Notes under the pieces: model-generated | Told to the model about the DNA's origin: nothing | Databases searched by the model: none | Seen by the model: only the letters and a program-made list of their open reading frames with translations | In this document: one piece after another, positions 1 to 64,000 of the stretch | How positions within the stretch are numbered: position 1 is the first letter of the stretch | Layout: every line of letters begins with the position of its first letter | DNA from: Mycolicibacterium insubricum | GTDB taxonomy: Bacteria; Actinomycetota; Actinomycetes; Mycobacteriales; Mycobacteriaceae | Direction of reading: 5' to 3' | DNA: 64,000 nucleotides | Assembly (NCBI RefSeq): GCF_010731615.1 | Contig: NZ_AP022618.1 | Location: 1,674,001-1,738,000, forward strand | Translations under genes and position numbers: made by a program

Positions 1-563
1 GCGAACGCCGCGCCGCACAGCAGCAGGCCGGAGACGAACTGCGAGGACCCCGACGCGTCGATGGCCACCTCGCCCCCGGCGACCGCGCCGGTGCCGGTCA
101 CCGTGAACGGCAGTCCGTCGCCGCCGATGTCGACGCCCAGGGCCCGCAGGCCGTGCAGCAGCGGGGCGATCGGGCGGGAGCGGGCCTGCTCGTCGCCGTC
201 GAAACCGACGACGGCGCTGCTCAGCGCGGCCAGCGGGGGCACGAAGCGCAGCACCGTCCCGGCCAGCCCGCAGTCCACCGCCGCACCGGGGGCCGGGTTC
301 AGCCGTCCCGACACCGTCAGTGCGGTCGGGTCGTCGCCGGTGGCCTCGACGCTCAGCCCCAGGGTGCGCAGCGCGCCGATCATCAGGTCGGTGTCCCGGC
401 TGCGCAGCGCCCCGGCGATGGTGGAAGTCCCACCGCCGGTGGCCGCGGCCATCGCCGACAGGATCAGCGTCCGGTTGGTCAGCGATTTGGAGCCGGGCAC
501 CGCCACGGTGGCGCTCACCGGCGCGCGGGCGACAGGCGCGGGCCAGCGTGGGAGCTCGGACAT
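1..563 (-). CDS. aroA: 3-phosphoshikimate 1-carboxyvinyltransferase (EPSP synthase), C-terminus cut by window edge
   Basis: Catalyses the sixth shikimate-pathway step, transfer of enolpyruvyl from PEP to shikimate-3-phosphate in the cytoplasm. The visible 187 N-terminal residues begin [10 protein letters not shown] and contain the family landmarks: the PGSKSLTNR substrate-binding stretch near residue 24, SRDTDLM near 55 and the LAGTVLRF glycine loop near 100. The start is the ATG at 561-563. It is divergent from the SRAP gene with about 75 bp between them, an arrangement I recall for Rv3227/Rv3226c in M. tuberculosis. The C-terminal half of the enzyme lies left of the window. Confidence 0.95.
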
Positions 564-637
564 GGGTCTATCCTGCCAACCCGGCCTCCAGCTGCCCAAC
601 TCTGCCCGCCGCGTCGGCCGGGTGAGAAGCTGGTGAC

Positions 638-1390
638 ATGTGCGGACGGTTCGCGGTGACCACCGACCCGGCGCTGCTGGCGGCCCGGCTCGACGCGATC
701 GACGAGACGGTCCCGGCCGCTGAGGATGCCTGGGAACCGAACTACAACGTCGCCCCGACCAGCCCGATCAGCACCCTGGTGTCCCGACACCCCCGCGAGG
801 AGACCGACACCCCGGCGACCCGGCGGTTGCGCACCATGCGCTGGGGGCTGCTCACCCCGGCGACCGCGGCCGCGGCCGACGGCAGTCCCGCTACCGGTGG
901 CCCGCTGCTGATCAACGCCCGCGCCGAAACGGTCACCACCAGCCCGGCCTTCCGCGGGGCCGCGCGGCGCAAACGCTGCCTGGTGCCGATGGACGGCTGG
1001 TACGAGTGGCGCGGGTCCAAGGGCGACAAGACCCCGTTCTACCTCTACGCGGCCGACGGGCAGCCGCTACTGATGGCCGGTCTGTGGTCGGTGTGGCACC
1101 CCCCGGGGGAAATGACCCCACCGATCCTGAGCGCCACCATCATCACCACCGACGCCGTGGGCCCGCTGGCCGAGATCCACGACCGGATGCCGCTGTCGAT
1201 CGGTGCCGCCGACGTCGACCGGTGGCTCGATCCCGACGCCCCGGCCGACATCGGACTGCTGCGCGGCCACGGTGATCTCGACCGCATCGCCATCCGCGAG
1301 GTCTCCACCCTGGTCAACAACGCCCGCAACAACGGCCCCGAGCTGATCGCCCCCGTCGAACCCAAACCCGAACAGGCGGAACTATTTTGA
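638..1390 (+). CDS. SOS response-associated peptidase (SRAP/YedK/HMCES family)
   Basis: SRAP proteins bind abasic sites in single-stranded DNA and cross-link to them through the alpha-amino group and thiol of the N-terminal cysteine left after Met removal, shielding the lesion at forks. Cys2 is present (MCGRF), and the other active-site positions are recognisable: NARAE at 93-97, the Glu of WYEW at 121-124 and His181 in EIHDRMP. The 250-residue length is usual for the family. It ends in a 4-bp overlap with the following methyltransferase, whose start TTG shares the stop, so the two are probably co-translated. The start ATG is fixed by the obligatory Cys2. Confidence 0.93.
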
Positions 1391-2898
1391 GCGTGCCCGA
1401 GGACATGCCGCTGCAGGACGTGAGCGTGATCGACGCGCTCGGCGCGGACCTGCGCGCGGCTGGTTACGGTATCGACGCCGTCTTCGCGCTGCTCGGCGAG
1501 CCGGTGGCGGCTGCGCTGCGTCGCGGACTGCGGTGGCCCGCGCTGCGCGCCACCGCCGACGCCCCGGATGCGCTGGCAACCATCGTCCGGCTCTTTGAAC
1601 TCGGTGCGGCGGAGCCGACCGACCGCGTCGAGAATGCTTTCCCGGCAACAGGACTGGCGGCACTGGTGGACAGCGGAGTACTGGCTGCGCAGGTCGACGG
1701 AACCTTCGCCGCCGCACTGGACATCCGGCCGCACACCGGAGCCGAGCCGGACTTCCTCGTCGTCGCCGACCTCGACGCCGGGATGCGCGACGGCCCGGTC
1801 CGCCATGACCACGTGCTGGGCGTGGGTGGCGCCTCGATGTCGTTGGCGCGGGCGGTGATCCGCGAGCCCGTGCGCACCGCGCTGGACCTGGGCACCGGTT
1901 GCGGTATCCAGGCCCTGCACCTGTCCGGGCACTGCGAACACATCGTCGCCACCGACACCAACCCGCGGGCGCTGGCCCTGGCCGCGGCCACCGCCCGGCT
2001 CAACGGCCTGAGCTGGGACCTGCGGCGCGGCAGCCTGTTCGAACCCGTGGCCGGGGAACGCTTCGACCTGATCGTGTCCAACCCGCCGTTCGTCGTCGGC
2101 TCCGGTGCCCGCGACTACATCTACCGCGATTCCGGCATCGCCGGTGACGGGGTGTGCCGCGCTCTGATCGAGCAGGCCGGTGACCATCTGGAGCCCGGCG
2201 GGATCGCCCAGATCATGGCGAACTGGGTGGTCCGCGACGGTGCCGACTGGCACGCCGGAGTCGAAGGATGGCTGGCCGCAACGGGTCTGGACGCCTGGGT
2301 GGTGCAACGCGAACTGGCCGACCCGGTGAGCTACGTCGCCCTGTGGACCGCAGATGCGGGGGAGACCCCGGCGCAGCGCGCTGCCCGCGGCGGCGCGTGG
2401 CTGGACTGGTTCGCCGACAACAACATCACCGGAATCGGCATGGGCCTGATCACCCTGCGCGCGCCGCACTCCGGGAAGCAACGGACTCCGCGACGACAGT
2501 TCGAGGAACTCACCGGCCCCGACGACGTCCTCACCGGGCACGAGGTCGCCGCATTCCTCGCCCGGATGGACTACCTCGCCGACACCGCCGACGACGAGCT
2601 GTTGGCCGTCCGACTGTCCACCGCCCCGATCCTGCTGGAACAGCACTCGTTGCCGGGACCGGATGGCTGGCAACCGATCTCGGCAGTGGTGCGCCGACCC
2701 GGTGGACCGGGTGCGGTACTCGGCGTCGACGAGGTGTTCACCGCACTGCTGGCCGGCTGCCGCGGCGAGGTTCGGATAGGCGCGCTGATCGAGCTGCTGG
2801 CCGCCCACCACGGCGTCGACCCCGGCGCCCTGGCCGAGGCTGCCCTGCCGGAGATCCGGGGGGCCGTCGCCCGGGGGATCCTGTACCCGGCCGGCTAG
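1387..2898 (+). CDS. class I SAM-dependent methyltransferase, HemK/N5-glutamine type
   Basis: A 503-residue protein with a central Rossmann methyltransferase domain: SAM-binding motif LDLGTGCG at 166-173 and the catalytic NPPF tetrad at 232-235, which in HemK/PrmC and N6-adenine enzymes positions an amide or amine nitrogen. The N-terminal 150 residues and the C-terminal 200 residues show no domain I can name; the protein is longer than PrmC (about 280 aa). The start TTG overlaps the SRAP stop, giving coupling with a DNA-lesion protein; that may be operon economy or functional. The substrate (protein glutamine, RNA or DNA) cannot be decided from the sequence. Confidence 0.8.
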   Translation: MSVPEDMPLQDVSVIDALGADLRAAGYGIDAVFALLGEPVAAALRRGLRWPALRATADAPDALATIVRLFELGAAEPTDRVENAFPATGLAALVDSGVLAAQVDGTFAAALDIRPHTGAEPDFLVVADLDAGMRDGPVRHDHVLGVGGASMSLARAVIREPVRTALDLGTGCGIQALHLSGHCEHIVATDTNPRALALAAATARLNGLSWDLRRGSLFEPVAGERFDLIVSNPPFVVGSGARDYIYRDSGIAGDGVCRALIEQAGDHLEPGGIAQIMANWVVRDGADWHAGVEGWLAATGLDAWVVQRELADPVSYVALWTADAGETPAQRAARGGAWLDWFADNNITGIGMGLITLRAPHSGKQRTPRRQFEELTGPDDVLTGHEVAAFLARMDYLADTADDELLAVRLSTAPILLEQHSLPGPDGWQPISAVVRRPGGPGAVLGVDEVFTALLAGCRGEVRIGALIELLAAHHGVDPGALAEAALPEIRGAVARGILYPAG

Positions 2899-2925
2899 CG
2901 TCGGTGAGCCCTGGCGGGTGGAGCG

Positions 2926-3771
2926 CTACGGTCCGGTATAGCCCGGCGGATTCGCCGAATCCACCCAGAAGTCCACGCCCAGATCGGATCCGGGCACGCA
3001 GTCGTAGGCCGACAGGTCGGTGACCCCGGACTCCAGCAGCACGTCCTCGCACAGCAACGAATGCCCGGTGTAGCTCGACGGCTTGGTCAGGACCGCGTAC
3101 GCCGCGTCGGAGTACACCTCGGGCTTGCGGGAACGGGCCATCGCCTCGTCGCCGCCGAGCAGGTTCTGCACCGCCGCGGTGGCCACCATGGTGCGCGGCC
3201 ACAGCGTGTTGGAGGCGATGCCGTGTTCTTTCATCTCCTCGGCAATGCCCAAGGCGCACAACGTCATCCCGTACTTCGCCATCATGTAGGGCGTCGGTCG
3301 CAGCCACTTCGACTCCAGCAGGATCGGCGGCGACAGGGTCAAGATGTGCGGATTCTCCCGGCCCTTCATGTGCGGGATGCAGGCCTGGGAGACGGCGTAG
3401 GTGCCGCGCACCTGGATGCCGTTCATCAGGTCGAAGCGCTTGAGCGGCACCTCCTCGATCGACCCGAGGTTGATCGCCGAGGCGTTGTTCACGCAGATGT
3501 CGATCCCGCCGAACTGCTCGACGGCCTTGGCGACAGCGGCCGCCACCGAGTCCCCGTCGCGGACATCGCCGACGATCGGCAGGGCCTGGCCGCCGACGGC
3601 CTCGATCTCGGCGGCGGCGGTGAAGATCGTGCCCTCCAGCTTCGGATGCGGCTCGGCCGTCTTGGCCACCAGCGCGATGTTCGCGCCGTCGGCCGCGACC
3701 TTCTTGGCGATCGCCAGGCCGATACCGCGGCTGGCACCGGAGATGAACATGGTTTTCCCGGAAAGCGACAT
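2926..3771 (-). CDS. short-chain dehydrogenase/reductase (HSDL2-like SDR)
   Basis: NAD(P)-dependent oxidoreductase of 281 residues. The Rossmann glycine motif is SGASRGIG at 11-18, the NNAS structural motif is at 95-98, and the catalytic tyrosine and lysine are Y162 and K166 (YMMAK), with Ser147 in TLSP as the likely third residue. The motif order and the long C-terminal part resemble the hydroxysteroid dehydrogenase-like 2 group; I recall Rv3224 as the counterpart. The substrate is unknown. It converges on the methyltransferase (27 bp between stops) and lies downstream of the lipoprotein gene on the same strand. Confidence 0.88.
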   Translation of the reverse strand: MSLSGKTMFISGASRGIGLAIAKKVAADGANIALVAKTAEPHPKLEGTIFTAAAEIEAVGGQALPIVGDVRDGDSVAAAVAKAVEQFGGIDICVNNASAINLGSIEEVPLKRFDLMNGIQVRGTYAVSQACIPHMKGRENPHILTLSPPILLESKWLRPTPYMMAKYGMTLCALGIAEEMKEHGIASNTLWPRTMVATAAVQNLLGGDEAMARSRKPEVYSDAAYAVLTKPSSYTGHSLLCEDVLLESGVTDLSAYDCVPGSDLGVDFWVDSANPPGYTGP

Positions 3772-3794
3772 GGGATCAGCCTAGTTGGTGGGGG

Positions 3795-4307
3795 CTAGAA
3801 GCCCAGCGGGTTGGCCTTCATACGCTGGTAGCTGTCGCAGTTGCTGAAGTTCGGGTCGGAAAGGTCGGGGGTCCATTCCATGAGTTTCTGCGACTGTTCC
3901 TCGGTAAGTGAAGAGAGCGCGTCGGCTCCGCCTCGCTTGAATACATCTTCCAACTCGGGGTGCTGCGCCTGGTAATCCCGCATCAGGTGGGCCTCTTCCG
4001 CCGGGGTCTTGCCCCAATAATCATTCAACCGCGAAAAGCATCGGTACTTCCAGAACGCCGTCGTGATCTCGCCGATGCCGTTCGCGTGCCGCATGTCGTC
4101 GACGTAGACCTCCATGACCTGGTCGAACGACACGCCGGCACTCGGTTCCACCGAGTTGTAGTCCGGTGCGGCGGCGTTGCTTTCGGACGCGGGGTTTTCC
4201 GATCCGTTCGACTGCTGGTGCCCGCCGCCGCAGGCGTTCGTGCCGAGAGCGACGGCCGCCGCCACTATGGCGACAGCGAGCTTGTTCGCAGCTTTGACAG
4301 ATGACAT
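3795..4307 (-). CDS. putative secreted lipoprotein, hypothetical
   Basis: A 170-residue protein of no family I recognise. From the ATG at 4307 it has a basic start (MSSVKAANK), a hydrophobic run rich in Ala/Val and a cysteine followed by glycines (NACGGG), consistent with a type II signal peptide although the residues before the Cys are not an ideal lipobox. A Ser/Asn/Glu linker leads to a helical, acidic mature part with two further cysteines (YRCFS and SNCDS). An upstream in-frame ATG at 4358 would add 17 residues before the signal and is less likely. The name is by features only. Confidence 0.6.
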   Translation of the reverse strand: MSSVKAANKLAVAIVAAAVALGTNACGGGHQQSNGSENPASESNAAAPDYNSVEPSAGVSFDQVMEVYVDDMRHANGIGEITTAFWKYRCFSRLNDYWGKTPAEEAHLMRDYQAQHPELEDVFKRGGADALSSLTEEQSQKLMEWTPDLSDPNFSNCDSYQRMKANPLGF

Positions 4308-4565
4308 TGGCCGTCCTCGTCGGTCCAGGGCGGGTGCGTTCCGCCGTTCGACGCTCACCCGGTTTCACCGAAACAGGTCGAAGCGCTCGGGCCTGAGTTT
4401 GCCATGGGCATCACGGTGATTGCACCGGGCTGTCTTGTCGCAGGCCGACTCGTGGATGGGGCGCCGCCCGGTTCGGCGAACGTCGGGGTCGGCAAAGTCG
4501 TCGGTCCGAGTCTGCGGGTACCGCCTAAGCTGGAGACCGATCGGTGTGGCGGGAAGGGGTGGTCA

Positions 4566-5282
4566 GTGGAAGCCGACGTGGACCGCGGGTCCCCGCCGGA
4601 CGGCCCGCGCCCGCCGTCGCAGTTGAGCCGGGACGCCATCTTGGAGGCGGCCGTCGAGTTCATTGACCGGTACGGCCTGGCGAAGCTGACTATGCGGCGG
4701 TTGGGGGCGGCCTGCGGGGTCGAGGCGATGGCGCTCTACCGCTATGTGCACGGTCGCGGCGATCTGCTCACCGGTGTCGTCGACCACATCATCGATCGGC
4801 TCTACGACGACCAACTCGCCGCGCGGCGTCAGGAGGACGGCTGGCAGGACTACCTGGTGCGGCTGGCGCACGGCGTGCGCCAGGTCGCGCTGGACCACCC
4901 CGAGGTCTTCCCGCTGGTCGCCACGCAGGCGCCGGAGGCTCCTTGGGTCCGCCCGCCGCTGCGCAGCCTGCGCTGGATGGAGAGTTTCCTCGACACGCTG
5001 ATCTCCTACGGTTTCGACGACGACGCGGCGGTGGCCGCATACCGCGCCTACACGACGTTCCTGATCGGCCAGTTGTTGTTGGAAGTCTCCGCGCACGGCG
5101 CCGTACTGCACCCGGACGAGGCCATCCTCGAGCGCGGCGACCGGGCCGGCCGCGGCCTTGCCGACTACCCGCAACTGCGCCGCCTGCAACCGATGTTGGC
5201 GCAGGATCGCACCGCCACCGAGTTCGAGGAGGCCCTGGAGGTCACCCTGGACCGGCTCGAACTCCTCCTTGCCCGGCGCTGA
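4566..5282 (+). CDS. TetR family transcriptional regulator
   Basis: A 238-residue protein with an N-terminal helix-turn-helix: LSRDAILEAAVEFIDRYG, then LTMRRLGAACGVEAMALYRYV, the usual TetR recognition helix with terminal LYRYV. The C-terminal half fits the TetR_C ligand/dimer domain. I chose the GTG at 4566 because a purine-rich GGAAGGGG lies just upstream and the open frame before it (from 4404) has no HTH-like character. It is followed 84 bp later by csbD. Whether it binds the twin palindromes at 5622 and 5669 is an open possibility suggested only by proximity. Confidence 0.85.
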   Translation: MEADVDRGSPPDGPRPPSQLSRDAILEAAVEFIDRYGLAKLTMRRLGAACGVEAMALYRYVHGRGDLLTGVVDHIIDRLYDDQLAARRQEDGWQDYLVRLAHGVRQVALDHPEVFPLVATQAPEAPWVRPPLRSLRWMESFLDTLISYGFDDDAAVAAYRAYTTFLIGQLLLEVSAHGAVLHPDEAILERGDRAGRGLADYPQLRRLQPMLAQDRTATEFEEALEVTLDRLELLLARR

Positions 5283-5300
5283 CCCGGATCTGCCGCCGAC

Positions 5301-5326
5301 GTTTACCCCGGGGGCCGACGGGGTAC
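5301..5326 (+). promoter_or_regulatory. SigF-type promoter of csbD
   Basis: GTTT at 5301-5304, a 16-nt spacer, then GGGTAC at 5321-5326. This matches the recalled mycobacterial SigF consensus GTTT-N15-17-GGGTAT at 9 of 10 positions. It sits 41 nt before the csbD start, and CsbD proteins are typical general-stress targets, which supports the reading. Confidence 0.75.
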
Positions 5327-5366
5327 TTCTCCGAACGAACGATTTCAACCGGAGAGGAGCGTCACC

Positions 5367-5540
5367 ATGGGATTGGCAGACAAGGCCAAGAACGCCGCGC
5401 AGGACGTCGCGGGAAAGATCAAGGAGGCCGTCGGCCAGGGAACCGATGACGAGCACTTGAGGAATGAGGGCCGCGCCGACCAGGTGAAGTCCGACTTCAA
5501 GAAGGCCGGCGAGAACATCAAGGACGCGTTCAAGGACTGA
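5367..5540 (+). CDS. CsbD family general stress protein
   Basis: A 57-residue, highly charged, glycine- and lysine-rich protein: MGLADKAKNAAQDVAGKIKE, then GRADQVKSDFKKAGENIKDAFKD near the end. This is the CsbD-like family of small hydrophilic stress proteins whose biochemical role is unknown; in Bacillus csbD is a SigB target. A strong GGAGAGGAG ribosome site precedes the ATG. The SigF-type promoter upstream and the strong terminator downstream make this a single-gene unit. Confidence 0.9.
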   Translation: MGLADKAKNAAQDVAGKIKEAVGQGTDDEHLRNEGRADQVKSDFKKAGENIKDAFKD

Positions 5541-5550
5541 GCGAGCACCC

Positions 5551-5583
5551 GGCACGCCCCGCCCGGATCGGGCGGGGCGTGCC
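5551..5583 (+). terminator. strong hairpin terminator after csbD
   Basis: Perfect 14-bp inverted repeat GGCACGCCCCGCCC at 5551-5564 and its complement at 5570-5583 around the loop GGATC, starting 10 nt after the csbD stop. There is no long T-tract, only TTGTGTGTG, as is common for mycobacterial terminators. Confidence 0.8.
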
Positions 5584-5621
5584 GTTGTGTGTGCGGGTCC
5601 GGCCGGCGCGGGGGCAGGATC

Positions 5622-5636
5622 GTTTACAACGTAAAC
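5622..5636. promoter_or_regulatory. palindromic operator GTTTACAACGTAAAC, copy 1
   Basis: Perfect palindrome of 6-bp arms GTTTAC/GTAAAC around AAC, 22 bp before the STAS gene start. An identical copy lies 47 bp downstream. Size and symmetry fit a TetR-type or similar dimeric repressor. The regulator is not identified. Confidence 0.65.
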
Positions 5637-5658
5637 AGACAGGCGTAACTTCGTTCGC

Positions 5659-6078
5659 ATGGTGTTCGGTTTACAACGTAAACCCGACGGCGGGGAACGC
5701 GCGGGCAGGCTGCGCGCCGTCGTCGAACAGCGCGGTTCGGCCTGTCTGGTCCACGCCCAGGGTGCGGTCGATGCGGCCAACCTCGGCGTCTGGCACGGGC
5801 TGGTCGCCGGGGCGGCCGCGGGCACCACCGCCCCGGGGCCGCTGATCGTCGACGCCGGCGGACTGGAGTTCATGGGAGTCGGCGCGTTCGCGGTGCTGCT
5901 CGAGGAGTCCGCCCGCTGCCGCGCCCGCGGAATCACCCTGCACCTGGTCAGCAGCCAGCCCGTGGTGGCGCGCGTCGTCGCCGCCACCGGCCTGGAGCGC
6001 GACCTGGCGTTCTCGCCGACGGTGGACGAGGCGCTCGCCGCGGCGCCACTACGCGCAGATATCGACCACCACGGCTGA
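5659..6078 (+). CDS. STAS-domain protein (anti-sigma-factor-antagonist-like)
   Basis: A 139-residue single STAS domain. Antagonists of this type sequester anti-sigma factors when unphosphorylated. The strand-helix landmark LIVDAGGLEFMGVGAFAVL replaces the usual FMDSSGL motif: the phosphorylatable Ser and the preceding Asp are Gly/Val here, so it is either constitutively active, a sulfate-transporter-like STAS relative, or a ligand-binding variant. It sits next to a SigF-type promoter, which makes a link with the SigF partner-switching network attractive but unproven. The ATG at 5659 places the second palindrome inside codons 4-9. It ends with a 30-bp convergent overlap with the ybaK gene. Confidence 0.78.
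   Translation: MVFGLQRKPDGGERAGRLRAVVEQRGSACLVHAQGAVDAANLGVWHGLVAGAAAGTTAPGPLIVDAGGLEFMGVGAFAVLLEESARCRARGITLHLVSSQPVVARVVAATGLERDLAFSPTVDEALAAAPLRADIDHHG
5669..5683. promoter_or_regulatory. palindromic operator GTTTACAACGTAAAC, copy 2
   Basis: Second exact copy of the 15-bp palindrome, centre-to-centre 47 bp (about 4.5 helical turns) from the first. It lies just inside the STAS coding region if the ATG at 5659 is the true start. Two spaced identical sites suggest cooperative or looping repression. Confidence 0.65.
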
Positions 6079-6543
6079 GGTCAGCGCGACCAGATCGCCC
6101 GGCGCCACCGCGAGTGACATGCCCCGCTTGCCCGCACTGAACAGCACCTCGTCGAAGCCCAGGGCCGAGGAGTCCAGCACCGTCGGCAACCGTCGACGCT
6201 GCCCCAGCGGCGAGATCCCACCCAAAACGTAGCCCGACGAGCGCTGCGCGTCGGCCGGATCGGCCATCGTCGCCTTCGCCACCCCCAGCGCCGCGGCCGC
6301 CGCTTTCAGTGACAGCTTCGCCGGCACCGGCAGTACCGCCACCGCCAGACCCTTCGGCAGCGCCAGCACCAGCGTTTTGAAGATCTGCTCGGCGACCAAC
6401 TCGCCACCGGTCAGGGCCGCGACCGCCTCGGCGCCGAAGTCGTGGCTGCGGGGATCGTGGTGGTATTCGAGCACCCGGTGCTCCATGCCGGCGGCTACCA
6501 GCGCCGCAATCGCCGGGGTTGCCGCCCGGGGTGTCTTCGCCAC
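6049..6543 (-). CDS. ybaK: YbaK/EbsC-type aminoacyl-tRNA deacylase (Cys-tRNA(Pro) deacylase)
   Basis: A 164-residue protein of the YbaK/ProX fold, which hydrolyses mischarged Cys-tRNA(Pro). The lysine expected to bind the aminoacyl end is in EQIFKTLVL, followed by VPVPAKLSLKAAAAALG and GYVLGGISPLGQ, the standard GG-P loop of the family. I chose the GTG at 6543 because it gives the family's normal length (about 155-165 aa); the frame stays open upstream into non-homologous sequence. The C-terminus overlaps the convergent STAS gene by 30 bp. Confidence 0.88.
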   Translation of the reverse strand: MAKTPRAATPAIAALVAAGMEHRVLEYHHDPRSHDFGAEAVAALTGGELVAEQIFKTLVLALPKGLAVAVLPVPAKLSLKAAAAALGVAKATMADPADAQRSSGYVLGGISPLGQRRRLPTVLDSSALGFDEVLFSAGKRGMSLAVAPGDLVALTSAVVVDICA

Positions 6544-6557
6544 CGGACCAGGGTAGG

Positions 6558-6584
6558 GGAATGGAGGACGGCTCCTGCGCTGTT
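6558..6584 (+). promoter_or_regulatory. SigH-type promoter (sigH autoregulation)
   Basis: GGAAT at 6558-6562, a 19-nt spacer and GTT at 6582-6584 (followed by G). This fits the recalled SigH/SigR consensus GGAA(T/C)-N17-22-GTT. Transcription would start about 115 nt before the sigH ATG. The same elements with identical spacing precede the mycoredoxin gene. Confidence 0.65.
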
Positions 6585-6706
6585 GATTCTCGCAGGACAT
6601 GCACCGGCAACCGGCGCGGAAATGGAGCGAAGTGGTGTCAGTGGCCTGCCTCGAGGCGCCCGTGCCGACCACCCGGATCGGGCACGACGGACTAGTGTCG
6701 TATGCG

Positions 6707-7372
6707 ATGAGTGACATCGAACCCGTGGCCGATGCCGAGGCCGAGAACACGGATCGGGCTCCGGCCGAGGAGACCGACGAGCAGCTCTCCGCCCGATTCG
6801 AGCGCGACGCGATCCCGCTGCTCGACCAGCTCTACGGCGCGGCGATGCGGATGACCCGTAACCCCGCCGACGCCGAGGACCTGGTGCAGGAAACCATGAT
6901 CAAGGCCTACGCCGGGTTCCGGTCGTTCAAGGCCGGCACCAACCTGAAGGCCTGGCTGTACCGGATCCTGACCAACACCTACATCAACAGCTACCGCAAG
7001 AAGCAGCGCCAGCCCGCCGAGTATCCCACCGACGAGATCACCGACTGGCAGCTCGCGGCGACCGCCGAGCACACGTCGCGCGGACTGCGGTCGGCTGAGG
7101 TCGAAGCGCTGGAGGCGATGCCCGACAGTGAGATCAAAGAGGCGCTGCAGCAGCTGCCCGAAGATTTCCGGATGGCGGTGTACTACGCCGACGTCGAGGG
7201 CTTTCCGTACAAGGAGATCGCCGAAATCATGGACACTCCCATCGGGACGGTGATGTCCCGCCTGCACCGAGGCCGACGGCAACTGCGCGAGCTGCTCGCC
7301 GATGTCGCCCGGGACCGTGGTTACCTGCGCGGCAGGGATGCCGCCGCCGCGTCCGAGGAGGTGTCCTCATGA
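6707..7372 (+). CDS. sigH: ECF RNA polymerase sigma factor SigH
   Basis: Extracytoplasmic-function sigma factor for the oxidative and heat stress response. The 221-residue sequence has region 2 ([20 protein letters not shown], then [17 protein letters not shown]) and region 4 ([20 protein letters not shown]), nearly identical to what I recall for M. tuberculosis SigH (216 aa), including EVSS/GVSS at the C-terminus. The ATG at 6707 (MSDIEP) is the best match to that start; an open frame to 6599 is ignored. It overlaps rshA by ATGA, the usual sigma/anti-sigma coupling, and has its own SigH-type promoter. Confidence 0.96.
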
Positions 7373-7677
7373 GCGACGAGCACGAGGAGGGGAAGTCCTG
7401 CAGCGGCCCCCAGGGTCCCATCGACCCCGATCACCAGGACTGTTCGGCGGTGATGGCCGAGGTGTGGACTCTGCTCGACGGCGAGTGCACCGCCGCAACC
7501 CGGGAGAGACTGCGCCACCACCTCGATGAATGCCCCGCCTGCCTGCGCCAGTACGGCGTCGAGGAGCGGGTCAAGCGGCTGATCGCGATCAAGTGCGCAG
7601 GGGAGAAGGCCCCCGAGACGCTGCGCGCGCGGCTGCGCATCGAGATCAGCCGGACCACCATCATCCGGGGGCAGTGA
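7369..7677 (+). CDS. rshA: zinc-binding redox anti-sigma factor RshA
   Basis: A 102-residue ZAS-family anti-sigma factor that holds SigH when reduced and releases it on disulfide stress. The zinc motif HxxxCxxC is H51-C55-C58 ([10 protein letters not shown]), with Cys25 about 26 residues upstream as the fourth ligand, as in RsrA/RshA. A further Cys pair lies outside the motif (Cys11, Cys75). Start ATG overlaps the sigH stop (ATGA), so translation is coupled and stoichiometric. Confidence 0.94.
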
Positions 7678-7751
7678 CCCGCGTCCGCCCCGTGCCCCGC
7701 GGGTGGCGTCCTGCGTCGCCCGGCTGTGCGTGATTGCCCCATTCGGGCCAC

Positions 7752-7775
7752 GAATGACAACGATCGGTGTCATTC
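7752..7775. repeat. inverted repeat between rshA and the lipase gene
   Basis: GAATGACA at 7752-7759 and its exact complement TGTCATTC at 7768-7775, 8-nt spacer. It is only weakly GC-rich and lacks a T-tract, so it may be an operator for the lipase gene (35 bp downstream) as easily as a terminator for sigH-rshA. Confidence 0.4.
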
Positions 7776-7810
7776 TCCTTGTCGGAATCGGTGGCGGATG
7801 ACGGGCGAGG

Positions 7811-9898
7811 GTGGCGGTATTGATGGCGCGAAACGGCGGCTGGCGCGAGTCCGGACGCAATGTCTTGTTCGCGATGGCTCTGGCCGCCGGAATGATCCTG
7901 GCCGGCGGGCACCCGTCCGCGTGGGCCGACGGCGGACCCGGCTCCGACACCAAATCCCGCCCGCAGCCGACCGCTCAGCACGCCCGCACCTCGGGCGCGA
8001 CGGCCGACGCTTCCGGGCCGGCTCGGCGCCAGCGCCCGGGGCCGCGGAAGACCACGGCCACCACCCCCGGCGACAGCACCGAATCGCCGGCGACCGAGCC
8101 GACGCCGGCACGCCGGGTCGCCGGACCGGCCGCCCGGGATGTCGACCCCTCGGCGCTGGAAGCCAAGCCGTCGAGCGGGCCCGGGACGTTCGTCACCCTC
8201 CGGCCGCCGCGTCTGCGTGAACTGCGGACCAATCTGCGTGAGCTGCGGGCCAAATCGAAGGACCTAGCTCAACTTGAAGCCGACCCGACCGGGATCACAC
8301 CCGGCGGCACCGATGCCACCGTCGTAGCCGCCGGTGCCGAACCCGGCCCGAGCGTGGCGAGGGTCGTGACGAACCTGCTGGTCGCCGTCGGGCGCCCGGA
8401 GGCAGAAACGCCGCAGTCGCATAGCCGATCCCTTCCGGACGGCAGCCTGCCGACCGCCGCCGACACCACCGCCCGGAGGCTCAACGCACCGGCCGGCCTC
8501 CGTGCACTGCACGTGGTGCCGGACCTGACCGACGCCGTGGTGCCGGACCTGCGGGAGATCGCCGCGCCGACAATGCGGCTGGCCGGGGCTCGCGCCGATA
8601 AGGCCGTGGCGGATATCGGTACGGCGCTGAGCGCCCCGCCGGCCATCGCTACGGTCACCAGCCGGGCCGTCGACACCGACATCCCCGTCGTGCAGCCGCT
8701 GTCGCCGCTGGTCAAGCTGGCGCAGGCCCCGGCGCAACTGATCAACAAGGTCCTGCAGGTTCTCGACTTCACCGTGTCGGAGAAGGGGCCGCGCCCGCTG
8801 CTCGACTGGAACCCGATCAGCCAGGCCTTATTCGCCGGGTTCCGCAAGATCGAGGACGTCCTCGGGCTGGACAAGCAACCGGCAGACGTGCCGGAGATGA
8901 CGCAGGTGGACTACACCTGCGCCGATCACGGTACCTGCGACGCCAAAACCCCGACGGTGCAGCAGTTCCTGAATGCCGCCAGCGCGAAGTACGTCCTGGG
9001 CGGCCAGCCCGGCGGCGATACCGGCGACCTGAAGCCGTTCGTCGTCGACGGGCACCAGATGACGTCCACCAACACCCTTTCGGGCATGTCGGGCACCGCG
9101 TGGGTCACCCCCGAGGGGCAGGTCATCATCGCCTACTCGGGCACCACCGGTGGCACCAACCTGCTGGCCAACCCGGTGATCGCGGTGACCCAGATCATCG
9201 CCGACCTGCAGGTGATCGCCACCCCGACCACCCCGTGGGCATTCCACGACGCGCTGGACTTCGCCGACGAGGTCCGCGCCGAGGCGCACAACCAGGGCTA
9301 CAGCGACGACGACATCTTCGTCACCGGGCACTCGCTCGGCGGCTGGGAGGCCCAGTACGTCGCGCAGCACACCGGCCTGGGCGGCATCGGATTCGAGGGA
9401 CCGGGACTGAACACCGTGAATCCGGGCAACGACAACGGCGCCGACTCCAACTTCGTCAACGTGCTCACCTACGGTGACGCCGCGGCCTACTTCTCCTCCG
9501 ATGTGCCCGGGCTGGATCCGATCATGCGGTTGTTCCCCGGAGGCACCACGAAGCCGCACTACGGCAACATCGTGATGATCGGTGACCCCGAGGCGGCGAA
9601 TCCGATGATCAATGCCGCCGCGCTGATGAACACCAGTCCGTTGTTCCTGCCGGTGGTGGTCATCGACGTGCTGGTCAACTTCTTCCAATACCACCTGCCC
9701 GGCGTGCAGGCCCACCACCTGGGCGTCAGCCCCGACCCGGGGGTGGTGCCGTGGCTCGGCAACGTCTCGGGGCGGGTCGACGACTGGGGTGATCTGACCA
9801 TCCCGCAGCTGCAGCAAGCCGCCTCGGGTCAGGGCAGACTGATGGATAACGGCGCCGCCGACCGTTCGGCTGCGGACTCGCCGCTGCTGGCCGCCTGA
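7811..9898 (+). CDS. secreted class 3 lipase-like alpha/beta hydrolase
   Basis: A 695-residue secreted protein. An N-terminal signal peptide (hydrophobic FAMALAAGMILAGG then SAWADGG, cleavage after AWA) is followed by about 250 residues of Pro/Ala/Arg-rich, low-complexity sequence, and a C-terminal lipase domain from about residue 360. The nucleophile elbow is GHSLGG with Ser508, preceded by the strand DDIFVT; the oxyanion region IIAYSGTTGG fits lipase class 3. The GTG at 7811 or the ATG at 7823 may start it; both keep the signal. I recall no counterpart beside sigH in M. tuberculosis, so this is a species-specific insertion in a conserved neighbourhood. The substrate (host or cell-wall lipid) is unknown. 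Confidence 0.8.
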   Translation: MAVLMARNGGWRESGRNVLFAMALAAGMILAGGHPSAWADGGPGSDTKSRPQPTAQHARTSGATADASGPARRQRPGPRKTTATTPGDSTESPATEPTPARRVAGPAARDVDPSALEAKPSSGPGTFVTLRPPRLRELRTNLRELRAKSKDLAQLEADPTGITPGGTDATVVAAGAEPGPSVARVVTNLLVAVGRPEAETPQSHSRSLPDGSLPTAADTTARRLNAPAGLRALHVVPDLTDAVVPDLREIAAPTMRLAGARADKAVADIGTALSAPPAIATVTSRAVDTDIPVVQPLSPLVKLAQAPAQLINKVLQVLDFTVSEKGPRPLLDWNPISQALFAGFRKIEDVLGLDKQPADVPEMTQVDYTCADHGTCDAKTPTVQQFLNAASAKYVLGGQPGGDTGDLKPFVVDGHQMTSTNTLSGMSGTAWVTPEGQVIIAYSGTTGGTNLLANPVIAVTQIIADLQVIATPTTPWAFHDALDFADEVRAEAHNQGYSDDDIFVTGHSLGGWEAQYVAQHTGLGGIGFEGPGLNTVNPGNDNGADSNFVNVLTYGDAAAYFSSDVPGLDPIMRLFPGGTTKPHYGNIVMIGDPEAANPMINAAALMNTSPLFLPVVVIDVLVNFFQYHLPGVQAHHLGVSPDPGVVPWLGNVSGRVDDWGDLTIPQLQQAASGQGRLMDNGAADRSAADSPLLAA

Positions 9899-9910
9899 CC
9901 CGTCGCACAA

Positions 9911-9941
9911 AAATCGCCCGGAACCTGGTCCCGGGCGATTT
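9911..9941. terminator. bidirectional hairpin terminator
   Basis: AAATCGCCCGG at 9911-9921 and its complement CCGGGCGATTT at 9931-9941, with A- and T-rich flanks on both sides. It lies between the convergent lipase and bL37 genes and can serve both. Confidence 0.85.
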
Positions 9942-9965
9942 GGCGGGGCATACCCCGGAAAAGAC

Positions 9966-10055
9966 TTATACGGACTTCGAACCGCAGTTGGGGCGCTTGC
10001 CGTGGTTGGCCTTGCTGTGCTTACGGTCGCGCTTCTTCCGGCCACGCTTGGCCAT
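9966..10055 (-). CDS. 50S ribosomal protein bL37
   Basis: A 29-residue basic peptide: MAKRGRKKRDRKHSKANHG, then KRPNCGSKSV. The first 23 residues match the mycobacterial ribosomal protein bL37 as I recall it from cryo-EM work; it binds 23S rRNA near the decoding-side interface of the large subunit. A strong GGAGGT ribosome site precedes the ATG at 10055. The C-terminal tail after RPN is longer here (CGSKSV) than the short form I remember from M. smegmatis (24 aa). Confidence 0.88.
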   Translation of the reverse strand: MAKRGRKKRDRKHSKANHGKRPNCGSKSV

Positions 10056-10249
10056 GGTGTACCTCCAGGTCAATGATGATTTCGGCTGTCCCGACGAGCA
10101 CGCGTCGGCGACGTCTGCTGGCTCCATTGTCGCATAACGCGCTCACCGGTCCTCAATCGAGCCGATCCGGCCCGGCTGACCGCGACCAGCCAGCGACGTT
10201 GTGGTTCCATTAGAGCCGCGAAGGTGTGCGTGCAGAGAGTGGAGTGACG

Positions 10250-10465
10250 ATGGCAGAGGACGTGCTCGCCGAGATCGTGGCAACCGTACTGGAAGTTCAG
10301 GTGCGGGAGGGAGATCAGGTCAACGAAGGCGACACCCTGGTGCTGCTGGAGTCGATGAAGATGGAGATCCCGGTGCTGGCCGAGTTCGCCGGCACCGTGA
10401 CCACCGTGCACGTCGCCCCCGGTGACCAGATCCAGGCCGGTCACCTCATCGCCGTTATTGATTGA
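10250..10465 (+). CDS. biotin/lipoyl attachment protein (TB7.3-type biotinyl carrier)
   Basis: A 71-residue stand-alone biotinyl carrier domain. The biotin-accepting lysine is in ESMKMEIPV, flanked by the symmetric beta-hammerhead glycine turns (VREGDQVNEGD and VAPGDQIQAG). Length and sequence match recalled Rv3221c/TB7.3, an acyl-CoA carboxylase-like carrier with no attached carboxylase. I start at the ATG at 10250, where the MAEDV start aligns, not the in-frame ATG at 10226. It is followed by pdtaS 81 bp downstream. Confidence 0.92.
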   Translation: MAEDVLAEIVATVLEVQVREGDQVNEGDTLVLLESMKMEIPVLAEFAGTVTTVHVAPGDQIQAGHLIAVID

Positions 10466-10546
10466 TTTTCTGCGCCGACCGTGGGCGCCGATCAACCCGT
10501 CGGGCCGGTAAGGCTCTCGGTCGGCAGATTTGGGAACAGGTGAGGC

Positions 10547-12046
10547 ATGTCGACACTCGGTGACCTCCTCGCCGAGCACACCGTCCTGCCCGGCACCGCC
10601 GTCGACCACCTGCACACCCTGGTGGGCGAGTGGCAGCTGCTGGCCGACCTGTCCTTCGCCGACTACCTGATGTGGGTGCGCCGCGACGACGGCGCGCTGG
10701 TCTGCGTCGCCCAGGTCCGGCCCAACACCGCCCCCACCGTGCTGCTGTCGGACGCCGTCGGCTCGATCGCCGGGCCCGGCGAGCTGCCCCTGGTGACCGC
10801 GGCGTTCGCCTCCGGCGTCATCGGCCACGAGGATCCCGACGGCCGGCCCGCCGACGCCGATCCCGCGGGCCTCAACGTCGAGGCCGTCCCGGTCCGCTAC
10901 GGCGCCGACGTGGTCGCGGTCTTGACGCACCGCACCGCGCTGGCGGCCACCCGCACCTCCTCGCCGCTGGAACGCGCCTACCTGGCGTGCGCGGGGGACC
11001 TGCTGGTGATGCTGTCGGAGGGCACCTTCCCCGACGTCGAGGACCTGGCGATGTCGCGGTCCTCCCCGCGCGCCGGTGACGGCCTGATCCGCCTGGATGT
11101 CGACGGCAACTTCGTGTTCGTCAGCCCGAACGCACTCTCGGCGTACCACCGGATGGGTCTGACCCTGGACCTGGAGGGCCAGAACCTGCTGGCGGTGACC
11201 CGGCCGCTGATCTCCGATCCGTTCGAGGCCCAGGAACTGGCCGCGCACATCGGGGACTCACTGGCCGGGGGTTCCGGCATGCGGATGGAGGTCGACGCCG
11301 GCGGTGCGACGGTGCTGGTGCGTACGCTGCCGCTGGTCCTGCACGGCGCCCCGGCCGGCGCCATCGTGCTGGTCCGCGACGTCACCGAGATCAAACGCCG
11401 CGACCGCGCCCTGCTGAGCAAGGACGCCACCATCCGGGAGATCCACCACCGGGTGAAGAACAACCTGCAGACCGTCGCCGCGCTGCTGCGGCTGCAGGCC
11501 CGTCGCACCAACAACGCCGAGGGCCGCGAGGCGCTGAACGAATCCGTGCGCCGGGTGTCCTCGATCGCCCAGGTACACGAGGCGCTGTCCATGTCGGTCG
11601 ACGAGGAGGTCAACCTCGACGCGGTGATCGACCGGATCCTGCCGGTGATGAACGACGTCGCCGCCGTCGACACCTCGATCCGGATCAGCCGTCAGGGCGC
11701 CCTCGGTGTGCTCGACGCCGACCGGGCCACCGCGCTGGTCCTGGTGATCACCGAGCTGGTGCAGAACGCCATCGAGCACGCCTTCGATCCGGGCACCCGG
11801 GAGGGCTGCGTGACGATCCTGGCCGAACGCTCGGCCCGCTGGCTCGACGTGGTGGTGCGCGACGACGGCCGCGGCGTTCCGGACGGCTTCAGCCTGGAGA
11901 AATCAGACCGCCTCGGTCTGCAGATCGTCACCACGCTGGTGTCGGCGGAGATCGACGGCACCCTGGACATGCGCAATGCGCCCGACGGCGGGACCGAGGT
12001 GGAGCTGCGGGTGCCCTTGGGGCGCCGGGCCCGCGCCAGCCAATGA
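10547..12046 (+). CDS. pdtaS: two-component sensor histidine kinase PdtaS
   Basis: A soluble histidine kinase of 499 residues that pairs with the RNA-binding antiterminator regulator PdtaR. Layout: N-terminal GAF-like domain (1-150), PAS-like domain (about 170-280, DVDGNFVFVSPNALSAYHRMG), HisKA_2 dimerisation/phosphoacceptor segment IHHRVKNNLQT with His300/His301, and a HATPase domain with N box ELVQNAIEHAF and G box DDGRGVPDGF near the C-terminus. No transmembrane segment is seen, as expected. Order carrier-pdtaS-whiB1 follows M. tuberculosis. The partner pdtaR is not in this window. Confidence 0.95.
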   Translation: MSTLGDLLAEHTVLPGTAVDHLHTLVGEWQLLADLSFADYLMWVRRDDGALVCVAQVRPNTAPTVLLSDAVGSIAGPGELPLVTAAFASGVIGHEDPDGRPADADPAGLNVEAVPVRYGADVVAVLTHRTALAATRTSSPLERAYLACAGDLLVMLSEGTFPDVEDLAMSRSSPRAGDGLIRLDVDGNFVFVSPNALSAYHRMGLTLDLEGQNLLAVTRPLISDPFEAQELAAHIGDSLAGGSGMRMEVDAGGATVLVRTLPLVLHGAPAGAIVLVRDVTEIKRRDRALLSKDATIREIHHRVKNNLQTVAALLRLQARRTNNAEGREALNESVRRVSSIAQVHEALSMSVDEEVNLDAVIDRILPVMNDVAAVDTSIRISRQGALGVLDADRATALVLVITELVQNAIEHAFDPGTREGCVTILAERSARWLDVVVRDDGRGVPDGFSLEKSDRLGLQIVTTLVSAEIDGTLDMRNAPDGGTEVELRVPLGRRARASQ

Positions 12047-12076
12047 ATTCATACACCGTGAAGAATTGCGGCAAAC

Positions 12077-12116
12077 ACGACGATGGCCCCGGCAAATTCG
12101 CCGGGGCCATCGTCGT
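12077..12116. terminator. bidirectional hairpin terminator between pdtaS and whiB1
   Basis: Perfect 17-bp inverted repeat (ACGACGATGGCCCCGGC at 12077-12093 and its complement at 12100-12116) around the loop AAATTC. It lies between convergent pdtaS and whiB1. Confidence 0.85.
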
Positions 12117-12134
12117 ATCGGAATGAGGCTGGGC

Positions 12135-12389
12135 TCAGACTCCCGAGCGCGCCTTGGTGCGGGCATTGCGACGCTTGAGCGCGCGACGCTCGTCCTCGCT
12201 CATGCCGCCCCACACACCCGCGTCCTGGCCGGACTCCAACGCCCAGGTCAGGCACTCGGTGGTCACCGGGCAGCGGTTGCAGACCAGCTTCGCATCGGCA
12301 ATCTGGGCGAGCGCCGGTCCGCTGTTCCCCACCGGGAAGAACAGTTCCGGATCCTCGTCACGACAGACCGCCTTGTGCCGCCAATCCAT
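12135..12389 (-). CDS. whiB1: iron-sulfur transcription factor WhiB1
   Basis: An 84-residue Wbl protein that carries an NO-sensitive [4Fe-4S] cluster and binds the primary sigma factor region 4 and DNA; essential in M. tuberculosis. Cluster ligands are C9, C37, C40 and C46; the turn GVWGGMSEDERR and the basic C-terminal tail KRRNARTKARSGV follow. Length equals the M. tuberculosis protein as I recall it (84 aa). The leader upstream holds a CRP-like site (12528-12543) and tandem GTTAAC palindromes. Confidence 0.96.
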   Translation of the reverse strand: MDWRHKAVCRDEDPELFFPVGNSGPALAQIADAKLVCNRCPVTTECLTWALESGQDAGVWGGMSEDERRALKRRNARTKARSGV

Positions 12390-12433
12390 GGCTATTACTC
12401 CTCACTGGGCGCGCGGATATGCGCGCCAATAAT

Positions 12434-12446
12434 CCGTTAACTGTTA
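12434..12446. repeat. tandem GTTAAC palindromes in the whiB1 leader
   Basis: GTTAACTGTTAAC: two self-complementary hexamers separated by one base, 45 bp upstream of the whiB1 start, with a third GTTAAC at 12521-12526. They are AT-rich islands in a GC-rich leader, possibly part of the 5' UTR structure or a binding site. Confidence 0.4.
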
Positions 12447-12527
12447 ACCCGCGCAGCGAAATGTTTCTGCGCTGTTGCATACGATCGTTCCAGAGGCTGA
12501 ACAGATGTCAATAGAACTCAGTTAACA

Positions 12528-12543
12528 CGTGGTCAATGTCACT
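12528..12543 (-). promoter_or_regulatory. CRP-like binding site upstream of whiB1
   Basis: Read on the minus strand: AGTGACATTGACCACG. It has the AGTGA-N6-CCACG form of the upstream CRP (Rv3676) site I recall for M. tuberculosis whiB1, and its centre is about 147 bp from the start codon, which fits activation from near -58 with a leader of roughly 90 nt. Confidence 0.6.
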
Positions 12544-12623
12544 CGACCCGGCAGGTCGAAGGACGGTCATCCGGCTGTACTACACTGAGGTCCATCTGCG
12601 CCCTAAATCTTCCCTAAGCGGGG

Positions 12624-13592
12624 TTATCCGCGCAGTTCAGACTCGGTTTCCGTCGGTGGGGCGACCACACTCAGGGCCCGCGACACGGACCGGAACATCA
12701 TCATTTCGCGCTCCCCGATGTAATCCCCGTCGATCTGGCAGGCGACCGGCGTCGCCGCGGTGATCCGGACCCATTCGACGTCGTCTTCCCGGATCACGTG
12801 GGCGCCCTTGATGTTCGCCCGGGCCGAGAGCATGCGGCGCGCGAGCAGCAGATTGCGCCACACGTTCATGCTGGTGGTGGCGAACACCCCCAGTCCGGTC
12901 TCGAACCGGGTGCCCGGATTGGTGTAGACCGCGCGGTTGTTGGCGTAGGTCCACGGGCTGGAGTTGGACACGAACGCGAAGTGCACACCGTCGACCGGGT
13001 CGCGGTCGGGCAGCTCCAGGGTCAACCGGGGCTCGCGGCGGGCCGCGGCCACCACCGTCGGCACGGTGACCCGGATGTAGCGGGCCGCGCTGACGCCCTT
13101 CTCCGACTTCTTGCGGTGCGCCTCCACCTTGGCGACGATCTCGCCGTCGACACCCATACCCGCGGTGAACACTCCCCAGCGTTCCCCGCAGTCCATCAGG
13201 CCGATCCGCCGCCAGGGTTCGCGGCTGCCGAGCCGGTTGACCAGCATGTTGGTCGCCTCGATCGGGTCGGCCGGGATGCCCAGCGAGCGGGCGAAGACAT
13301 TGGCCGAGCCGCCGGGTACCACCGCCACCGCCGGCACCGGGCCCAGCGGCAGTGGTCCGGGCCGGCCGAGCAGCCCGTTGACCACCTCGTTCACCGTGCC
13401 GTCGCCGCCGTGCACGATCACCACGTCGATGCCGTCGGTGACGGCCTGCTGGGCGATCTCGATCGCGTGCCCCCGGTGCCCGGTGTGGGTGACGGTCAGC
13501 CGCACCCGGCTCTCCAGGGCGTGGGCCAGCAGGTCACGCCCCGCCGGGGTGGTGGAGGTGGCATTCGGGTTGACGATCAGCACGGCGCGCAC
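12624..13592 (-). CDS. diacylglycerol kinase family lipid kinase
   Basis: A 322-residue member of the DAGK_cat/YegS family. The nucleotide-binding landmarks are VNPNATST at 7-14, GGDGTVNEV at 62-70 and the SANVFARSLGIP loop. The middle part contains a long insert with a beta-rich lobe, ending with the hydrophobic-polar C-terminal strand set typical of YegS. It probably phosphorylates diacylglycerol or a related glycolipid at the inner membrane face. I recall Rv3218 at this place. It is convergent on nothing and divergent from whiB1's leader; the 234 bp between its stop and the whiB1 start hold only the whiB1 control sites. Confidence 0.88.
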   Translation of the reverse strand: MRAVLIVNPNATSTTPAGRDLLAHALESRVRLTVTHTGHRGHAIEIAQQAVTDGIDVVIVHGGDGTVNEVVNGLLGRPGPLPLGPVPAVAVVPGGSANVFARSLGIPADPIEATNMLVNRLGSREPWRRIGLMDCGERWGVFTAGMGVDGEIVAKVEAHRKKSEKGVSAARYIRVTVPTVVAAARREPRLTLELPDRDPVDGVHFAFVSNSSPWTYANNRAVYTNPGTRFETGLGVFATTSMNVWRNLLLARRMLSARANIKGAHVIREDDVEWVRITAATPVACQIDGDYIGEREMMMFRSVSRALSVVAPPTETESELRG

Positions 13593-13634
13593 GGTGTCCG
13601 AGCCTAGGCGACGACGGCGCCTCGGGCGATCGGG

Positions 13635-14177
13635 TCAGCCGGCGTCGGGCAGCAGGGCCGGGCAGTTGCCGGCGGCGTCGGTGGCCAGCTCGAAATGCCA
13701 CATCTCGTTGGCGTAGATCCGGCACAGGCCGAACCGGGCGCCGTTGTCGATCAACCACTGATCGGCGCCGGTGCCGCCGATATCCACCGCGTTGCCGGTG
13801 ACGTGGTGGGAGTGCTCCGGAGTCTGCACGTACCGCCGCGCCGCGAGGTAGCTGCCATACCGGGCGATCGCGTCGTCGAGCAACTGCTGCTGGAACTGCG
13901 GTGAGCGCCACCCGGAGGTGACCGTCATGGCGACCCCGTCGGCCGAGGCAGCCGTCGCCGCGCGCTGCAGCGCGGTCAGCAGATCGGGATTCAGCCGCCC
14001 GACCGACGGATCCCAGGTGTCGAACGGCGTCAGCGCACCGTCGTTGTCCACCAGCCGGATCCCGACGGTGCCCGGTTGCTGCGCGGCGCCCGGTTGCGGT
14101 GCGGCGCCGACGAGGACGACGGCGGCCAGGGCGGCCAGCGTCGCGGCCGCGGCGCGGCATCTGCTCGATCGGGTCAC
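13635..14177 (-). CDS. secreted D-Ala-D-Ala carboxypeptidase-like protein (peptidase M15B/VanY type)
   Basis: A 180-residue exported protein. A signal peptide (RSSRCRAAAATLAALAAVVL, then GAA) precedes a VanY-type zinc peptidase domain: the ligands lie in SHHVTGNAVDIG (His and Asp) and WHFE (His). The TSGWRS motif before them is also typical. It is expected to trim the terminal D-Ala of peptidoglycan stem peptides outside the membrane. I chose the GTG at 14177, with AAGG placed 9 nt upstream; a GTG at 14183 and longer open frames exist. It is divergent from aroQ with 73 bp between starts. I do not recall this gene at this place in M. tuberculosis. Confidence 0.82.
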   Translation of the reverse strand: MTRSSRCRAAAATLAALAAVVLVGAAPQPGAAQQPGTVGIRLVDNDGALTPFDTWDPSVGRLNPDLLTALQRAATAASADGVAMTVTSGWRSPQFQQQLLDDAIARYGSYLAARRYVQTPEHSHHVTGNAVDIGGTGADQWLIDNGARFGLCRIYANEMWHFELATDAAGNCPALLPDAG

Positions 14178-14250
14178 GATCACCGACCTTATAGGGCGAA
14201 ACCGGGAAACCGCTGGACTGCAACCGGGGTGACCTCGGTACCGTAGGGCG

Positions 14251-14694
14251 GTGACCGACCGGCGCCTGCTCCTGCTCAACGGACCGAACCTCAACCTGCT
14301 CGGCACCCGCGAGCCCGAGATCTACGGCTCCACCACGCTGGAGCAGATCGTGCAGCGGGTGGGCTCGGTTGCCGCCGCCCACGGTTTCGAGGTGCGGGCG
14401 GTGCAGAGCAACCACGAGGGCGAGCTCATCGACGCGATCCAGTCGGCCCGCACCGACTGCGCCGGCATCATCATCAACCCGGGCGGATACAGCCACACCT
14501 CGGTTGCGCTCGCCGATGCGCTTGCCGCCGTTGATCTTCCGGTTGCCGAGGTGCACCTGAGCAACATCGCCCGCCGCGAGGCGTTCCGGCACCACTCCTA
14601 CGTGTCGGCGGTGGCGCAGACCGTCATCTCCGGCGCCGGGCCGCTCGGCTACGAGTTCGCCGTCGCCTACCTGGCCGATCGGCTGACGGCGTGA
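14251..14694 (+). CDS. aroQ: 3-dehydroquinate dehydratase, type II
   Basis: Catalyses dehydration of 3-dehydroquinate to 3-dehydroshikimate (third shikimate step) as a dodecamer. All type II landmarks are present in 147 residues: [17 protein letters not shown] with catalytic Tyr25 and Arg20, [16 protein letters not shown], and [17 protein letters not shown] with the catalytic His. The GTG start is supported by the normal N-terminus. The stop overlaps the next gene by GTGA. In M. tuberculosis I recall the enzyme (aroD) in the aroF-aroK-aroB cluster, so here it is unlinked to the main cluster, or is a second copy. Confidence 0.95.
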
Positions 14695-15092
14695 GCAGAC
14701 CCGCCACCGTCCGCTACGCCGGCTACCTGGCCGCCGCGGAGGGTGCGGCCGGGCTGATCGTCGCCGCGGTCTACCTGGTCGCCGCGCTGACCGGCGCCGG
14801 CCGCGGCCTGGTGCGCGGACCGTCGGGCGCGGAGAACTTCAGCGCCGGCACCGCCGCCTGGTTCGCCGTGATGGGCGCCGGGGTCGGTGCGGCGGGCGTT
14901 GCGCTGATCACCGGCCGGCGCTGGGGCCGGGGCCTGGCGGTGTTCGCCAACCTGCTGCTGCTCGGCGTGGCCTGGTACATCCGCACCTCCGACCAGCTGG
15001 TGTGGGCGGTGCTGGTCGCGGCGGTGGCGATCACCGTACTGGGCCTGCTGTTTTCCCCGTCGGCGATCGGCTGGGTCGCCCGCAGCGGCTGA
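14691..15092 (+). CDS. integral membrane protein, four predicted helices
   Basis: A 133-residue hydrophobic protein with four likely transmembrane helices (about residues 10-33, 54-75, 80-97 and 103-124). No catalytic motif is visible. The position next to the GNAT-entC-gpm2 group corresponds to Rv3217c as I recall it. Its GTG start overlaps the aroQ stop (GTGA), so the two are co-translated. Function unknown. Confidence 0.85.
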
Positions 15093-15109
15093 CCGGGCTG
15101 CGTACCCGG

Positions 15110-15589
15110 TCAGGCCGGGCCGGCCAGGTCGGTCAGCGCTCGCCCGGAGACCCGGTAGGTCGTCCACTCCGACTGCGGGACCCCGCCGACGGCGTCATAC
15201 AGCGTGATCGCGTCGGTGTTCCAGTTCAGCACCGCCCAGCTCAGCCGGGTGTAGCCACGCTCCAGGCACACCTGCGCCAGCCGGGACAGCAGCGCCCGGG
15301 CCAGGCCGCGGCGGCGAAACGCGGGTCGGACGTAGAGATCCTCCAGGTACACCCCGCCGACGCCGGCCCAGGTGGAGAAGTTGACGAACCACACCGCCAT
15401 CGCGGCCACCGCGCCGTCGACCTCCACCACGAACGCGTCGGCCACCGGGTTGGGCCCGAAAAGCGCTGTGCACATCTGGATTTCGGTGACCGAGCACTGA
15501 TCCAGCGCCTCTTCGAACTCGGCCAGCTCGCGGACCATCGCCACGATCTCGGTCTCGTCGCCGGGGCGGGCCGCGCGGATGAGCGTCAT
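15110..15589 (-). CDS. GNAT family N-acetyltransferase
   Basis: A 159-residue single-domain acetyltransferase. The acetyl-CoA pyrophosphate loop is RPAFRRRGLARALL, preceded by the VYLEDLYV strand and followed by the LSWAVLNWNTDAITLYDAVGG motif of the small-molecule/polyamine GNAT group. The ATG at 15589 overlaps the entC stop (ATGA), so it is the last gene of a gpm2-entC-GNAT unit. Recalled counterpart Rv3216. Substrate unknown. Confidence 0.88.
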   Translation of the reverse strand: MTLIRAARPGDETEIVAMVRELAEFEEALDQCSVTEIQMCTALFGPNPVADAFVVEVDGAVAAMAVWFVNFSTWAGVGGVYLEDLYVRPAFRRRGLARALLSRLAQVCLERGYTRLSWAVLNWNTDAITLYDAVGGVPQSEWTTYRVSGRALTDLAGPA

Positions 15590-16671
15590 ACCGTCACCCC
15601 CAGGCCGGCCAGGATGGTGCGGAACTTGGCGGTGGTCTCGGCGACCTCCTCGTCGGGGTCGGACTCGGCGACGATGCCGCCACCGGAATGCACGACGGCC
15701 ACCTGCCCGTCGGCGCTGATCTGCGCGCCCCGGATGGACACCACCCAGCGGCCGTCGCCGTCGGCGTCGCACCAGCCGGCCGCCCCGGCGTAGAAGCCGC
15801 GGTCACCCTCCACCTCACCGATCACCGCGACCGCCTCCGCCGTCGGCACCCCGCCGACCGCGGGCGTGGGGTGCAGCGCCAGCGCCAGGTCCAGCGAGGT
15901 GGTGCCCGCATCGCGCAGCCGCCCGGTGATCGGCGTGCCCAGGTGCCACAGCGCGTCGGTGCCGTGCAGTTTCGGCTCGGCGGCGATGGTCAGCTCGGCA
16001 CACAGTGGTTGCAGGGCGGCCCGCATCACGTCGATGACCAGGGCGTGTTCGTGCTGGTTCTTGGCGGAGGCGACCAGTGCGGCGGCATTGGTGGCGTCGA
16101 CGGCCGGGTCGGGATCGCGCGGCGCCGATCCGGCGAACGGATGGCAGCGCACCCGGTCCCCGGTGCGTTCCACCAGCAGCTCCGGCGAGGCTCCGACCAG
16201 GGTGGACCCGGCATAGGACCCCCCCGCGCCGGACAGGTCGACCAGATACCCGTAGGCGTCGGGGTTGGCGGCCAGCAGCCGGTGCAGCACCGCCAGCGGA
16301 TCCCAGGCCCCGTTCTCGGCGCGTAGCTCCAGCGCGCGGGCCAGCACCACCTTCTGCAGCGGTCCCGGATCGCGCAGCCGGGCGATCGCGGCGGCGACGC
16401 GTTGCCGGTGCACCGTCGGCTCGGGCCGGGAGGCGACGCCGACCCGGCCGGGGACGGGTTGGCCGGGGCCTTCGGGCAGTCGCCGGGTGACGGCCGCCGG
16501 TGCGATCAGCGCGGCAGGGGCGGTGGGGGCGAACGGCAGGGCACCAGCGATCAGTGGCACCGCCCGGTCGCGCAGTGCGGCGCCCGCCGCGCCGACGTCG
16601 GTGAACGACTCGCCGACGCCGAGACCGACGACGGTGCCGTCCTTGCCGGTGAGGATGAACGACGGCGTCAC
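15586..16671 (-). CDS. entC: isochorismate synthase
   Basis: Chorismate-utilising enzyme of 361 residues that forms isochorismate, for menaquinone or salicylate-type siderophores. The conserved blocks include LQKVVLARALEL, GASPELLVER with RCHPFAGSAPRD, KNQHEHALVIDVMR, LWHLGTPITG, LHPTPAVGGVPTAEA and GGGIVAESDPDEE with Mg-binding acidic residues. I chose the GTG at 16671 because it overlaps the upstream gpm2 stop (GTGA), leaving no gap. Recalled counterpart Rv3215. Confidence 0.93.
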   Translation of the reverse strand: MTPSFILTGKDGTVVGLGVGESFTDVGAAGAALRDRAVPLIAGALPFAPTAPAALIAPAAVTRRLPEGPGQPVPGRVGVASRPEPTVHRQRVAAAIARLRDPGPLQKVVLARALELRAENGAWDPLAVLHRLLAANPDAYGYLVDLSGAGGSYAGSTLVGASPELLVERTGDRVRCHPFAGSAPRDPDPAVDATNAAALVASAKNQHEHALVIDVMRAALQPLCAELTIAAEPKLHGTDALWHLGTPITGRLRDAGTTSLDLALALHPTPAVGGVPTAEAVAVIGEVEGDRGFYAGAAGWCDADGDGRWVVSIRGAQISADGQVAVVHSGGGIVAESDPDEEVAETTAKFRTILAGLGVTV

Positions 16672-17279
16672 GGCGTCACCCCGGTCTGCGGCCGGCCGGC
16701 CAGCGCGAGCGCCTTGAGCTGGCGCAGGCCGTAGTCGAATCCGCACACCGACACCGACGCGGTGGGGAATCCGTAGCGGATGCCCTGATCCAACGGCTGC
16801 TCGACCCAGCGGGTCAGCACCGCGCGGGAGAAGTGCCCGTGGCCGACGAATACCACGTCGCGGTCGGTGAGATGGTCCAGCGCGAGTCCGATCGCGTCGT
16901 CGGCCCGGTCACTGACCTGCTGCACCGATTCGCCGCCCGCGCAGCCGTGGGTCCACAGCAGCCAGCCCGGGTTCGCCGTGCGGATCTGCTGGGTGGTCAT
17001 GCCCTCGTAGTCGCCGTAGTCCCATTCGGCGAGCAGTCCGGTGATCTCGTCGACAGCCAACCCGGCCAGCTCCGCGGTCCTCCGGGCACGCAGCCGCGGG
17101 CTGCAGAACACCATCGGAGAATCCAGATCCAGGCCGGCGAGTGTGTCGGCGGCCGCCAAAGCCTGTTCCCGGCCGACGTCAGTCAGGTCGAGGTCAGTGC
17201 GTGAGGTGTGCCGACCCGACTTCGACCACTCCGTCTCGCCGTGCCGCAACAGCACCAGCCGATGTATACCGACACTCAC
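16668..17279 (-). CDS. gpm2: histidine phosphatase superfamily protein (phosphoglycerate mutase-like acid phosphatase)
   Basis: A 203-residue branch 1 histidine phosphatase. The catalytic motif is LLRHGETEWS, with the second His in VGHGHFSRAVL and the acid in LAEWDYGDYEGMT. The family recalled for Rv3214 (203 aa) acts as an acid phosphatase and not a true mutase. The GTG at 17279 gives exactly that length and aligns with its N-terminus; an ATG at 17303 is possible. First gene of the gpm2-entC-GNAT overlap group, so the three are probably co-expressed. Confidence 0.9.
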   Translation of the reverse strand: MSVGIHRLVLLRHGETEWSKSGRHTSRTDLDLTDVGREQALAAADTLAGLDLDSPMVFCSPRLRARRTAELAGLAVDEITGLLAEWDYGDYEGMTTQQIRTANPGWLLWTHGCAGGESVQQVSDRADDAIGLALDHLTDRDVVFVGHGHFSRAVLTRWVEQPLDQGIRYGFPTASVSVCGFDYGLRQLKALALAGRPQTGVTP

Positions 17280-17404
17280 GTTTGTCGATTCTGCCGTATG
17301 CATCCATCCGGCCGGGTGGCTCGTACCGGGGGAGCCGGACCGCCTCGGACAGCCGGGCGGGTCGGTTCCGGGTCCTGGACCGGGGGCCGTGACAGGATGT
17401 GCTC

Positions 17405-18205
17405 GTGACGTCTACACATGTGCTGGCGGTGGCCAATCAAAAGGGTGGGGTGGCCAAGACCACGACGGTGGCGTCGTTGGGCGCGGCGCTGGCCGCCGAG
17501 GGCAAGCGGGTGCTGCTGGTCGACCTCGACCCGCAGGGCTGCCTGACGTTCTCGCTGGGCCACGATCCGGACAAACTGCCGGTGTCGGTGCACGAGGTGC
17601 TGCTCGGCGAGGTGGAACCCGATGTCGCCCTGGTGGAGACCGCCGAGGGCATGACGCTGCTGCCGGCCAACATCGACCTGGCCGGCGCCGAGGCCATGCT
17701 GCTGATGCGGGCCGGCCGCGAATACGCGCTCAAGCGGGCCCTGGCCAAGGTTGCCGACCGGTTCGACGTGATCCTGCTGGACTGCCCGCCCTCGTTGGGC
17801 GTGCTGACGCTCAACGGGCTGACCGCCGCCGGTGAGGTCATCGTGCCGCTGCAGTGCGAGACGCTGGCGCACCGCGGCGTCGGCCAGTTCCTGCGCACGG
17901 TGGCCGACGTCCAGCAGATCACCAACCCGGATCTGACGCTGCTGGGCGCGCTGCCGACGCTGTACGACTCACGGACCACGCACAGCCGCGACGTGCTGCT
18001 CGACGTCGCCGACCGCTACAACCTGCCGGTGCTGGCGCCGCCGATCCCGCGCACGGTGCGCTTCGCCGAGGCCACCGCGTCGGGCACCTCGGTGCTGGCG
18101 GGCCGGAAGAACAAGGGCGCGTTGGCGTATCGGGAACTGGCGGCGTCGCTGCTGAAGTACTGGAAGACCGGCAAGGCGATGCCGACCTTCACCCCGGAGG
18201 TCTAA
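17405..18205 (+). CDS. ParA/Soj-family ATPase
   Basis: A 266-residue deviant-Walker ATPase. The signature KGGVAKTTT (with signature Lys) is at the N-terminus, followed by VDLDPQG and LDCPPSLGVLTLN. The length and sequence match recalled Rv3213c, annotated as Soj/ParA-related; it lacks an adjacent parB, so it is not the chromosome-partition pair. It may position another cellular cargo. The GTG at 17405 aligns with that protein; a GTG at 17399 is an alternative. Confidence 0.93.
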   Translation: MTSTHVLAVANQKGGVAKTTTVASLGAALAAEGKRVLLVDLDPQGCLTFSLGHDPDKLPVSVHEVLLGEVEPDVALVETAEGMTLLPANIDLAGAEAMLLMRAGREYALKRALAKVADRFDVILLDCPPSLGVLTLNGLTAAGEVIVPLQCETLAHRGVGQFLRTVADVQQITNPDLTLLGALPTLYDSRTTHSRDVLLDVADRYNLPVLAPPIPRTVRFAEATASGTSVLAGRKNKGALAYRELAASLLKYWKTGKAMPTFTPEV

Positions 18206-18220
18206 CCACCCCTATCGTCG

Positions 18221-19456
18221 TCAGCCGAGGCCGACGACGGTGTCGCCGCGCTGCTCGATGATCGTCGATCCCATCGCCTTGAGGCCGACGGCGGAGTCGA
18301 CGGCCGGGCGGGCGACCGGCAGGAACCGTTGCTTGGCACCGGTTTTGGTGTCATAGACGCCGATCCCGCCGGTGTGCGGGATGAGCAGTTTGCCGGCCAT
18401 GGTGGTGCCCGGGCCCAGCGGCACATCCGGTCCCGACGCGGTCACCGAGTAGCGGTAGCGCAGGCCGTCGGCCGCCAGTACCACCACGGATCGCCCGGTC
18501 CACCAGGTCACCACATCGCCGGACTTCGCGGTCGACGCGGTTTCGGTGCCCGGCGGCCCCAACGGTGCCGCCGGGCCGTCCAGCAGCACCGACGCGGTTT
18601 CCTTGCCGGAGTCGTTGAGGATGGACAGCCGCGGTTTGGGGGAGGGCAGGTAGACCGCCGTCGCCCCGCCGGACACCGCGACGATCCGGGCACCGGAGGC
18701 CGCGGAGATGCCGGCTTCGGGGACGTCGATCAGCGTGGGTTCGTCGTCCTGATCGGCAGCCTTGACCAGGGTGACCTTGACATCGGCCTTGTCGGGGCAG
18801 GCCTGCAGCACCGACACCTGCTGGGATTCGCCGGCGGCCGACAGCAGCGTGCAGCCCTTGCCCAGCCCGACGTGGGCGGGCTTGTAGCGGGCATCGGTCT
18901 CACCGAAAGCGATGGTGCGCACCAGATCCGAGCGCCACTGCTCGATCCGGGTGCTGCCGGCGGCCAGGACGGTCGACCCGTCGGTGGACAGCGTCACCTG
19001 CTTGTCGGCGTAGCCGGTGCGGGTCGGGCCCCGACGGCCGGTGGAGCCGTTGATCGCCGACACCTGTCCGCAGCCGCGGGAATCGGGATAGACGGCCACG
19101 GCCCAGTGATAGACCGAGCTGACCCCGCACAGCGGCAGATCACGCGCATACGTCCACGCCACGTTGCCGGTCACCGGGTCGCGGCCGGTCATCGCCGAGC
19201 CGGATGCGGTGATCACCGCGCCTCCGGCGACCACCGGCATGGTGGTGCCCGGGCTGTCCGCGTGCCACAGCTCGTGCACGGCCGTGGGCACGGCGCCAGC
19301 CGCCACCGGCGTGGTCAGTTCGACGTCCGCCGGGTCGCTGACGGTGTGCCGGGAGTCGCTGGTCCACCAGAACAGCGCGGCGACGACGGCGACGACGGCG
19401 ACGATCGCACCCGCGGCGATGAGATCACCGCGGGTGCGGCGCTCGGGTCGGATCAT
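18221..19456 (-). CDS. membrane-anchored beta-propeller-like protein (Rv3212-type)
   Basis: A 411-residue protein with a short basic cytoplasmic start, one transmembrane helix (LIAAGAIVAVVAVVAALFWW, about 11-30) and a large periplasmic part. That part has repeated strand patterns such as GSAMTGRDPVTGNVAWTY, STRIEQWRSDL and GGIGVYDTKTGA, consistent with a PQQ-like beta-propeller. Two cysteine pairs may form disulfides. Position corresponds to Rv3212, for which I cannot state a firm function. It converges on the ParA-like gene (15 bp between stops). Confidence 0.8.
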   Translation of the reverse strand: MIRPERRTRGDLIAAGAIVAVVAVVAALFWWTSDSRHTVSDPADVELTTPVAAGAVPTAVHELWHADSPGTTMPVVAGGAVITASGSAMTGRDPVTGNVAWTYARDLPLCGVSSVYHWAVAVYPDSRGCGQVSAINGSTGRRGPTRTGYADKQVTLSTDGSTVLAAGSTRIEQWRSDLVRTIAFGETDARYKPAHVGLGKGCTLLSAAGESQQVSVLQACPDKADVKVTLVKAADQDDEPTLIDVPEAGISAASGARIVAVSGGATAVYLPSPKPRLSILNDSGKETASVLLDGPAAPLGPPGTETASTAKSGDVVTWWTGRSVVVLAADGLRYRYSVTASGPDVPLGPGTTMAGKLLIPHTGGIGVYDTKTGAKQRFLPVARPAVDSAVGLKAMGSTIIEQRGDTVVGLG

Positions 19457-19482
19457 CGGGTTGAGGGCTCGACGGCCAGGGC

Positions 19483-20967
19483 TCAGCCCTCGGCGGCGGC
19501 CGCAGCCGGTGCCTTGCGCGGACGACGACGGCGGCGCCGCGGCGCCGAACCGGTGCCCGCGGCGTCTCCGGCGCCGGCCTCGGCGGCCGGGGGAGTCGCG
19601 GCTGCGGTGTCGGATCCGGCCTCGGACGCCTGCCCACCGCGGGTGCGACGACGGGTCCGCTCGCGCGGGGCCTTCTCCCGCTCGACGCGGGGTGCACGGT
19701 CGGTGCGCTTGACCGGCGAGCGCTTCGGCTCGCCGATGCTGCCCTTGGCCTCGGCGGGGATGTTCATCTCCGTGTACAGGTGCGGCGAGCTGGAGTAGGT
19801 CTCGGCCGGGTCCGGGGACTCCAGGCCCAGGGCCTTGTCGATCATGGACCAGCGGGGCAGTTCGTCCCAGTCGACCAGGGTGACCGCGATGCCGGTCTTG
19901 CCGGCCCGGCCGGTACGCCCGATGCGGTGCACGTAGGCCTGCTCGTCGTCGGGGATCTGGTAGTTGATGACGTGGGAGATGTCGTCGATGTCGATGCCGC
20001 GAGCGGCCACGTCGGTGGCGACCAGCACGTCGACGTCACCGGCGCGGAACGCCGCTAGCGCCTTCTCGCGGGCGATCTGGCCCAGGTCGCCGTGCACGGC
20101 GCCGACCTTGAACCCGCGCTCGGCGAGCTCGTCGGCCACCTTCTGCGCGGTGCGCTTGGTGCGGGTGAAGATCATCGTGGCGCCGCGGCCTTCGGCCTGC
20201 AGGATGCGGGCGACCATCTCCACCTTGTCCAGTGCGTGCGCCCGGTAGACGAACTGCTCGGTGGTGTCGTGGGTGGCCGCCGAATGCGGGGCCTCGGCGC
20301 GGATGTGGGTCGGCTGGTTCATGAAGGTGCGGGCCAGCGTGATGATCGGGTCCGGCATCGTCGCGCTGAACAGCATCGACTGGCGGGTGTCCGGGGTCAG
20401 CCGCAGGATCCGCTCGATATCGGGCAAAAAGCCCAGGTCCAGCATCTCGTCGGCCTCGTCGAGGACCAGAACGGACAGCCCGCCGAGCTGCAGGTGGCCC
20501 TGGTTGGCCAGGTCCAGCAGGCGGCCCGGGGTGCCGACGACGACGTCGGCGCCGGCCTGCAGCGCCTCGATCTGCGGCTCGTAGGGACGGCCACCGTAGA
20601 TCGCGACGACCGACAGCGGGCGGGTGCCGCCGCCTTCAGCGGGGGCGGTGAGGTTCTTGGCGGCGCCGGTCAGGTCGTCGAACACCTGGATGCACAGCTC
20701 GCGGGTGGGCACCACGATCAGCACGCGCGGCGCACCGGTCAGCGGGCGCTCGGTGTCGGTGGTGATCTTGTGCAGGGCCGGGACGCCGAAGGCGAAGGTT
20801 TTGCCCATGCCGGTGCGGGCCTGGCCGATCAGGTCGTCGCCGGCCAGCGCCATCGGCAGGGTCAGTTCCTGGATGGCGAAGGGGTGCTCGATGCCGCGTT
20901 CCCGCAGCGCTTCACAGATTTCGTCGCGCACGCCGAGTTCGGCGAACGACTTGTTGATATGGGTCAT
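19483..20967 (-). CDS. rhlE: DEAD-box ATP-dependent RNA helicase
   Basis: A 494-residue RNA helicase of the RhlE/CsdA kind. Motifs: Q motif (HPFAIQELTLP), I (ARTGMGKT), Ia (PTRELC), II (LDEADEM), III (SATMP), IV-V (ATDVAARGIDI) and VI (HRIGRTGRAG). The C-terminal 90 residues are a basic, Ala/Pro/Arg-rich unstructured tail (for example RRRRRRPRKAP) likely to bind RNA. The ATG at 20967 gives the canonical N-terminus; the open frame extends to 21108. The symbol rhlE follows the recalled Rv3211 annotation. Cold-shock and ribosome-assembly roles are family inference. Confidence 0.92.
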   Translation of the reverse strand: MTHINKSFAELGVRDEICEALRERGIEHPFAIQELTLPMALAGDDLIGQARTGMGKTFAFGVPALHKITTDTERPLTGAPRVLIVVPTRELCIQVFDDLTGAAKNLTAPAEGGGTRPLSVVAIYGGRPYEPQIEALQAGADVVVGTPGRLLDLANQGHLQLGGLSVLVLDEADEMLDLGFLPDIERILRLTPDTRQSMLFSATMPDPIITLARTFMNQPTHIRAEAPHSAATHDTTEQFVYRAHALDKVEMVARILQAEGRGATMIFTRTKRTAQKVADELAERGFKVGAVHGDLGQIAREKALAAFRAGDVDVLVATDVAARGIDIDDISHVINYQIPDDEQAYVHRIGRTGRAGKTGIAVTLVDWDELPRWSMIDKALGLESPDPAETYSSSPHLYTEMNIPAEAKGSIGEPKRSPVKRTDRAPRVEREKAPRERTRRRTRGGQASEAGSDTAAATPPAAEAGAGDAAGTGSAPRRRRRRPRKAPAAAAAEG

Positions 20968-21210
20968 GACGGTGCGATGGGGCCTTTCGATTCTGGTCCG
21001 AGTTGTCTGCTCGTCGCGTTGTCCATCGCGCGCACGAGTTCGGATGTCGAATCGAGGGTCCGGCGTTGATCGCGGGGATTCCGCGGCGGACCGACTGCGT
21101 GCACGCACACTTCTTCAGGTGGTGGATAGGCCACCGCCTGGCTCCCATCATAGCCGGTGGCCGGTCGGCCTCCCGCGAAACCGACGCGGGACGGGCCTTA
21201 GAGTGGGCTC

Positions 21211-21870
21211 ATGAGTTCGACGCCGATCACCGCGGACCACCCCGGGATCAACGAACTGTTCTCCCTGCTGGCCTGCGGTGAGGTCGCCGCGTTCTACCGG
21301 CTGACCGACGAGGCCCGGATGGCCCCGGACCTGAGCGGGCGGATCAATATGGCGCTGATGGCCGCCGCCGAGATGGGCCATTACGTGCTGGTTCGCGACG
21401 CCCTGGAGCTCCGCGGCGTCGACGTGCAGGCCGCGATGGTCCACTATTCGGCGGTGCTGGAGTCCTACCACGCCCAGACCATCCCCAGCACCTGGCTCGA
21501 AGCACTGGTCAAGACCTATATCGGGGACGCGCTGGCGGCGGATCTGTACCTGGAGATCGTCGACGCGCTGCCCGACGGGGTGGCCGGCGTGGTGCGCGGA
21601 GTGCTGGCCGAGACCGGCCACTCCCAGTTCGTCGTCTCGGAGGTCCGCGCGGCCGTGGAGGCCAGCGAGCAGCAGAAGCACCGGCTGGCGCTGTGGTCGC
21701 GCCGGCTGCTCGGCGAGGCGATCACCCAGGCGCAGTACGTGCTGGCCGAGCGCGACGAACTGGTGGATCTGGTGGTCGCCGGCACCGGCGGGCTCGGGCA
21801 TCTGGCCGAGTTCTACGAGCGGCTGCAGCGCACCCACTCCGAGCGGATGACGGAGCTCGGCCTGGCCTAG
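21211..21870 (+). CDS. ferritin-like di-iron-type protein (Rv3210c-like)
   Basis: A 219-residue all-helical protein. Two ExxH motifs (E54-x2-H57 and E134-x2-H137) plus E24 and acidic D111 fit the ferritin-like four-helix di-iron site, as in MiaE-like hydroxylase or rubrerythrin-type proteins. The recalled Rv3210c is a conserved hypothetical protein. I recognise no substrate. It stands alone between the divergent rhlE gene (243 bp from start to start) and a convergent MmpS-like gene, with an imperfect long inverted repeat at its 3' end. Confidence 0.75.
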   Translation: MSSTPITADHPGINELFSLLACGEVAAFYRLTDEARMAPDLSGRINMALMAAAEMGHYVLVRDALELRGVDVQAAMVHYSAVLESYHAQTIPSTWLEALVKTYIGDALAADLYLEIVDALPDGVAGVVRGVLAETGHSQFVVSEVRAAVEASEQQKHRLALWSRRLLGEAITQAQYVLAERDELVDLVVAGTGGLGHLAEFYERLQRTHSERMTELGLA

Positions 21871-21946
21871 GTCCTGTCACGAACGTCACCATCGAAATCG
21901 CCAGCATCAACCACTGGCTCAAACGACGTTCGTCACAGGTCCTAGG
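21866..21946. repeat. long imperfect inverted repeat between convergent genes
   Basis: Arms of 22 nt at 21866-21887 and 21925-21946, complementary except for two positions, starting CCTAGGTCCTGTCACGAACG on the left. The 37-nt internal sequence is not repetitive. The left arm includes the stop codon of the ferritin-like gene. It may be a bidirectional terminator or a small mobile relic. Confidence 0.6.
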
Positions 21947-21955
21947 CGAGCGGGC

Positions 21956-22843
21956 TCAGTTCGTGCAGGCGGCCAGGATGGTCCCGGCGTTCTGCTGAAC
22001 CAGCAGGTCACCGGAGCCGTTGCTGATTGCGCAGTTCAGCTTGCCGGCCACGCTGGTCGCCGTCACCGACTTGAGGTTCACGCCGGGGTTGAGCACGACG
22101 GTCCGGGTCCACGGCAGCGCCACGTTGATGTCGGTGCGGGGGAAGCCCTGCTCATCGGTGTAGATGACGGTGACCAGGTCGAACAGCTGACGGTCGCCGG
22201 TGACGGTGTAGGTGATGGTCCGCTCGGGCGCGGTGGCCGGGTCGGCCGGTTCACCCGCGATGGCCGGGGTGTCGGGGTTCTGGTGCGCCGAGACGCTCGG
22301 CGGCACGGTCACCACGGTTTCCGGCGGCAGACCGCCGCCGGGCGCGCGGGTCGCCGAGACGGTGGCCTTCGGCGGCGCCGAGGACACCGGGGCCGACGTC
22401 GCGGCGGCCTGGCTGCTGGTGGCGACCGCGTCGTCGCCCGGGGTCGGGGTGGTGGTCGCGGTGGAGGAGTCGCCGCTCTGCAGGGCCATGGCGATGGCGA
22501 TGACGGCCACCAGCAGGACCACGCCGGCGCCGATCGCGACCCAGCGCCACCGGGTGTCGGTGGAGTAGTAGTAGCCGTCACCGGCGAACCCGTCGTAGCC
22601 GCCCGAGGGGTGGTCCTCGTCGTAGTCGGCGTCGAGGAATTCGGGGTCGTCGTACTCCGCGTAGTCCAGGGGTTCGCCCAGGTCGCTGGTGTCGTCGTCG
22701 CCGCGGGTGTAGTCCGGGCGGTACTCGGGCGCGTCGTCGTAGAGCGCGGTGGTCGCCGAGCGGGGTGCGTAGCGACGGGGTCCGCGATCGTCGACGTCGT
22801 CGGCATAGCCGGTCGACGAGCCATTCCAATGCGACTTGCTCAT
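21956..22843 (-). CDS. MmpS-family membrane protein with long acidic cytoplasmic domain
   Basis: A 295-residue protein. The N-terminal 95 residues are acidic and tyrosine-rich (for example DDTSDLGEPLDYAEYDDPEF) with no fold I can name. A transmembrane helix (about 98-120, WVAIGAGVVLLVAVIAIAMAL) follows, then a Pro/Thr/Ala linker and a C-terminal periplasmic beta domain of the MmpS type ending LNCAISNGSGDLLVQQ. MmpS proteins assist MmpL lipid or siderophore transporters; no mmpL is adjacent. Recalled counterpart Rv3209. The number of Tyr/Asp repeats suggests possible phosphorylation, which is only inference. Confidence 0.75.
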   Translation of the reverse strand: MSKSHWNGSSTGYADDVDDRGPRRYAPRSATTALYDDAPEYRPDYTRGDDDTSDLGEPLDYAEYDDPEFLDADYDEDHPSGGYDGFAGDGYYYSTDTRWRWVAIGAGVVLLVAVIAIAMALQSGDSSTATTTPTPGDDAVATSSQAAATSAPVSSAPPKATVSATRAPGGGLPPETVVTVPPSVSAHQNPDTPAIAGEPADPATAPERTITYTVTGDRQLFDLVTVIYTDEQGFPRTDINVALPWTRTVVLNPGVNLKSVTATSVAGKLNCAISNGSGDLLVQQNAGTILAACTN

Positions 22844-23017
22844 TGCGTCACCACCCGAGAAACATCAATCACTTAAGTCACTTTTGCAACTTCTTTAACA
22901 GGGTACGGGCGTTCAGCGGATCGGGGGTGAAGCCGCCGGGCGTGTCGGGCACCCGGCGCACGCCGCTCGCCGGGTTGCTAGCCTGGCGGAGCACAACCGT
23001 CGACGAAAGGGTGCAGC

Positions 23018-23251
23018 GTGGAGGTCAAGATCGGTGTCGCCGACAGCCCGCGGGAGCTCGTCTTCTCCAGCACCCAGACTCCCGAGGAGTTGGAGAAGCA
23101 GGTCGTCGCCGCGCTCGACGGCGGTTCCGTGCTGAGCCTGACCGACGAGAAGGGCCGCCGCATCCTGGTGCAGACCGCCAAGATCGCCTACATCGAGATC
23201 GGGCCCGCCGACAGCCGCCGGGTCGGTTTCGGCGTCGGCAAGAGCTCCTAG
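23018..23251 (+). CDS. DUF3107 protein (TB9.4-like)
   Basis: A 77-residue soluble protein of the DUF3107 family: MEVKIGVADSPRELVFSS, then LTDEKGRRILVQTAKIAYIE. The length and sequence fit recalled Rv3208A/TB9.4, a small actinobacterial protein with no known enzyme activity, found next to a TetR regulator as here. GTG start with AAAGG upstream. It is convergent with the TetR gene (25 bp between stops), and the 174-bp gap on its left is the only upstream region. Confidence 0.9.
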   Translation: MEVKIGVADSPRELVFSSTQTPEELEKQVVAALDGGSVLSLTDEKGRRILVQTAKIAYIEIGPADSRRVGFGVGKSS

Positions 23252-23276
23252 CCGCCCAGCCCTCAGGCGAAGACCG

Positions 23277-23960
<684 letters not shown>

Positions 23961-24075
23961 TCAAGTGGCGGAAGTGGGGCGGGGGGTCGTGACGACACTA
24001 CTCCGCATGTGACGGCGGCTCTTTCAGGGCGCGTTGAAACGCGGTCATGCCATCGACCCGTGGCATCCTGGGACG

Positions 24076-25128
24076 GTGACCTTCGACCCGGGCCGTGGCG
24101 GTGGCAGTCACGCCCCGGTGCTGCGCAGCGACCTTCGGGAACCGCTGCGCGCCCAGCGCGACCCGCTGGCGTCCGGCGCCGGCCGGCCCCGGGCCAACCG
24201 CGAGGACCGCGGGCAGTTCAAAAAGCAGGGCTGGCTCGGCCGATTCATCTCCACCTACGGCTGGCGCGCCTACGCGCTGCCGGTGCTCGTCGTCGTCACC
24301 GTGATCGTGCTGTATCAGACGGTGACCGCCGAACCCGTCCAGGCACCGGTGGCCGACGACGCCGAGACCGGCCAGAGTGCGGACATCGGCAAGCACGCCA
24401 CCACCATCGTCGGCGCTCCGCCGCGCGGGCTCACCGAGTTCGACGCCAACCTGCCGACCGGGAAGCTGCCCGACGGCGGGCACTACACCACCGAGCCGGG
24501 CCACGGGACCTGGCACATCGTGCCCGGAACCACCGACCAGGTCGGCGAGGGCACCGTCAAGGTCTTCAACTACACCGTCGAGGTGGAGGACGGGCTCGAC
24601 CCGGACGACTTCGGCGGTGACGACGCGTTCGCCTCGATGGTCACCAAGACGCTGGCCGACCCGCACAGCTGGACCCACGACCCCCGGATCGCCTTCCGCC
24701 GCGTCGACGCGAGCTCCGGTATCGACCCGGACTTCCGGGTGTCGCTGACCTCGTCGATGACCGTCCGGGAGGGCTGCGGCTACGAGATCGCGCTGGAATC
24801 CTCCTGCTTCAACCCCGCCTTCCACCCGGCCGGCGGCGGCGAGCCCGAGTCCAGGGTGTTCATCAACGAGGCCCGCTGGGTCCGCGGCGCCATGCCGTTC
24901 GAGGGCGACTACGTCGCCTACCGGCAGTACCTGATCAATCACGAGGTCGGCCACGCCATCGGCTTCCAGAAGCACCAGCCGTGTGAGAACGACGGCGCGC
25001 TGGCGCCGATCATGATGCAGCAGACCTTCTCGATCGCCAACGACGACGAGTCGAAGTTCGACCCCGACCAGGTCAAGGCCGACGGCAAGAAGTGTCGGCC
25101 CAACTCCTGGCCGTTCCCGATCGTCTGA
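24076..25128 (+). CDS. DUF3152 membrane-anchored protein with HExxH zinc-protease motif
   Basis: A 350-residue protein: a basic cytoplasmic N-terminus, one transmembrane helix (YALPVLVVVTVIVLY, about 75-90) and a secreted DUF3152 domain. The domain contains HEVGH at 289-293 followed by AIGFQKHQPC with a third His at 300 and a Cys at 303. The HExxH core and nearby His fit a zinc metalloprotease, although the third His is one residue further than in metzincins. The GTG at 24076 is preferred over the ATG at 24034. Recalled counterpart Rv3207c. It lies 9 bp upstream of moeZ, probably in the same transcript. Confidence 0.85.
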   Translation: MTFDPGRGGGSHAPVLRSDLREPLRAQRDPLASGAGRPRANREDRGQFKKQGWLGRFISTYGWRAYALPVLVVVTVIVLYQTVTAEPVQAPVADDAETGQSADIGKHATTIVGAPPRGLTEFDANLPTGKLPDGGHYTTEPGHGTWHIVPGTTDQVGEGTVKVFNYTVEVEDGLDPDDFGGDDAFASMVTKTLADPHSWTHDPRIAFRRVDASSGIDPDFRVSLTSSMTVREGCGYEIALESSCFNPAFHPAGGGEPESRVFINEARWVRGAMPFEGDYVAYRQYLINHEVGHAIGFQKHQPCENDGALAPIMMQQTFSIANDDESKFDPDQVKADGKKCRPNSWPFPIV

Positions 25129-25137
25129 GCCGCCGTC

Positions 25138-26316
25138 ATGCAGGTTCCCGGGCCCTCCCCGTTGCCGCCGCTGGTCGCCCCGGCCGCCGAGCTGACCCGC
25201 GACGAGATCGCCCGCTACAGCCGGCACCTGCTGATACCCGAGTTCGGGGCCCTCGGGCAGCGCCGACTCAAGAACGCCCGGGTGCTGGTCATCGGCGCCG
25301 GGGGACTGGGCGCCCCGACGCTGCTGTACCTGGCCGCCGCCGGGGTGGGCACCATCGGCATCGTGGACTTCGACGTCGTCGACGAGTCCAACCTGCAGCG
25401 CCAGATCATCCACGGCCAGGCCGACGTCGGCCGGCTCAAGACCCACAGCGCTGCCGACTCGATCCGGGCGATCAACCCGCTGGTCGACGTGGTGTGCCAC
25501 GATCTGCAGCTGACCTCGGACAACGTGGCGGACCTGTTCGCCGGCTACGACCTGATCCTCGACGGCGCCGACAACTTCGCCACCCGCTACCTGGTCAACG
25601 ACGCCGCCGCGTTGGCCGGCAAGCCGTACGTGTGGGGCTCGATCCTGCGGTTCTCCGGGCAGGTGTCGGTGTTCTGGGACGCCGCCCCCGACGGCCGCGG
25701 CGTCACCCTGCGCGACGTGTTCCCCGAGCCGCCCGCACCGGGCACGGTGCCCTCGTGCGCCGAGGGTGGGGTGCTCGGGGTGCTGTGCGGCGCGGTGGCC
25801 TCGCTGATGGGCACCGAGGCGATCAAGCTGATCACCGGCATCGGGCAGTCGCTGCTGGGCCGGCTGCTGCTCTATGACGCACTGGCCATGACGCACCGCA
25901 CCCTGAACGTCGCGCGGGACCCGGCCCGGGCGCCGATCACCGAGCTCATCGACTACGAGCTGTTCTGCGGGGTCGTCCCGGACGCCGCACCGGCGGAGGC
26001 CTCCATCAGCCCCGCCGAGCTGCACCGACTGCGCGCCGAGGCGGTTCCGCTGGCGCTGGTCGACGTGCGGGAACCGGCCGAGTGGGAGATCAACCGGATC
26101 GACGGCGCGGTGCTGATCCCCAAGTCGGAGTTCGACGCCGGGACCGGTGCCGACCGGCTACCCCCGGGTCGCGTGGTGCTGTACTGCAAGTCCGGGGTGC
26201 GCTCGGCGGCGGTCGCCGAGACGCTGCGCGCGGCCGGCGTCGACGACGTGGTGTCGCTGACGGGTGGGATTCTGGCCTGGGCCCAGCAATTCGACCCCGA
26301 CATGGTCAGTTACTGA
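25138..26316 (+). CDS. moeZ: adenylyltransferase/sulfurtransferase MoeZ
   Basis: A two-domain protein of 392 residues. The N-terminal ThiF/MoeB-type E1 domain has the ATP glycine loop GAGGLG near residue 53 and the DxxxNLQRQ motif; it adenylates the C-terminus of sulfur-carrier proteins such as CysO, MoaD or ThiS. The C-terminal rhodanese domain carries the active Cys350 in LYCKSGVRS and supplies the sulfur. MoeZ thus serves thiocarboxylate formation for cysteine, molybdopterin and thiamine synthesis. Recalled counterpart Rv3206c; I recall it as SigH-linked in M. tuberculosis, but no SigH-type promoter is visible here. Confidence 0.94.
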   Translation: MQVPGPSPLPPLVAPAAELTRDEIARYSRHLLIPEFGALGQRRLKNARVLVIGAGGLGAPTLLYLAAAGVGTIGIVDFDVVDESNLQRQIIHGQADVGRLKTHSAADSIRAINPLVDVVCHDLQLTSDNVADLFAGYDLILDGADNFATRYLVNDAAALAGKPYVWGSILRFSGQVSVFWDAAPDGRGVTLRDVFPEPPAPGTVPSCAEGGVLGVLCGAVASLMGTEAIKLITGIGQSLLGRLLLYDALAMTHRTLNVARDPARAPITELIDYELFCGVVPDAAPAEASISPAELHRLRAEAVPLALVDVREPAEWEINRIDGAVLIPKSEFDAGTGADRLPPGRVVLYCKSGVRSAAVAETLRAAGVDDVVSLTGGILAWAQQFDPDMVSY

Positions 26317-26459
26317 TTCTATTGCGGGCGGTCCCGGTGTCGGTCCGGCTCCGCCGGCACTCGCTGCGCTCGCGCCAACTCCGCCTACCCTCGCCGAACC
26401 GCCCGACACGCCGCGGGAGCTGGCACCGCAGGTCAGCGGCCGGTCGATAGGGTGACGGG

Positions 26460-27314
26460 GTGAGTGTGGAACCGCCTCCCGACCATGTGCTCGCCGCATT
26501 CGGGCTCAACGCCGCGCGCCCCGCGGCTCTCGGCGCAGGCTGGGAGGACGGCTGGCGGTGCGGTGAGGTGGTGCTGTCGCAGGTCGCCGATCACGCCCGG
26601 GCCGCCTGGTCGGCCAAGGTCCGCGAGACCCTGTTCGTCGACGGCGTGCGGCTGGCCCGCCCGGTGCGCTCCACCGACGGTCGGTTCGTGGTGTCGGGCT
26701 GGCGGGCGGACACCTTCGTCGCCGGCACCCCCGAGCCCCGCTACGACGAGGTGGTCTCGGCCGCCGTCCGGTTGCACGAGGCCACCGCCAAACTGGAGCG
26801 CCCGCGCTTTCTGACCCAGCCGCCGTCGGCGCCGTGGGCCGAGGTGGACGTCTTCATCGCCGCCGACCGCGCGGCGTGGGAGGACCGGCCGCTGCACTCG
26901 CTGCCGTCCGGGGCGCGGCTGGCGCCCGGCTCGGCCGACGGGCAGCGCAGCATCGACCTGCTGCAGGCACTGGCCATCCTGCGCAAGCCGACCCGCAGTC
27001 CCAACCAGCTGGTACACGGCGACCTGTACGGCACGGTGCTGTTCGCCGGCGCCGCGGCTCCCGGGATCACCGACATCACCCCGTACTGGCGCCCGACGTC
27101 GTGGGCGGCCGGGGTTGCCGTCGTCGACGCGCTGAGTTGGGGAGACGCCGATGACGGCCTGGTGGAGCGCTGGGATGCGCTGCCCGAGTGGCCGCAGATG
27201 TTGTTGCGCGCATTGATGTTCCGGCTTGCCGTGCACGCCCTGCACCCGCGGTCGACCGCCGCGGCCTTCCCCGGCCTGGCGCGCACCGCCGCCGTCGTGG
27301 AATCCGTGATCTAG
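26460..27314 (+). CDS. TIGR02569-family protein (aminoglycoside-phosphotransferase-like fold)
   Basis: A 284-residue actinobacterial conserved protein (recalled Rv3205c, TIGR02569). The HGDLYGTVLF segment resembles the kinase-like HGDxxxxN catalytic loop, but the Asn ligand is missing (Val in place), as is the DFD-type metal motif, replaced by DITPYW. It is therefore an APH-like fold without clear kinase activity. GTG start at 26460 gives the expected N-terminus. The stop overlaps the convergent ATL gene by 4 bp (CTAG). Confidence 0.82.
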   Translation: MSVEPPPDHVLAAFGLNAARPAALGAGWEDGWRCGEVVLSQVADHARAAWSAKVRETLFVDGVRLARPVRSTDGRFVVSGWRADTFVAGTPEPRYDEVVSAAVRLHEATAKLERPRFLTQPPSAPWAEVDVFIAADRAAWEDRPLHSLPSGARLAPGSADGQRSIDLLQALAILRKPTRSPNQLVHGDLYGTVLFAGAAAPGITDITPYWRPTSWAAGVAVVDALSWGDADDGLVERWDALPEWPQMLLRALMFRLAVHALHPRSTAAAFPGLARTAAVVESVI

Positions 27315-27607
27315 AACTCGAACCGGTACTCCGACAGGCGGATTCGCCCGTCGTTCGCTAAAACGCCTTCGGCGCGCAGCAATTCGAGCTGCAGGTCGCT
27401 CTTGTGGGCGGCGGGCCGACCGGAGGCGCCGATCACCCGATGCCACGGCAGGTCCGCGGAATCCGTGCGCATGATCCACCCGACAATTCGCGGGCTGGAA
27501 AGTCCTGCGGCAGCGGCGATATCACCGTAGGTGGCGACCCGGCCGGGCGGTATCGCGGCGACGAGCCCGCGGACCCGTTCGATATCGGCATCGCTGACCT
27601 TGGCCAC
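27311..27607 (-). CDS. alkyltransferase-like protein (ATL), MGMT family with Trp for Cys
   Basis: A 98-residue protein with the HTH DNA-binding domain of O6-alkylguanine transferases. The active-site PCHRV motif reads PWHRVI, so the acceptor Cys is replaced by Trp. ATL proteins of this kind bind and flip alkylated guanines without repairing them and hand the lesion to nucleotide excision repair. Recalled counterpart Rv3204. It follows lipV by 3 bp on the same strand. Confidence 0.9.
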   Translation of the reverse strand: MAKVSDADIERVRGLVAAIPPGRVATYGDIAAAAGLSSPRIVGWIMRTDSADLPWHRVIGASGRPAAHKSDLQLELLRAEGVLANDGRIRLSEYRFEF

Positions 27608-27610
27608 CGG

Positions 27611-28396
27611 CTACTCCGCCAGCAGTCCGCGGATCAGCGCGGCGGTCTCGGCGGGCTTGGCCTGGGCCACCATGTGCAGGCACTCCAGGTCCACCAGCTG
27701 CAGATTCTCGCCCAAATGCCCACGCAGCCCGGCGATCAGGGAATCGGTGACATACGGCGGGTCGGTCCACAGCGCGCGGGCCAGGATCGTCGGCGTGCCC
27801 GGGCGCGGATAGACCACCGGCCGGGCCAGCTCGCTCCAGTACGACACCATCGCCGGGACGTACATGCGCCAGCCGTAGCGGCCGCCCGGCAGCGTGATCA
27901 GGTGCTCGTCCATATCGGCGTCCAGCAGTGCGGGGTCGACATCGGCCCAGGACCCGCCGGCCTTCTCCTCGCGCGCCTCGGCCGGATCCGGGTAGTCCGG
28001 GGAAGCCAGCATCGCCGCGGCGATCTCCGCCATCCACTCCCCGTCCAGGCCGACGGCGGGGTCCAGCAGCACCAGCCCGGACACCAGATCCGGGCGGTGA
28101 TGAGCCAGCTGCAGCGCGACCGCGCAGCCGAACGAATGCCCCACCACCACAACGGGTTCACCGCCGTCGGCCTCCAGCAGCGCGGACAGTGCCTGCACGT
28201 TGGCATCGAAATTCCACGGCGCTGCCCATGACGAGCGGCCGTGTCCGATCAGGTCCGGCGCGACGATCGGCACCTCGGGAAGGAAATTCTGTGCGATGTG
28301 TTCCCAGCGCCTGCCGTGCCCGGTCAGCCCGTGCAGTGCCAGGACGCGGGCCGGTCCCTCGGGGCCGTAGCGGTAGGTGTGCAGGTGTGCGGTCAC
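27611..28396 (-). CDS. lipV: alpha/beta hydrolase LipV
   Basis: A 261-residue esterase/lipase-like hydrolase. The nucleophile elbow is VVGHSFGCAVAL, the oxyanion HGLTGHGRRW precedes it, and the late His is in LECLHMVAQAKP; the catalytic Asp is in the ARALWTDPPYV region. No signal peptide is seen, so it is cytoplasmic or exported by another route. The symbol follows the recalled Rv3203 annotation. Operon with the ATL gene. Confidence 0.88.
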   Translation of the reverse strand: MTAHLHTYRYGPEGPARVLALHGLTGHGRRWEHIAQNFLPEVPIVAPDLIGHGRSSWAAPWNFDANVQALSALLEADGGEPVVVVGHSFGCAVALQLAHHRPDLVSGLVLLDPAVGLDGEWMAEIAAAMLASPDYPDPAEAREEKAGGSWADVDPALLDADMDEHLITLPGGRYGWRMYVPAMVSYWSELARPVVYPRPGTPTILARALWTDPPYVTDSLIAGLRGHLGENLQLVDLECLHMVAQAKPAETAALIRGLLAE

Positions 28397-28588
28397 GCCC
28401 TAGATCGTGCCAGGCGCCGCGATCCGACGCCGCGGCCGCGTCACCGGGACTTGTCACCTGTAGCTTCCGCCAAGCTCTTCGCGGCTCCGGGTTCGTAACC
28501 GTCACGCTCATCGCGGCTCCTTCGTCGCCGCTCGACGTGCCGGGCCTCACCGCCTCGACTTGTCGGACCCACGTGATGTCATGGGCTC

Positions 28589-31500
28589 ATGACGATCCTC
28601 CTGGCGCAGCCCGGCCTCGGTCCCGACGGGCTGACGGCCGACGCCCGCGGAATCGTCCGGCTGCTGGGCGGGCCCGGAACCGGCAAGAGCACCCTGCTCG
28701 TCGAGCTGGCCGCCACCCGGATCGCCGCCGGCGCCGACGTCGAATCGGTGCTGCTGCTGACCGGGGCCGGCCGCCCCGCCACCGCCACCCGGGCCCGGCT
28801 GACCACTGCGCTGCTGGCCGCCCGCCCCGGCCTCGCCGTCGTCCGCGAACCGCTGGTCCGCTCGCCGCACGGCTACGCCTTCGCGCTCTTGGCCCGCGCC
28901 GCCCAGCGCGCCGGGGACCCGGCGCCACGGCTGATCACCGGCACCGAGCAGGACGGCATCATCCGGGAACTCCTGGCCGGAGACGTCGCCGACGGCGCCG
29001 ACTACTGGCCCGCCTCCCTGCGCCCGGCGCTGGCCACCGCCGGATTCGCCACCGAACTGCGCGACCTGCTGGCCCGCTGCGCCGAACGCGGCCTGGACGC
29101 CACCGACCTGCGCCGGCTCGGCAAGAGCACCCGGCGCCCCGCCTGGGTGGCCGCCGGCCGGTTCGCCCAGCAATACGAACAGGTCATGCTGCTGCGCGCA
29201 GCCGTCGGCATGGCCGCCCCGCAGGCCACTATCCCCGCACTGGGCGCAGCCGAGATGATCGGCGCCGCCGCCGACCTGTTGCAGACCGACCCGGACCTGC
29301 TCGACGCCGAACGCGCCCGGCTGTCCACCCTGCTGGTCGACGACGCCCAGCATCTCGACCCGCAGGCCGTGCGGTTGATCCGCCTGCTGGCACCAGGCCC
29401 CGAGCTCACCGTCATCGCCGGTGACCCCAACCAGACCGCCTTCGGATTCCGCGGCGCCTCCCCGGAACTGCTGCTGGAAGACACCGACGACCCGGTGATC
29501 GAACTGCACACCTCCTACCGCTGCTCGCGCCCGGTCGCCGACGCCGTCACCGCGGTGGCCGCCGCCCTGCCCGGCGTCGGACCGGCCCGACGGATCACCG
29601 CCACCGACGACGACGGCCGCGTCTCCGCTCTGCTCGCCGCGTCCCCGCACGCCGAGGCACTGGCGATCGCCGACGCGCTGCGCCGCGCGCACCTGATCGA
29701 CGGCACCCCCTGGTCGCAAATGGCGGTCATCGTCCGCTCGGTGCCCCGGGTCGGCACCGCACTGTCGCGCACCCTGACCGCCGCCGGGGTACCGGTCGCA
29801 CCCGGTCGCACCCGCCCGCCGCTGGCAGAAAACCCGCTGGTGCGGACCCTTCTCACGGTGCTGCGGGCCACCGACGACGGGCTTACCGACGAGGACGCGC
29901 TGGCGCTGCTCACCGGCCCGCTCGGTCGCGTCGACCCGGTCACCCTGCGCCAGCTGCGCCGCGCCCTGCGCCGCATCGACGCCACCCTGCCGCCCCGCGG
30001 GTTCGGTGAACTGGCCGCCGCAGCCCTGACCACCACCGTGCCCGACGGGCTGGCCCCCCAGCACGCCCGGCCGCTGCAACGGCTGCGGGCGGTGCTGCAC
30101 GCCGCCCAACGGGCCGGAGCCACCGACCCGCGTCGCGCACTGTGGCAGGCCTGGCAGCGCAGCGGCATGCAGAACCGTCTGCTGGCCGCCGTCGAACGCG
30201 GGGGAGCGGGAGCGCTGCGCGCCGAGGCCGACCTCGATGCGGTCACCGAACTCTTCGACGTCGCCGACCAGTTCGTCATCCGCAGCCCCGGCGCCACCGC
30301 CGGCAGCCTCGTCGACCACATCACCGGCCTGACCCTGCCGATCACCGCCGCCGATCCCGTCGACACACCCGACGCGGTCACCGTGCTCAGCCCGCAGCAG
30401 GCTCTCGGCGCCGAATGGGACGTGGTGGTCATTGCCGGACTGCAGGAAGGCCTGTGGCCCAACACCGTTCCGCGCGGCGGCGTGCTGGCCACCCAGGAGC
30501 TGCTGGACGTGATCGACGGTGTCACCGGCGAGGTGTCCGCGCGCGCACCGCTGGTCGCCGACGAACGCCGACTGCTGCTGACGGCCATGGGCCGGGCCCG
30601 GCGCCGGCTCATCGTCACCGCCGTGGACAGCGACACCGGCGGCGACGGCGCCGAACTCCCGTCACCGTTCTTCCACGAGATCTCTCGTATTGCCCACACC
30701 GACATCGCGACCGACACCGACACCGACGCCGCGCCGGTCCCACAGGCCGCCCCGCCGGTGCTGTCGCCCGCCTCGGTGGTCGGCCGGCTGCGCGCGGCGG
30801 TCTGCGCCCCCGACGGCGAAATCGACGACGCCGCACGTGCCGCAGCCGCCCGCGAACTGGCCCGGCTGGCCGCCGCCGGTGTGCCCGGTGCCGACCCGGC
30901 CCAGTGGTACGGGCTCGCCCCGGTCAGCACCGACGCCCCGCTGTTCGATACCGCCGCGACCGTGCCGATGTCCCCGTCGACGCTGCAGACCGTCCTGGAC
31001 TGCCCGCTGCGCTGGCTGGGCGAACGCCACGGCGGCTCCGACCCGCGCGAGGTCACCTCCGCCCTCGGCTCGCTGCTGCACGCGCTGATCGCCGAACCCG
31101 GCCGCAGCACCGAGGAACTGGCCCGCGATCTGGAAAAGCTCTGGGACGCACTACCGTTCGGCTCGCCCTGGTACGCCCGCAACGAACTACACCGCCACCT
31201 CGACATGCTGGCAGCCTTCGGCGAATGGCGGCTGAACACCCGCGGCGAACTCACCGAGGTCGGCACCGAGGTCGTCGTGTCGGGAACCGTCGAGGTCGAC
31301 GACGACACCCGCGTCGGTATCCGCGGCCGCGCCGACCGGGTGGAACGCGACGCCGCCGGCCGGCTGGTGATCATCGATATCAAGACCGGCAAGACCCCGG
31401 TCAGCAAGGCCGACGCCGCCGAGCACGCCCAGCTGGCGGCCTACCAGCTGGCCGTGGAAGAAGGGCTGCTCGGGGAGGGGGAGACCCCCGGCGGCGCTCG

Positions 31501-31717
31501 GCTGGTCTACCTCGCCAAGACCGGGCGCGACGGCGCCACCGTGCGCGAACAGGACCCACTGACCCCGGAAACCGCCGAAACCTGGCGCGCGGCAATGGCA
31601 TCGGCACGCACCGACATGACCGGTCCGGACTATCCGGCACGTCGCAACACCGGCTGCACCCACTGCCCGATGCGCACCAACTGCCCCGCCTACCGTGAAC
31701 CGGGAGCGCGATCGTGA
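28589..31717 (+). CDS. adnA: ATP-dependent helicase-nuclease subunit AdnA
   Basis: One half of the AdnAB double-strand-break resection machine of mycobacteria. The 1042-residue sequence has an N-terminal superfamily 1 motor: Walker A GGPGTGKST at 27-35, Walker B VDDAQHLD, motif III GDPNQT, and motif VI near TAMGRARRRL. The C-terminal RecB-type nuclease has the DIK motif at D930 and K932, and cysteines C805, C1023, C1026 and C1032 in the AddB-type Fe-S arrangement. Its stop overlaps the adnB start (GTGA). Recalled counterpart Rv3202c (1055 aa). Confidence 0.94.
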   Translation: MTILLAQPGLGPDGLTADARGIVRLLGGPGTGKSTLLVELAATRIAAGADVESVLLLTGAGRPATATRARLTTALLAARPGLAVVREPLVRSPHGYAFALLARAAQRAGDPAPRLITGTEQDGIIRELLAGDVADGADYWPASLRPALATAGFATELRDLLARCAERGLDATDLRRLGKSTRRPAWVAAGRFAQQYEQVMLLRAAVGMAAPQATIPALGAAEMIGAAADLLQTDPDLLDAERARLSTLLVDDAQHLDPQAVRLIRLLAPGPELTVIAGDPNQTAFGFRGASPELLLEDTDDPVIELHTSYRCSRPVADAVTAVAAALPGVGPARRITATDDDGRVSALLAASPHAEALAIADALRRAHLIDGTPWSQMAVIVRSVPRVGTALSRTLTAAGVPVAPGRTRPPLAENPLVRTLLTVLRATDDGLTDEDALALLTGPLGRVDPVTLRQLRRALRRIDATLPPRGFGELAAAALTTTVPDGLAPQHARPLQRLRAVLHAAQRAGATDPRRALWQAWQRSGMQNRLLAAVERGGAGALRAEADLDAVTELFDVADQFVIRSPGATAGSLVDHITGLTLPITAADPVDTPDAVTVLSPQQALGAEWDVVVIAGLQEGLWPNTVPRGGVLATQELLDVIDGVTGEVSARAPLVADERRLLLTAMGRARRRLIVTAVDSDTGGDGAELPSPFFHEISRIAHTDIATDTDTDAAPVPQAAPPVLSPASVVGRLRAAVCAPDGEIDDAARAAAARELARLAAAGVPGADPAQWYGLAPVSTDAPLFDTAATVPMSPSTLQTVLDCPLRWLGERHGGSDPREVTSALGSLLHALIAEPGRSTEELARDLEKLWDALPFGSPWYARNELHRHLDMLAAFGEWRLNTRGELTEVGTEVVVSGTVEVDDDTRVGIRGRADRVERDAAGRLVIIDIKTGKTPVSKADAAEHAQLAAYQLAVEEGLLGEGETPGGARLVYLAKTGRDGATVREQDPLTPETAETWRAAMASARTDMTGPDYPARRNTGCTHCPMRTNCPAYREPGARS

Positions 31718-34700
31718 ACCCGCTGTCACCGGCCGAACTCGCCGACATCCTCGGTCTGCACACACCCACCGACGAACAGGCCGCCGTCATCGCCGCGCCG
31801 CCCGGGCCCGTGGTGGTCATCGCCGGCGCCGGCGCCGGAAAGACCGAGACCATGGCCGCCCGAGTGGTGTGGCTGGTCGCCAACGGCTACGCCACCCCCG
31901 GCCAGGTGCTCGGCCTCACCTTCACCCGCAAGGCCGCCGGGCAGCTGGCCCGGCGCGTGCGCAACCGCCTCACCAAACTCGCCGCCGCCGGACTCGTTCC
32001 CTACGGCAGCGCCGACGACGCCCAACCCGCGGTCTCCACCTACCACGCGTTCGCCGGCAACCTGCTCGCCGAATTCGGGCTGCTGCTACCGGTGGAACCC
32101 GACGCCCGACTGATCGGCGAAACCGAACTGTGGCAGCTGGCCTTCGACGTCGTCAGCCGCCACCCCGCCGAGCTGGACACCGACCGCACCCCGGCCGGCG
32201 TGACCCGGCTGGTGCTCAACCTGGCCGGCCAACTCGCCGAACACCTCGTCGACACCGGCGCCGTCCGGCACACCCACGCCGAACTCGGCCGACTGGTCAC
32301 CACCTTGCCGCCGGGCCCGCGCCAGCGCGCCGAACCCAGCCAGGAACTGATGAAAATGCTGGACATCCAGCACGAACGGGCCGACCTGGTCCCGCTGATC
32401 GACGCCGTCGCCACCCGGATGCGCGAAACCGGGGTGATGGACTTCGGCGCCCAGATGTCGGCCGCCGCCCAACTCGTGCAACGCGCCCCGGAAGTCGGCG
32501 AGGCGCTGCGCGCCCGCTACCGGGTGGTGCTGCTCGACGAATACCAGGACACCGGCCACGCCCAGCGGGTGCTGCTGTCCGGGCTGTTCGGCCACGGCGC
32601 CGACGACGGGCTGGCCCTGACCGCCGTGGGCGACCCCATCCAATCCATTTACGGCTGGCGCGGCGCCTCGGCCACCAACCTGCCCCGCTTCGCCACCGAC
32701 TTCCCGCTGGCCGACGGCTCCCCGGCGCCGATGCTGGAACTGCGCACCAGCTGGCGCAACCCGCCGGCCACGCTGCGGCTGGCCAACGCCATCTCCGAAC
32801 CGGCCCGCCGCCGCTCGGTCGAGGTCCGCGAACTGCTGCCCAAACCCGGTGCCGATCCGGGCGAGGTGGCGCTGGCCCTGTGTGAGGACGTGGCCGCCGA
32901 ACGCCGCTGGGTGGCCGAGCAGATCGCCGCGCGCTGGCAGACCGCCGCCGACGCCGGCCAGGCCCCGCCGACGACGGCGATCCTGGTGCGCCGCAACGCC
33001 GACTCCGCCCCGCTGGCCGCCGAACTGCGCGCCCACGGCGTGCCGTCCGAAGTGGTCGGGCTGGCCGGGCTGCTGGCCATCGACGAGGTCGCCGACGTGG
33101 TCGCCATGCTGCGGCTGGTCGCCGACCCGTGCGCGGGCACCGCCGCGCTCCGCGTGCTCACCGGGCCGCGCTGGCGCCTCGGCGCCGCCGACATCGCCGC
33201 GCTGTGGCGCCGCGCCCGCGACCTGGACTACCGGCCCACCGCCACCGCGGAATCCGGAATCGCCGCCGCCGAGGCGGTGGTCGCCGGACTGGCGCCCGAC
33301 GCCGACACTCCCGCCCTGGCCGACGCCATCTGCGACCCGGGCCCCGCGCACAACTACTCGCCCGAAGGATGCGCCCGGATCACCGCGCTGGCCGCCGAGC
33401 TGACCGCGCTGCGCGCGCAGCTGCACCACCCGCTGCCGGACCTGGTCGCCCAGGTCCGCGCGGTACTCGGCGTCGACGTCGAGGCCACCGCCACCCACGG
33501 CGGCCCGGACCGCACCGGCACCGAACAACTCGACGCGTTCGCCGCCGTCGTCGACGGCTACGCCGCCCGGATCAGTGCCCGCGACATCGACCCGGTGCTG
33601 GGGCTGCTCGGCTATCTGGACGCCGCTATCGCGCAGGAGGGCGGGCTGACCCCGGCGGACATCGCCGCGGCCGCCGGTCGGGTGCAGATACTGACCGTGC
33701 ACGCCGCCAAGGGCCTGGAATGGGAAGTCGTTGCCGTGCCGCATCTTTCGGCCGGGGTGTTCCCTTCGTCGACGGCCGGCGGCACCTGGCTGACCAACCC
33801 CGGCGAACTGCCGCCGGTGCTGCGCGGTGACCGCGTCACCCTCGGCGAACACGGGGTCCCGGTGCTCGAGGTCTCCGAGGTCACCAACCGCAAGCAGCTC
33901 GTCGACACCATCGACGCGCACAAGGCCCGGCTCGCCCAGCGCCGCAACGACGAGGAACGGCGCCTGCTCTACGTCGCGCTGACCCGCGCCGAGAGCACCC
34001 TGCTGATCTCCGGGCACCACTGGGGCGAAACCGGCCTCAAACCGCGCGGCCCGTCGGAGTTCCTCGTCGAGCTCGCCGGGATCGTCCGCGCCGCCGCCGA
34101 CGACGGGCAGCCGTGCGGGGTGATCGACCGGTGGGATCCCGAACCCCCGACCGGCGCGCAGAACCCGCTGCGGGAGAACACCGCCGCGGTGAACTGGCCC
34201 GCCGACCCGCTGGCCGGCACCCGCGGCGATATCGAGCGCGGCGCCCAGCTGGTGCGCGCCGCCCTGGCCGCGCTGCCGTCCGACAACGTTGACGCCGACG
34301 TCCAAGAAGCCCGGGAAGCCCACGAAGACCCGTACGGCTGGACCGCCGAGGTCGACGCCCTGCTGGCCGAACGCGCCCAAACACCCCAACTGACCGTCGC
34401 CGCCCTGCCGGCGCAGCTGTCGGTCAGCGCGCTGGTGGACATCGACCGCGACGCCCAAGCCGCGGCCACCCGGCTGCGCCGCCGGCTCCCGTCGGCCCCG
34501 GACAGCAACGCGCTGCTGGGCACCGCGTTCCACGAATGGGTCCAGCGCTACTACCGGGCCGATCGGCTGTTCGACCTGGAGGATCTGCCCGGCGCGGCCG
34601 ACGGGGCGCCCGTGGACCCCGACCAACTGGACGCGCTGCAGGCCGCATTCACCGCGTCGGCGTGGTCCGGGCGCACCCCGGTCGACCAGGAGGTGCCCTT

Positions 34701-35106
34701 CGAACTCGCGTTGGGCAACACGGTGGTCCGCGGCCGGATCGACGCCGTTTTTGCCGAACCCGGGGAACCCGACGGCTTCACCGTCGTCGACTGGAAGACC
34801 GGTGCCCCGCCGTCAGACGAGGAAGCCCTGCGGCACAACGCTATTCAGCTCGCTGTCTACCGCATCGCGTGGGCGGGTCTGGTCGGCTGCGATCCGGAGC
34901 GGGTGCGCGGCGCGTTCCACTACGTGCGGACCGGCACCACCGTCTACCCCGACGCGCTGCCCGGCGCCGAGGAACTCGCCGCACTGATCGGCCGCGCGGA
35001 CACCACCGGCGCAACCGATGAAGCCAACTCGGTTACGAGTGCCGCCACACCCGCAGCGCCGCGAGGATCATCGGGAGCTGCATCGGCAGGCGCCCCAGCG
35101 CGATGA
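31714..35106 (+). CDS. adnB: ATP-dependent helicase-nuclease subunit AdnB
   Basis: The second AdnAB motor-nuclease, 1130 residues. Motor motifs: Walker A GAGAGKT at 38-44, Walker B LDEYQD with D275 and E276, GDPIQSIYGWRGA, and motif VI ALTRAESTL. The C-terminal RecB-type nuclease carries VDWKTG with D1026 and K1028. The recalled biochemical picture is that AdnB is the lead motor that moves the complex 3' to 5'. The C-terminal 40 residues are a low-complexity tail that overlaps the convergent DoxX gene by 74 bp. GTG start is coupled to adnA. Confidence 0.94.
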   Translation: MNPLSPAELADILGLHTPTDEQAAVIAAPPGPVVVIAGAGAGKTETMAARVVWLVANGYATPGQVLGLTFTRKAAGQLARRVRNRLTKLAAAGLVPYGSADDAQPAVSTYHAFAGNLLAEFGLLLPVEPDARLIGETELWQLAFDVVSRHPAELDTDRTPAGVTRLVLNLAGQLAEHLVDTGAVRHTHAELGRLVTTLPPGPRQRAEPSQELMKMLDIQHERADLVPLIDAVATRMRETGVMDFGAQMSAAAQLVQRAPEVGEALRARYRVVLLDEYQDTGHAQRVLLSGLFGHGADDGLALTAVGDPIQSIYGWRGASATNLPRFATDFPLADGSPAPMLELRTSWRNPPATLRLANAISEPARRRSVEVRELLPKPGADPGEVALALCEDVAAERRWVAEQIAARWQTAADAGQAPPTTAILVRRNADSAPLAAELRAHGVPSEVVGLAGLLAIDEVADVVAMLRLVADPCAGTAALRVLTGPRWRLGAADIAALWRRARDLDYRPTATAESGIAAAEAVVAGLAPDADTPALADAICDPGPAHNYSPEGCARITALAAELTALRAQLHHPLPDLVAQVRAVLGVDVEATATHGGPDRTGTEQLDAFAAVVDGYAARISARDIDPVLGLLGYLDAAIAQEGGLTPADIAAAAGRVQILTVHAAKGLEWEVVAVPHLSAGVFPSSTAGGTWLTNPGELPPVLRGDRVTLGEHGVPVLEVSEVTNRKQLVDTIDAHKARLAQRRNDEERRLLYVALTRAESTLLISGHHWGETGLKPRGPSEFLVELAGIVRAAADDGQPCGVIDRWDPEPPTGAQNPLRENTAAVNWPADPLAGTRGDIERGAQLVRAALAALPSDNVDADVQEAREAHEDPYGWTAEVDALLAERAQTPQLTVAALPAQLSVSALVDIDRDAQAAATRLRRRLPSAPDSNALLGTAFHEWVQRYYRADRLFDLEDLPGAADGAPVDPDQLDALQAAFTASAWSGRTPVDQEVPFELALGNTVVRGRIDAVFAEPGEPDGFTVVDWKTGAPPSDEEALRHNAIQLAVYRIAWAGLVGCDPERVRGAFHYVRTGTTVYPDALPGAEELAALIGRADTTGATDEANSVTSAATPAAPRGSSGAASAGAPAR

Positions 35107-35428
35107 GCCGCATCGGCAGCGGCTTGTCCCGCCACTGCACGGCCATGTTGATGTTCGCCGGGTAGACGCCGAGGAACAGCAGCGTCGCGACCAGGCCGCC
35201 CTGGCGTCGGGTGGCCGGTGCGGCCAGCAGGGCGGCGGTGCCGAGCTCGGCCACGCCGGAGGCGTAGGTGTAGAAGCGCTGACCGCCCGGAAGCTGCTCG
35301 GGAACGATCTCGTCGAACCGCTTGGGGATCAGGAAATGCAGCACCCCCATCAGCGTCAAGGCCCCGGCCATGCCGAGGGCGAGCCTGCTGGTATCTGGTG
35401 CGTCGGTCCGACTCACGGGAAGGGTCAT
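35033..35428 (-). CDS. DoxX-like membrane protein
   Basis: A 131-residue protein with four predicted helices, of the DoxX family: GALTLMGVLHFLIPKRFDEI, ASGVAELGTAALLAA, VATLLFLGVYPANINMAV and LRLPMQLPMILAALRVWR-like end. DoxX relatives have been linked to thiol and oxidative-stress protection in mycobacteria. Start ATG at 35428; the stop lies inside the adnB coding region. It stands alone on the minus strand. Confidence 0.85.
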   Translation of the reverse strand: MTLPVSRTDAPDTSRLALGMAGALTLMGVLHFLIPKRFDEIVPEQLPGGQRFYTYASGVAELGTAALLAAPATRRQGGLVATLLFLGVYPANINMAVQWRDKPLPMRLIALGRLPMQLPMILAALRVWRHS

Positions 35429-35473
35429 GCTTTCATTGTGGGGTGCCTCGGGCAGAACAGGTGACACAACGGC

Positions 35474-36559
35474 GTGGCGAACACTAGATTGCGCCGCCGG
35501 CTGCGCGGCCTCAACGACGAGCTGACCAGCAAGCCCGACGCGGCACTGCTGGACACCCTGCATATTCCGGAGAAGTTCGTCAGCCCGGTCAACCGCATTG
35601 TGCGGCGCGTGCTGTACGCGTTCGGCGCGCTGATGGCCGCGGTGCTCATCGTCTACTTCGACCGCAGCGGCTACCACGATATTCAGGGCGACGGTGACCT
35701 TTCGTTCCTGGACTGCCTCTACTACGCGACGGTGTCGCTGTCGACGACGGGATACGGCGACATCACGCCGTACGCACCGTCGGCCCGGCTGGTCAACGTC
35801 CTGGTCATCACGCCGTTGCGGGTCGCCTTCCTGATCGTGCTCATCGGTACCACCGTCGAGACGCTGACCGCCGCGTCGCGCCAGGCGTTCAACATTCAGC
35901 GTTGGAGGAAATCCGTGCGCAACCACACCATCGTCGTCGGTTATGGCACGAAGGGTAAGACCGCGGTCACCGCGATGATCGGCGACGGCACCCCGCCCGG
36001 GGACATCGTCGTCGTCGACACCGACCAGGCCACCCTGGAGCGCGCCGCGGTCGCCGGGCTCGTCACCGTCAAGGGCGACGCCAACCGCGCCGACGTGCTG
36101 CGTCTGGCCGGTGCGCAGCATGCCGCGGCGATCATCGTCGCCACCAACAGCGACCCGACCGCGGTGATGGTCACCCTGACCGCCCGCGAGCTGGCCCCCA
36201 ACGCCAAGATCATCGCCTCGATCCGCGAGTCGGAGAACCAGCACCTTCTCAAGCAGTCCGGCGCCGACTCGGTGGTGGTGTCCTCGGAGACCGCGGGGCG
36301 TCTGCTGGGTATCGCGACCGCCATGCCGAGCGTGGTGGAGCTCATCGAGGACCTGCTGACCCCGGATGCCGGCTTCGCCATCGCCGAGCGCGCGGTGGAG
36401 CGCAAGGAAGTAGGCGGTTCGCCCAAACACCTCGGCGACATGGTGCTGGGCATCGTGCGCGACGGCAAGCTGATGCGCGTCGGCGACCCCGAGGCCGACG
36501 CGGTGGAGGCCGACGACCAGCTGTTGTACGTGCGCACGGTCGCCGACGACAATGACTGA
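35474..36559 (+). CDS. potassium channel with RCK/TrkA-N domain
   Basis: A 361-residue K+ channel of the MthK/Kch kind: transmembrane helix near 45-62, pore with filter STTGYGD (T92 to D96), second transmembrane helix (VLVITPLRVAFLIVLIG, about 107-126), and a cytoplasmic RCK domain with NAD-type GYGTKGK loop near 155 followed by an RCK_C half. Ligand or NAD(H) gating is a family inference. Recalled counterpart Rv3200c. GTG start; overlaps nudC by 8 bp. Confidence 0.92.
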   Translation: MANTRLRRRLRGLNDELTSKPDAALLDTLHIPEKFVSPVNRIVRRVLYAFGALMAAVLIVYFDRSGYHDIQGDGDLSFLDCLYYATVSLSTTGYGDITPYAPSARLVNVLVITPLRVAFLIVLIGTTVETLTAASRQAFNIQRWRKSVRNHTIVVGYGTKGKTAVTAMIGDGTPPGDIVVVDTDQATLERAAVAGLVTVKGDANRADVLRLAGAQHAAAIIVATNSDPTAVMVTLTARELAPNAKIIASIRESENQHLLKQSGADSVVVSSETAGRLLGIATAMPSVVELIEDLLTPDAGFAIAERAVERKEVGGSPKHLGDMVLGIVRDGKLMRVGDPEADAVEADDQLLYVRTVADDND

Positions 36560-37475
36560 CTTCGCGCTGCGCGCGGTGCCACTGCTGGCCCGTGTCGGCG
36601 CCGACCGATCCGATGCCCTGCGCACCGACGTGGACGCGGCCGCCGCCGGCTGGCCGAGCGCCGGGCTGCTGTGGGTCGACCCGCGCGGCCGGGTGCTGGT
36701 GTCCGGGCCGGCCGTCGTCCTGTCCGACACCGAAAAGCTGGGCCCGACCCCGCCGCGCGAGGCGGTCTTCCTGGGCAAGCTGCCCGGCGACGACGGCCGC
36801 GCGGTCTGGGCGATGCGCGGACCGTTGCCCGACGGGCCCGGGGCGCCGATGGACGTGCGGCGCGACGCCGTCGGCCTCGACGACCTCAGTGCCCAGCTTC
36901 TCGTCACCGCGCTGGCGCTGCTGAACTGGCACGACAACGCCCGCTTCAGCCCGGCCGACGCCACCCCGCTGCGCCCGGCGCGCGCCGGCTGGGCCCGGGT
37001 GGATCCGGTGACCGGGCACGAGGAGTTCCCGCGGATCGACCCGGCGGTGATCGTCCTGGTGCACGACGGCGCCGACCGGATGGTGCTGGCCCGCCAGCAC
37101 GGTTGGCCGGACCGGATGTTCTCGCTGCTGGCCGGTTTCGTTGAGGCCGGCGAATCCTTCGAGACGTGCGTGGCCCGCGAGATCCGCGAAGAGGTCGGCA
37201 TCGACGTGTGGGACCCGCGTTACCTGGGCAGCCAGCCGTGGCCGTTTCCGCGGTCGCTGATGGTGGGCTTCCACGCCCAGGCCGACCCCGCGCAGCCCTT
37301 CGCCTACCACGACGGCGAGATCGTCGAGGCCCGCTGGTTCACCCGCGAGCAGGTCCGTGCGGCGCTGGCCGCCGGTGACTGGACCACCGCCGACGCCAAT
37401 GCGGCGTTTGTGGTCCCCGGTTCGGTGTCCATCGCCCGGGAGATCATCGAATCCTGGGCGTATTCGCAGGACTGA
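36552..37475 (+). CDS. nudC: NAD(H) pyrophosphatase NudC
   Basis: Nudix hydrolase of 307 residues that cleaves NADH (and possibly NAD-capped RNA) to NMN(H) and AMP. The Nudix box runs from G195 with REIREEVGI at 209-217, and the family signature SQPWPFPRS is at 227-235. The four zinc-ribbon cysteines of E. coli NudC are replaced (Ser133, Asp136, Asp151, Thr154), which I believe is also true of M. tuberculosis. P229 corresponds to the residue I recall as Gln237 in the inactive M. tuberculosis enzyme, so this one should be active. Overlaps the K+ channel gene. Confidence 0.92.
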   Translation: MTDFALRAVPLLARVGADRSDALRTDVDAAAAGWPSAGLLWVDPRGRVLVSGPAVVLSDTEKLGPTPPREAVFLGKLPGDDGRAVWAMRGPLPDGPGAPMDVRRDAVGLDDLSAQLLVTALALLNWHDNARFSPADATPLRPARAGWARVDPVTGHEEFPRIDPAVIVLVHDGADRMVLARQHGWPDRMFSLLAGFVEAGESFETCVAREIREEVGIDVWDPRYLGSQPWPFPRSLMVGFHAQADPAQPFAYHDGEIVEARWFTREQVRAALAAGDWTTADANAAFVVPGSVSIAREIIESWAYSQD

Positions 37476-37597
37476 CAATGGTTTCGGTGACGGGAATGGT
37501 CGGGCGGGCGCTTGTGGCCGCGATTCTTGCGTTGGGTTGTGCGACGGCGTGTTCGTCTTGTGGCACTCGACAAGGCGTGTCCGGCCTGAGCAGGTAC

Positions 37598-39172
37598 CTA
37601 TTTCGCAGCGTGGACCACGATCTCGGACAGCTCGGTCTTGCTCTGCCCGCCGGTAGTGCCCAGCGTCGAAATCCACACCAGCAGATACGACGTCGGCGAC
37701 GAGGCGTTCACCGTGATCGTGTTCTCGCCCGGCTGCAGGGTCTTCGGGTCGGTCAGCGCGGTGGTGTCATCCAGCGCAGCCGGATTAGCCGAGGTCGCCG
37801 ACCGGATCTGAATCGCCGTCCCGGTACTGGGCAACCGCACGCTCACAGTTGCGACCTTGGTCGGTGACGGGAGTTCCAGCATCAGGCCGATACCCGGTTT
37901 GAATGTCGGGAACGGCACCGCGTCGGTGTAGGTGTCGGTGCGCCACCCGGTGTTCGGGTCACCGTCGATGGCCCGCTCGGCCTTGTCGGGGCTGTCCGGG
38001 TCGCCGCCGGGGGAGAAGACCGTCGCCTTCACCGGGTGGACCACGGCGCCGGGCTGGACGTCGGAATCGTCGTGGTACAGCACGATCGACGCAAACACGG
38101 TCAACACGGCGACCAGCACCGCCGCGAGCGCGATGATCAAACGCCGACGTTTGCGCGTCGGTTCGGTCGTCGGCAGGGGCAGCGGCGCGGTCGACGGGCC
38201 CACCTGTTCGCCGGTATCGGGAGCCAACAGCTCGTCGGGACTGAGGACACCGGTGTACTCGAGCGTTTGCTCGCGTGGCGCCGGCCTCGCAGCAGGTGCC
38301 GGCGATGGCACCTGCCGATGCGATACCGGGACGGCTACGGCCTGACCGTGCAGCGCCGCGCGTGCCGCGGCGGCCAGCTCCGCGGCGGTCTGGAAACGCT
38401 GCGCGGGATCGGTGGCCATCCCCTTGGCGATCACCGAATCGAATTCGGTTGGCACATCGGTGTTCACCCGGCTCGGTTCGGGAGGCGGCAGGTGCACGTG
38501 ACCCCACAGCTGCTCTTCCAGGCTCTGCCCGACATACGGTTTCGCGCCGGTCAGGCACTCGTAGAACACGCACGCCAGCGAGTAGATGTCGGCGCGCTGG
38601 TCGGCGGTCTCGGCCGCGGTGAAGCGCTCCGGCGCGATGTAGGCGACCGTCCCGACCGTCGCCCCGGTACTGGTCAGCTGGTCCTCGCCGGGGGCGCGTG
38701 CGATGCCGAAGTCGATCAGGTACAGGAAGTTCTTCGGCGTGATGAGCAGGTTCGCGGGTTTGATGTCGCGGTGTTCCAACCCGGCCTCGTGGGCGGCGTC
38801 GAGCGCGGCGGCCGCCTGTTCGAGCAGCGACACCGCCTGCTCGGGCGGCAGTGCCCCTTCGCGCAGCAGGGTGCCCAGGTCGGTGCCGTCGATCAGCGGC
38901 ATCGAGATGAACAGCCGGTTGTCGATCTCCCCGGAGTCGAAGATCGGCACGATGTGCGGTTCGTTAAGGGCGGCGGCGATGCGGGCTTCGCGGCGGAACC
39001 GCTCCTCGAACACCGGGTCGGTGGCGGCGCGGGCGTGCAGCACCTTCAGCGCGACCTCGCGCCCGAGCGCGGTGTCGTACGCGCGGTACACCTGCCCCAT
39101 GCCGCCGGTGCCCAGCGTCCCGCGCAGCCGGTACCGCCCGAACTCCTCGTCCATCCCTGAATTCTCGCTCAT
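37598..39172 (-). CDS. membrane Ser/Thr protein kinase with discoidin-like extracytoplasmic domain
   Basis: A 524-residue Hanks-type kinase. Glycine loop GTGGMG at 21-26, ATP lysine K43, HRDIKPAN with catalytic D136, DFG at 154-156 and APE at 180-182. A Pro-rich juxtamembrane linker leads to a transmembrane helix (about 345-366), and the outer 155 residues form a beta domain like the F5/8 type C (discoidin) fold: RAIDGDPNTGWRTD with the typical GD-x-T-xW motif. Start at 39172 overlaps the upstream beta-propeller gene (ATGA); a second ATG at 39154 is possible. I do not recognise it as pknA-pknL; a carbohydrate or peptidoglycan sensor is a plausible role. Confidence 0.85.
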   Translation of the reverse strand: MSENSGMDEEFGRYRLRGTLGTGGMGQVYRAYDTALGREVALKVLHARAATDPVFEERFRREARIAAALNEPHIVPIFDSGEIDNRLFISMPLIDGTDLGTLLREGALPPEQAVSLLEQAAAALDAAHEAGLEHRDIKPANLLITPKNFLYLIDFGIARAPGEDQLTSTGATVGTVAYIAPERFTAAETADQRADIYSLACVFYECLTGAKPYVGQSLEEQLWGHVHLPPPEPSRVNTDVPTEFDSVIAKGMATDPAQRFQTAAELAAAARAALHGQAVAVPVSHRQVPSPAPAARPAPREQTLEYTGVLSPDELLAPDTGEQVGPSTAPLPLPTTEPTRKRRRLIIALAAVLVAVLTVFASIVLYHDDSDVQPGAVVHPVKATVFSPGGDPDSPDKAERAIDGDPNTGWRTDTYTDAVPFPTFKPGIGLMLELPSPTKVATVSVRLPSTGTAIQIRSATSANPAALDDTTALTDPKTLQPGENTITVNASSPTSYLLVWISTLGTTGGQSKTELSEIVVHAAK

Positions 39173-40200
39173 CGCCCCAGCACCTCGACGGTCCTGTCCT
39201 TGGTATTGATGACGTAGACCCGGTGGGTGTCGGTGTCGACGGCCAGTGAACCGGGGTTTCCGCCGACCTGCACGCTCCCGGCGAGCGCGTTGCGGGTGGT
39301 GTCCAGTATCGACACCGTCCCGGCCTGGTAGTCGGTCAGGTACACCGTGTGGAGTCCGGGGTCGACGGCAGCGAATCCGACGTGTATTCCGAGGTGCAGC
39401 GTGCCCGTGACGGTGTTGTTCGTGGTGTCGACGACGGTCACCGGGTTGTCGGTGCCCGGGTCTGCACTCGTTGCGCCCACGCTGGTACTGGTGAGATACG
39501 CGCGGTGCACACCGGGGTCGACGACGACGTCGTGGGCGCTTTCCGGCAGTTTGATCGTGTCGGTCACCGCGGCATGCTCGGTGTCGACGACCGTCAGCGA
39601 TTTGTCCAGCATCCCGGTCACGTAGGCGGTGGCGGGCTGCGGGGCCAATGCCAGTGCGAATGGAGTGTCGACCGGGGTCCGGCTGCTGACCGTGTTGGTC
39701 GCGATGTCGATGACGGCCAGTCCGCTTTGCGCGGTGATGGTGGTGACGTAGGCGGTGTGCCGCTGCGGGTCGATCACGATCGCCCCCGGGCCTTCGAGGG
39801 GGATCACGGCGGTCACGGCCTTGGTTGCCGGATCGACGACCGAGACGGCCTCGTCGGCGGTATTCGTGACATAGAGCGTGCCGCTGTCCGGCTCGACGGC
39901 GACGCTGATCGGAGCCTTGTCGACGGGAATCGTCGCGGTGACCGCGTTGGTCGTGGTGTCGATGACCGAGATCGTCTTGTCCTCGCGATTGGTGACGTAG
40001 GCGGCGTGCCGCTGCGGATCGACCGCGACATCTCGCGCGCCTTTTCCGACCGGGACGGTGGCGATCACCGTCGGGGCGGTGGTCTTCTTGGTGTTGGTGG
40101 CGTAGACCAGCCACGCCGTCACTGCGACCGCAACGACGACGACCGCGGTCACGAGGGCGATGAGCCGACCGCGCCGCGACGGCTTCGCCTGCATCGTCAC
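39169..40200 (-). CDS. membrane-anchored YVTN-family beta-propeller protein
   Basis: A 343-residue protein with a short basic cytoplasmic end, a transmembrane helix (LIALVTAVVVVAVAVTAWLVY, near residue 13-33) and seven or so YVTN-type blades outside (repeats such as HAAYVTNREDKTISVIDTTT and LYVTNTADEAVSVVDPATK, spaced about 42 residues). It lies directly upstream of the kinase and shares ATGA with it, so the two are co-translated; both are single-pass with large outer domains, which suggests a shared receptor unit. The GTG at 40200 is chosen for its GGAGG at 5-nt spacing; ATG at 40194 is equal in frame. Confidence 0.82.
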   Translation of the reverse strand: MTMQAKPSRRGRLIALVTAVVVVAVAVTAWLVYATNTKKTTAPTVIATVPVGKGARDVAVDPQRHAAYVTNREDKTISVIDTTTNAVTATIPVDKAPISVAVEPDSGTLYVTNTADEAVSVVDPATKAVTAVIPLEGPGAIVIDPQRHTAYVTTITAQSGLAVIDIATNTVSSRTPVDTPFALALAPQPATAYVTGMLDKSLTVVDTEHAAVTDTIKLPESAHDVVVDPGVHRAYLTSTSVGATSADPGTDNPVTVVDTTNNTVTGTLHLGIHVGFAAVDPGLHTVYLTDYQAGTVSILDTTRNALAGSVQVGGNPGSLAVDTDTHRVYVINTKDRTVEVLGR

Positions 40201-40324
40201 TGCGCCCTCCCGTCGGCCTATGACCACCCTACTGACCGTGGTCGGGGCCTCGTGACGCCGAATGTCGCGTGATGTGCGACGACACGTCGAGAGGGTGGCA
40301 CACAAGCCGACACTGGGCGGAAGG

Positions 40325-40567
40325 TCAGACCCCGAGCTTCGCCTTGACCTCGCGCAGGCTCGGGTTGGTCAGCGTGGACCCGTCGGGGAACCGCATCGTC
40401 GGGACCGTCTGGTTGCCGCCGTTGGCGGACTCGACGAACTTCGCCGCCTCCGGGTCGTGCTCGATGTCGACCTTGCTGTACTCGATCCCGGACGCCTTCA
40501 GCTGGGTCTCCAGCCGCCGGCAGTAGCCGCACCACACCGTCGAGTACATGATCAGTCCGTCGCTCAT
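40325..40567 (-). CDS. mrx1: mycoredoxin-1
   Basis: An 80-residue glutaredoxin-like protein that reduces mycothiol mixed disulfides. The redox motif is CGYC (C13 and C16) in YSTVWCGYCRRL; the cis-proline is in TVPTMRF. The sequence fits recalled Rv3198A. It is divergent from uvrD2 with 98 bp between starts; a SigH-type promoter is present in the gap (40577-40603). Confidence 0.94.
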   Translation of the reverse strand: MSDGLIMYSTVWCGYCRRLETQLKASGIEYSKVDIEHDPEAAKFVESANGGNQTVPTMRFPDGSTLTNPSLREVKAKLGV

Positions 40568-40576
40568 AGTGCGACC

Positions 40577-40603
40577 AACCTATCCCGGCCTGGCAGGTAT
40601 TCC
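40577..40603 (-). promoter_or_regulatory. SigH-type promoter of mycoredoxin, probably leaderless
   Basis: On the minus strand: GGAAT (40603-40599), a 19-nt spacer, then GTT (40579-40577), followed by G. This is the same layout as the sigH promoter. Only 9 nt separate GTT from the ATG at 40567, so transcription would begin at or just before the start codon and the mRNA would be leaderless or nearly so. Confidence 0.65.
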
Positions 40604-40665
40604 CCAGCCACACCCGGGCCTACCCGACGTTGTCGGTGCGGCCTGACAGACTGTGCCCGATACCC

Positions 40666-42792
40666 ATGAATGCGATCTCCTCGGCCCTGGTGGCCGGTCT
40701 CGACGACGAGCAGCGCGCTGCCGTGCTGGCCCCGCGCGGCCCGGTGTGCGTGCTGGCCGGCGCCGGCACCGGCAAGACCCGCACCATCACCCACCGCATC
40801 GCACACCTGGTGGCCTCCGGGCACGTCGCCCCCGGGCAGGTGCTGGCGGTGACCTTCACCGCCCGGGCGGCCGGCGAGATGCGCGGACGGCTGCGGTCCC
40901 TGGAGGCCGGGCTCGGTGACGACGCCGGGGTGGCCCGGCTCGGGTCCGTGCAGGCCGTCACCTTCCACGCTGCAGCCCGGCGCCAGCTGCAGTACTTCTG
41001 GCCGCGGGTGGTCGGCGGCACCGGCTGGCAGCTGCTGGACTCCAAGTTCTCCATCGTCGCCCAGGCCGCCAACCGGGCGAAACTGTCCACCAGCACCGAC
41101 ACCGTGCGCGACCTGGCCGGTGAGATCGAGTGGGCCAAGGCGTCGCTGGTCACCCCGGAGACCTACCCGGATGCCGTCGCCAAGATCGGGCGCGACATCC
41201 CGATGGACGCCGCGCAGATCGCCGCCGTCTACGCCAACTACGAGACGCTCAAGGCCCGCGGCGAGGTCGCGCTGCTGGACTTCGACGACCTGCTGCTGCA
41301 CACCGCCGCGGCCATCGAGAACGACGCCGCCGTCGCCGCCGAGTTTCGCGACCGCTACCGCTGCTTCGTCGTCGACGAGTACCAGGACGTCACCCCGCTG
41401 CAGCAGCGGGTTTTGACGGCCTGGCTCGGCGATCGCGACGACATCACCGTCGTCGGCGACGCCAACCAGACCATCTACTCGTTCACCGGCGCCACCCCGG
41501 ACTACCTGCTGGACTTCCCGCGCCGCTATCCCGAGGCCACCGTCGTGCGCCTGGAGCGCGACTACCGCTCCACCCCGCAGGTGGTGTCACTGGCCAACCG
41601 GGTCATCGGCGCCGCCCACGGGCGGGTCGCCGGCAGCCGGCTGCAACTGATCGGCCAGCGCCCACCCGGCCCGACGCCGAGTTTCAGCGAGCATCCCGAC
41701 GAAGTCGCCGAGGCCACCGCCGTCGCCCGCACCATCGGCGCGCTCATCGAGGCCGGCACCGAACCGGCCGAGATCGCCGTGCTGTACCGCATCAACGCCC
41801 AGTCCGAGGTGTACGAGGAGGCGCTGACCGCGGCGTCCATCCCGTTCCAGGTCCGCGGCGGCGAAGGATTCTTCACCCGCCAGGAGATCCGCCAGGCCAT
41901 CGCCGCCCTGGCGCGCGCCGCCGACCGCGAAACCCTGACCGGCCCCGGCCTGCCCGAACTGGTCCGTGACCTGCTCGAACCGCTGGGCCTGACCCCGCAG
42001 CCGCCCGCCGGTCTGCGGGCCCGGGAACGCTGGGACGCCCTGGACGCGCTGGCAGTCCTGGTCGACGAGGAGGTCGAACTGCGCCCCGATCTCACCCTGG
42101 CCGGCGTGGTCACCGAACTGCGGATGCGTGCCGATGCCCGCCACGCCCCGACCGTGCAGGGCGTGACGCTGGCGTCCCTGCACGCCGCCAAGGGCCTGGA
42201 GTGGGACGCGGTGTTCCTGGTCGGGCTGGCCGACGGCACCCTGCCGATCAGCCACGCCCTGGCACACGGCCCCGACAGCGAGGCTGTCGAGGAGGAACGC
42301 CGGCTGCTCTACGTCGGGGTCACCCGAGCCCGGGAACACCTCGCGCTGAGCTGGGCGCTGGCCCGCGCCCCGGGCGGGCGCCAGGGCCGGCGGCCGTCGC
42401 GGTTCCTCAACGGCATCGCCCCGACGACGGGCCCCTCGGCCGCCCGACCGGCCAAATCGTCGACGAAACGCAGCCGCGGCACTCCGCGCTGCCGGATCTG
42501 CAACGCGACCCTGGGTGACCGCGACGCCATCATCCTGGGCCGCTGCACCAGCTGCCCGTCGAACCTCGACGAGCAACTGCTCGCCGACCTCAAGGAATGG
42601 CGGTCGCGGCGCAAGGACGAACTGAAGGTGCCCGCCTATGTGGTGTTCACCGACAACACGCTGATCGCCATCGCCGAGGCGCTGCCCACCGACGACGCCG
42701 CGCTGACCGCCATCCCCGGCATCGGCACCCGCAAACTCGAACAGTTCGGCGCCGACGTGCTGGCGATGGTGAAGGCCCGCGCCGCCGACTGA
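40666..42792 (+). CDS. uvrD2: ATP-dependent DNA helicase UvrD2 (UvrD-like with HRDC domain)
   Basis: A 708-residue superfamily 1A 3'-5' helicase. Motor motifs: Walker A AGAGTGKT at 31-38 (K37), [19 protein letters not shown], and VTRAREHL. The C-terminal region has a CRICN...CTSC four-cysteine zinc element and an HRDC domain with [21 protein letters not shown] near the end. Start ATG at 40666; a longer frame begins at 40630. Essential in M. tuberculosis as I recall (Rv3198c). Confidence 0.94.
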
Positions 42793-42810
42793 ATCACGAA
42801 ACCGCAGGTC

Positions 42811-42849
42811 AAAAATGAGTTGTGGCCCGCGGTAAATACCGACTAGCCT
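42811..42849 (+). promoter_or_regulatory. whiB7 promoter with AT-rich WhiB7 box
   Basis: AT-rich AAAAATGAG at 42811-42819, -35-like TTGTGG at 42820-42825, 18-nt spacer, -10-like TAGCCT at 42844-42849. The AT-rich block just upstream of the -35 is the recalled binding signal for WhiB7 with SigA. The transcript would begin near 42857 and carry a 400-nt leader. Confidence 0.7.
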
Positions 42850-42926
42850 CGAACCCGTCGACCGCGACCCCGGCCGCGGACCGACGCCGACAACACCACG
42901 ACAGCAGACCCGAGAGGAGGGGCGAC

Positions 42927-43094
42927 ATGATTTACACCGATGTGAACCACCGCGACGTATCGGACAGCGGCATGCTCGCCGCTCCGTTCGCCGCCGCGCA
43001 GGCCGGCGCCGCGCTTGCTCTATGGCACGCCGCCCCGGCCGCCAAGCGCCGCGCCGCCGCGTCGCCCGGGTCCCCAATTCGAGGTTTTGCCTAG
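42927..43094 (+). CDS. whiB7 upstream leader ORF (uORF)
   Basis: A 55-codon ORF (MIYTDVNHRDVSDSG at the start, SPIRGFA at the end) with an excellent GAGGAGG ribosome site, 22 nt before the attenuator hairpin. Its place, length class and relation to the terminator match the leader ORF known to control whiB7: when ribosomes stall or fail, the terminator does not form and whiB7 is transcribed. The peptide itself may be incidental. Confidence 0.75.
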   Translation: MIYTDVNHRDVSDSGMLAAPFAAAQAGAALALWHAAPAAKRRAAASPGSPIRGFA

Positions 43095-43115
43095 CAGAAC
43101 CCACGAAAAGCCGAA

Positions 43116-43158
43116 ATGGCCACGGACCCGTCAACCCGGATCCGTGGCCATCGTTTTT
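43116..43158 (+). terminator. whiB7 leader attenuator (intrinsic terminator)
   Basis: Stem ATGGCCACGGACCCG (43116-43130) with its complement (43137-43151; one mismatch) around loop TCAACC, followed by TTTTT at 43154-43158. A canonical intrinsic terminator with a T-tract, rare in mycobacteria, placed between the leader ORF and whiB7. Confidence 0.8.
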
Positions 43159-43256
43159 CGCGACAGACACCGCGAAAACCCTGGTCACCGGGTCCCCACC
43201 CACCCCAGCCGAATCGCCACCGCGACGGCCCAATGACCAGGAAGCAGGTGAACACC

Positions 43257-43520
43257 ATGACCGCGACGGTCGAATCCCGACGGCCGCTGCTGCCGTGTCA
43301 TGTCAACGAGCCGGACCTGTGGTTCGCCGACGATCCGTCCGATCTGGAGAAGGCCAAGGGGCTGTGCGCCGCCTGCCCGCTGCGCGCCCAGTGCCTGTCC
43401 GCGGCCATCGACCGCGCCGAGCCGTGGGGGGTGTGGGGCGGGGAGATCTTCGACCGGGGTGTGGTCGTCGCGCGCAAGCGCCCGCGCGGACGGCCCCGCA
43501 AAACCCCCGTCGCCGCCTGA
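43257..43520 (+). CDS. whiB7: antibiotic-response transcriptional activator WhiB7
   Basis: An 87-residue Wbl regulator with cluster ligands C14, C37, C40 and C46, the EPWGVWGGEIFD turn and a C-terminal AT-hook (RGRPRK). It partners SigA to activate intrinsic drug-resistance genes (erm, tap, eis-like) in response to ribosome-targeting antibiotics. The start at 43257 aligns with the known N-terminus; the open frame to 43116 runs through the attenuator and is excluded. AGGTG lies 6 nt upstream. Confidence 0.95.
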   Translation: MTATVESRRPLLPCHVNEPDLWFADDPSDLEKAKGLCAACPLRAQCLSAAIDRAEPWGVWGGEIFDRGVVVARKRPRGRPRKTPVAA

Positions 43521-43545
43521 AGCGCGGGGACGTCGGCCCCGGCGA

Positions 43546-44874
43546 CTACTCGTCGTCGGGGTCGGCGAAACCGGGCACCAGATCGTCGGCGATCTGGCGC
43601 ACCGGCACATGGGCGTCGAGCTGACACGAGATCGCCACCACCGACGCGATCACCCGCATCGGGATGATCAACTTCGGCGGGATCGCCATCTGCCGGGCCG
43701 TGCGCAACTGGCCGGGCGCCTTCTCGAAATCGACGGACGCCATCCGCTGCAACCACTTGCGGTTGTAGTGGAACACCGGAACCTCAAGGGGCTCAACGTA
43801 TTGCCGCAGCATCTCGTTGATGTCCTCGACGGACACCTTCTCGCTCTCGCCGGCCTGGATGAAGCCGGCCTTCTCCATCGTCGGCAGCAGCCGGTCGTAG
43901 TTCTTGTCGACGGCGTAGCGCAGCGTCTGGCCCAACTCGCGCGGCATCCCGCCGGGCAGCGGTGCCACCGCGCCGAAGTCGATGATCGCCATCTTGTTGC
44001 CCGGCAGCAGCATGAAGTTGCCCGGGTGCGGGTCGCCGTGCAGCATCTCCACCCGCCGCGGCGCGTCGTCGGTCAGCTCGAAGAGCCGGTAGCCCATCAG
44101 GTCGCGCTGTTCCTGGGTGCCGTCCTTGATGATCTCCGACAGCGGGATGCCCTCGATCCATTCGCTGACGACGACCTTCGGCGCGCTGGCCACCACGTGC
44201 GGCACCAGAAAATGCGGGTGCCCGTCGTAGGCGACGGCGAACGCCCGCTGGTTGTCGGCTTCCAGCCGGTAGTCCAGCTCCATCTCGGTGCGTTCGATCA
44301 GCTCGTCGACCACACCCTCGACGTCGGCGCCGGGCGCGAGCTGCTTGAACACCGAAACGAGACGCTTCATGGTCTTCAGGTCAGCGCGCAGCGCCTCGTC
44401 GGCACCCGGGTACTGGATCTTGACGGCGACCGGGCGCCCGTCGTGCCAGACGGCCTTGTGCACCTGGCCGATGCTGGCCGAGGCGGCCGGGGTGTCGTCG
44501 AAGGAGGCGAAGCGTTCCCGCCACTTGGTGCCCAGCTGCCCGTCGAGCACCCGGTGCACCTTGGCCGCCGGCAGCGGGGGAGCGTCCTTCTGCAGTTTGG
44601 TCAGTGCCTCCCGGTAGGGCTTGCCGTACTGCTCGGGGATGGCGGCTTCCATGACCGACAGGGCCTGGCCGACCTTCATCGCGCCGCCCTTGAGCTCACC
44701 GAGCACCTTGAACAGCTGCTGGGCGGCCTTGTCCATCAATTCCGCGTTGACCTCGTCTTTCGACGAGCCGGTCAGCCGCTTGCCCAGCCCCAGCGCCGCA
44801 CGTCCGGCAACCCCGCCGGCCAGGCCGACGAGCTTGGCATTGCGGGAAATGCCGGTGCGTTTGATCTCTGCCAC
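43546..44874 (-). CDS. ABC1/UbiB-family atypical kinase
   Basis: A 442-residue member of the ABC1/AarF/UbiB family. Motifs: KxGQ (MKVGQAL), the Ala-rich loop ASASIGQVHKA, VAVKIQYPG with ATP lysine, HGDPHPGNF and IDFGAVAP. These enzymes hydrolyse ATP and affect quinone or lipid trafficking, acting at the membrane. Recalled counterpart Rv3197, which I recall being linked to macrolide resistance in the WhiB7 neighbourhood; that memory is not firm. GTG start at 44874 with GGGGGC upstream. Last gene of a metalloprotease, E1-like and ABC1 run. Confidence 0.9.
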   Translation of the reverse strand: MAEIKRTGISRNAKLVGLAGGVAGRAALGLGKRLTGSSKDEVNAELMDKAAQQLFKVLGELKGGAMKVGQALSVMEAAIPEQYGKPYREALTKLQKDAPPLPAAKVHRVLDGQLGTKWRERFASFDDTPAASASIGQVHKAVWHDGRPVAVKIQYPGADEALRADLKTMKRLVSVFKQLAPGADVEGVVDELIERTEMELDYRLEADNQRAFAVAYDGHPHFLVPHVVASAPKVVVSEWIEGIPLSEIIKDGTQEQRDLMGYRLFELTDDAPRRVEMLHGDPHPGNFMLLPGNKMAIIDFGAVAPLPGGMPRELGQTLRYAVDKNYDRLLPTMEKAGFIQAGESEKVSVEDINEMLRQYVEPLEVPVFHYNRKWLQRMASVDFEKAPGQLRTARQMAIPPKLIIPMRVIASVVAISCQLDAHVPVRQIADDLVPGFADPDDE

Positions 44875-44931
44875 GCCCCCATCATTCCCTACCTGTCTGG
44901 GAGACGTACGCGCCAATGGCAACAGTCGTTG

Positions 44932-45783
44932 TCAGCAGCCGCAGCCGGGGTGCCGGGGCCAGTGCCGCGCCCGGATCGCACCGGCGTCGACGTCGACCTC
45001 CAGCGTCGTCGACAACGTCGCCGGAGCCGCCGCCCGGGCGCTCGATCCGCGGACCGCGGCCAGCACCGTGTGCACCTGGCGCAGCGCGAGTGCGGCGGTG
45101 GCCAGCAGTGTCGCCCGGTCGGCCGTCCCGACCCGGCCACGCAGCTGCGCGGCCAGCACCGGCCACGCCGCATCCCGGTCGGTGCGGTGCAGATCCGCGC
45201 AGGTCAGACAGCTCGTGACGCCGGGAATCACCAACGGACCGACCAGCCCGCGCCCGTCGCGCACCCGCACCGGCAGGTGCGCGACGCCGCCGCGGGTCAG
45301 GTCGCGGGCCAGCCGCGGGTCGGGGACCTGGGTGTCGGCCAGCAGCACCAGGTCGGTGCCGGTGGGGTGCACGGCGATATTGGCGGCGTGACTGCGGGCC
45401 AGGCGGGCGTCGGCGCAGCGCAGCCCGTCATACAGCAGCTGCGCCAGCGGCCCGTCGCCGTGGATCCGCACGTTCGGGGTGCGCCGCGGTGGCGCGTTCT
45501 CGACGGTCCCGGCCACCTCGGCGGCGACGAGTTGGTCCACCAGCGCGCCGATCGCCGCGTGGTCCGCGCCGGGCGGCAGGTGCGGACGGGCCTCGGCCGC
45601 CAGCTGCTCGGCGCTGGCACCCGCCGCGAGCCGGTGCAGCACCGCCGCCAGGGCAGTGGCCGTCCAGCCCGCCGCCGGCGACACCCGCACCGCGCGGCGG
45701 GGATCCCAGCCGATCTGGGCGCTGCCGTCGGGACGCAGCAGGATGGGCATCGCGGGGTCGAGCCGGTAGGTGGTCGCGGACAT
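44932..45783 (-). CDS. E1-like protein related to TOMM cyclodehydratase partners (Rv3196-like)
   Basis: A 283-residue protein resembling the bacteriocin/TOMM leader-binding, E1-like proteins (cyclodehydratase C component). The hallmark stretch is GPLVIPGVTSCLTCADLHRT with a CxxC; the C-terminal HPGCGC supplies the other CxC pair of the zinc site. The N-terminal third has the RRE-like winged-helix pattern. It lacks any YcaO partner or precursor peptide within the window, so a classic thiazole/oxazole pathway is not established. ATG at 45783. Recalled counterpart Rv3196, a conserved hypothetical protein. Confidence 0.72.
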   Translation of the reverse strand: MSATTYRLDPAMPILLRPDGSAQIGWDPRRAVRVSPAAGWTATALAAVLHRLAAGASAEQLAAEARPHLPPGADHAAIGALVDQLVAAEVAGTVENAPPRRTPNVRIHGDGPLAQLLYDGLRCADARLARSHAANIAVHPTGTDLVLLADTQVPDPRLARDLTRGGVAHLPVRVRDGRGLVGPLVIPGVTSCLTCADLHRTDRDAAWPVLAAQLRGRVGTADRATLLATAALALRQVHTVLAAVRGSSARAAAPATLSTTLEVDVDAGAIRARHWPRHPGCGC

Positions 45784-45864
45784 ACCGCAGCGTGACACGA
45801 ACCCGCCGGTCACCCGGATCCGTCATCCACAGGGCCCGAAGCGCGGGGCCCAAAGCGCGGGGGC

Positions 45865-47223
45865 CTACTCGGGGTCGGTGGCGCCGTCCGACGGCGTGCC
45901 CGGATCGCCGAGCTCGTCGAGCTGGCTCTGCAGCTTGGCGATCTCCGCGTCGATACCGGAGCTGTCCCCGCCGATCACCCGGTCGATGAACCGGGCCGGC
46001 TCGTCGAGGTCGTCGGAATCGGGCAGCAGATCCGGGTGGTCCCACAGGCCGTCGCGCGCGTCGATCCCGACGGCGTCGGTCAGCCGCTGCCACAGCGCAG
46101 TGGCCTCGCGCATCTTGCGCGGCCGCAGCTCCAGGCCGACCAGGGTCGCGAACGTCTGCTCGGCCGGCCCGCCGCTGGCCCGACGGCGCCGCATGGTCTC
46201 GGCCAGCGCGTCGGCGCCGGGCAGCCGGTCACCGAGTGCGGCGGCGACGACGGTCTGCACCCAGCCCTCGATCAGCGCCAGCAGGGTCTCCAGGCGCTCC
46301 AGCGCCGCGTTCTGGGTGGAGGTGATCTTCGGCTCGAATGCGCCCTGGCCCAGCAGGTCCTGCATGGCCGAGGGGTCCATCAGCTTCGCCGGGTCCAGGT
46401 TCTGGGCCAGCTCCTCGATGCCGGACATGTCCAGCGTGACGCCCTGGGCGTAGGCCTCCACCGAGCCGAGCAGCTGCGGCGCGAGCCACGGAACCCCGGC
46501 GAACAGCCGGTGGTGGGCGGCCTCGCGGGCGGCCAGGAACGTCAGGATCTCGCTGCGCGGCTGCTCCAGGCCCTCGGAGAACTCCTCGATGGCCGCTGGC
46601 ATCAGCGCCGCCGTGCCCACCGGGCCCAGCGGCAGCCCGATGTCGGTGGAGGTCAGCACCTCCTTGGACAACGTGCCCAGGCCCTGGCCGAGCTGGGTGC
46701 CGAACGCCATCTGACCCATCTGGCCCATCATCGCCATCAGCGGCCCGGCCATCGCCTGGGCCTCCTCGGGCAGCGCCGAGGACCACATCGAAGACATCTG
46801 CCCGGCCACCGGGTCGCACAGCCGCTTCCAGGTGCCCAGCGTGTTGTCGATCCAGTCCGCCGGCGTCCACGCCGCCGCGGTGCTGGTCCCGGCCGGCAGC
46901 GCGCTGACGCCGTCGAGCCACAGGTCGGCCAGGTGCACGGCGTCGGTGATCGCCGAGGAGGTCCCGGCCGGCACCGGCGCGACGAAGCCGACGGAGTTGG
47001 TGGCCAGCTTGCGGGCCAGGTCGTAGTTCACCGCACCGCCGCCGCCGGAGGACATCGCCGCCGCGGTTCCGCTGAACATCTGGCCGAGCTGGCTGAACAG
47101 CTGGCCCAGATCATTGGGGTTGAAGCCGCCGCCGAAACCGAACGGGTCCGCGCCCGAACCCCGGGATTGCTTGTCGCGGTCGTCGTCGTCGCCGGCGGAG
47201 AAGCCGAAGGGCAGGTCAGCCAT
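45865..47223 (-). CDS. zinc-dependent metalloprotease family protein (TIGR03624-like, Rv3195-type)
   Basis: A 452-residue actinobacterial protein. The N-terminal 60 residues are Gly/Phe/Asp-rich (DPFGFGGGFNPNDLG). A helical hydrolase-like domain follows, in which REAAHHRLFAGVPWLAPQLL near residue 230 is the counterpart of the family's HExxHxRLF zinc motif; here the first His is Arg, so the metal site may be changed. It resembles the coenzyme-F420-associated family. The ATG at 47223 is fixed by the MADLPFGFS start. It is divergent from the PDZ-protease gene (93 bp). Confidence 0.78.
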   Translation of the reverse strand: MADLPFGFSAGDDDDRDKQSRGSGADPFGFGGGFNPNDLGQLFSQLGQMFSGTAAAMSSGGGGAVNYDLARKLATNSVGFVAPVPAGTSSAITDAVHLADLWLDGVSALPAGTSTAAAWTPADWIDNTLGTWKRLCDPVAGQMSSMWSSALPEEAQAMAGPLMAMMGQMGQMAFGTQLGQGLGTLSKEVLTSTDIGLPLGPVGTAALMPAAIEEFSEGLEQPRSEILTFLAAREAAHHRLFAGVPWLAPQLLGSVEAYAQGVTLDMSGIEELAQNLDPAKLMDPSAMQDLLGQGAFEPKITSTQNAALERLETLLALIEGWVQTVVAAALGDRLPGADALAETMRRRRASGGPAEQTFATLVGLELRPRKMREATALWQRLTDAVGIDARDGLWDHPDLLPDSDDLDEPARFIDRVIGGDSSGIDAEIAKLQSQLDELGDPGTPSDGATDPE

Positions 47224-47316
47224 GCCCTCAACGGTACTGCGCCCGCGGGCGGTGCGCGCGCACCCGGGTTGCGCTGTCAGAGAAGGCACCCATCCTGGCC
47301 GACTACTGTGTTGCGG

Positions 47317-48339
47317 GTGAACAGGCGGATTGTGACGCTCGTGGTGGCGCTGGTGCCGATTCTGGTGTTCGGTGCGCTGCTGGGGACCGTCCGGGTGCCG
47401 TTCGTGTCGCTGGGTCCCGGACCCACCTTCGACACCCTGGGGGAGTACGACGGCAAGAAGGTCGTCGACATCGCCGGCACCGACACCAAGGACTACGGCG
47501 GGCACCTGAACATGACCACGGTGTCCCAGCGCGACGGCCTGACGCTCGGCCAGGCGCTGGTCCTGTGGCTGTCTGACCAGCAGCAACTGGTGCCCCGGGC
47601 GATGGTGTACCCGCCGGACAAGTCCAAGGACGACGTCGACAAGCGGAACACCGACGACTTCAAGAACTCCGAGGACAGCGCCGAGTTCGCTGCCCTGTCG
47701 TACCTGAAGTACGACAACGCCGTCACCGTGCGGACCCTGTCCGACGACGGCCCGGCCAAGGACGTGCTGAAGGTCGGCGACGCCATCGACGCCGTCGACG
47801 GCAAGCCCACCGCCACCGTCGATGCGCTCACCGACATCCTCAAGACCACCAAGCCGGGCCAGAAGGTGGTGATCGACTACCGCCGCAAGAACAGCCCCGC
47901 CGGGACGGCGACGGTCACCCTCGGCGCCAAGGAGGGTCGCGATTACGGCTACTTGGGCGCGGCGCTGCTGGACGCGCCGTGGGCGCCGTTCTCCATCGAC
48001 TTCAACCTCGCCAACATCGGCGGCCCGTCGGCCGGGCTGATGTTCTCGCTGGCCGTGGTGGACAAGCTGACCGACGGGGAACTCAACGGCGGCAAGTTCG
48101 TCGCCGGCACCGGCACCATCACCCCCGACGGCAAGGTCGGCCCGATCGGCGGCATCAGCCACAAGATCCTGGCCGCCGAGGAGGCCGGCGCGACGGTGTT
48201 CCTGGTGCCCGCCGACAACTGCAGCGAGGCCAGCACCGCCGAACGCGGCGACATGACCCTGGTCAAGGTGGACACCCTGACCTCGGCGGTCGATTCCCTG
48301 AACCGGCTGACCTCCGGCCAGGACGCGCCCGGCTGCTAG
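47317..48339 (+). CDS. membrane-anchored PDZ-domain Lon-type serine protease (Rv3194c-like)
   Basis: A 340-residue protein, the same length as recalled Rv3194c. One N-terminal transmembrane helix (TLVVALVPILVFGALLG), an outer domain, a PDZ domain around 130-200 (ALSYLKYDNAV to PGQKVVIDYR), and a C-terminal Lon-type proteolytic domain with the dyad Ser238 (GGPSAGLMFS) and Lys283 (GGISHKIL). It acts at the outer membrane face. The GTG at 47317 fits the counterpart start; a GTG at 47308 is possible. UPF0182 follows 103 bp downstream. Confidence 0.92.
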   Translation: MNRRIVTLVVALVPILVFGALLGTVRVPFVSLGPGPTFDTLGEYDGKKVVDIAGTDTKDYGGHLNMTTVSQRDGLTLGQALVLWLSDQQQLVPRAMVYPPDKSKDDVDKRNTDDFKNSEDSAEFAALSYLKYDNAVTVRTLSDDGPAKDVLKVGDAIDAVDGKPTATVDALTDILKTTKPGQKVVIDYRRKNSPAGTATVTLGAKEGRDYGYLGAALLDAPWAPFSIDFNLANIGGPSAGLMFSLAVVDKLTDGELNGGKFVAGTGTITPDGKVGPIGGISHKILAAEEAGATVFLVPADNCSEASTAERGDMTLVKVDTLTSAVDSLNRLTSGQDAPGC

Positions 48340-48355
48340 GCCCTGCGAGAGCCTG

Positions 48356-48372
48356 GGCCCGGTCGCCGGGCC
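48356..48372 (+). terminator. possible GC-only hairpin after the PDZ protease gene
   Basis: GGCCCGG (48356-48362) and CCGGGCC (48366-48372) with loop TCG, 16 nt after the stop; no T-tract. A weak terminator candidate; it may only pause polymerase before UPF0182. Confidence 0.35.
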
Positions 48373-48442
48373 GCTTCCTGTGAGCGCCTTGCGTAGAGTT
48401 GAGCGGAATCGAACTTTCCGTACCGACCAGGAGTGCTGACAC

Positions 48443-51427
48443 GTGGCAATGGGGCCCGGCGCCAGGATGCCGAAGTTGACCCGACGAGGCCGAATTCTGA
48501 TCGTGCTGGCAGCACTGGTGGTAGTGCTGCTGCTGATCGGCCCGCGGCTGATCGACACCTATGTCGACTGGCTGTGGTTCGGCGAGCTCGGCTACCGCTC
48601 GGTGTTCACCACGGTGCTTGTCACCCGCGCGCTGATCTTCCTGGCGGTGACCGTCGGCATGGGCGCGATCATCTTCGGCGCCATGGCGCTGGCCTATCGC
48701 AGCCGGCCGGTGTTCGTCCCGGTGTCGGGTCCCGACGACCCGGTGGCCCGCTACCGCACCGCCGCGCTGATGCGCCTGAAGATGTTCGGCATCGGCATCC
48801 CCGCCGTCCTCGGGGCGCTGGCCGGCGTTGTCGCACAGTCCTATTGGGCCCGGGTGCAGCTGTTCCTGCACGGCGGCTCGTTCGGCGTCACCGACCCCGA
48901 ATTCCACAAGGACCTCGGCTTCTACGCCTTCGACCTGCCGTTCTACCGGATGATCGTCACCTTGTTGCTGGTGTCGTTCTTCCTGGCGCTGCTGGCCAGT
49001 GTCGCCACCCACTACGTCTTCGGCGGCATCCGGCTGGCCGGGCGCGACGGCACCCTGTCGCGGCCCGCGCGGATCCAGTTGGTGTGCTTGGTCGGAACGC
49101 TGGTGCTGCTCAAGGCCCTGGCCTACTGGCTGGACCGCTACGAGCTGCTCAGCCACACCCGCGGCGGCAAGCCGTTCACCGGCGCGGGCTACACCGACAT
49201 CAACGCGGTGCTGCCCGCCAAGCTCATCCTGATGGCCATCGCGCTGATCTGTGCGGTCACGGTGTTCTCCGCGCTGGTGCTCAAAGACCTGCGGATCCCG
49301 GCGATCGGCCTGGCGCTGCTGCTGCTGTCGTCGCTGGTGATCGGCGCCGGCTGGCCGCTGATCGTCGAACAGTTCAACGTCAAACCCAATGCCGCGCAGA
49401 AGGAATCCGCCTACATCACCCGCAGCATCGACGCGACCAGACAGGCCTACGGGCTCACGCCCCAGCACGTCGAGTACCGCGAATACGGCGGGGGACCATC
49501 GGTCACCGCCGAGCAGATCGGCCGCGACAGCGCCACGGTGTCCAACATCCGGGTGCTCGATCCGACCATCATCAGCCCGGCGTTCACCCAGTTCAACCAG
49601 GGCAAGAACTTCTACAGCTTCCCCGACCAGCTGTCCATCGACCGCTACACCGTCGAGGGCCAGCTGCGTGATTTCGTGGTGGCCGCCCGCGAGCTGAACC
49701 CGACCAAGCTGACCGAGAATCAGCGGGACTGGATCAACCGGCACTCGGTGTACACCCACGGCAACGGCTTCATCGCCGCGCCGGCCAACACCGTCAGCCG
49801 GATCGCCAACGACCCCAACCAGAACGGCGGCTACCCGGTGTTCCAGACCCGGGTTATTGGCGCCAACGGCAAGCTGTCCCCGGATGTGGGCCCGGCCCCG
49901 CTGGACCAGCCGCGGATCTACTTCGGCCCGATCATCGCCAACACCGCCGCCGACTACGCGATCGTCGGTGGCCCCGGCGACCCCCGCGAGTACGACAGCG
50001 AGACCAGCAACTACACCTACAGCGGCACCGGCGGTGTGCCGGTGAGCTCGTGGATCGACCGCAGCATGTTCGCGCTGAAGTTCGCCGAGCGGAACTTCTT
50101 GTTCTCCAACGTGATCGGCGAGGGCTCCAAGATCCTGTTCAACCGCGACCCGGCCAAGCGGGTCGCCGCCGTCGCACCGTGGCTGACCACCGATTCCAGC
50201 CAGTACCCGGCGATCGTCGACAAGCGGCTGGTGTGGGTGATCGACGGCTACACCACGCTGGACAACTACCCGTACTCCGAGCTGACCTCGCTGTCCTCGG
50301 CGACCACGGACTCCAATGACGTTGCGCTGAACCGGCTGATGCCCGACCAGCAGGTGTCCTACATCCGCAACTCGGTCAAGGCCACCGTGGATGCCTACGA
50401 CGGCACCGTGACGCTCTACGCCCAGGACGAGAGCGATCCGGTGCTCGCCGCGTGGATGAAGGTGTTCCCGGGCACGGTGAAGCCCAAGAGCGACATCACC
50501 CCCGAGCTGTCCCAGCACCTGCGCTACCCGGAGGACCTGTTCAAGGTGCAGCGCGCGCTGCTGGCCAAGTACCACGTCGACGACCCGGTGAAGTTCTTCA
50601 ACTCCCCGGACTTCTGGGACGTGCCCCTGGACCCGAACCCGACCGCGTCGAGCTACCAGCCGCCGTACTACATCGTGGCGAAAAACATTGCCCTGAAGAA
50701 TGATTCGTCGTCGTTCCAGTTGACGACGGCGATGAACCGGTTCCAGCGCGACTTCCTGGCCGCCTACATCAGCGCCAGCAGTGATCCGGCCACCTACGGC
50801 AAGATCACCGTGCTGACCATCCCCGACAGCGTCAACGTCAACGGCCCGAAGCTGGCGTTCAATGCCATCAACACCGACCCGACGGTGACCGCGCATCTGG
50901 GTCTGATCGGACGCGACAACCAGAACCGGATCAAGTTCGGTAACCTGCTGACCCTGCCGGTCGGCGAGGGCGGGCTGCTGTATGTGATGCCGGTGTACGC
51001 CTCGCCGGGCTCCGGGGACATTTCCTCGACCTATCCGCGACTGATCCGGGTGGCCATGCGCTACGACGAGAAGGTCGGCTACGGCGCGACGGTGTGTGAG
51101 GCGCTCAAGGGCATCTTCGGTGACGACGCGGGCAAGTCCGCCGCCGTCTGCCCCGGCCCGGGCTCCCCGGCCGGTGCCCCGGCGGCACCCGCGCAGCCGC
51201 AGGCCAACCCGGGCACGCAGGCCCCGGCGGCCACCCCGGTCCCGGCCGCCGCCGTGCCCCCGGGCGCGACGGTGACCCTGTCGCCGGAGAAGTCCGCGGC
51301 CCTGGCCGGCATCGGCACCGCGCTGGACGCCGTCCGCAAGGCCCAGCAGTCCGGCAACTTCGCCGACTACGGCCAGGCCCTGCAGAGCCTGCAGACCGCG
51401 ATGGACGCCTACGACAAGGCCAAGTAG
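48443..51427 (+). CDS. UPF0182 family membrane protein (Rv3193c-like)
   Basis: A 994-residue integral membrane protein. The N-terminal third contains about seven transmembrane helices (for example [16 protein letters not shown] near 20-35 and [20 protein letters not shown] near 175-195). The rest is a large outside domain, followed by an Ala/Pro-rich linker (about 905-950) and a short coiled C-terminal helix. UPF0182 proteins are conserved and widespread in actinobacteria and cyanobacteria, but their function is not established. The GTG at 48443 or ATG at 48449 begins it. Confidence 0.9.
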
Positions 51428-51446
51428 CGGCCAGTAGTCTTCCCGC

Positions 51447-54400
51447 GTGCACCTACAGCTCCTCGGACCGCTGCAGGCCGTCGTCGACGGCCGCCCGGTG
51501 GAGCTCGGACCGCCCAAACAGCGCGCGGTACTGGCCGTGCTGGCGCTGGCCGGCGGGGCCGTGGTCTCCGCCGACCGGCTGATCGACGCCGTCTGGGGCG
51601 ACGACGCCCCCGCCTCGGCCACCGCCGGGCTGCACGCCTACATCTCCAACCTGCGCAAGGCCCTGCGCGGCGACAGCCTCGGCTCGCCGATCGTGCGCCA
51701 GGCGCCGGGCTACCGGCTCGCCCTGCCCGCCGACGCCCGGATCGACCTGGCGGAGTTCACCGCGTCGTGCACCGCGGCGCGCGAGGCCGCCGCCGCCGGA
51801 GCGTGGACCGACGCGCTGGCCGAGGCCGATACCGCCCTGGCCCTTCAGCGCGGACCCCTGCTGGCCGATCTGGCCGACGCCGACTGGGTGACCGCGGAAG
51901 CCGTCCGCGTCGACGAACTGCGCACCGAATGCACCGAGACCCGCATCGCCGCGATGCTGGCACTGGGCCGCACCACCGAGGCCTTGACCGGTGCGCTCGC
52001 CCTGCGCGCCGACCAGCCGCTGCGCGACCGCGCCTGCTGGCTGCACATGCTGGCCGCCTACCGCGCCGGGCGCACCGCCGAGGCGATGGACGCCTACACC
52101 GACTACGCGCGGCACCTCGACACCGAACTCGGCCTGACCCCGGGCCCCGAACTGCGCGAACTGCAGACGCTGATCCTGGCCCAGTCACCCGAGCTGGCGA
52201 CCTGGCCGCGGCCCTCGGCGTGGACCGGCGCTACCGACGTGCAGGCCCCGGTCATCGACCCGCCCGAGCTACCAAGCCCGGAACCCACGACGGGCGCGTT
52301 GGTCGGCCGGGAACGCGAATTACCCGTCATTACCGCACTTCTCGACGACATCGACGCCGGCGATACCTCCTGGCTGGTACTCACCGGGCCGCCCGGCATC
52401 GGCAAGACCCGGCTCGCCGAGGAAGCCGCCGCACGCGGGAACGCGCCGGTGATCTGGGTGGACTGCCCCGACGAATCCGGCACCCCACCCTGGTGGCCGA
52501 TGCGCCGGCTGGTCCGCGCCCTCGGCGCCGACGCCGACGAGATCCTCGCCGTCCCGCCCGATGCCGACCCCGACGCCGCCCGGTTCCTGGTCTACGAACG
52601 CCTGCACCTGCTGCTGGCGACCGCCGAACCCCGGCTGCTGGTGATCGACGACGCCCAGTGGGCCGACGCCGCCTCCCTCGGCGCGCTGGCCTATCTGGCC
52701 GGGGTGCTGCGCGGGCACCCGGTCGGCGTGGTGCTGACCGTCCGCGACGGCCGCCACGGACCCGAACTCGACCGACTGCTGACCACCCTGGCCCGCAGCG
52801 ACCGCGGCCGTCACCTCCCGGTCCCGGCGCTGGCCGCCGACGACGTCGCCGCACTGGCCAACGGCATCGCCGAGGAACCGCTGAGCACCGACGAGGCCGC
52901 CCTGCTGGCCGAACGCACCGGCGGCAACCCGTTTTTCGTCGGCGAATACGCCCGACTGCCCCGGCGCGACCGCGGCACCGACATCCCCTCGGCGGTTCGC
53001 TCCGTGCTCGACCGACGCCTCGCCGGCCTCGCCGACCCGGTCATCACCGTGCTGCGCACGGCCGCGGTGATCGGTGACCGTCTTGACGCCGAAGCGCTCG
53101 GCCTGCTGCGCGCGGTCACCGCCCTGGACCTCGACGGGCTGGCCGATCTGCTCGACGAGGCCGCCGACGCCCGCATCCTGGTCACCGCGCACGCCTCCAG
53201 CGCCTACGAATTCGCCCACGGCCTGCTGCGCGAACACCTGCTGGCCGGCATGCCACCCATGCGCCGCCAACGCCTGCACGCCCGCGTCGCCGAACTCCTC
53301 GGCGACGCACCGGAAAACGCCGGCCGGCGCGCCCAGCACCTGATCGACGCCCTGCCGCTGGTGGATCCCGTCGACGTGGTCGACGCCTGTCGCGTCGCCG
53401 CCGAACAGGCTGCCGCCCAATGGAGTTCGGAAACCGCCGCGCACTGGTGGCAGGCTGCCCTGGCCGCCTACGAACTCATCCCGGCGGCCGGGCGCAGCGA
53501 CGCCGACGGCGACGCTCTCACCGTCGCGCTATTGCAGGCCCTGGCTCGCGCCGGGCGCGGGCAGACCGTGCTCGACGCCGCTGCCGACGGGCTCACCGAG
53601 GCCCTGGCGTCGGGGCGGTCGGTCACCGTCGGGCGCATCGCCGCGGAGCTGCTGCGGGTCAGCGGCGGATGGCCCTGGCCCGCACCGGGCGGTGACCCCG
53701 GCGCCCTGCTCGAACTGCTGTGGCGCGCCGTCGATCTGGTCGGCGGCGACCCGGCCGCCGGAGCCCGGGTCCGCGCGGCCCTGGCCGTCGGCAGCTGCTA
53801 TCACCCCGACCCGTCGGTGGTCTCTCGCCTGCTGGCCGACGCCGACACCCTGGCCGAACAGTGCGGGGATCCCGACGTCGCCGCCGATGTCCTGCTGGGC
53901 CGGCTCATCGCCTACTCCGGGGTCTCGGACTACAGCCGGGCGTCCCTGGACTGGGCGGCCGAGCTGATCGTCCTGCCGCACACCCGTGGCCGTGAGGACA
54001 CCGTCACCGCGCATTCGGTGGCCACCATGGCCACCTTCAACCTCGCCGACCTGCCCGCCACCCGCGCGCACCTGCAGGCCGGCATCAGCGGCAGCGAACA
54101 ACTGCGGCTGCCGGTGCTGCGCGTCCAATTGCGGTGGCTGGAGGCCGTTCTCGCGGTCTGGGAAGGGGATTTCGCCGAGGCCCGCCGCCACCACCGCATC
54201 GCCGCCGCCGTGCACGGCCAGACCGAGCTGTACGGCGCCGGCAGCGCCCTGCTCGCCCTGGCCAGCCTGCTGCGTGAGGAGGGCGATCTCTCCGGCGACG
54301 GCATCCCGTTCGACGACCACCGCGACGACGGCGGTGAGGACATGCTCGCCGTCGTACGCACCGCGATCTGCGCGACGCCGGAGGACGCCGCGGCCCTGGC

Positions 54401-54800
54401 CGCCTATGGGCTCGGTGACGAACACGTCTGGAGCGCCCTGGGCCGCGCCGCGCTGATGGCGCACCTGTGCGCCGACTTTCACCTGGCCGACTACGCCCCG
54501 GAGGTCCTCGCCCGCCTGGACGGGCACCGCGACGAGATCGCGGTGATCGGCCAGGTCGGCGTCATCGGCCCAGTGGCCCTGGCAACGGCCCGCCTGCACA
54601 CCCTGCTCGGGGACACCGACGCCGCCCGTGCCGATCTGGCCCGGGCGCGGCGGATCGCGCAGCGGGGCGGGGGAGTGCCGTCACTGCTGCGCTGCCGGCT
54701 GCTGGCGCGGGAGCTCGATTCCGACGCTCGCGACGACGACCTGGCCGCCGACGCGCAGCGTCTCGGCATGCATGGGGTGGCGGCCGCCGCGCGGCGCTGA
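51447..54800 (+). CDS. AfsR/SARP-type transcriptional regulator with AAA/TPR regions
   Basis: An 1117-residue regulator. A winged-helix DNA-binding domain (1-95, GPPKQRAVLAVLALAGGAVV, then TAGLHAYISNLRKALRG), a BTAD helical domain (about 100-240, ending LDTELGLTPGPELRELQ), and an AAA-type NTPase with Walker A GPPGIGKTR (K320) and Walker B LLVIDDAQWAD, then a long TPR-like helical tail. Such proteins integrate signals to activate secondary-metabolism or stress genes. The BBE-type flavoenzyme gene 101 bp downstream is a candidate target. I recall no close relative at this place in M. tuberculosis. Confidence 0.85.
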   Translation: MHLQLLGPLQAVVDGRPVELGPPKQRAVLAVLALAGGAVVSADRLIDAVWGDDAPASATAGLHAYISNLRKALRGDSLGSPIVRQAPGYRLALPADARIDLAEFTASCTAAREAAAAGAWTDALAEADTALALQRGPLLADLADADWVTAEAVRVDELRTECTETRIAAMLALGRTTEALTGALALRADQPLRDRACWLHMLAAYRAGRTAEAMDAYTDYARHLDTELGLTPGPELRELQTLILAQSPELATWPRPSAWTGATDVQAPVIDPPELPSPEPTTGALVGRERELPVITALLDDIDAGDTSWLVLTGPPGIGKTRLAEEAAARGNAPVIWVDCPDESGTPPWWPMRRLVRALGADADEILAVPPDADPDAARFLVYERLHLLLATAEPRLLVIDDAQWADAASLGALAYLAGVLRGHPVGVVLTVRDGRHGPELDRLLTTLARSDRGRHLPVPALAADDVAALANGIAEEPLSTDEAALLAERTGGNPFFVGEYARLPRRDRGTDIPSAVRSVLDRRLAGLADPVITVLRTAAVIGDRLDAEALGLLRAVTALDLDGLADLLDEAADARILVTAHASSAYEFAHGLLREHLLAGMPPMRRQRLHARVAELLGDAPENAGRRAQHLIDALPLVDPVDVVDACRVAAEQAAAQWSSETAAHWWQAALAAYELIPAAGRSDADGDALTVALLQALARAGRGQTVLDAAADGLTEALASGRSVTVGRIAAELLRVSGGWPWPAPGGDPGALLELLWRAVDLVGGDPAAGARVRAALAVGSCYHPDPSVVSRLLADADTLAEQCGDPDVAADVLLGRLIAYSGVSDYSRASLDWAAELIVLPHTRGREDTVTAHSVATMATFNLADLPATRAHLQAGISGSEQLRLPVLRVQLRWLEAVLAVWEGDFAEARRHHRIAAAVHGQTELYGAGSALLALASLLREEGDLSGDGIPFDDHRDDGGEDMLAVVRTAICATPEDAAALAAYGLGDEHVWSALGRAALMAHLCADFHLADYAPEVLARLDGHRDEIAVIGQVGVIGPVALATARLHTLLGDTDAARADLARARRIAQRGGGVPSLLRCRLLARELDSDARDDDLAADAQRLGMHGVAAAARR

Positions 54801-54901
54801 TCCTTGGATTTTCCTTGGCGCCGGTGCCCCGACCTGCACACCAAGCCCCCGCCAAGAACGCCCCGGCACGGTCATGACAGCCGAACACCGAAAGGACCGT
54901 C

Positions 54902-56272
54902 ATGACCATCGCCTCCGCCGATCTGCATCTGAGCACCCTGATCGAGGGGACTGTCGCCGTGGCCTCGGACCCCGAATACGCCCGCGCCACGCCGTGGAAC
55001 ACCGCCGTCGATGTGGCGTCGCAGGCGGTGGTGTTCGCCCGCAGCGCTGCCGACATCGCGACGACCGTGCGGTATGCCGCCGCAGTCGGTGCGACGGTCG
55101 CCGTCGCCGCCACCGGGCACGGCGCTCTCGCGGTCGGGCCGGACAGCATCCTGGTGCACACCGGCGACATGATCGACGTGCACGTCGACGCCGTCGCGCG
55201 GACCGCCCGGATCGGCGCGGGCGCCACCTGGCAGCACGTGCTCGAAGCCGCCACCCCGCACGGCCTGGCACCGCTGTGCGGGTCCGCGCCGTCGGTGGGG
55301 GTGGTCGGGTTTCTGACCGGCGGCGGGATTGGGCCGCTGGTGCGCACCTTCGGGCTGTCCTCGGATCACGTGCGGGCCTTCGAGCTGGTGACCGGGGACG
55401 GGGAGGTCCTGACGGTCACCCCGGAGACCCACGGTGACCTGTTCTGGGGGCTGCGCGGCGGCAAGGCGACCCTCGGGATCATCGCGAGTGTCGAGATCAA
55501 CCTGCCCGAGCTGTCCGGGTTCTACGGCGGTGCTGTGTATTTCGACGGGGCGCACGCTTCCGACGTGTTGCACGCCTGGGCCCGCTGGTGCCCGGAGCTT
55601 CCGGAGTCGGTGAGCACCTCGATCGCCCTGCTGCAGCTGCCGGATCTGCCGGAGATCCCCGCGCCGCTGGCCGGCCGGTTCGTCGTCGCGGTGCGCTACG
55701 CCGCGGTGGGGGACCGGGGCCAGGCGCTGGATCTGCTGACACCCATGCGGGCGGTGGCGCCGGCGCTGCTCGACGCGGTGGCGGAGCTGCCGTACGCGGC
55801 GATCGGCGCGGTGCACATGGACCCGCCGCACCCCATGCCGGTCTACGAGGACCACACGCTGCTGTCCGGGCTGCCGGCCGAGGCCGTCGACGCACTGCTG
55901 GCGCTGGCCGGCCCGGGGGTCGGTTCGGCGCAGGCGATGGTCGAGGTGCGCCAGCTCGGCGGTGCGTTCGCTCGCTGGCCCCGGCAGCGCAGCGCGTTCT
56001 GCCACCGCGACGCCGCGTTCGCGGTGACGACGATCGGTGCGCCGGTGCCCGAGTTGGCCGAGCCGGTGCGCCAGCACGCGGCGGCGGTGATGGCCGCGAT
56101 GGAACCCTGGTCGACGGGCCGGCAGCTGCCGAACTTCGCGCCCGCGGCCGATCCGGGGCGCCTCGCGCGCTGCTACGACGACGACACCCTGTACCAACTG
56201 GCGGCCCTGGCCGAGCGGTATGACCCGAAGGGTGTGTTGCGGGTGGGCCAGGTGGCCCGGTACCCGTTCTGA
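54902..56272 (+). CDS. FAD-binding oxidoreductase of the BBE/PCMH type
   Basis: A 456-residue flavoenzyme. The FAD_binding_4 domain contains the His that anchors FAD covalently (H73, AATGHGAL), then VGVVGFLTGGGIGPLVRTFGL. The C-terminal BBE segment shows the NFAPAADPGRLARCYDDD region and YDPKGVLRVG, typical of berberine-bridge-like oxidases. No second (Cys) FAD linkage is seen in the usual SCxxVG place, so it has one covalent link at most. No signal peptide. Substrate unknown; co-regulation with the AfsR-like gene is plausible. Confidence 0.87.
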   Translation: MTIASADLHLSTLIEGTVAVASDPEYARATPWNTAVDVASQAVVFARSAADIATTVRYAAAVGATVAVAATGHGALAVGPDSILVHTGDMIDVHVDAVARTARIGAGATWQHVLEAATPHGLAPLCGSAPSVGVVGFLTGGGIGPLVRTFGLSSDHVRAFELVTGDGEVLTVTPETHGDLFWGLRGGKATLGIIASVEINLPELSGFYGGAVYFDGAHASDVLHAWARWCPELPESVSTSIALLQLPDLPEIPAPLAGRFVVAVRYAAVGDRGQALDLLTPMRAVAPALLDAVAELPYAAIGAVHMDPPHPMPVYEDHTLLSGLPAEAVDALLALAGPGVGSAQAMVEVRQLGGAFARWPRQRSAFCHRDAAFAVTTIGAPVPELAEPVRQHAAAVMAAMEPWSTGRQLPNFAPAADPGRLARCYDDDTLYQLAALAERYDPKGVLRVGQVARYPF

Positions 56273-56400
56273 GCGTGTGATCCGCGACACCTTCGTGGGG
56301 GCGGTGATCGGGTCTCCGGGCTTGGTGCGACGCGGGTTTGGCGGCTTGAACAGGCGATTTGGCGCGTTCGTGACCCGACCGGTAACGTTGTGTTCACCGA

Positions 56401-56474
56401 CGCGGGGTGGAGCAGCTCGGTAGCTCGCTGGGCTCATAACCCAGAGGTCGCAGGTTCGAATCCTGTCCCCGCTA
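56401..56474 (+). tRNA. initiator tRNA-fMet (CAT)
   Basis: A 74-nt cloverleaf, CCA not encoded. Anticodon CAT in CTGGGCTCATAACCCAG, with the three G-C pairs of the anticodon stem that mark initiators. The first position C1 faces T72 and does not pair, another initiator feature. T arm GCAGG-TTCGAAT-CCTGT. A strong terminator follows. It lies at the junction of the conserved region and the accessory region. Confidence 0.95.
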
Positions 56475-56480
56475 CTAGCG

Positions 56481-56516
56481 AAAATGGCTCCCAGGCACTT
56501 GCCTGGGAGCCATTTT
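56481..56516. terminator. terminator after tRNA-fMet
   Basis: AAAATGGCTCCCAGGCA at 56481-56497 and its exact complement at 56500-56516: 17-bp stem, two-base loop as drawn (effectively four), with TTTT at its end. Confidence 0.85.
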
Positions 56517-56541
56517 CCATTGCGTCAGCTGCGGGTTGGGG

Positions 56542-56549
56542 GGTTATTG
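56542..56549. repeat. 8-bp target-site duplication, left copy
   Basis: GGTTATTG immediately left of the ISL3-family element; the identical octamer follows its right end (57987-57994). Confidence 0.85.
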
Positions 56550-57986
56550 GGCTCTTCGGATCTTGCCGGGGTTGGTGTTCATTGGACGACGATGGATGTG
56601 AGGACCCGCCAGTTGGGTTTGCCGGCGTAGAGCAGTGCTCGGATGCGGTAGTTCTTGAAGTTGGTGAAGCCGTAGCCGATGCGTTTGATGCGTTTGATCA
56701 GATTGTTCAGTGCCTCGGTGGGTCCGTTGCTGACGCGGGCGATGTGGAAGTTGCAGATCTTGTCGAACCAGGCTTTCAGGGTGCGGGCGAGTTTGTTCAG
56801 TTCGGTCGGCAGGCCTGGTCGTAGGCAGTGTTCGATCAGTTCGGACAGCATCGCGCGGGCAGTGTCGATGTCGGGGGCTCGGTAGAACTCGCGGAGTCGT
56901 TCTTTGACGCGGTAGGCGATGGCGACTTCGCCACGGGGATCACCGAGTTGTAGTAGCGCGCTCAGGCGTTGGGTGGCTTTGGTGTCGAGGCGTTCCTCGC
57001 CGGTCAACAGCACGCGGCGGATCCGGTAGAGGGGGTCGTTGCGTCGTCCGCGGTGGCCTTTTTGTTCACGCTGTACGCGTCGTCGGATCTCGTCGAGGGC
57101 CCGGTTGGCCAGTTGCACGCAGTGGAAGGGATCGACGACCTGGGCGGCGCGGGGCAGCATCACCGTGTAGACCGCGGCGTAGGTCGCTGACATGTCCAGG
57201 GCGCCGAAGCGGATGCGGTGTTTCCACGCGACGGGTTGCTGATCGACCCAGCCGGCGACGTCGACATAGCTTCGGGTGGGCAGGATTTCGATGATCTGGT
57301 GGTTGGCGACATCGGCGACGGTGGTCGCATACGAGCGGCCCCGACGGCCGGCGAGTTTGACGAACGAGGTCTCGTCCAAGCCGATCGCGGTGGTGGCGTT
57401 GAGGCGACGCCGATCAGCAGCCAGCAGCGCCGCACCGTAGGTCATGACTGCGTCGTTGACGGTATGCCAGTCACACGAGAGCTCACCGGCGACATCGGAG
57501 ACCGCACGACCGGTCCCGACCTGCAGAGTCGCCCATTTGGCGCACCGGGTCGTCAGCAGGCAGTTCTTAGCGGCGATGCGGTGATCGGCACTGGTCCAGC
57601 TCGCCCCCGCACAGTCGGGTCGCCGGCAGATCAACCGGTGCTTGCGCCACGCCAGCCGCATCGGCTGGCCGTACACGGGCAGGTCAACATAGCGCACGGT
57701 CGGCCGTTCCTTGATCTGGCCGGCAACGCCGCAGGTCGGGCAGGTTCGCTCGACGACGGTCTGCTCGATCACCAGCTCGACATCGGGACCGATGCGCCGG
57801 TAGGCCAACACGCGGACGTCCTTGAGCCCGACCAGGGCTTCGACGATCTGACTAGGCTCACAACGGACGAAGGTGCTTTCGGATTTGATGGTCACGCTTC
57901 AAAGACTCAGGCACCTTCGCCCCTCACAACCGCAGGGCACGCCGACCTCAAAGCCAACACCGGACCCCGCTGCAATCCGAAGAGCC
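56550..57986 (-). mobile_element. intact ISL3-family insertion sequence
   Basis: A 1437-bp element. Both ends begin GGCTCTTCGGAT read inward, and the similarity continues imperfectly for about 30 bp (CGGGGT and GGTGTT shared). An 8-bp direct duplication (GGTTATTG) flanks it, the length typical of ISL3 elements. It holds one transposase ORF on the minus strand that fills almost the whole length. Full ends, duplication and open reading frame indicate a recent, potentially active insertion. Confidence 0.93.
56579..57895 (-). CDS. ISL3-family transposase
   Basis: A 438-residue transposase. N-terminal zinc finger of C-x2-C type (RTCPTCGVAG, then ICRRPDCAG), HTH region, and DDE-type catalytic domain: GLDETSFVK (first Asp), VDPFHCVQLANRALDEIRRR (second), and a late Glu in VSNGPTEALNNLIKRIKR, the last motif being characteristic of ISL3. 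Complete from ATG to stop, with no frameshift. Confidence 0.95.
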   Translation of the reverse strand: MTIKSESTFVRCEPSQIVEALVGLKDVRVLAYRRIGPDVELVIEQTVVERTCPTCGVAGQIKERPTVRYVDLPVYGQPMRLAWRKHRLICRRPDCAGASWTSADHRIAAKNCLLTTRCAKWATLQVGTGRAVSDVAGELSCDWHTVNDAVMTYGAALLAADRRRLNATTAIGLDETSFVKLAGRRGRSYATTVADVANHQIIEILPTRSYVDVAGWVDQQPVAWKHRIRFGALDMSATYAAVYTVMLPRAAQVVDPFHCVQLANRALDEIRRRVQREQKGHRGRRNDPLYRIRRVLLTGEERLDTKATQRLSALLQLGDPRGEVAIAYRVKERLREFYRAPDIDTARAMLSELIEHCLRPGLPTELNKLARTLKAWFDKICNFHIARVSNGPTEALNNLIKRIKRIGYGFTNFKNYRIRALLYAGKPNWRVLTSIVVQ

Positions 57987-57994
57987 GGTTATTG
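57987..57994. repeat. 8-bp target-site duplication, right copy
   Basis: GGTTATTG, identical to 56542-56549. It is also the first of three closely spaced GGTTATTGG units (57987, 57998 and 58007) leading into the next element's left end. Confidence 0.85.
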
Positions 57995-58005
57995 GCGGGT
58001 TATTG

Positions 58006-58030
58006 GGGTTATTGGCCAAAATGTGTGTAT
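58006..58030. repeat. terminal inverted repeat of the second element, left
   Basis: Begins GGGTTATTGGCC and ends TGTGTAT. Its complement is at 59198-59222, with a single mismatch at the seventh position. Confidence 0.85.
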
Positions 58031-58220
58031 GGTGCTCGGCGTGTTGGGTGGTCAGCGTCGTGATCTTCCGGGACATCCACGTCGGACACGCGTTGCGCCC
58101 GCTCATCAATTGAATTGAAGCGTCGCTTCAGCGCTGTGGGATGGCTCGCTGTTGAGCATCCCGTCATTCGGAGTGTTGATGGGCAGGGCTCGAGTACGTA
58201 GTTGGGTGCGTCGTCCAGCT

Positions 58221-58583
58221 TCACAGTTCCACCGTCCCGAACCAGCTCAGCCCGGCCTCGTCGTTGCGGCGCGGACCGTCGTGCCCGACCCGCTCGGTGC
58301 CCGCGGTGCCATCCGACGAGAAGCACCCGCACGGGGTCTTGGCGACGTCCGCCTGGACCGCGGCCTTGGTGAAGTCGCCGGGCTGGTAGCCCTTCGGGAT
58401 CGGCCGCGGCGACTCTGCGCCGGCGATGGACAGCACCAGCACGACGAGCGCGAAGAACGTGATCACCGCCAGCCACACCGGCATGTAGTGGTTCAGCATC
58501 ACCAGAACCATCAGCGGAACCCCGACTCCGGCGCAGGCGAGGGCGGCTCCGACAACCGCAGGTCGCACACTCATGGTGCTCAT
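58221..58583 (-). CDS. small membrane protein carried inside the second element
   Basis: A 120-residue protein with two predicted transmembrane helices (about 9-30 and 37-56: VVGAALACAGVGVPLMVLVM and VWLAVITFFALVVLVLSIAG), then a hydrophilic tail with AGAESPRPIPKGYQPGDFT and a CGC motif. A very strong GGAGGGAGG ribosome site precedes the ATG at 58583. No family is recognised. It is not a transposase part, so it is cargo. It may be a phage or plasmid gene. Confidence 0.6.
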   Translation of the reverse strand: MSTMSVRPAVVGAALACAGVGVPLMVLVMLNHYMPVWLAVITFFALVVLVLSIAGAESPRPIPKGYQPGDFTKAAVQADVAKTPCGCFSSDGTAGTERVGHDGPRRNDEAGLSWFGTVEL

Positions 58584-58603
58584 CCTGCTGCCTCCCTCCG
58601 ACA

Positions 58604-58735
58604 TTCGTGACCAGCGGGTCGTTGTCGATGTACCCGTATGCGTTGATCTGCACGTCCTCGATCTTGTCTCGATCCCAGGCGTAGGCCGGTACCCAGCCGT
58701 TACGTTCACCCTCGGTAACGGCGGCATTCGACGGA
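58604..58735 (-). pseudogene. fragment of an HTH-type phage/mobile-element protein
   Basis: One frame reads VTEGERNGWVPAYAWDRDKI, followed by EDVQINAYGYIDNDPL. The R-x-GW-x-P-x-x-W-D-x-D-x-I pattern is common near the C-terminus of actinobacterial and mycobacteriophage helix-turn-helix proteins. No start codon is available and its 5' side adjoins the transposase fragment directly, so it is a truncated remnant just upstream of the membrane-protein gene. Confidence 0.4.
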
Positions 58736-59129
58736 CCCGGTCGCACCACTGCCAGTCCAGGACGTGGCGGCCGTCGGTCGTCGGTGGCGATCAGCAGGCG
58801 CCAGGATTGGAAATAGGTGCCATCGAGAATCACCACCTGAGGGGCCACCGGCGGTGGTGGTGGGGGGGTACCTCGATGCGCCAGCACCAGGCGGTGTCGC
58901 GGCGGAAGGTGCGTGCACTGGAGGCCAGCTCGCCGGGCTTGTCGAAGTCCAGTAGCCACGACAGGAACGCCCGCAGTTCGGCCTTGCCGGTGATGTCGGA
59001 GCGGGCCTGAGTGCTCGACGCGCCGCAAGTGGTGCAGCGCCACCGCGTCCGCCCAGCCGACGTCGTGCCGTTCTTGACCAGCTTGCGACCGCACACACCA
59101 CAGGTCGGGGAATTGCGAGCACCAGACAC
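58735..59129 (-). pseudogene. IS1249-like transposase, N-terminal fragment with frameshifts
   Basis: From the GTG at 59129: zinc-binding TCGVCGRKLVKNGTTSAGRT, then RWRCTTCGASST, the standard IS1249-family start. The frame breaks at a homopolymer of seven Gs (plus strand, near 58861-58867), continues in another frame as VILDGTYFQSWRLLIATDD (counterpart of the catalytic DGTYL strand), and shifts again to RHVLDWQWCDR, after which the similarity ends. The catalytic domain is mostly missing; the protein cannot work. Confidence 0.8.
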
Positions 59130-59197
59130 AGAACATGCTTTCGGAGCATGTTCAGGCCACCATCACCTCAGGTCAGAGTGCATAAATCACCGGATCT

Positions 59198-59222
59198 ATA
59201 CACACATTTTGGCCATTAACCC
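59198..59222. repeat. terminal inverted repeat of the second element, right
   Basis: Reads ATACACACATTTTGGCC then ATTAACCC; complement of 58006-58030 with one mismatch. No matching target duplication lies outside. Confidence 0.85.
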
Positions 59223-59231
59223 TGATTCGCG

Positions 59232-60007
59232 ATGCTGGGCGGCCAGGCGTTTCGTCTGCTCCATGCGCTCGCGAAAGAGGCGGAGGCCCGCGGACACTCA
59301 GTGCGCGTGCCGACACGGGACCGGCGCGGCTATTGCCAAGGCAGCAGCAAGCTCGACGGCGACATGATCGTCAAAGTCGGCGACATCGAGTCCTCGGTCA
59401 ACATCTGGCAACCCAACGCTCGGGTGGACCACATACCGACGCGAGAGGAGATTGAGCGCGAGAAGAAGTACGGCTGGGGATCTCGGTCCTACGCTACGTG
59501 CCGTCCAACCGCCTGAGTATCGCCGTCGAAACCGACAGCCGATTCTCGTCCAAGGTGTCGTGGACCGAGACAAAGACAATCTCGCTCGCGACACGGCTAC
59601 CCGACGTGATCATGACCTTTGACCGCTGGGCCGTCATCGACGCGGAGGGCAAGGAAGCCGAACGCCGCGCTGCAATCGAGAAGCAGGATCGCGAGGCGCG
59701 CGAGGAGGCGCTCGCCCGAGATGCGTACGTTCAGCACGCGCTGGGGGAGCGGCTGACGGCAAACCTCGGCGACTGGGAACTGGCGAACCGGTTGCGCGCA
59801 TACCTCGCCGCGCTGCGTGGCCGAGTTACGCAGATGGCGCCCTCGGACGAGCGCGCCGCCGCCGAAGATTGGTTGCAATGGTGTGAGCACTACGTCGACA
59901 AGCTCGACCCGGTTGCACGGCCAATCCGCCAGCCCAAGGTGAAGCCGCCCGACTACAACGACCTCAGGGAATTTCGCCAACGGCTCGGCTTCGGGATGTG
60001 GTGGTGA
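59232..60007 (+). pseudogene. frameshifted, 5'-truncated gene of unknown function
   Basis: Two adjacent frames form one gene. The first (59232-59516) gives FRLLHALAKEAEARGHSV to REEIEREKKYGWG; the second continues from about 59480 with ISVLRYVPSNRLSIAVETDS and runs to 60007, ending REFRQRLGFGMWW. A single missing base near 59479 would join them. The 5' part is absent, replaced by the mobile element at 59222. The family is one I have met as actinobacterial hypothetical proteins; function unknown. The C-terminal part is helical and charged (EKQDREAREEALARDAYVQH). Confidence 0.7.
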
Positions 60008-60031
60008 GGCGCGGGACAGCCGTTGTGAGCG

Positions 60032-60151
60032 TCAACGGGTGGTCAGCGCTCCACGTTTGCGCTGAGGCGCCGCGGGTTGTTGCCCCGCTTCGGGCGGGTC
60101 CAGCCCGGTGGCTTCGCGGAAGCCTGTCTCGGTCGCGCCCTTCTTGATCAT
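60032..60151 (-). CDS. short ORF translationally coupled to vsr
   Basis: 39 codons, MIKKGATETGFREATGLDPP at the start, rich in Arg/Pro at the end. Its ATG overlaps the vsr stop as TGATG. Composition looks coding, but it may be a shortened remnant of a longer protein. No family is recognised. Confidence 0.3.
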   Translation of the reverse strand: MIKKGATETGFREATGLDPPEAGQQPAAPQRKRGALTTR

Positions 60152-60660
60152 CAACGCAAGCGGTGATCAACGCCGTGATTCCGCCTTCCAGGAGCTGAGG
60201 TTTCGCCTGGCCAGGTGATCGCCTGTTCAATAGCGGCCACCACGTCATCAACGTCCTCATGCTCCCAGAACCGTAGTACGCACCAACCGTCCGACTGGAG
60301 GGCTGCGGTCTGGTCGCGGTCCCGTCGGACGTTGCCCGCCAGCTTCGGCGACCAGTACTCGCCGTTGGCCCCAGGCTGTCGCCCGTGTTCTGGGCAGCTG
60401 TGCCAGAAGCAGCCGTCGACGAAAATGGCGACCCGGCGCTTGGTGAACGCGATGTCGGGGCGAACGAGTCTCCCGTTCACCCGAATCCGGTAGTCCTTGC
60501 GAAACCTGTAACCGAGCCGGTGAAGCGCAGAACGTAGCCTGACCTCGGGTTTCGTATCTCTTCGGCGGATTGCCGCCATGTTTCGAGAACGGCCTGGTGT
60601 CGTGAGGTACGGGGCGGTTTCAGGGTGTACCGGCGTGCCGGGACCGTCCTCGGCGACCAT
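60151..60660 (-). CDS. vsr: very short patch repair (Vsr) mismatch endonuclease
   Basis: A 169-residue Vsr-family nuclease that nicks 5' of the T in T:G mismatches formed when 5-methylcytosine deaminates. Motifs: RSRNMAAIRRRDTKPEVRLRSALHRLGYRFRKDYR, given here only by its positions 24-58, VRPDIAF with catalytic Asp69, IFVDGCFWHSCPEHG at 79-93 and FWEHE at 131-135. I start at the ATG at 60660; a longer frame to 60729 would run over the LexA box. Divergent from the cytosine methyltransferase gene, its natural partner. Confidence 0.92.
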   Translation of the reverse strand: MVAEDGPGTPVHPETAPYLTTPGRSRNMAAIRRRDTKPEVRLRSALHRLGYRFRKDYRIRVNGRLVRPDIAFTKRRVAIFVDGCFWHSCPEHGRQPGANGEYWSPKLAGNVRRDRDQTAALQSDGWCVLRFWEHEDVDDVVAAIEQAITWPGETSAPGRRNHGVDHRLR

Positions 60661-60685
60661 GCCGATACGGTACGTGGCGCGGGGT

Positions 60686-60715
60686 TTGACGGGTCGGGCG
60701 GTCCCGCGGTAGTGT
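60686..60715 (+). promoter_or_regulatory. SigA-type promoter of the cytosine methyltransferase gene
   Basis: -35 TTGACG at 60686-60691, 18-nt spacer, -10 TAGTGT at 60710-60715. Transcription would begin near 60722, inside the LexA box. Confidence 0.65.
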
Positions 60716-60721
60716 CTTGTA

Positions 60722-60737
60722 TCGAACATGGGTTCGA
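60722..60737. promoter_or_regulatory. LexA (SOS) box
   Basis: TCGAACATGGGTTCGA: a perfect match to the recalled mycobacterial LexA consensus TCGAAC-N4-GTTCGA. It covers the predicted transcription start of the methyltransferase gene and lies in the vsr upstream region, so it could repress one or both. Confidence 0.8.
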
Positions 60738-60758
60738 ACGGTGGCGGAGGTGTGCGGG

Positions 60759-61757
60759 ATGGCGGGGCGACGACTGAGCTGCCTGGAGATCTGCGCTGGA
60801 GCGGGCGGTCAGTCGCTGGGGCTTCATGACGCGGGCTTCGATCATCGCCTCGCGGTAGAGATCGATCCGGACGCGTGCCAGACGCTTCGGCTGAATAAAC
60901 CCAAATGGCAGATTTACGAGGGTGACGTTCGAGAGGTCGATGGCACCGCTTACCGTGGGATCGATCTATTGGCCGGCGGAGTGCCGTGTCCGCCGTTCTC
61001 TATTGCCGGCAAACAACTCGGCCAGGATGACGAGCGTGATCTATTCCCCGAGGCGCTACGGCTTGTCGAGGAAGCGCAGCCGAAGGCCGTCATGCTGGAG
61101 AATGTCCGGGGATTGTCGACCGCGAAATTTCACACGTACCGGGCGTCAATCAAGGCTCGACTCAAGGACCTCGGTTACGAATCGGACTGGCAAGTGCTGA
61201 ACGCCAGCGAGTTTGGCGTACCGCAGCTGCGCCCCCGATTCATTCTCGTTGCTGCTCGCCCTGAGCATTTCGCTCTATTTGAATGGCCAGGTGCGCAGAA
61301 AACGCCGCCAACGGTCGGGGAGACGCTCCATCATCTAATGGCGCGTGACGGATGGGCCGGGGCCGATGCTTGGGCCGAACGGGCTGACGGCATCGGTCCG
61401 ACGCTTGTGGGTGGCTCGCGAAAGCATGGTGGCCCCGATCTCGGTCCGACGCGTGCGCGCGCTGCATGGCTTGAGCTTGGCGTTGACGGTAAGGGCCTTG
61501 CGAATGAAGGGCCCAACGAGCTGACGCCGATCGATCACAATCCTCGACTCACGCTCGAAATGGCCGCTGCGATACAGGGTTTCCCGCCGGAGTGGAAGTT
61601 CCACGGGCGGAAAACCGCGGCATACCGTCAGATCGGCAATGCGTTCCCACCGCCGGTTGCTAAAGCGGTAGGCCGATCGATTGCAAAAGCATTGCGAAGT
61701 AATGTGAGTCGACGTCAATCGCGTGAGCGCCGCTTGATTGTGGTTCGATCGGCATAG
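60759..61757 (+). CDS. dcm: DNA (cytosine-5-)-methyltransferase
   Basis: A 332-residue C5 methyltransferase. Motif I EICAGAGGQSLGLHDAGF, motif IV PCPPFS with catalytic Cys77, motif VI ENVRG (114-118), motif VIII PQLRPRF, and motifs IX-X (IQGFPPEWKFHG and QIGNAFPPPVAKAVG). The target-recognition region is short. The ATG at 60759 has GGAGG upstream; upstream in-frame codons to 60717 overlap the LexA box. dcm is used as a family symbol; the recognition sequence is unknown. It converges on the NO VEIN nuclease gene (27 bp between stops). Confidence 0.94.
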   Translation: MAGRRLSCLEICAGAGGQSLGLHDAGFDHRLAVEIDPDACQTLRLNKPKWQIYEGDVREVDGTAYRGIDLLAGGVPCPPFSIAGKQLGQDDERDLFPEALRLVEEAQPKAVMLENVRGLSTAKFHTYRASIKARLKDLGYESDWQVLNASEFGVPQLRPRFILVAARPEHFALFEWPGAQKTPPTVGETLHHLMARDGWAGADAWAERADGIGPTLVGGSRKHGGPDLGPTRARAAWLELGVDGKGLANEGPNELTPIDHNPRLTLEMAAAIQGFPPEWKFHGRKTAAYRQIGNAFPPPVAKAVGRSIAKALRSNVSRRQSRERRLIVVRSA

Positions 61758-61784
61758 CGTAAGTTCGGTGTCGGTATTGTCGGA

Positions 61785-62636
61785 TCAGGCGCCCGGCCAT
61801 GTTGGTTCGCCTTGCAGGATTGCGGGTGCACGGAAGGTGCTGCGAGTGTAGATCGGCGCGATACCTGGTGTAATCGCATGATGCGGTATGTCCAGTCTCG
61901 CTGATTCCCAACGGCCACCCGGTTGATCCTCGGGTGCAGACATCGCAATCCAATTGCGATCGACTGTTGCAGTAGCGATGGGTCGCATGGCGTCGCTCAC
62001 CCGTAGCGCGACCAAGAGCCAATCGGGGTCGCGGCGCATGGCTTCGAATTCGTTGCGCGACAGGAATATCAACAGTCGTCCGCGTCGAGTTGTGGTCTTT
62101 ACTTCAATGTGCAGAGTCGCATCTAGCAGGGCGGCATGGATGTCGTACCCGTATCCGTCTGATACTGCGGCTACATGGCGAACCTGCACGTCGGGAACAG
62201 ATTGAAGCAACGATATCAGCGCGTATTCGCCCGCGGCACCGATTCTTTCGCGTTCAGCCGTATCAACCTTCCCCCAACAGCTGTGGACGATCGCAAATGC
62301 TTCCGACGGTTCGATGCCCAACGCTTCGGCTGCGAACATGCCATCTTGTGGCATCGAATTTGGTTCCGGCACAAGCAAGTCTGAGTCACGAAACCAAAGT
62401 GCCTCGCGAATCGCTGCTTCGAATACTACGTGGACACAGTCGTCCGTGGTCGGGGATGCCTTGAGCAAGCCTCTGGCTTGCAGCCATTCGTACGCGGTGG
62501 TGTACTGGGTTGGAGTGATGTCGGCGAACGCAGGATGTGCCCGAAATAAGGCGCGGAGTTGCGCATCGCTCGATTCGCGCCGATGTTCAAGCCAGCGGGC
62601 AGCAGCTCGAAGGACTGTACTAGACGGCACCGGCAC
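61785..62636 (-). CDS. NO VEIN (DUF3883)-domain protein, putative restriction nuclease
   Basis: A 283-residue protein. The C-terminal half carries the NO VEIN/DUF3883 fold, with a PD-(D/E)xK-like site: E137 in GAAGEYALI, D165 in GYGYDIHA, and E178-V-K180 in HIEVKTTTRRG, then LSRNEFEAM. The N-terminal half is helical with a possible winged helix and matches nothing I know. Its 5' end overlaps the helicase gene by 17 bp, so the two are translated together. Role as DNA cutter of a methylation-guided defence module is inferred from the neighbours. Confidence 0.78.
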   Translation of the reverse strand: MPVPSSTVLRAAARWLEHRRESSDAQLRALFRAHPAFADITPTQYTTAYEWLQARGLLKASPTTDDCVHVVFEAAIREALWFRDSDLLVPEPNSMPQDGMFAAEALGIEPSEAFAIVHSCWGKVDTAERERIGAAGEYALISLLQSVPDVQVRHVAAVSDGYGYDIHAALLDATLHIEVKTTTRRGRLLIFLSRNEFEAMRRDPDWLLVALRVSDAMRPIATATVDRNWIAMSAPEDQPGGRWESARLDIPHHAITPGIAPIYTRSTFRAPAILQGEPTWPGA

Positions 62637-64000
62637 GGAGGTGCCCCATCAACGCTTGCAGGTCGCTGTGATCAAGTCCGCCGCCAACGGCAGGTTCTTC
62701 ATCCAGGTCAGCTAGCTCCTGCACTGCAGGGTCATCGAGGATGCGCCCCATAAAGTCGAGTTTGGAAGCGAGCCGCTGGTTCACGATCTCGTCAATCGTG
62801 CCAACGCTTGTAAGCACGACGATCCGGGTCTCGACATCAGGAGCCAAGCCAAGCCGATGGATACGGTCGAGACTTTGCAGGAATCGCCCCGCGGCGAAGT
62901 CCCGGTCAATGTACACAGCATCGTGGCACTCATGATGCAGGCTGATGCCCTCGCCCAGTGTTGCGGGGTTTGACACGAGCACCATGCATTCGGGGTCGCT
63001 CCGGAAGCGCGCGATCTCGCTATCACGATCCTCAGTTGCACCGTGAACGATGGCAGGATGAAACTCCTGAAGGATGTCGGCCAACGTGTTGATGCTGCGG
63101 ATGAACGAGGACCACACAAGGGTCTTCCGCCCGGCTGCGGCATTTGATGCCACGATGGCAAGCGCCTCCTGATACTTGGGTGAGAGTTCATAGCTCGGTA
63201 GGTCTTGCATCAGTCTCAAAAGCGGCGAGTCATGTGGCACCGGGAGCGGTGGCACTTGGTACGCCAATGGTTCATATCTTGTGGTTCCCGCCGCAAGAAG
63301 CGCGGGACTGATCGCGGCCATGAGCAGGTAGACGAGGATGCGGCCGAGGAGCTGCAAATCGTCTTGTGAGGTTGCTGCTCTGGCGGAATACATGCCGATC
63401 AGTCCGTCGTAGATTTCGCGATGGAGCGGCGGTAGATCGACTAGCCGTTGGCTGAGACTGACTGGGGGAAGACCGAGTTCGCCTTTTGTGGTTCGCGTGA
63501 ATAGCGGCTGTAAGACACGACTTGCGTACGCGAGGTCGCCTCCGGCGACGGCATTGCTCACGGTGCGCCGACCGTGACCGGGCCATACAAATCCCAGCAG
63601 GTTCTCAAGGTCTCTCGCGCCGTTCGGTGCAGGAGTGCCTGTGAGGATCAGCCGACGCCGAGCACGTGCGCCGAGCGCCATGCACGCAGCCCCGTATACT
63701 CCATCGGCACCTCGCTTCATCCGATGCGCTTCGTCCAGGATGAGGAGCGTGGGCCGGGCAACTAGCCAGCGCCCCAGCGCGCTTAAGGAGCCTCGAAGCC
63801 GCTCGTAGTTCACAACGAGAGCTTCTGTGGATGGGTTGGCGTTGGATTCGAAGATTTCCATCCGAAGGGCCGGAGTCAGACACTCGGCGTTCTCCGTCTG
63901 CCAAGATTCGTAGCAGGATTTTGGGCCGACAATCAGCATCCGGTCGACGATGCCCATCTCTCTAAGTGCTTGAAACACTGCAAGTCCCACGCGGGTTTTA
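62620..64000 (-). CDS. SNF2-family helicase/translocase, N-terminus cut by window edge
   Basis: 460 C-terminal residues of a SNF2-type ATPase. The window begins at the end of Walker A (KTRVGLAVFQALR), then LIVGPKSCYESWQTE (motif Ia), LLILDEAHRMKRG (motif II DEAH), LTGTPAPNGARDLENLL (III), and helicase C-terminal motifs KTLVWSSFIRSINTLAD (IV), ATLGEGISLHHECHDAVYID (V) and QSLDRIHRLG (VI). It may translocate on duplex DNA or remodel protein-DNA complexes. Overlaps and precedes the NO VEIN nuclease gene. Its start and any further genes lie beyond 64000. Confidence 0.9.
   Translation of the reverse strand, partial: KTRVGLAVFQALREMGIVDRMLIVGPKSCYESWQTENAECLTPALRMEIFESNANPSTEALVVNYERLRGSLSALGRWLVARPTLLILDEAHRMKRGADGVYGAACMALGARARRRLILTGTPAPNGARDLENLLGFVWPGHGRRTVSNAVAGGDLAYASRVLQPLFTRTTKGELGLPPVSLSQRLVDLPPLHREIYDGLIGMYSARAATSQDDLQLLGRILVYLLMAAISPALLAAGTTRYEPLAYQVPPLPVPHDSPLLRLMQDLPSYELSPKYQEALAIVASNAAAGRKTLVWSSFIRSINTLADILQEFHPAIVHGATEDRDSEIARFRSDPECMVLVSNPATLGEGISLHHECHDAVYIDRDFAAGRFLQSLDRIHRLGLAPDVETRIVVLTSVGTIDEIVNQRLASKLDFMGRILDDPAVQELADLDEEPAVGGGLDHSDLQALMGHLRAGAV

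Follow-up and report, generated by a model that had tools for sequence, protein, structure and literature searches.

Parts of the locus described here are familiar from known restriction systems. NaeI cuts GCC^GGC, and SspE is a ParB-Srx-fold NTPase with HNH. The nearest published relatives are the SWI2/SNF2 operons of PMC2292703 and the SNF2-DUF3883 operons of PMC3710099. According to section 4 of PMC2292703, the SWI2/SNF2 operons encode MORC and nucleases of the HNH or EcoRII-like kind, frequently alongside cytosine methylases and Vsr. The Ava_2192-type restriction-modification (R-M) operons, in the part of PMC3710099 that presents them, carry an SNF2-DUF3883 fusion together with a HEPN-AAA+ protein, and in GmrSD, according to the relevant part of PMC12839542, a protein with a ParB fold and one with an HNH fold form a pair. 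Cleavage by NgoMIV is given as G^CCGGC in the part of PMC4081073 that deals with it, where another string, apparently a misprint, is printed for the NaeI site.

The window, the whole 64-kb stretch of DNA that was analysed (G000:C1:1674001-1738000), comes from a 4.58-Mb one-contig genome. A further 32 kb past its right edge were added as locus L002, for which the window position equals the L002 position + 56000. The features of the region are as follows.

56401..56475, + strand: tRNA-Met (ARAGORN), left border of the island
56579..57895, - strand: ISL3-family transposase (PF01610, 2.6e-58)
60151..60729, - strand: Vsr mismatch endonuclease, ORF of 192 aa, domain from residue 44
60717..61757, + strand: C5-cytosine methyltransferase (MTase), likelier start 60759, recognition block GGSRKHGGPDLGPTRA
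61785..62636, - strand: NOV, a PD-(D/E)XK nuclease of the NO VEIN/DUF3883 kind (PF13020, 9.3e-9)
62620..64446 (L002:6620-8446), - strand: SNF2 translocase, 608 aa; the window ends at 64000, within the gene
L002:8443-9945, - strand: ParB-like gene, likelier start 9855; outside the window
L002:9951-10661, + strand: pseudo-HNH (zinc protein); outside the window
L002:10721-11692, + strand: R.NaeI (PF09126, 1.7e-111); outside the window
L002:11706-12740, - strand: GajB of Gabija (PADLOC); outside the window
L002:12727-14325, - strand: GajA of Gabija (PADLOC); outside the window
L002:15922-17388: short-chain fatty acid transporter gene, right border of the island

The original prediction, made from the window alone, had placed Vsr, MTase, NOV and SNF2 genes in this order, tightly packed in a region of low GC content. 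All four genes are real and their domains were confirmed by Pfam and TIGR profiles. The packing is tight: the Vsr and MTase ORFs as called are divergent and overlap by 13 bp, the MTase and NOV genes converge with a gap of 27 bp, and the NOV and SNF2 ORFs overlap by 17 bp. GC content in 1-kb steps is 59-66% from 56 kb on compared to 64-77% at 40-56 kb, with a minimum of 49% immediately past the window edge, giving an island range of 49-66%. The set extends 6 kb beyond the window, through the ParB-like, pseudo-HNH and R.NaeI genes to a Gabija system whose GajA and GajB genes are adjacent, overlap by 14 bp and score 648 and 393 bits with PADLOC. The window holds half of a defence island, in which a NaeI-type R-M whose endonuclease lies past the edge is interlocked with a conserved four-gene set; the ISL3-family transposase is a mobile element of the island and lies outside the system. 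Comparison with genomes of the same genus located the insertion site. The island flanks nearly touch in G413 contig C8 (left match ending at 219211, right match starting at 219849) and in G409 contig C1 (2868521 and 2869330), so that the tRNA lies ~0.6-0.8 kb from the right flank in these two genomes compared to ~15 kb here. The insertion site is therefore occupied here and nearly empty in relatives. In G038, 16.5 kb separates the two flanks, and the tRNA-Met site is an insertion hotspot within the genus. The SNF2 gene was found in 3 of the 60 genus genomes searched, counting its own genome and G415, where the match is only distant. For the ParB gene, the figure was 3 of 396 phylum genomes.

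We then considered the type II components. Vsr matched PF03852 (75 bits, 3.9e-21) and TIGR00632 (144 bits, cut-off 97.85), and the MTase matched the DNA_methylase profile PF00145 (235 bits, 1.3e-69). No other C5-MTase match exists in the genome; for comparison, such a match is altogether missing from 31 of 60 class genomes, and from 23 of the 50 that are near-complete. R.NaeI, which has this MTase in the same locus, aligns to PDB 1ev7 over residues 11-315 (E 5.9e-125) and keeps the TDY and DCK stretches, which we take to be the PD-(D/E)XK catalytic residues. The original prediction held that the locus does not fit type II. Because a NaeI-family endonuclease lies 2.7 kb past the window edge and there is no second C5-MTase match, the MTase, Vsr and NaeI can instead be read as a type II R-M system of the ordinary kind. 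As the sole match, the MTase must protect against NaeI, unless NaeI is inactive or an MTase of another class does so; the 64-kb window alone contains 148 GCCGGC sites. NaeI was found in 4 of the 396 genomes: G000 and G352, which have the four-gene core, and G263 and G040, which have no ParB match. In the latter two, the MTase match reaches 97-99 bits only and the recognition block described below is absent. Since the window MTase is of the core's type and another MTase stands beside core-less NaeI, NaeI looks like an exchangeable partner of the core's MTase type.

To see the gene set in other genomes, a ParB profile built from an alignment of 21 ParB-like proteins was run against genome_contigs. 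This confirmed 146 loci, of which the best 80 plus L002 make up a set of 81 that leaves out 66 further confirmed ParB loci; L048 and L067 come from one MAG and were both kept in the counts. By host title, 44 of the 80 loci are from Streptomyces and the rest from further actinobacteria and one Corallococcus. Genes were counted with six-frame profiles over the whole fetched stretch of each locus. ParB (the anchor), SNF2 and an HNH-family gene were found in all 81 loci, the MTase in 80, Vsr in 72, NOV in 47, an HTH gene in 40, NaeI in 21, a GmrSD-like gene in 7 and NgoMIV in 6. The association of a methyltransferase with the set, as first proposed, is borne out in 80 of the 81 ParB-anchored loci; in L017, the sole locus without an MTase, the contig stops 4.6 kb past ParB. 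SNF2 and NOV share the strand of ParB wherever present. No more than 300 bp separates ParB from the best HNH-family copy in 79 of 81 loci; in L023 and L025 the distance is 2.7 kb. The exact 17-bp overlap between the NOV start and the SNF2 end recurs in 34 of the 45 loci with both genes called and is therefore not due to chance. The MTase, Vsr and endonuclease genes were found on either side of ParB and on both strands, so the association is not one frozen operon. Distance matrices correlated strongly between ParB and SNF2 (r 0.92), HNH (0.91) and NOV (0.88). The correlation was moderate, at 0.69, with the MTase (0.62 and 0.56 inside the two lineages) and weak, at 0.33, with Vsr, and permutation maxima were 0.07-0.27 over all loci and up to 0.34 within lineages. 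Part of this agreement is shared descent, since the correlations include host phylogeny. At the level of sequence, the pseudo-HNH, ParB-like, SNF2 and NOV genes form a conserved block that accompanies the same MTase type with or without an endonuclease.

The individual parts are securely identified. The SNF2 protein matches PF00176, Helicase_C PF00271 and PF04851, and its Walker A, DEAH and motif VI are kept in at least 95% of the 81 rows. NOV matches NOV_C PF13020 at 36 bits (cut-off 22). Across all 18 aligned NOV proteins, D165 and the E178/K180 pair singled out at the start proved invariant, and the three residues make up a PD-(D/E)XK triad. The ParB-like protein has a ParB N-domain and an HTH fold. 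The pseudo-HNH of the core has kept its two CxxC pairs and lost its catalytic residues: at the position aligned to the H-N-N of L111, the first catalytic His is present in none of the 81 core copies. The homologues in L110 and L111, where the neighbouring MTase is of the same type but the core is absent, retain H-N-N. Ten second HNH-family copies occur in core loci; five of these copies have the His (HDN in three, HNN in one, HNG in one), and the other five lack it at this site, three of them having a His one residue earlier. The 81 core copies, taken as the best-scoring per locus, form one clade (support 100/99). The simplest history would be a single loss of cutting by an HNH protein already partnered with this MTase, and we infer that the pseudo-HNH still reads GCCGGC. 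PADLOC returned no model match for the ParB-like and pseudo-HNH proteins and weak ones only for SNF2 and NOV. We found no counterpart of the four-gene block in PADLOC, and full-text literature search turned up no paper that describes it. Extension to the right thus split the claim of an undescribed module: the MTase, Vsr and NaeI belong to a named kind of system, while SNF2 and NOV sit within a conserved pseudo-HNH/ParB-like/SNF2/NOV block that PADLOC does not match as a system.

For each locus, the target-recognition region of its best MTase was compared. A recognition block with the pattern GGSx(K/R)HGGxDLGPxRA was present in 79 of the 80 MTase sequences, the remaining one (L067) being truncated, irrespective of whether NaeI, NgoMIV or neither was at the locus. 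The MTase alignment matched at E <= 1e-60 in 9 of 396 genomes, among them all three with the ParB core. The six core-less matches comprise L112 (with Vsr) and L113, in which an MTase with the recognition block is paired with NgoMIV; L110 and L111, which combine the MTase, again with the recognition block, with Vsr and an HNH-family protein; and L114 and L115, without the recognition block. The core is therefore absent in 4 of the 7 genomes whose MTase carries the recognition block. Because the recognition block is common to core loci and to core-less MTase-NgoMIV pairs, it points to GCCGGC as the predicted MTase site. Within the loci sampled, the linkage of the four-gene block to one MTase type is well supported. 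These data bear on the possibility that the NaeI type II R-M and an SNF2-NOV-ParB system are two independent systems in one defence island, which we regard as quite unlikely. Defence genes do cluster in islands, gene order varies around the block, the MTase type also occurs without the block (the four genomes above) and in L085 and L086 NaeI is accompanied by a different MTase and the block is missing. However, the window MTase is of the type found beside the block in all untruncated MTase rows and not of the type beside core-less NaeI, and on the proviso given above this single MTase has to serve NaeI too.

Together, these results lead us to favour, tentatively and with somewhat less than even confidence, a reading in which the block is a restriction arm that shares its GCCGGC MTase with an ordinary endonuclease arm, NaeI. 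The MTase would mark self DNA at GCCGGC, and Vsr would repair the T:G mismatches that arise from m5C deamination. The second arm, consisting of the pseudo-HNH, ParB-like, SNF2 and NOV proteins, would be an ATP-dependent, possibly also CTP-dependent, restriction machine. In this machine, the pseudo-HNH would read the GCCGGC site without being able to cut it, the pseudo-HNH or the site would allow the ParB-fold protein to load as a clamp, the SNF2 motor would then translocate along unmodified DNA, and NOV would be the cutter after SNF2 movement. The same methylation would protect against NaeI or NgoMIV, which could therefore be gained or lost. On this evidence, the restriction-system reading of the original prediction remains reasonable.

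The strongest argument against a plain restriction reading is the existence of 27 cutter-less loci. NaeI and NgoMIV are both missing from 54 of the 81 loci; 27 of these have NOV, and the other 27 have neither NOV nor a GmrSD-like gene. In 20 of the 27, ParB, SNF2, MTase and Vsr are flanked by at least 3 kb on either side. L060 and L061 contain a second, altered HNH-family gene; in the other cutter-less loci Vsr is the only nuclease by the profiles used, with 145 candidate neighbours listed, few of them domain-scanned. Such loci would be expected if the block were a helper or regulator of methylation, in which the HTH, ParB and SNF2 proteins keep GCCGGC methylated, control MTase or endonuclease expression, or repair NaeI and Vsr breaks and nicks. 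Consistent with this, 33 of the 34 loci without NOV have Vsr, and the other one, L024, is truncated by a contig end; in addition, an HTH-type gene adjoins the block in 40 of 81 loci (one member was scanned, with Pfam HTH_31 below cut-off). However, NOV keeps its catalytic residues, overlaps SNF2 by a recurrent distance and co-varies with the block, and several loci are located among defence genes, and we consider the helper role unlikely, if by no means far-fetched.

If the shared-MTase restriction arm is correct, one epigenetic mark would guard against two mechanically different restriction arms, the ParB clamp would gain a role in DNA restriction, and there would be a reason why GCCGGC-type MTases and Vsr persist in actinobacteria without an adjacent endonuclease. 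Should it operate in this way, the mechanism would be an unusual one. A more far-reaching version, which we think rather unlikely, is a new NTP-driven, multi-subunit restriction class in which a dead restriction enzyme would have become the methylation-sensitive specificity subunit for unmodified GCCGGC, working with a ParB-type sliding clamp, an SNF2 motor, an exchangeable nuclease (NOV or another) and an MTase shared with NaeI or NgoMIV. PADLOC models label the MTase DruM and, next to it, recognise no more than a plain type II system.

Comparison with known systems places these parts. The MTase resembles PADLOC's DruM, with 615 bits to PDLC00029 DruM2, and a DruE is present in locus L083 and a DruF in L011. 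However, among the matches listed for the 11 island proteins the DruM model was matched without DruE or DruF, and the cluster of the DruE gene (c26) occurs in only 5 of 81 loci; a Druantia type II remnant is already disfavoured and its probability appears close to negligible. The SNF2 protein resembles DrmD of DISARM, but at 30.6 bits against a cut-off of 610, and none of DrmA, DrmB and DrmC was among the matches listed for the island proteins. For BREX, those matches included neither PglZ nor BrxC, and only a weak BrxHI match, for SNF2; the early judgement that the locus is not DISARM or BREX agrees with these component scans of 11 island proteins. Like the MORC/SWI2-SNF2 R-M operons (PMC2292703), the locus brings together an SNF2 motor, a cytosine MTase, Vsr and an HNH-fold protein. 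A MORC-less variant of those operons (Iyer et al. 2008), working as proposed there, would contain the same kinds of enzyme, and some loci have HATPase genes close to the core (clusters c32 and c35, with 4 loci apiece; a single member of each was scanned). We nevertheless judge this variant very unlikely: Pfam found no HATPase domain, as a MORC or paraMORC GHKL ATPase would have, in the 11 island proteins, the main text of PMC2292703 does not mention ParB, and the locus differs in its ParB-like protein, dead HNH site and NOV nuclease. The Ava_2192-type operons, as the relevant part of PMC3710099 presents them, likewise couple an SNF2 helicase to a DUF3883/NOV nuclease among R-M components; there the two are fused and accompanied by HEPN-AAA+, whereas here they are separate genes accompanied by ParB and the pseudo-HNH. 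The pairing of a ParB fold with an HNH fold is shared with GmrSD, as described in that part of PMC12839542. In contrast to GmrSD and SspE, the ParB N-domain and HTH are here on a separate chain, the HNH is inactive, and an MTase and SNF2 are present. With the NaeI type IIE R-M the locus shares an endonuclease homologous over nearly its full length and a C5-MTase with Vsr, but its MTase is not of the type in core-less L085 and L086 and four extra genes lie between MTase and endonuclease. Finally, the MTase recognition block is the same as that beside the NgoMIV homologues of core-less L112 and L113, from which the window differs in having NaeI instead, together with the four-gene block.

The tRNA-Met gene beside which the island lies (window 56401-56475) looks like an insertion hotspot within the genus. 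The site is near-empty in the genomes G409 and G413, and in G397, G074 and G400 the 3' end of the tRNA-Met is duplicated as an exact second copy of 44-47 bp, 8-29 kb away; such second copies are the kind of trace left by integrating elements. The right end of the island holds a 680-bp stretch at 14464-15146 of L002, the locus that reaches past the window's right edge. A search of 31 genomes of the genus, including that of the window, gave one or more matches to this stretch, at ~70% identity, in most of them. GC content is as low as 49% in the stretch holding the Gabija pair, which lies immediately downstream of NaeI:

L002:11706-14325 (67706-70325, window numbering continued), Gabija pair, GajB and GajA

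A second HNH-family gene in a shared setting occurs in five of the ParB-anchored core loci, in the following regions:

L053, L057, L065 and L082, about 13-19 kb, second HNH-family gene region
L081, 8-13 kb, second HNH-family gene region

In all five, this gene is flanked by two methyltransferases that both contain the recognition block, and the set is followed by Vsr and, except in L053, by NaeI. The first catalytic His is present in four of the five second HNH-family genes. Seven Streptomyces loci (L009, L012, L016, L020, L021, L035 and L036) have, between NOV and Vsr, a gene of a cluster assigned to GmrSD_N by a domain scan of one member. SNF2 relatives with 34-35% identity were found on viral contigs (L094-L097, viral_contigs).

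The predicted methyltransferase site, GCCGGC, is commoner than expected in the window (1-64000), with 148 occurrences observed versus 104 in dinucleotide shuffles, and 0 of 100 shuffles reached the observed count.

The window methyltransferase (60717-61757) scored 615 bits against the PADLOC DruM2 model, and neither DruE nor DruF was among the matches listed near it in the PADLOC scan of 11 island proteins. Labelling this methyltransferase by the DruM2 model alone would be misleading.
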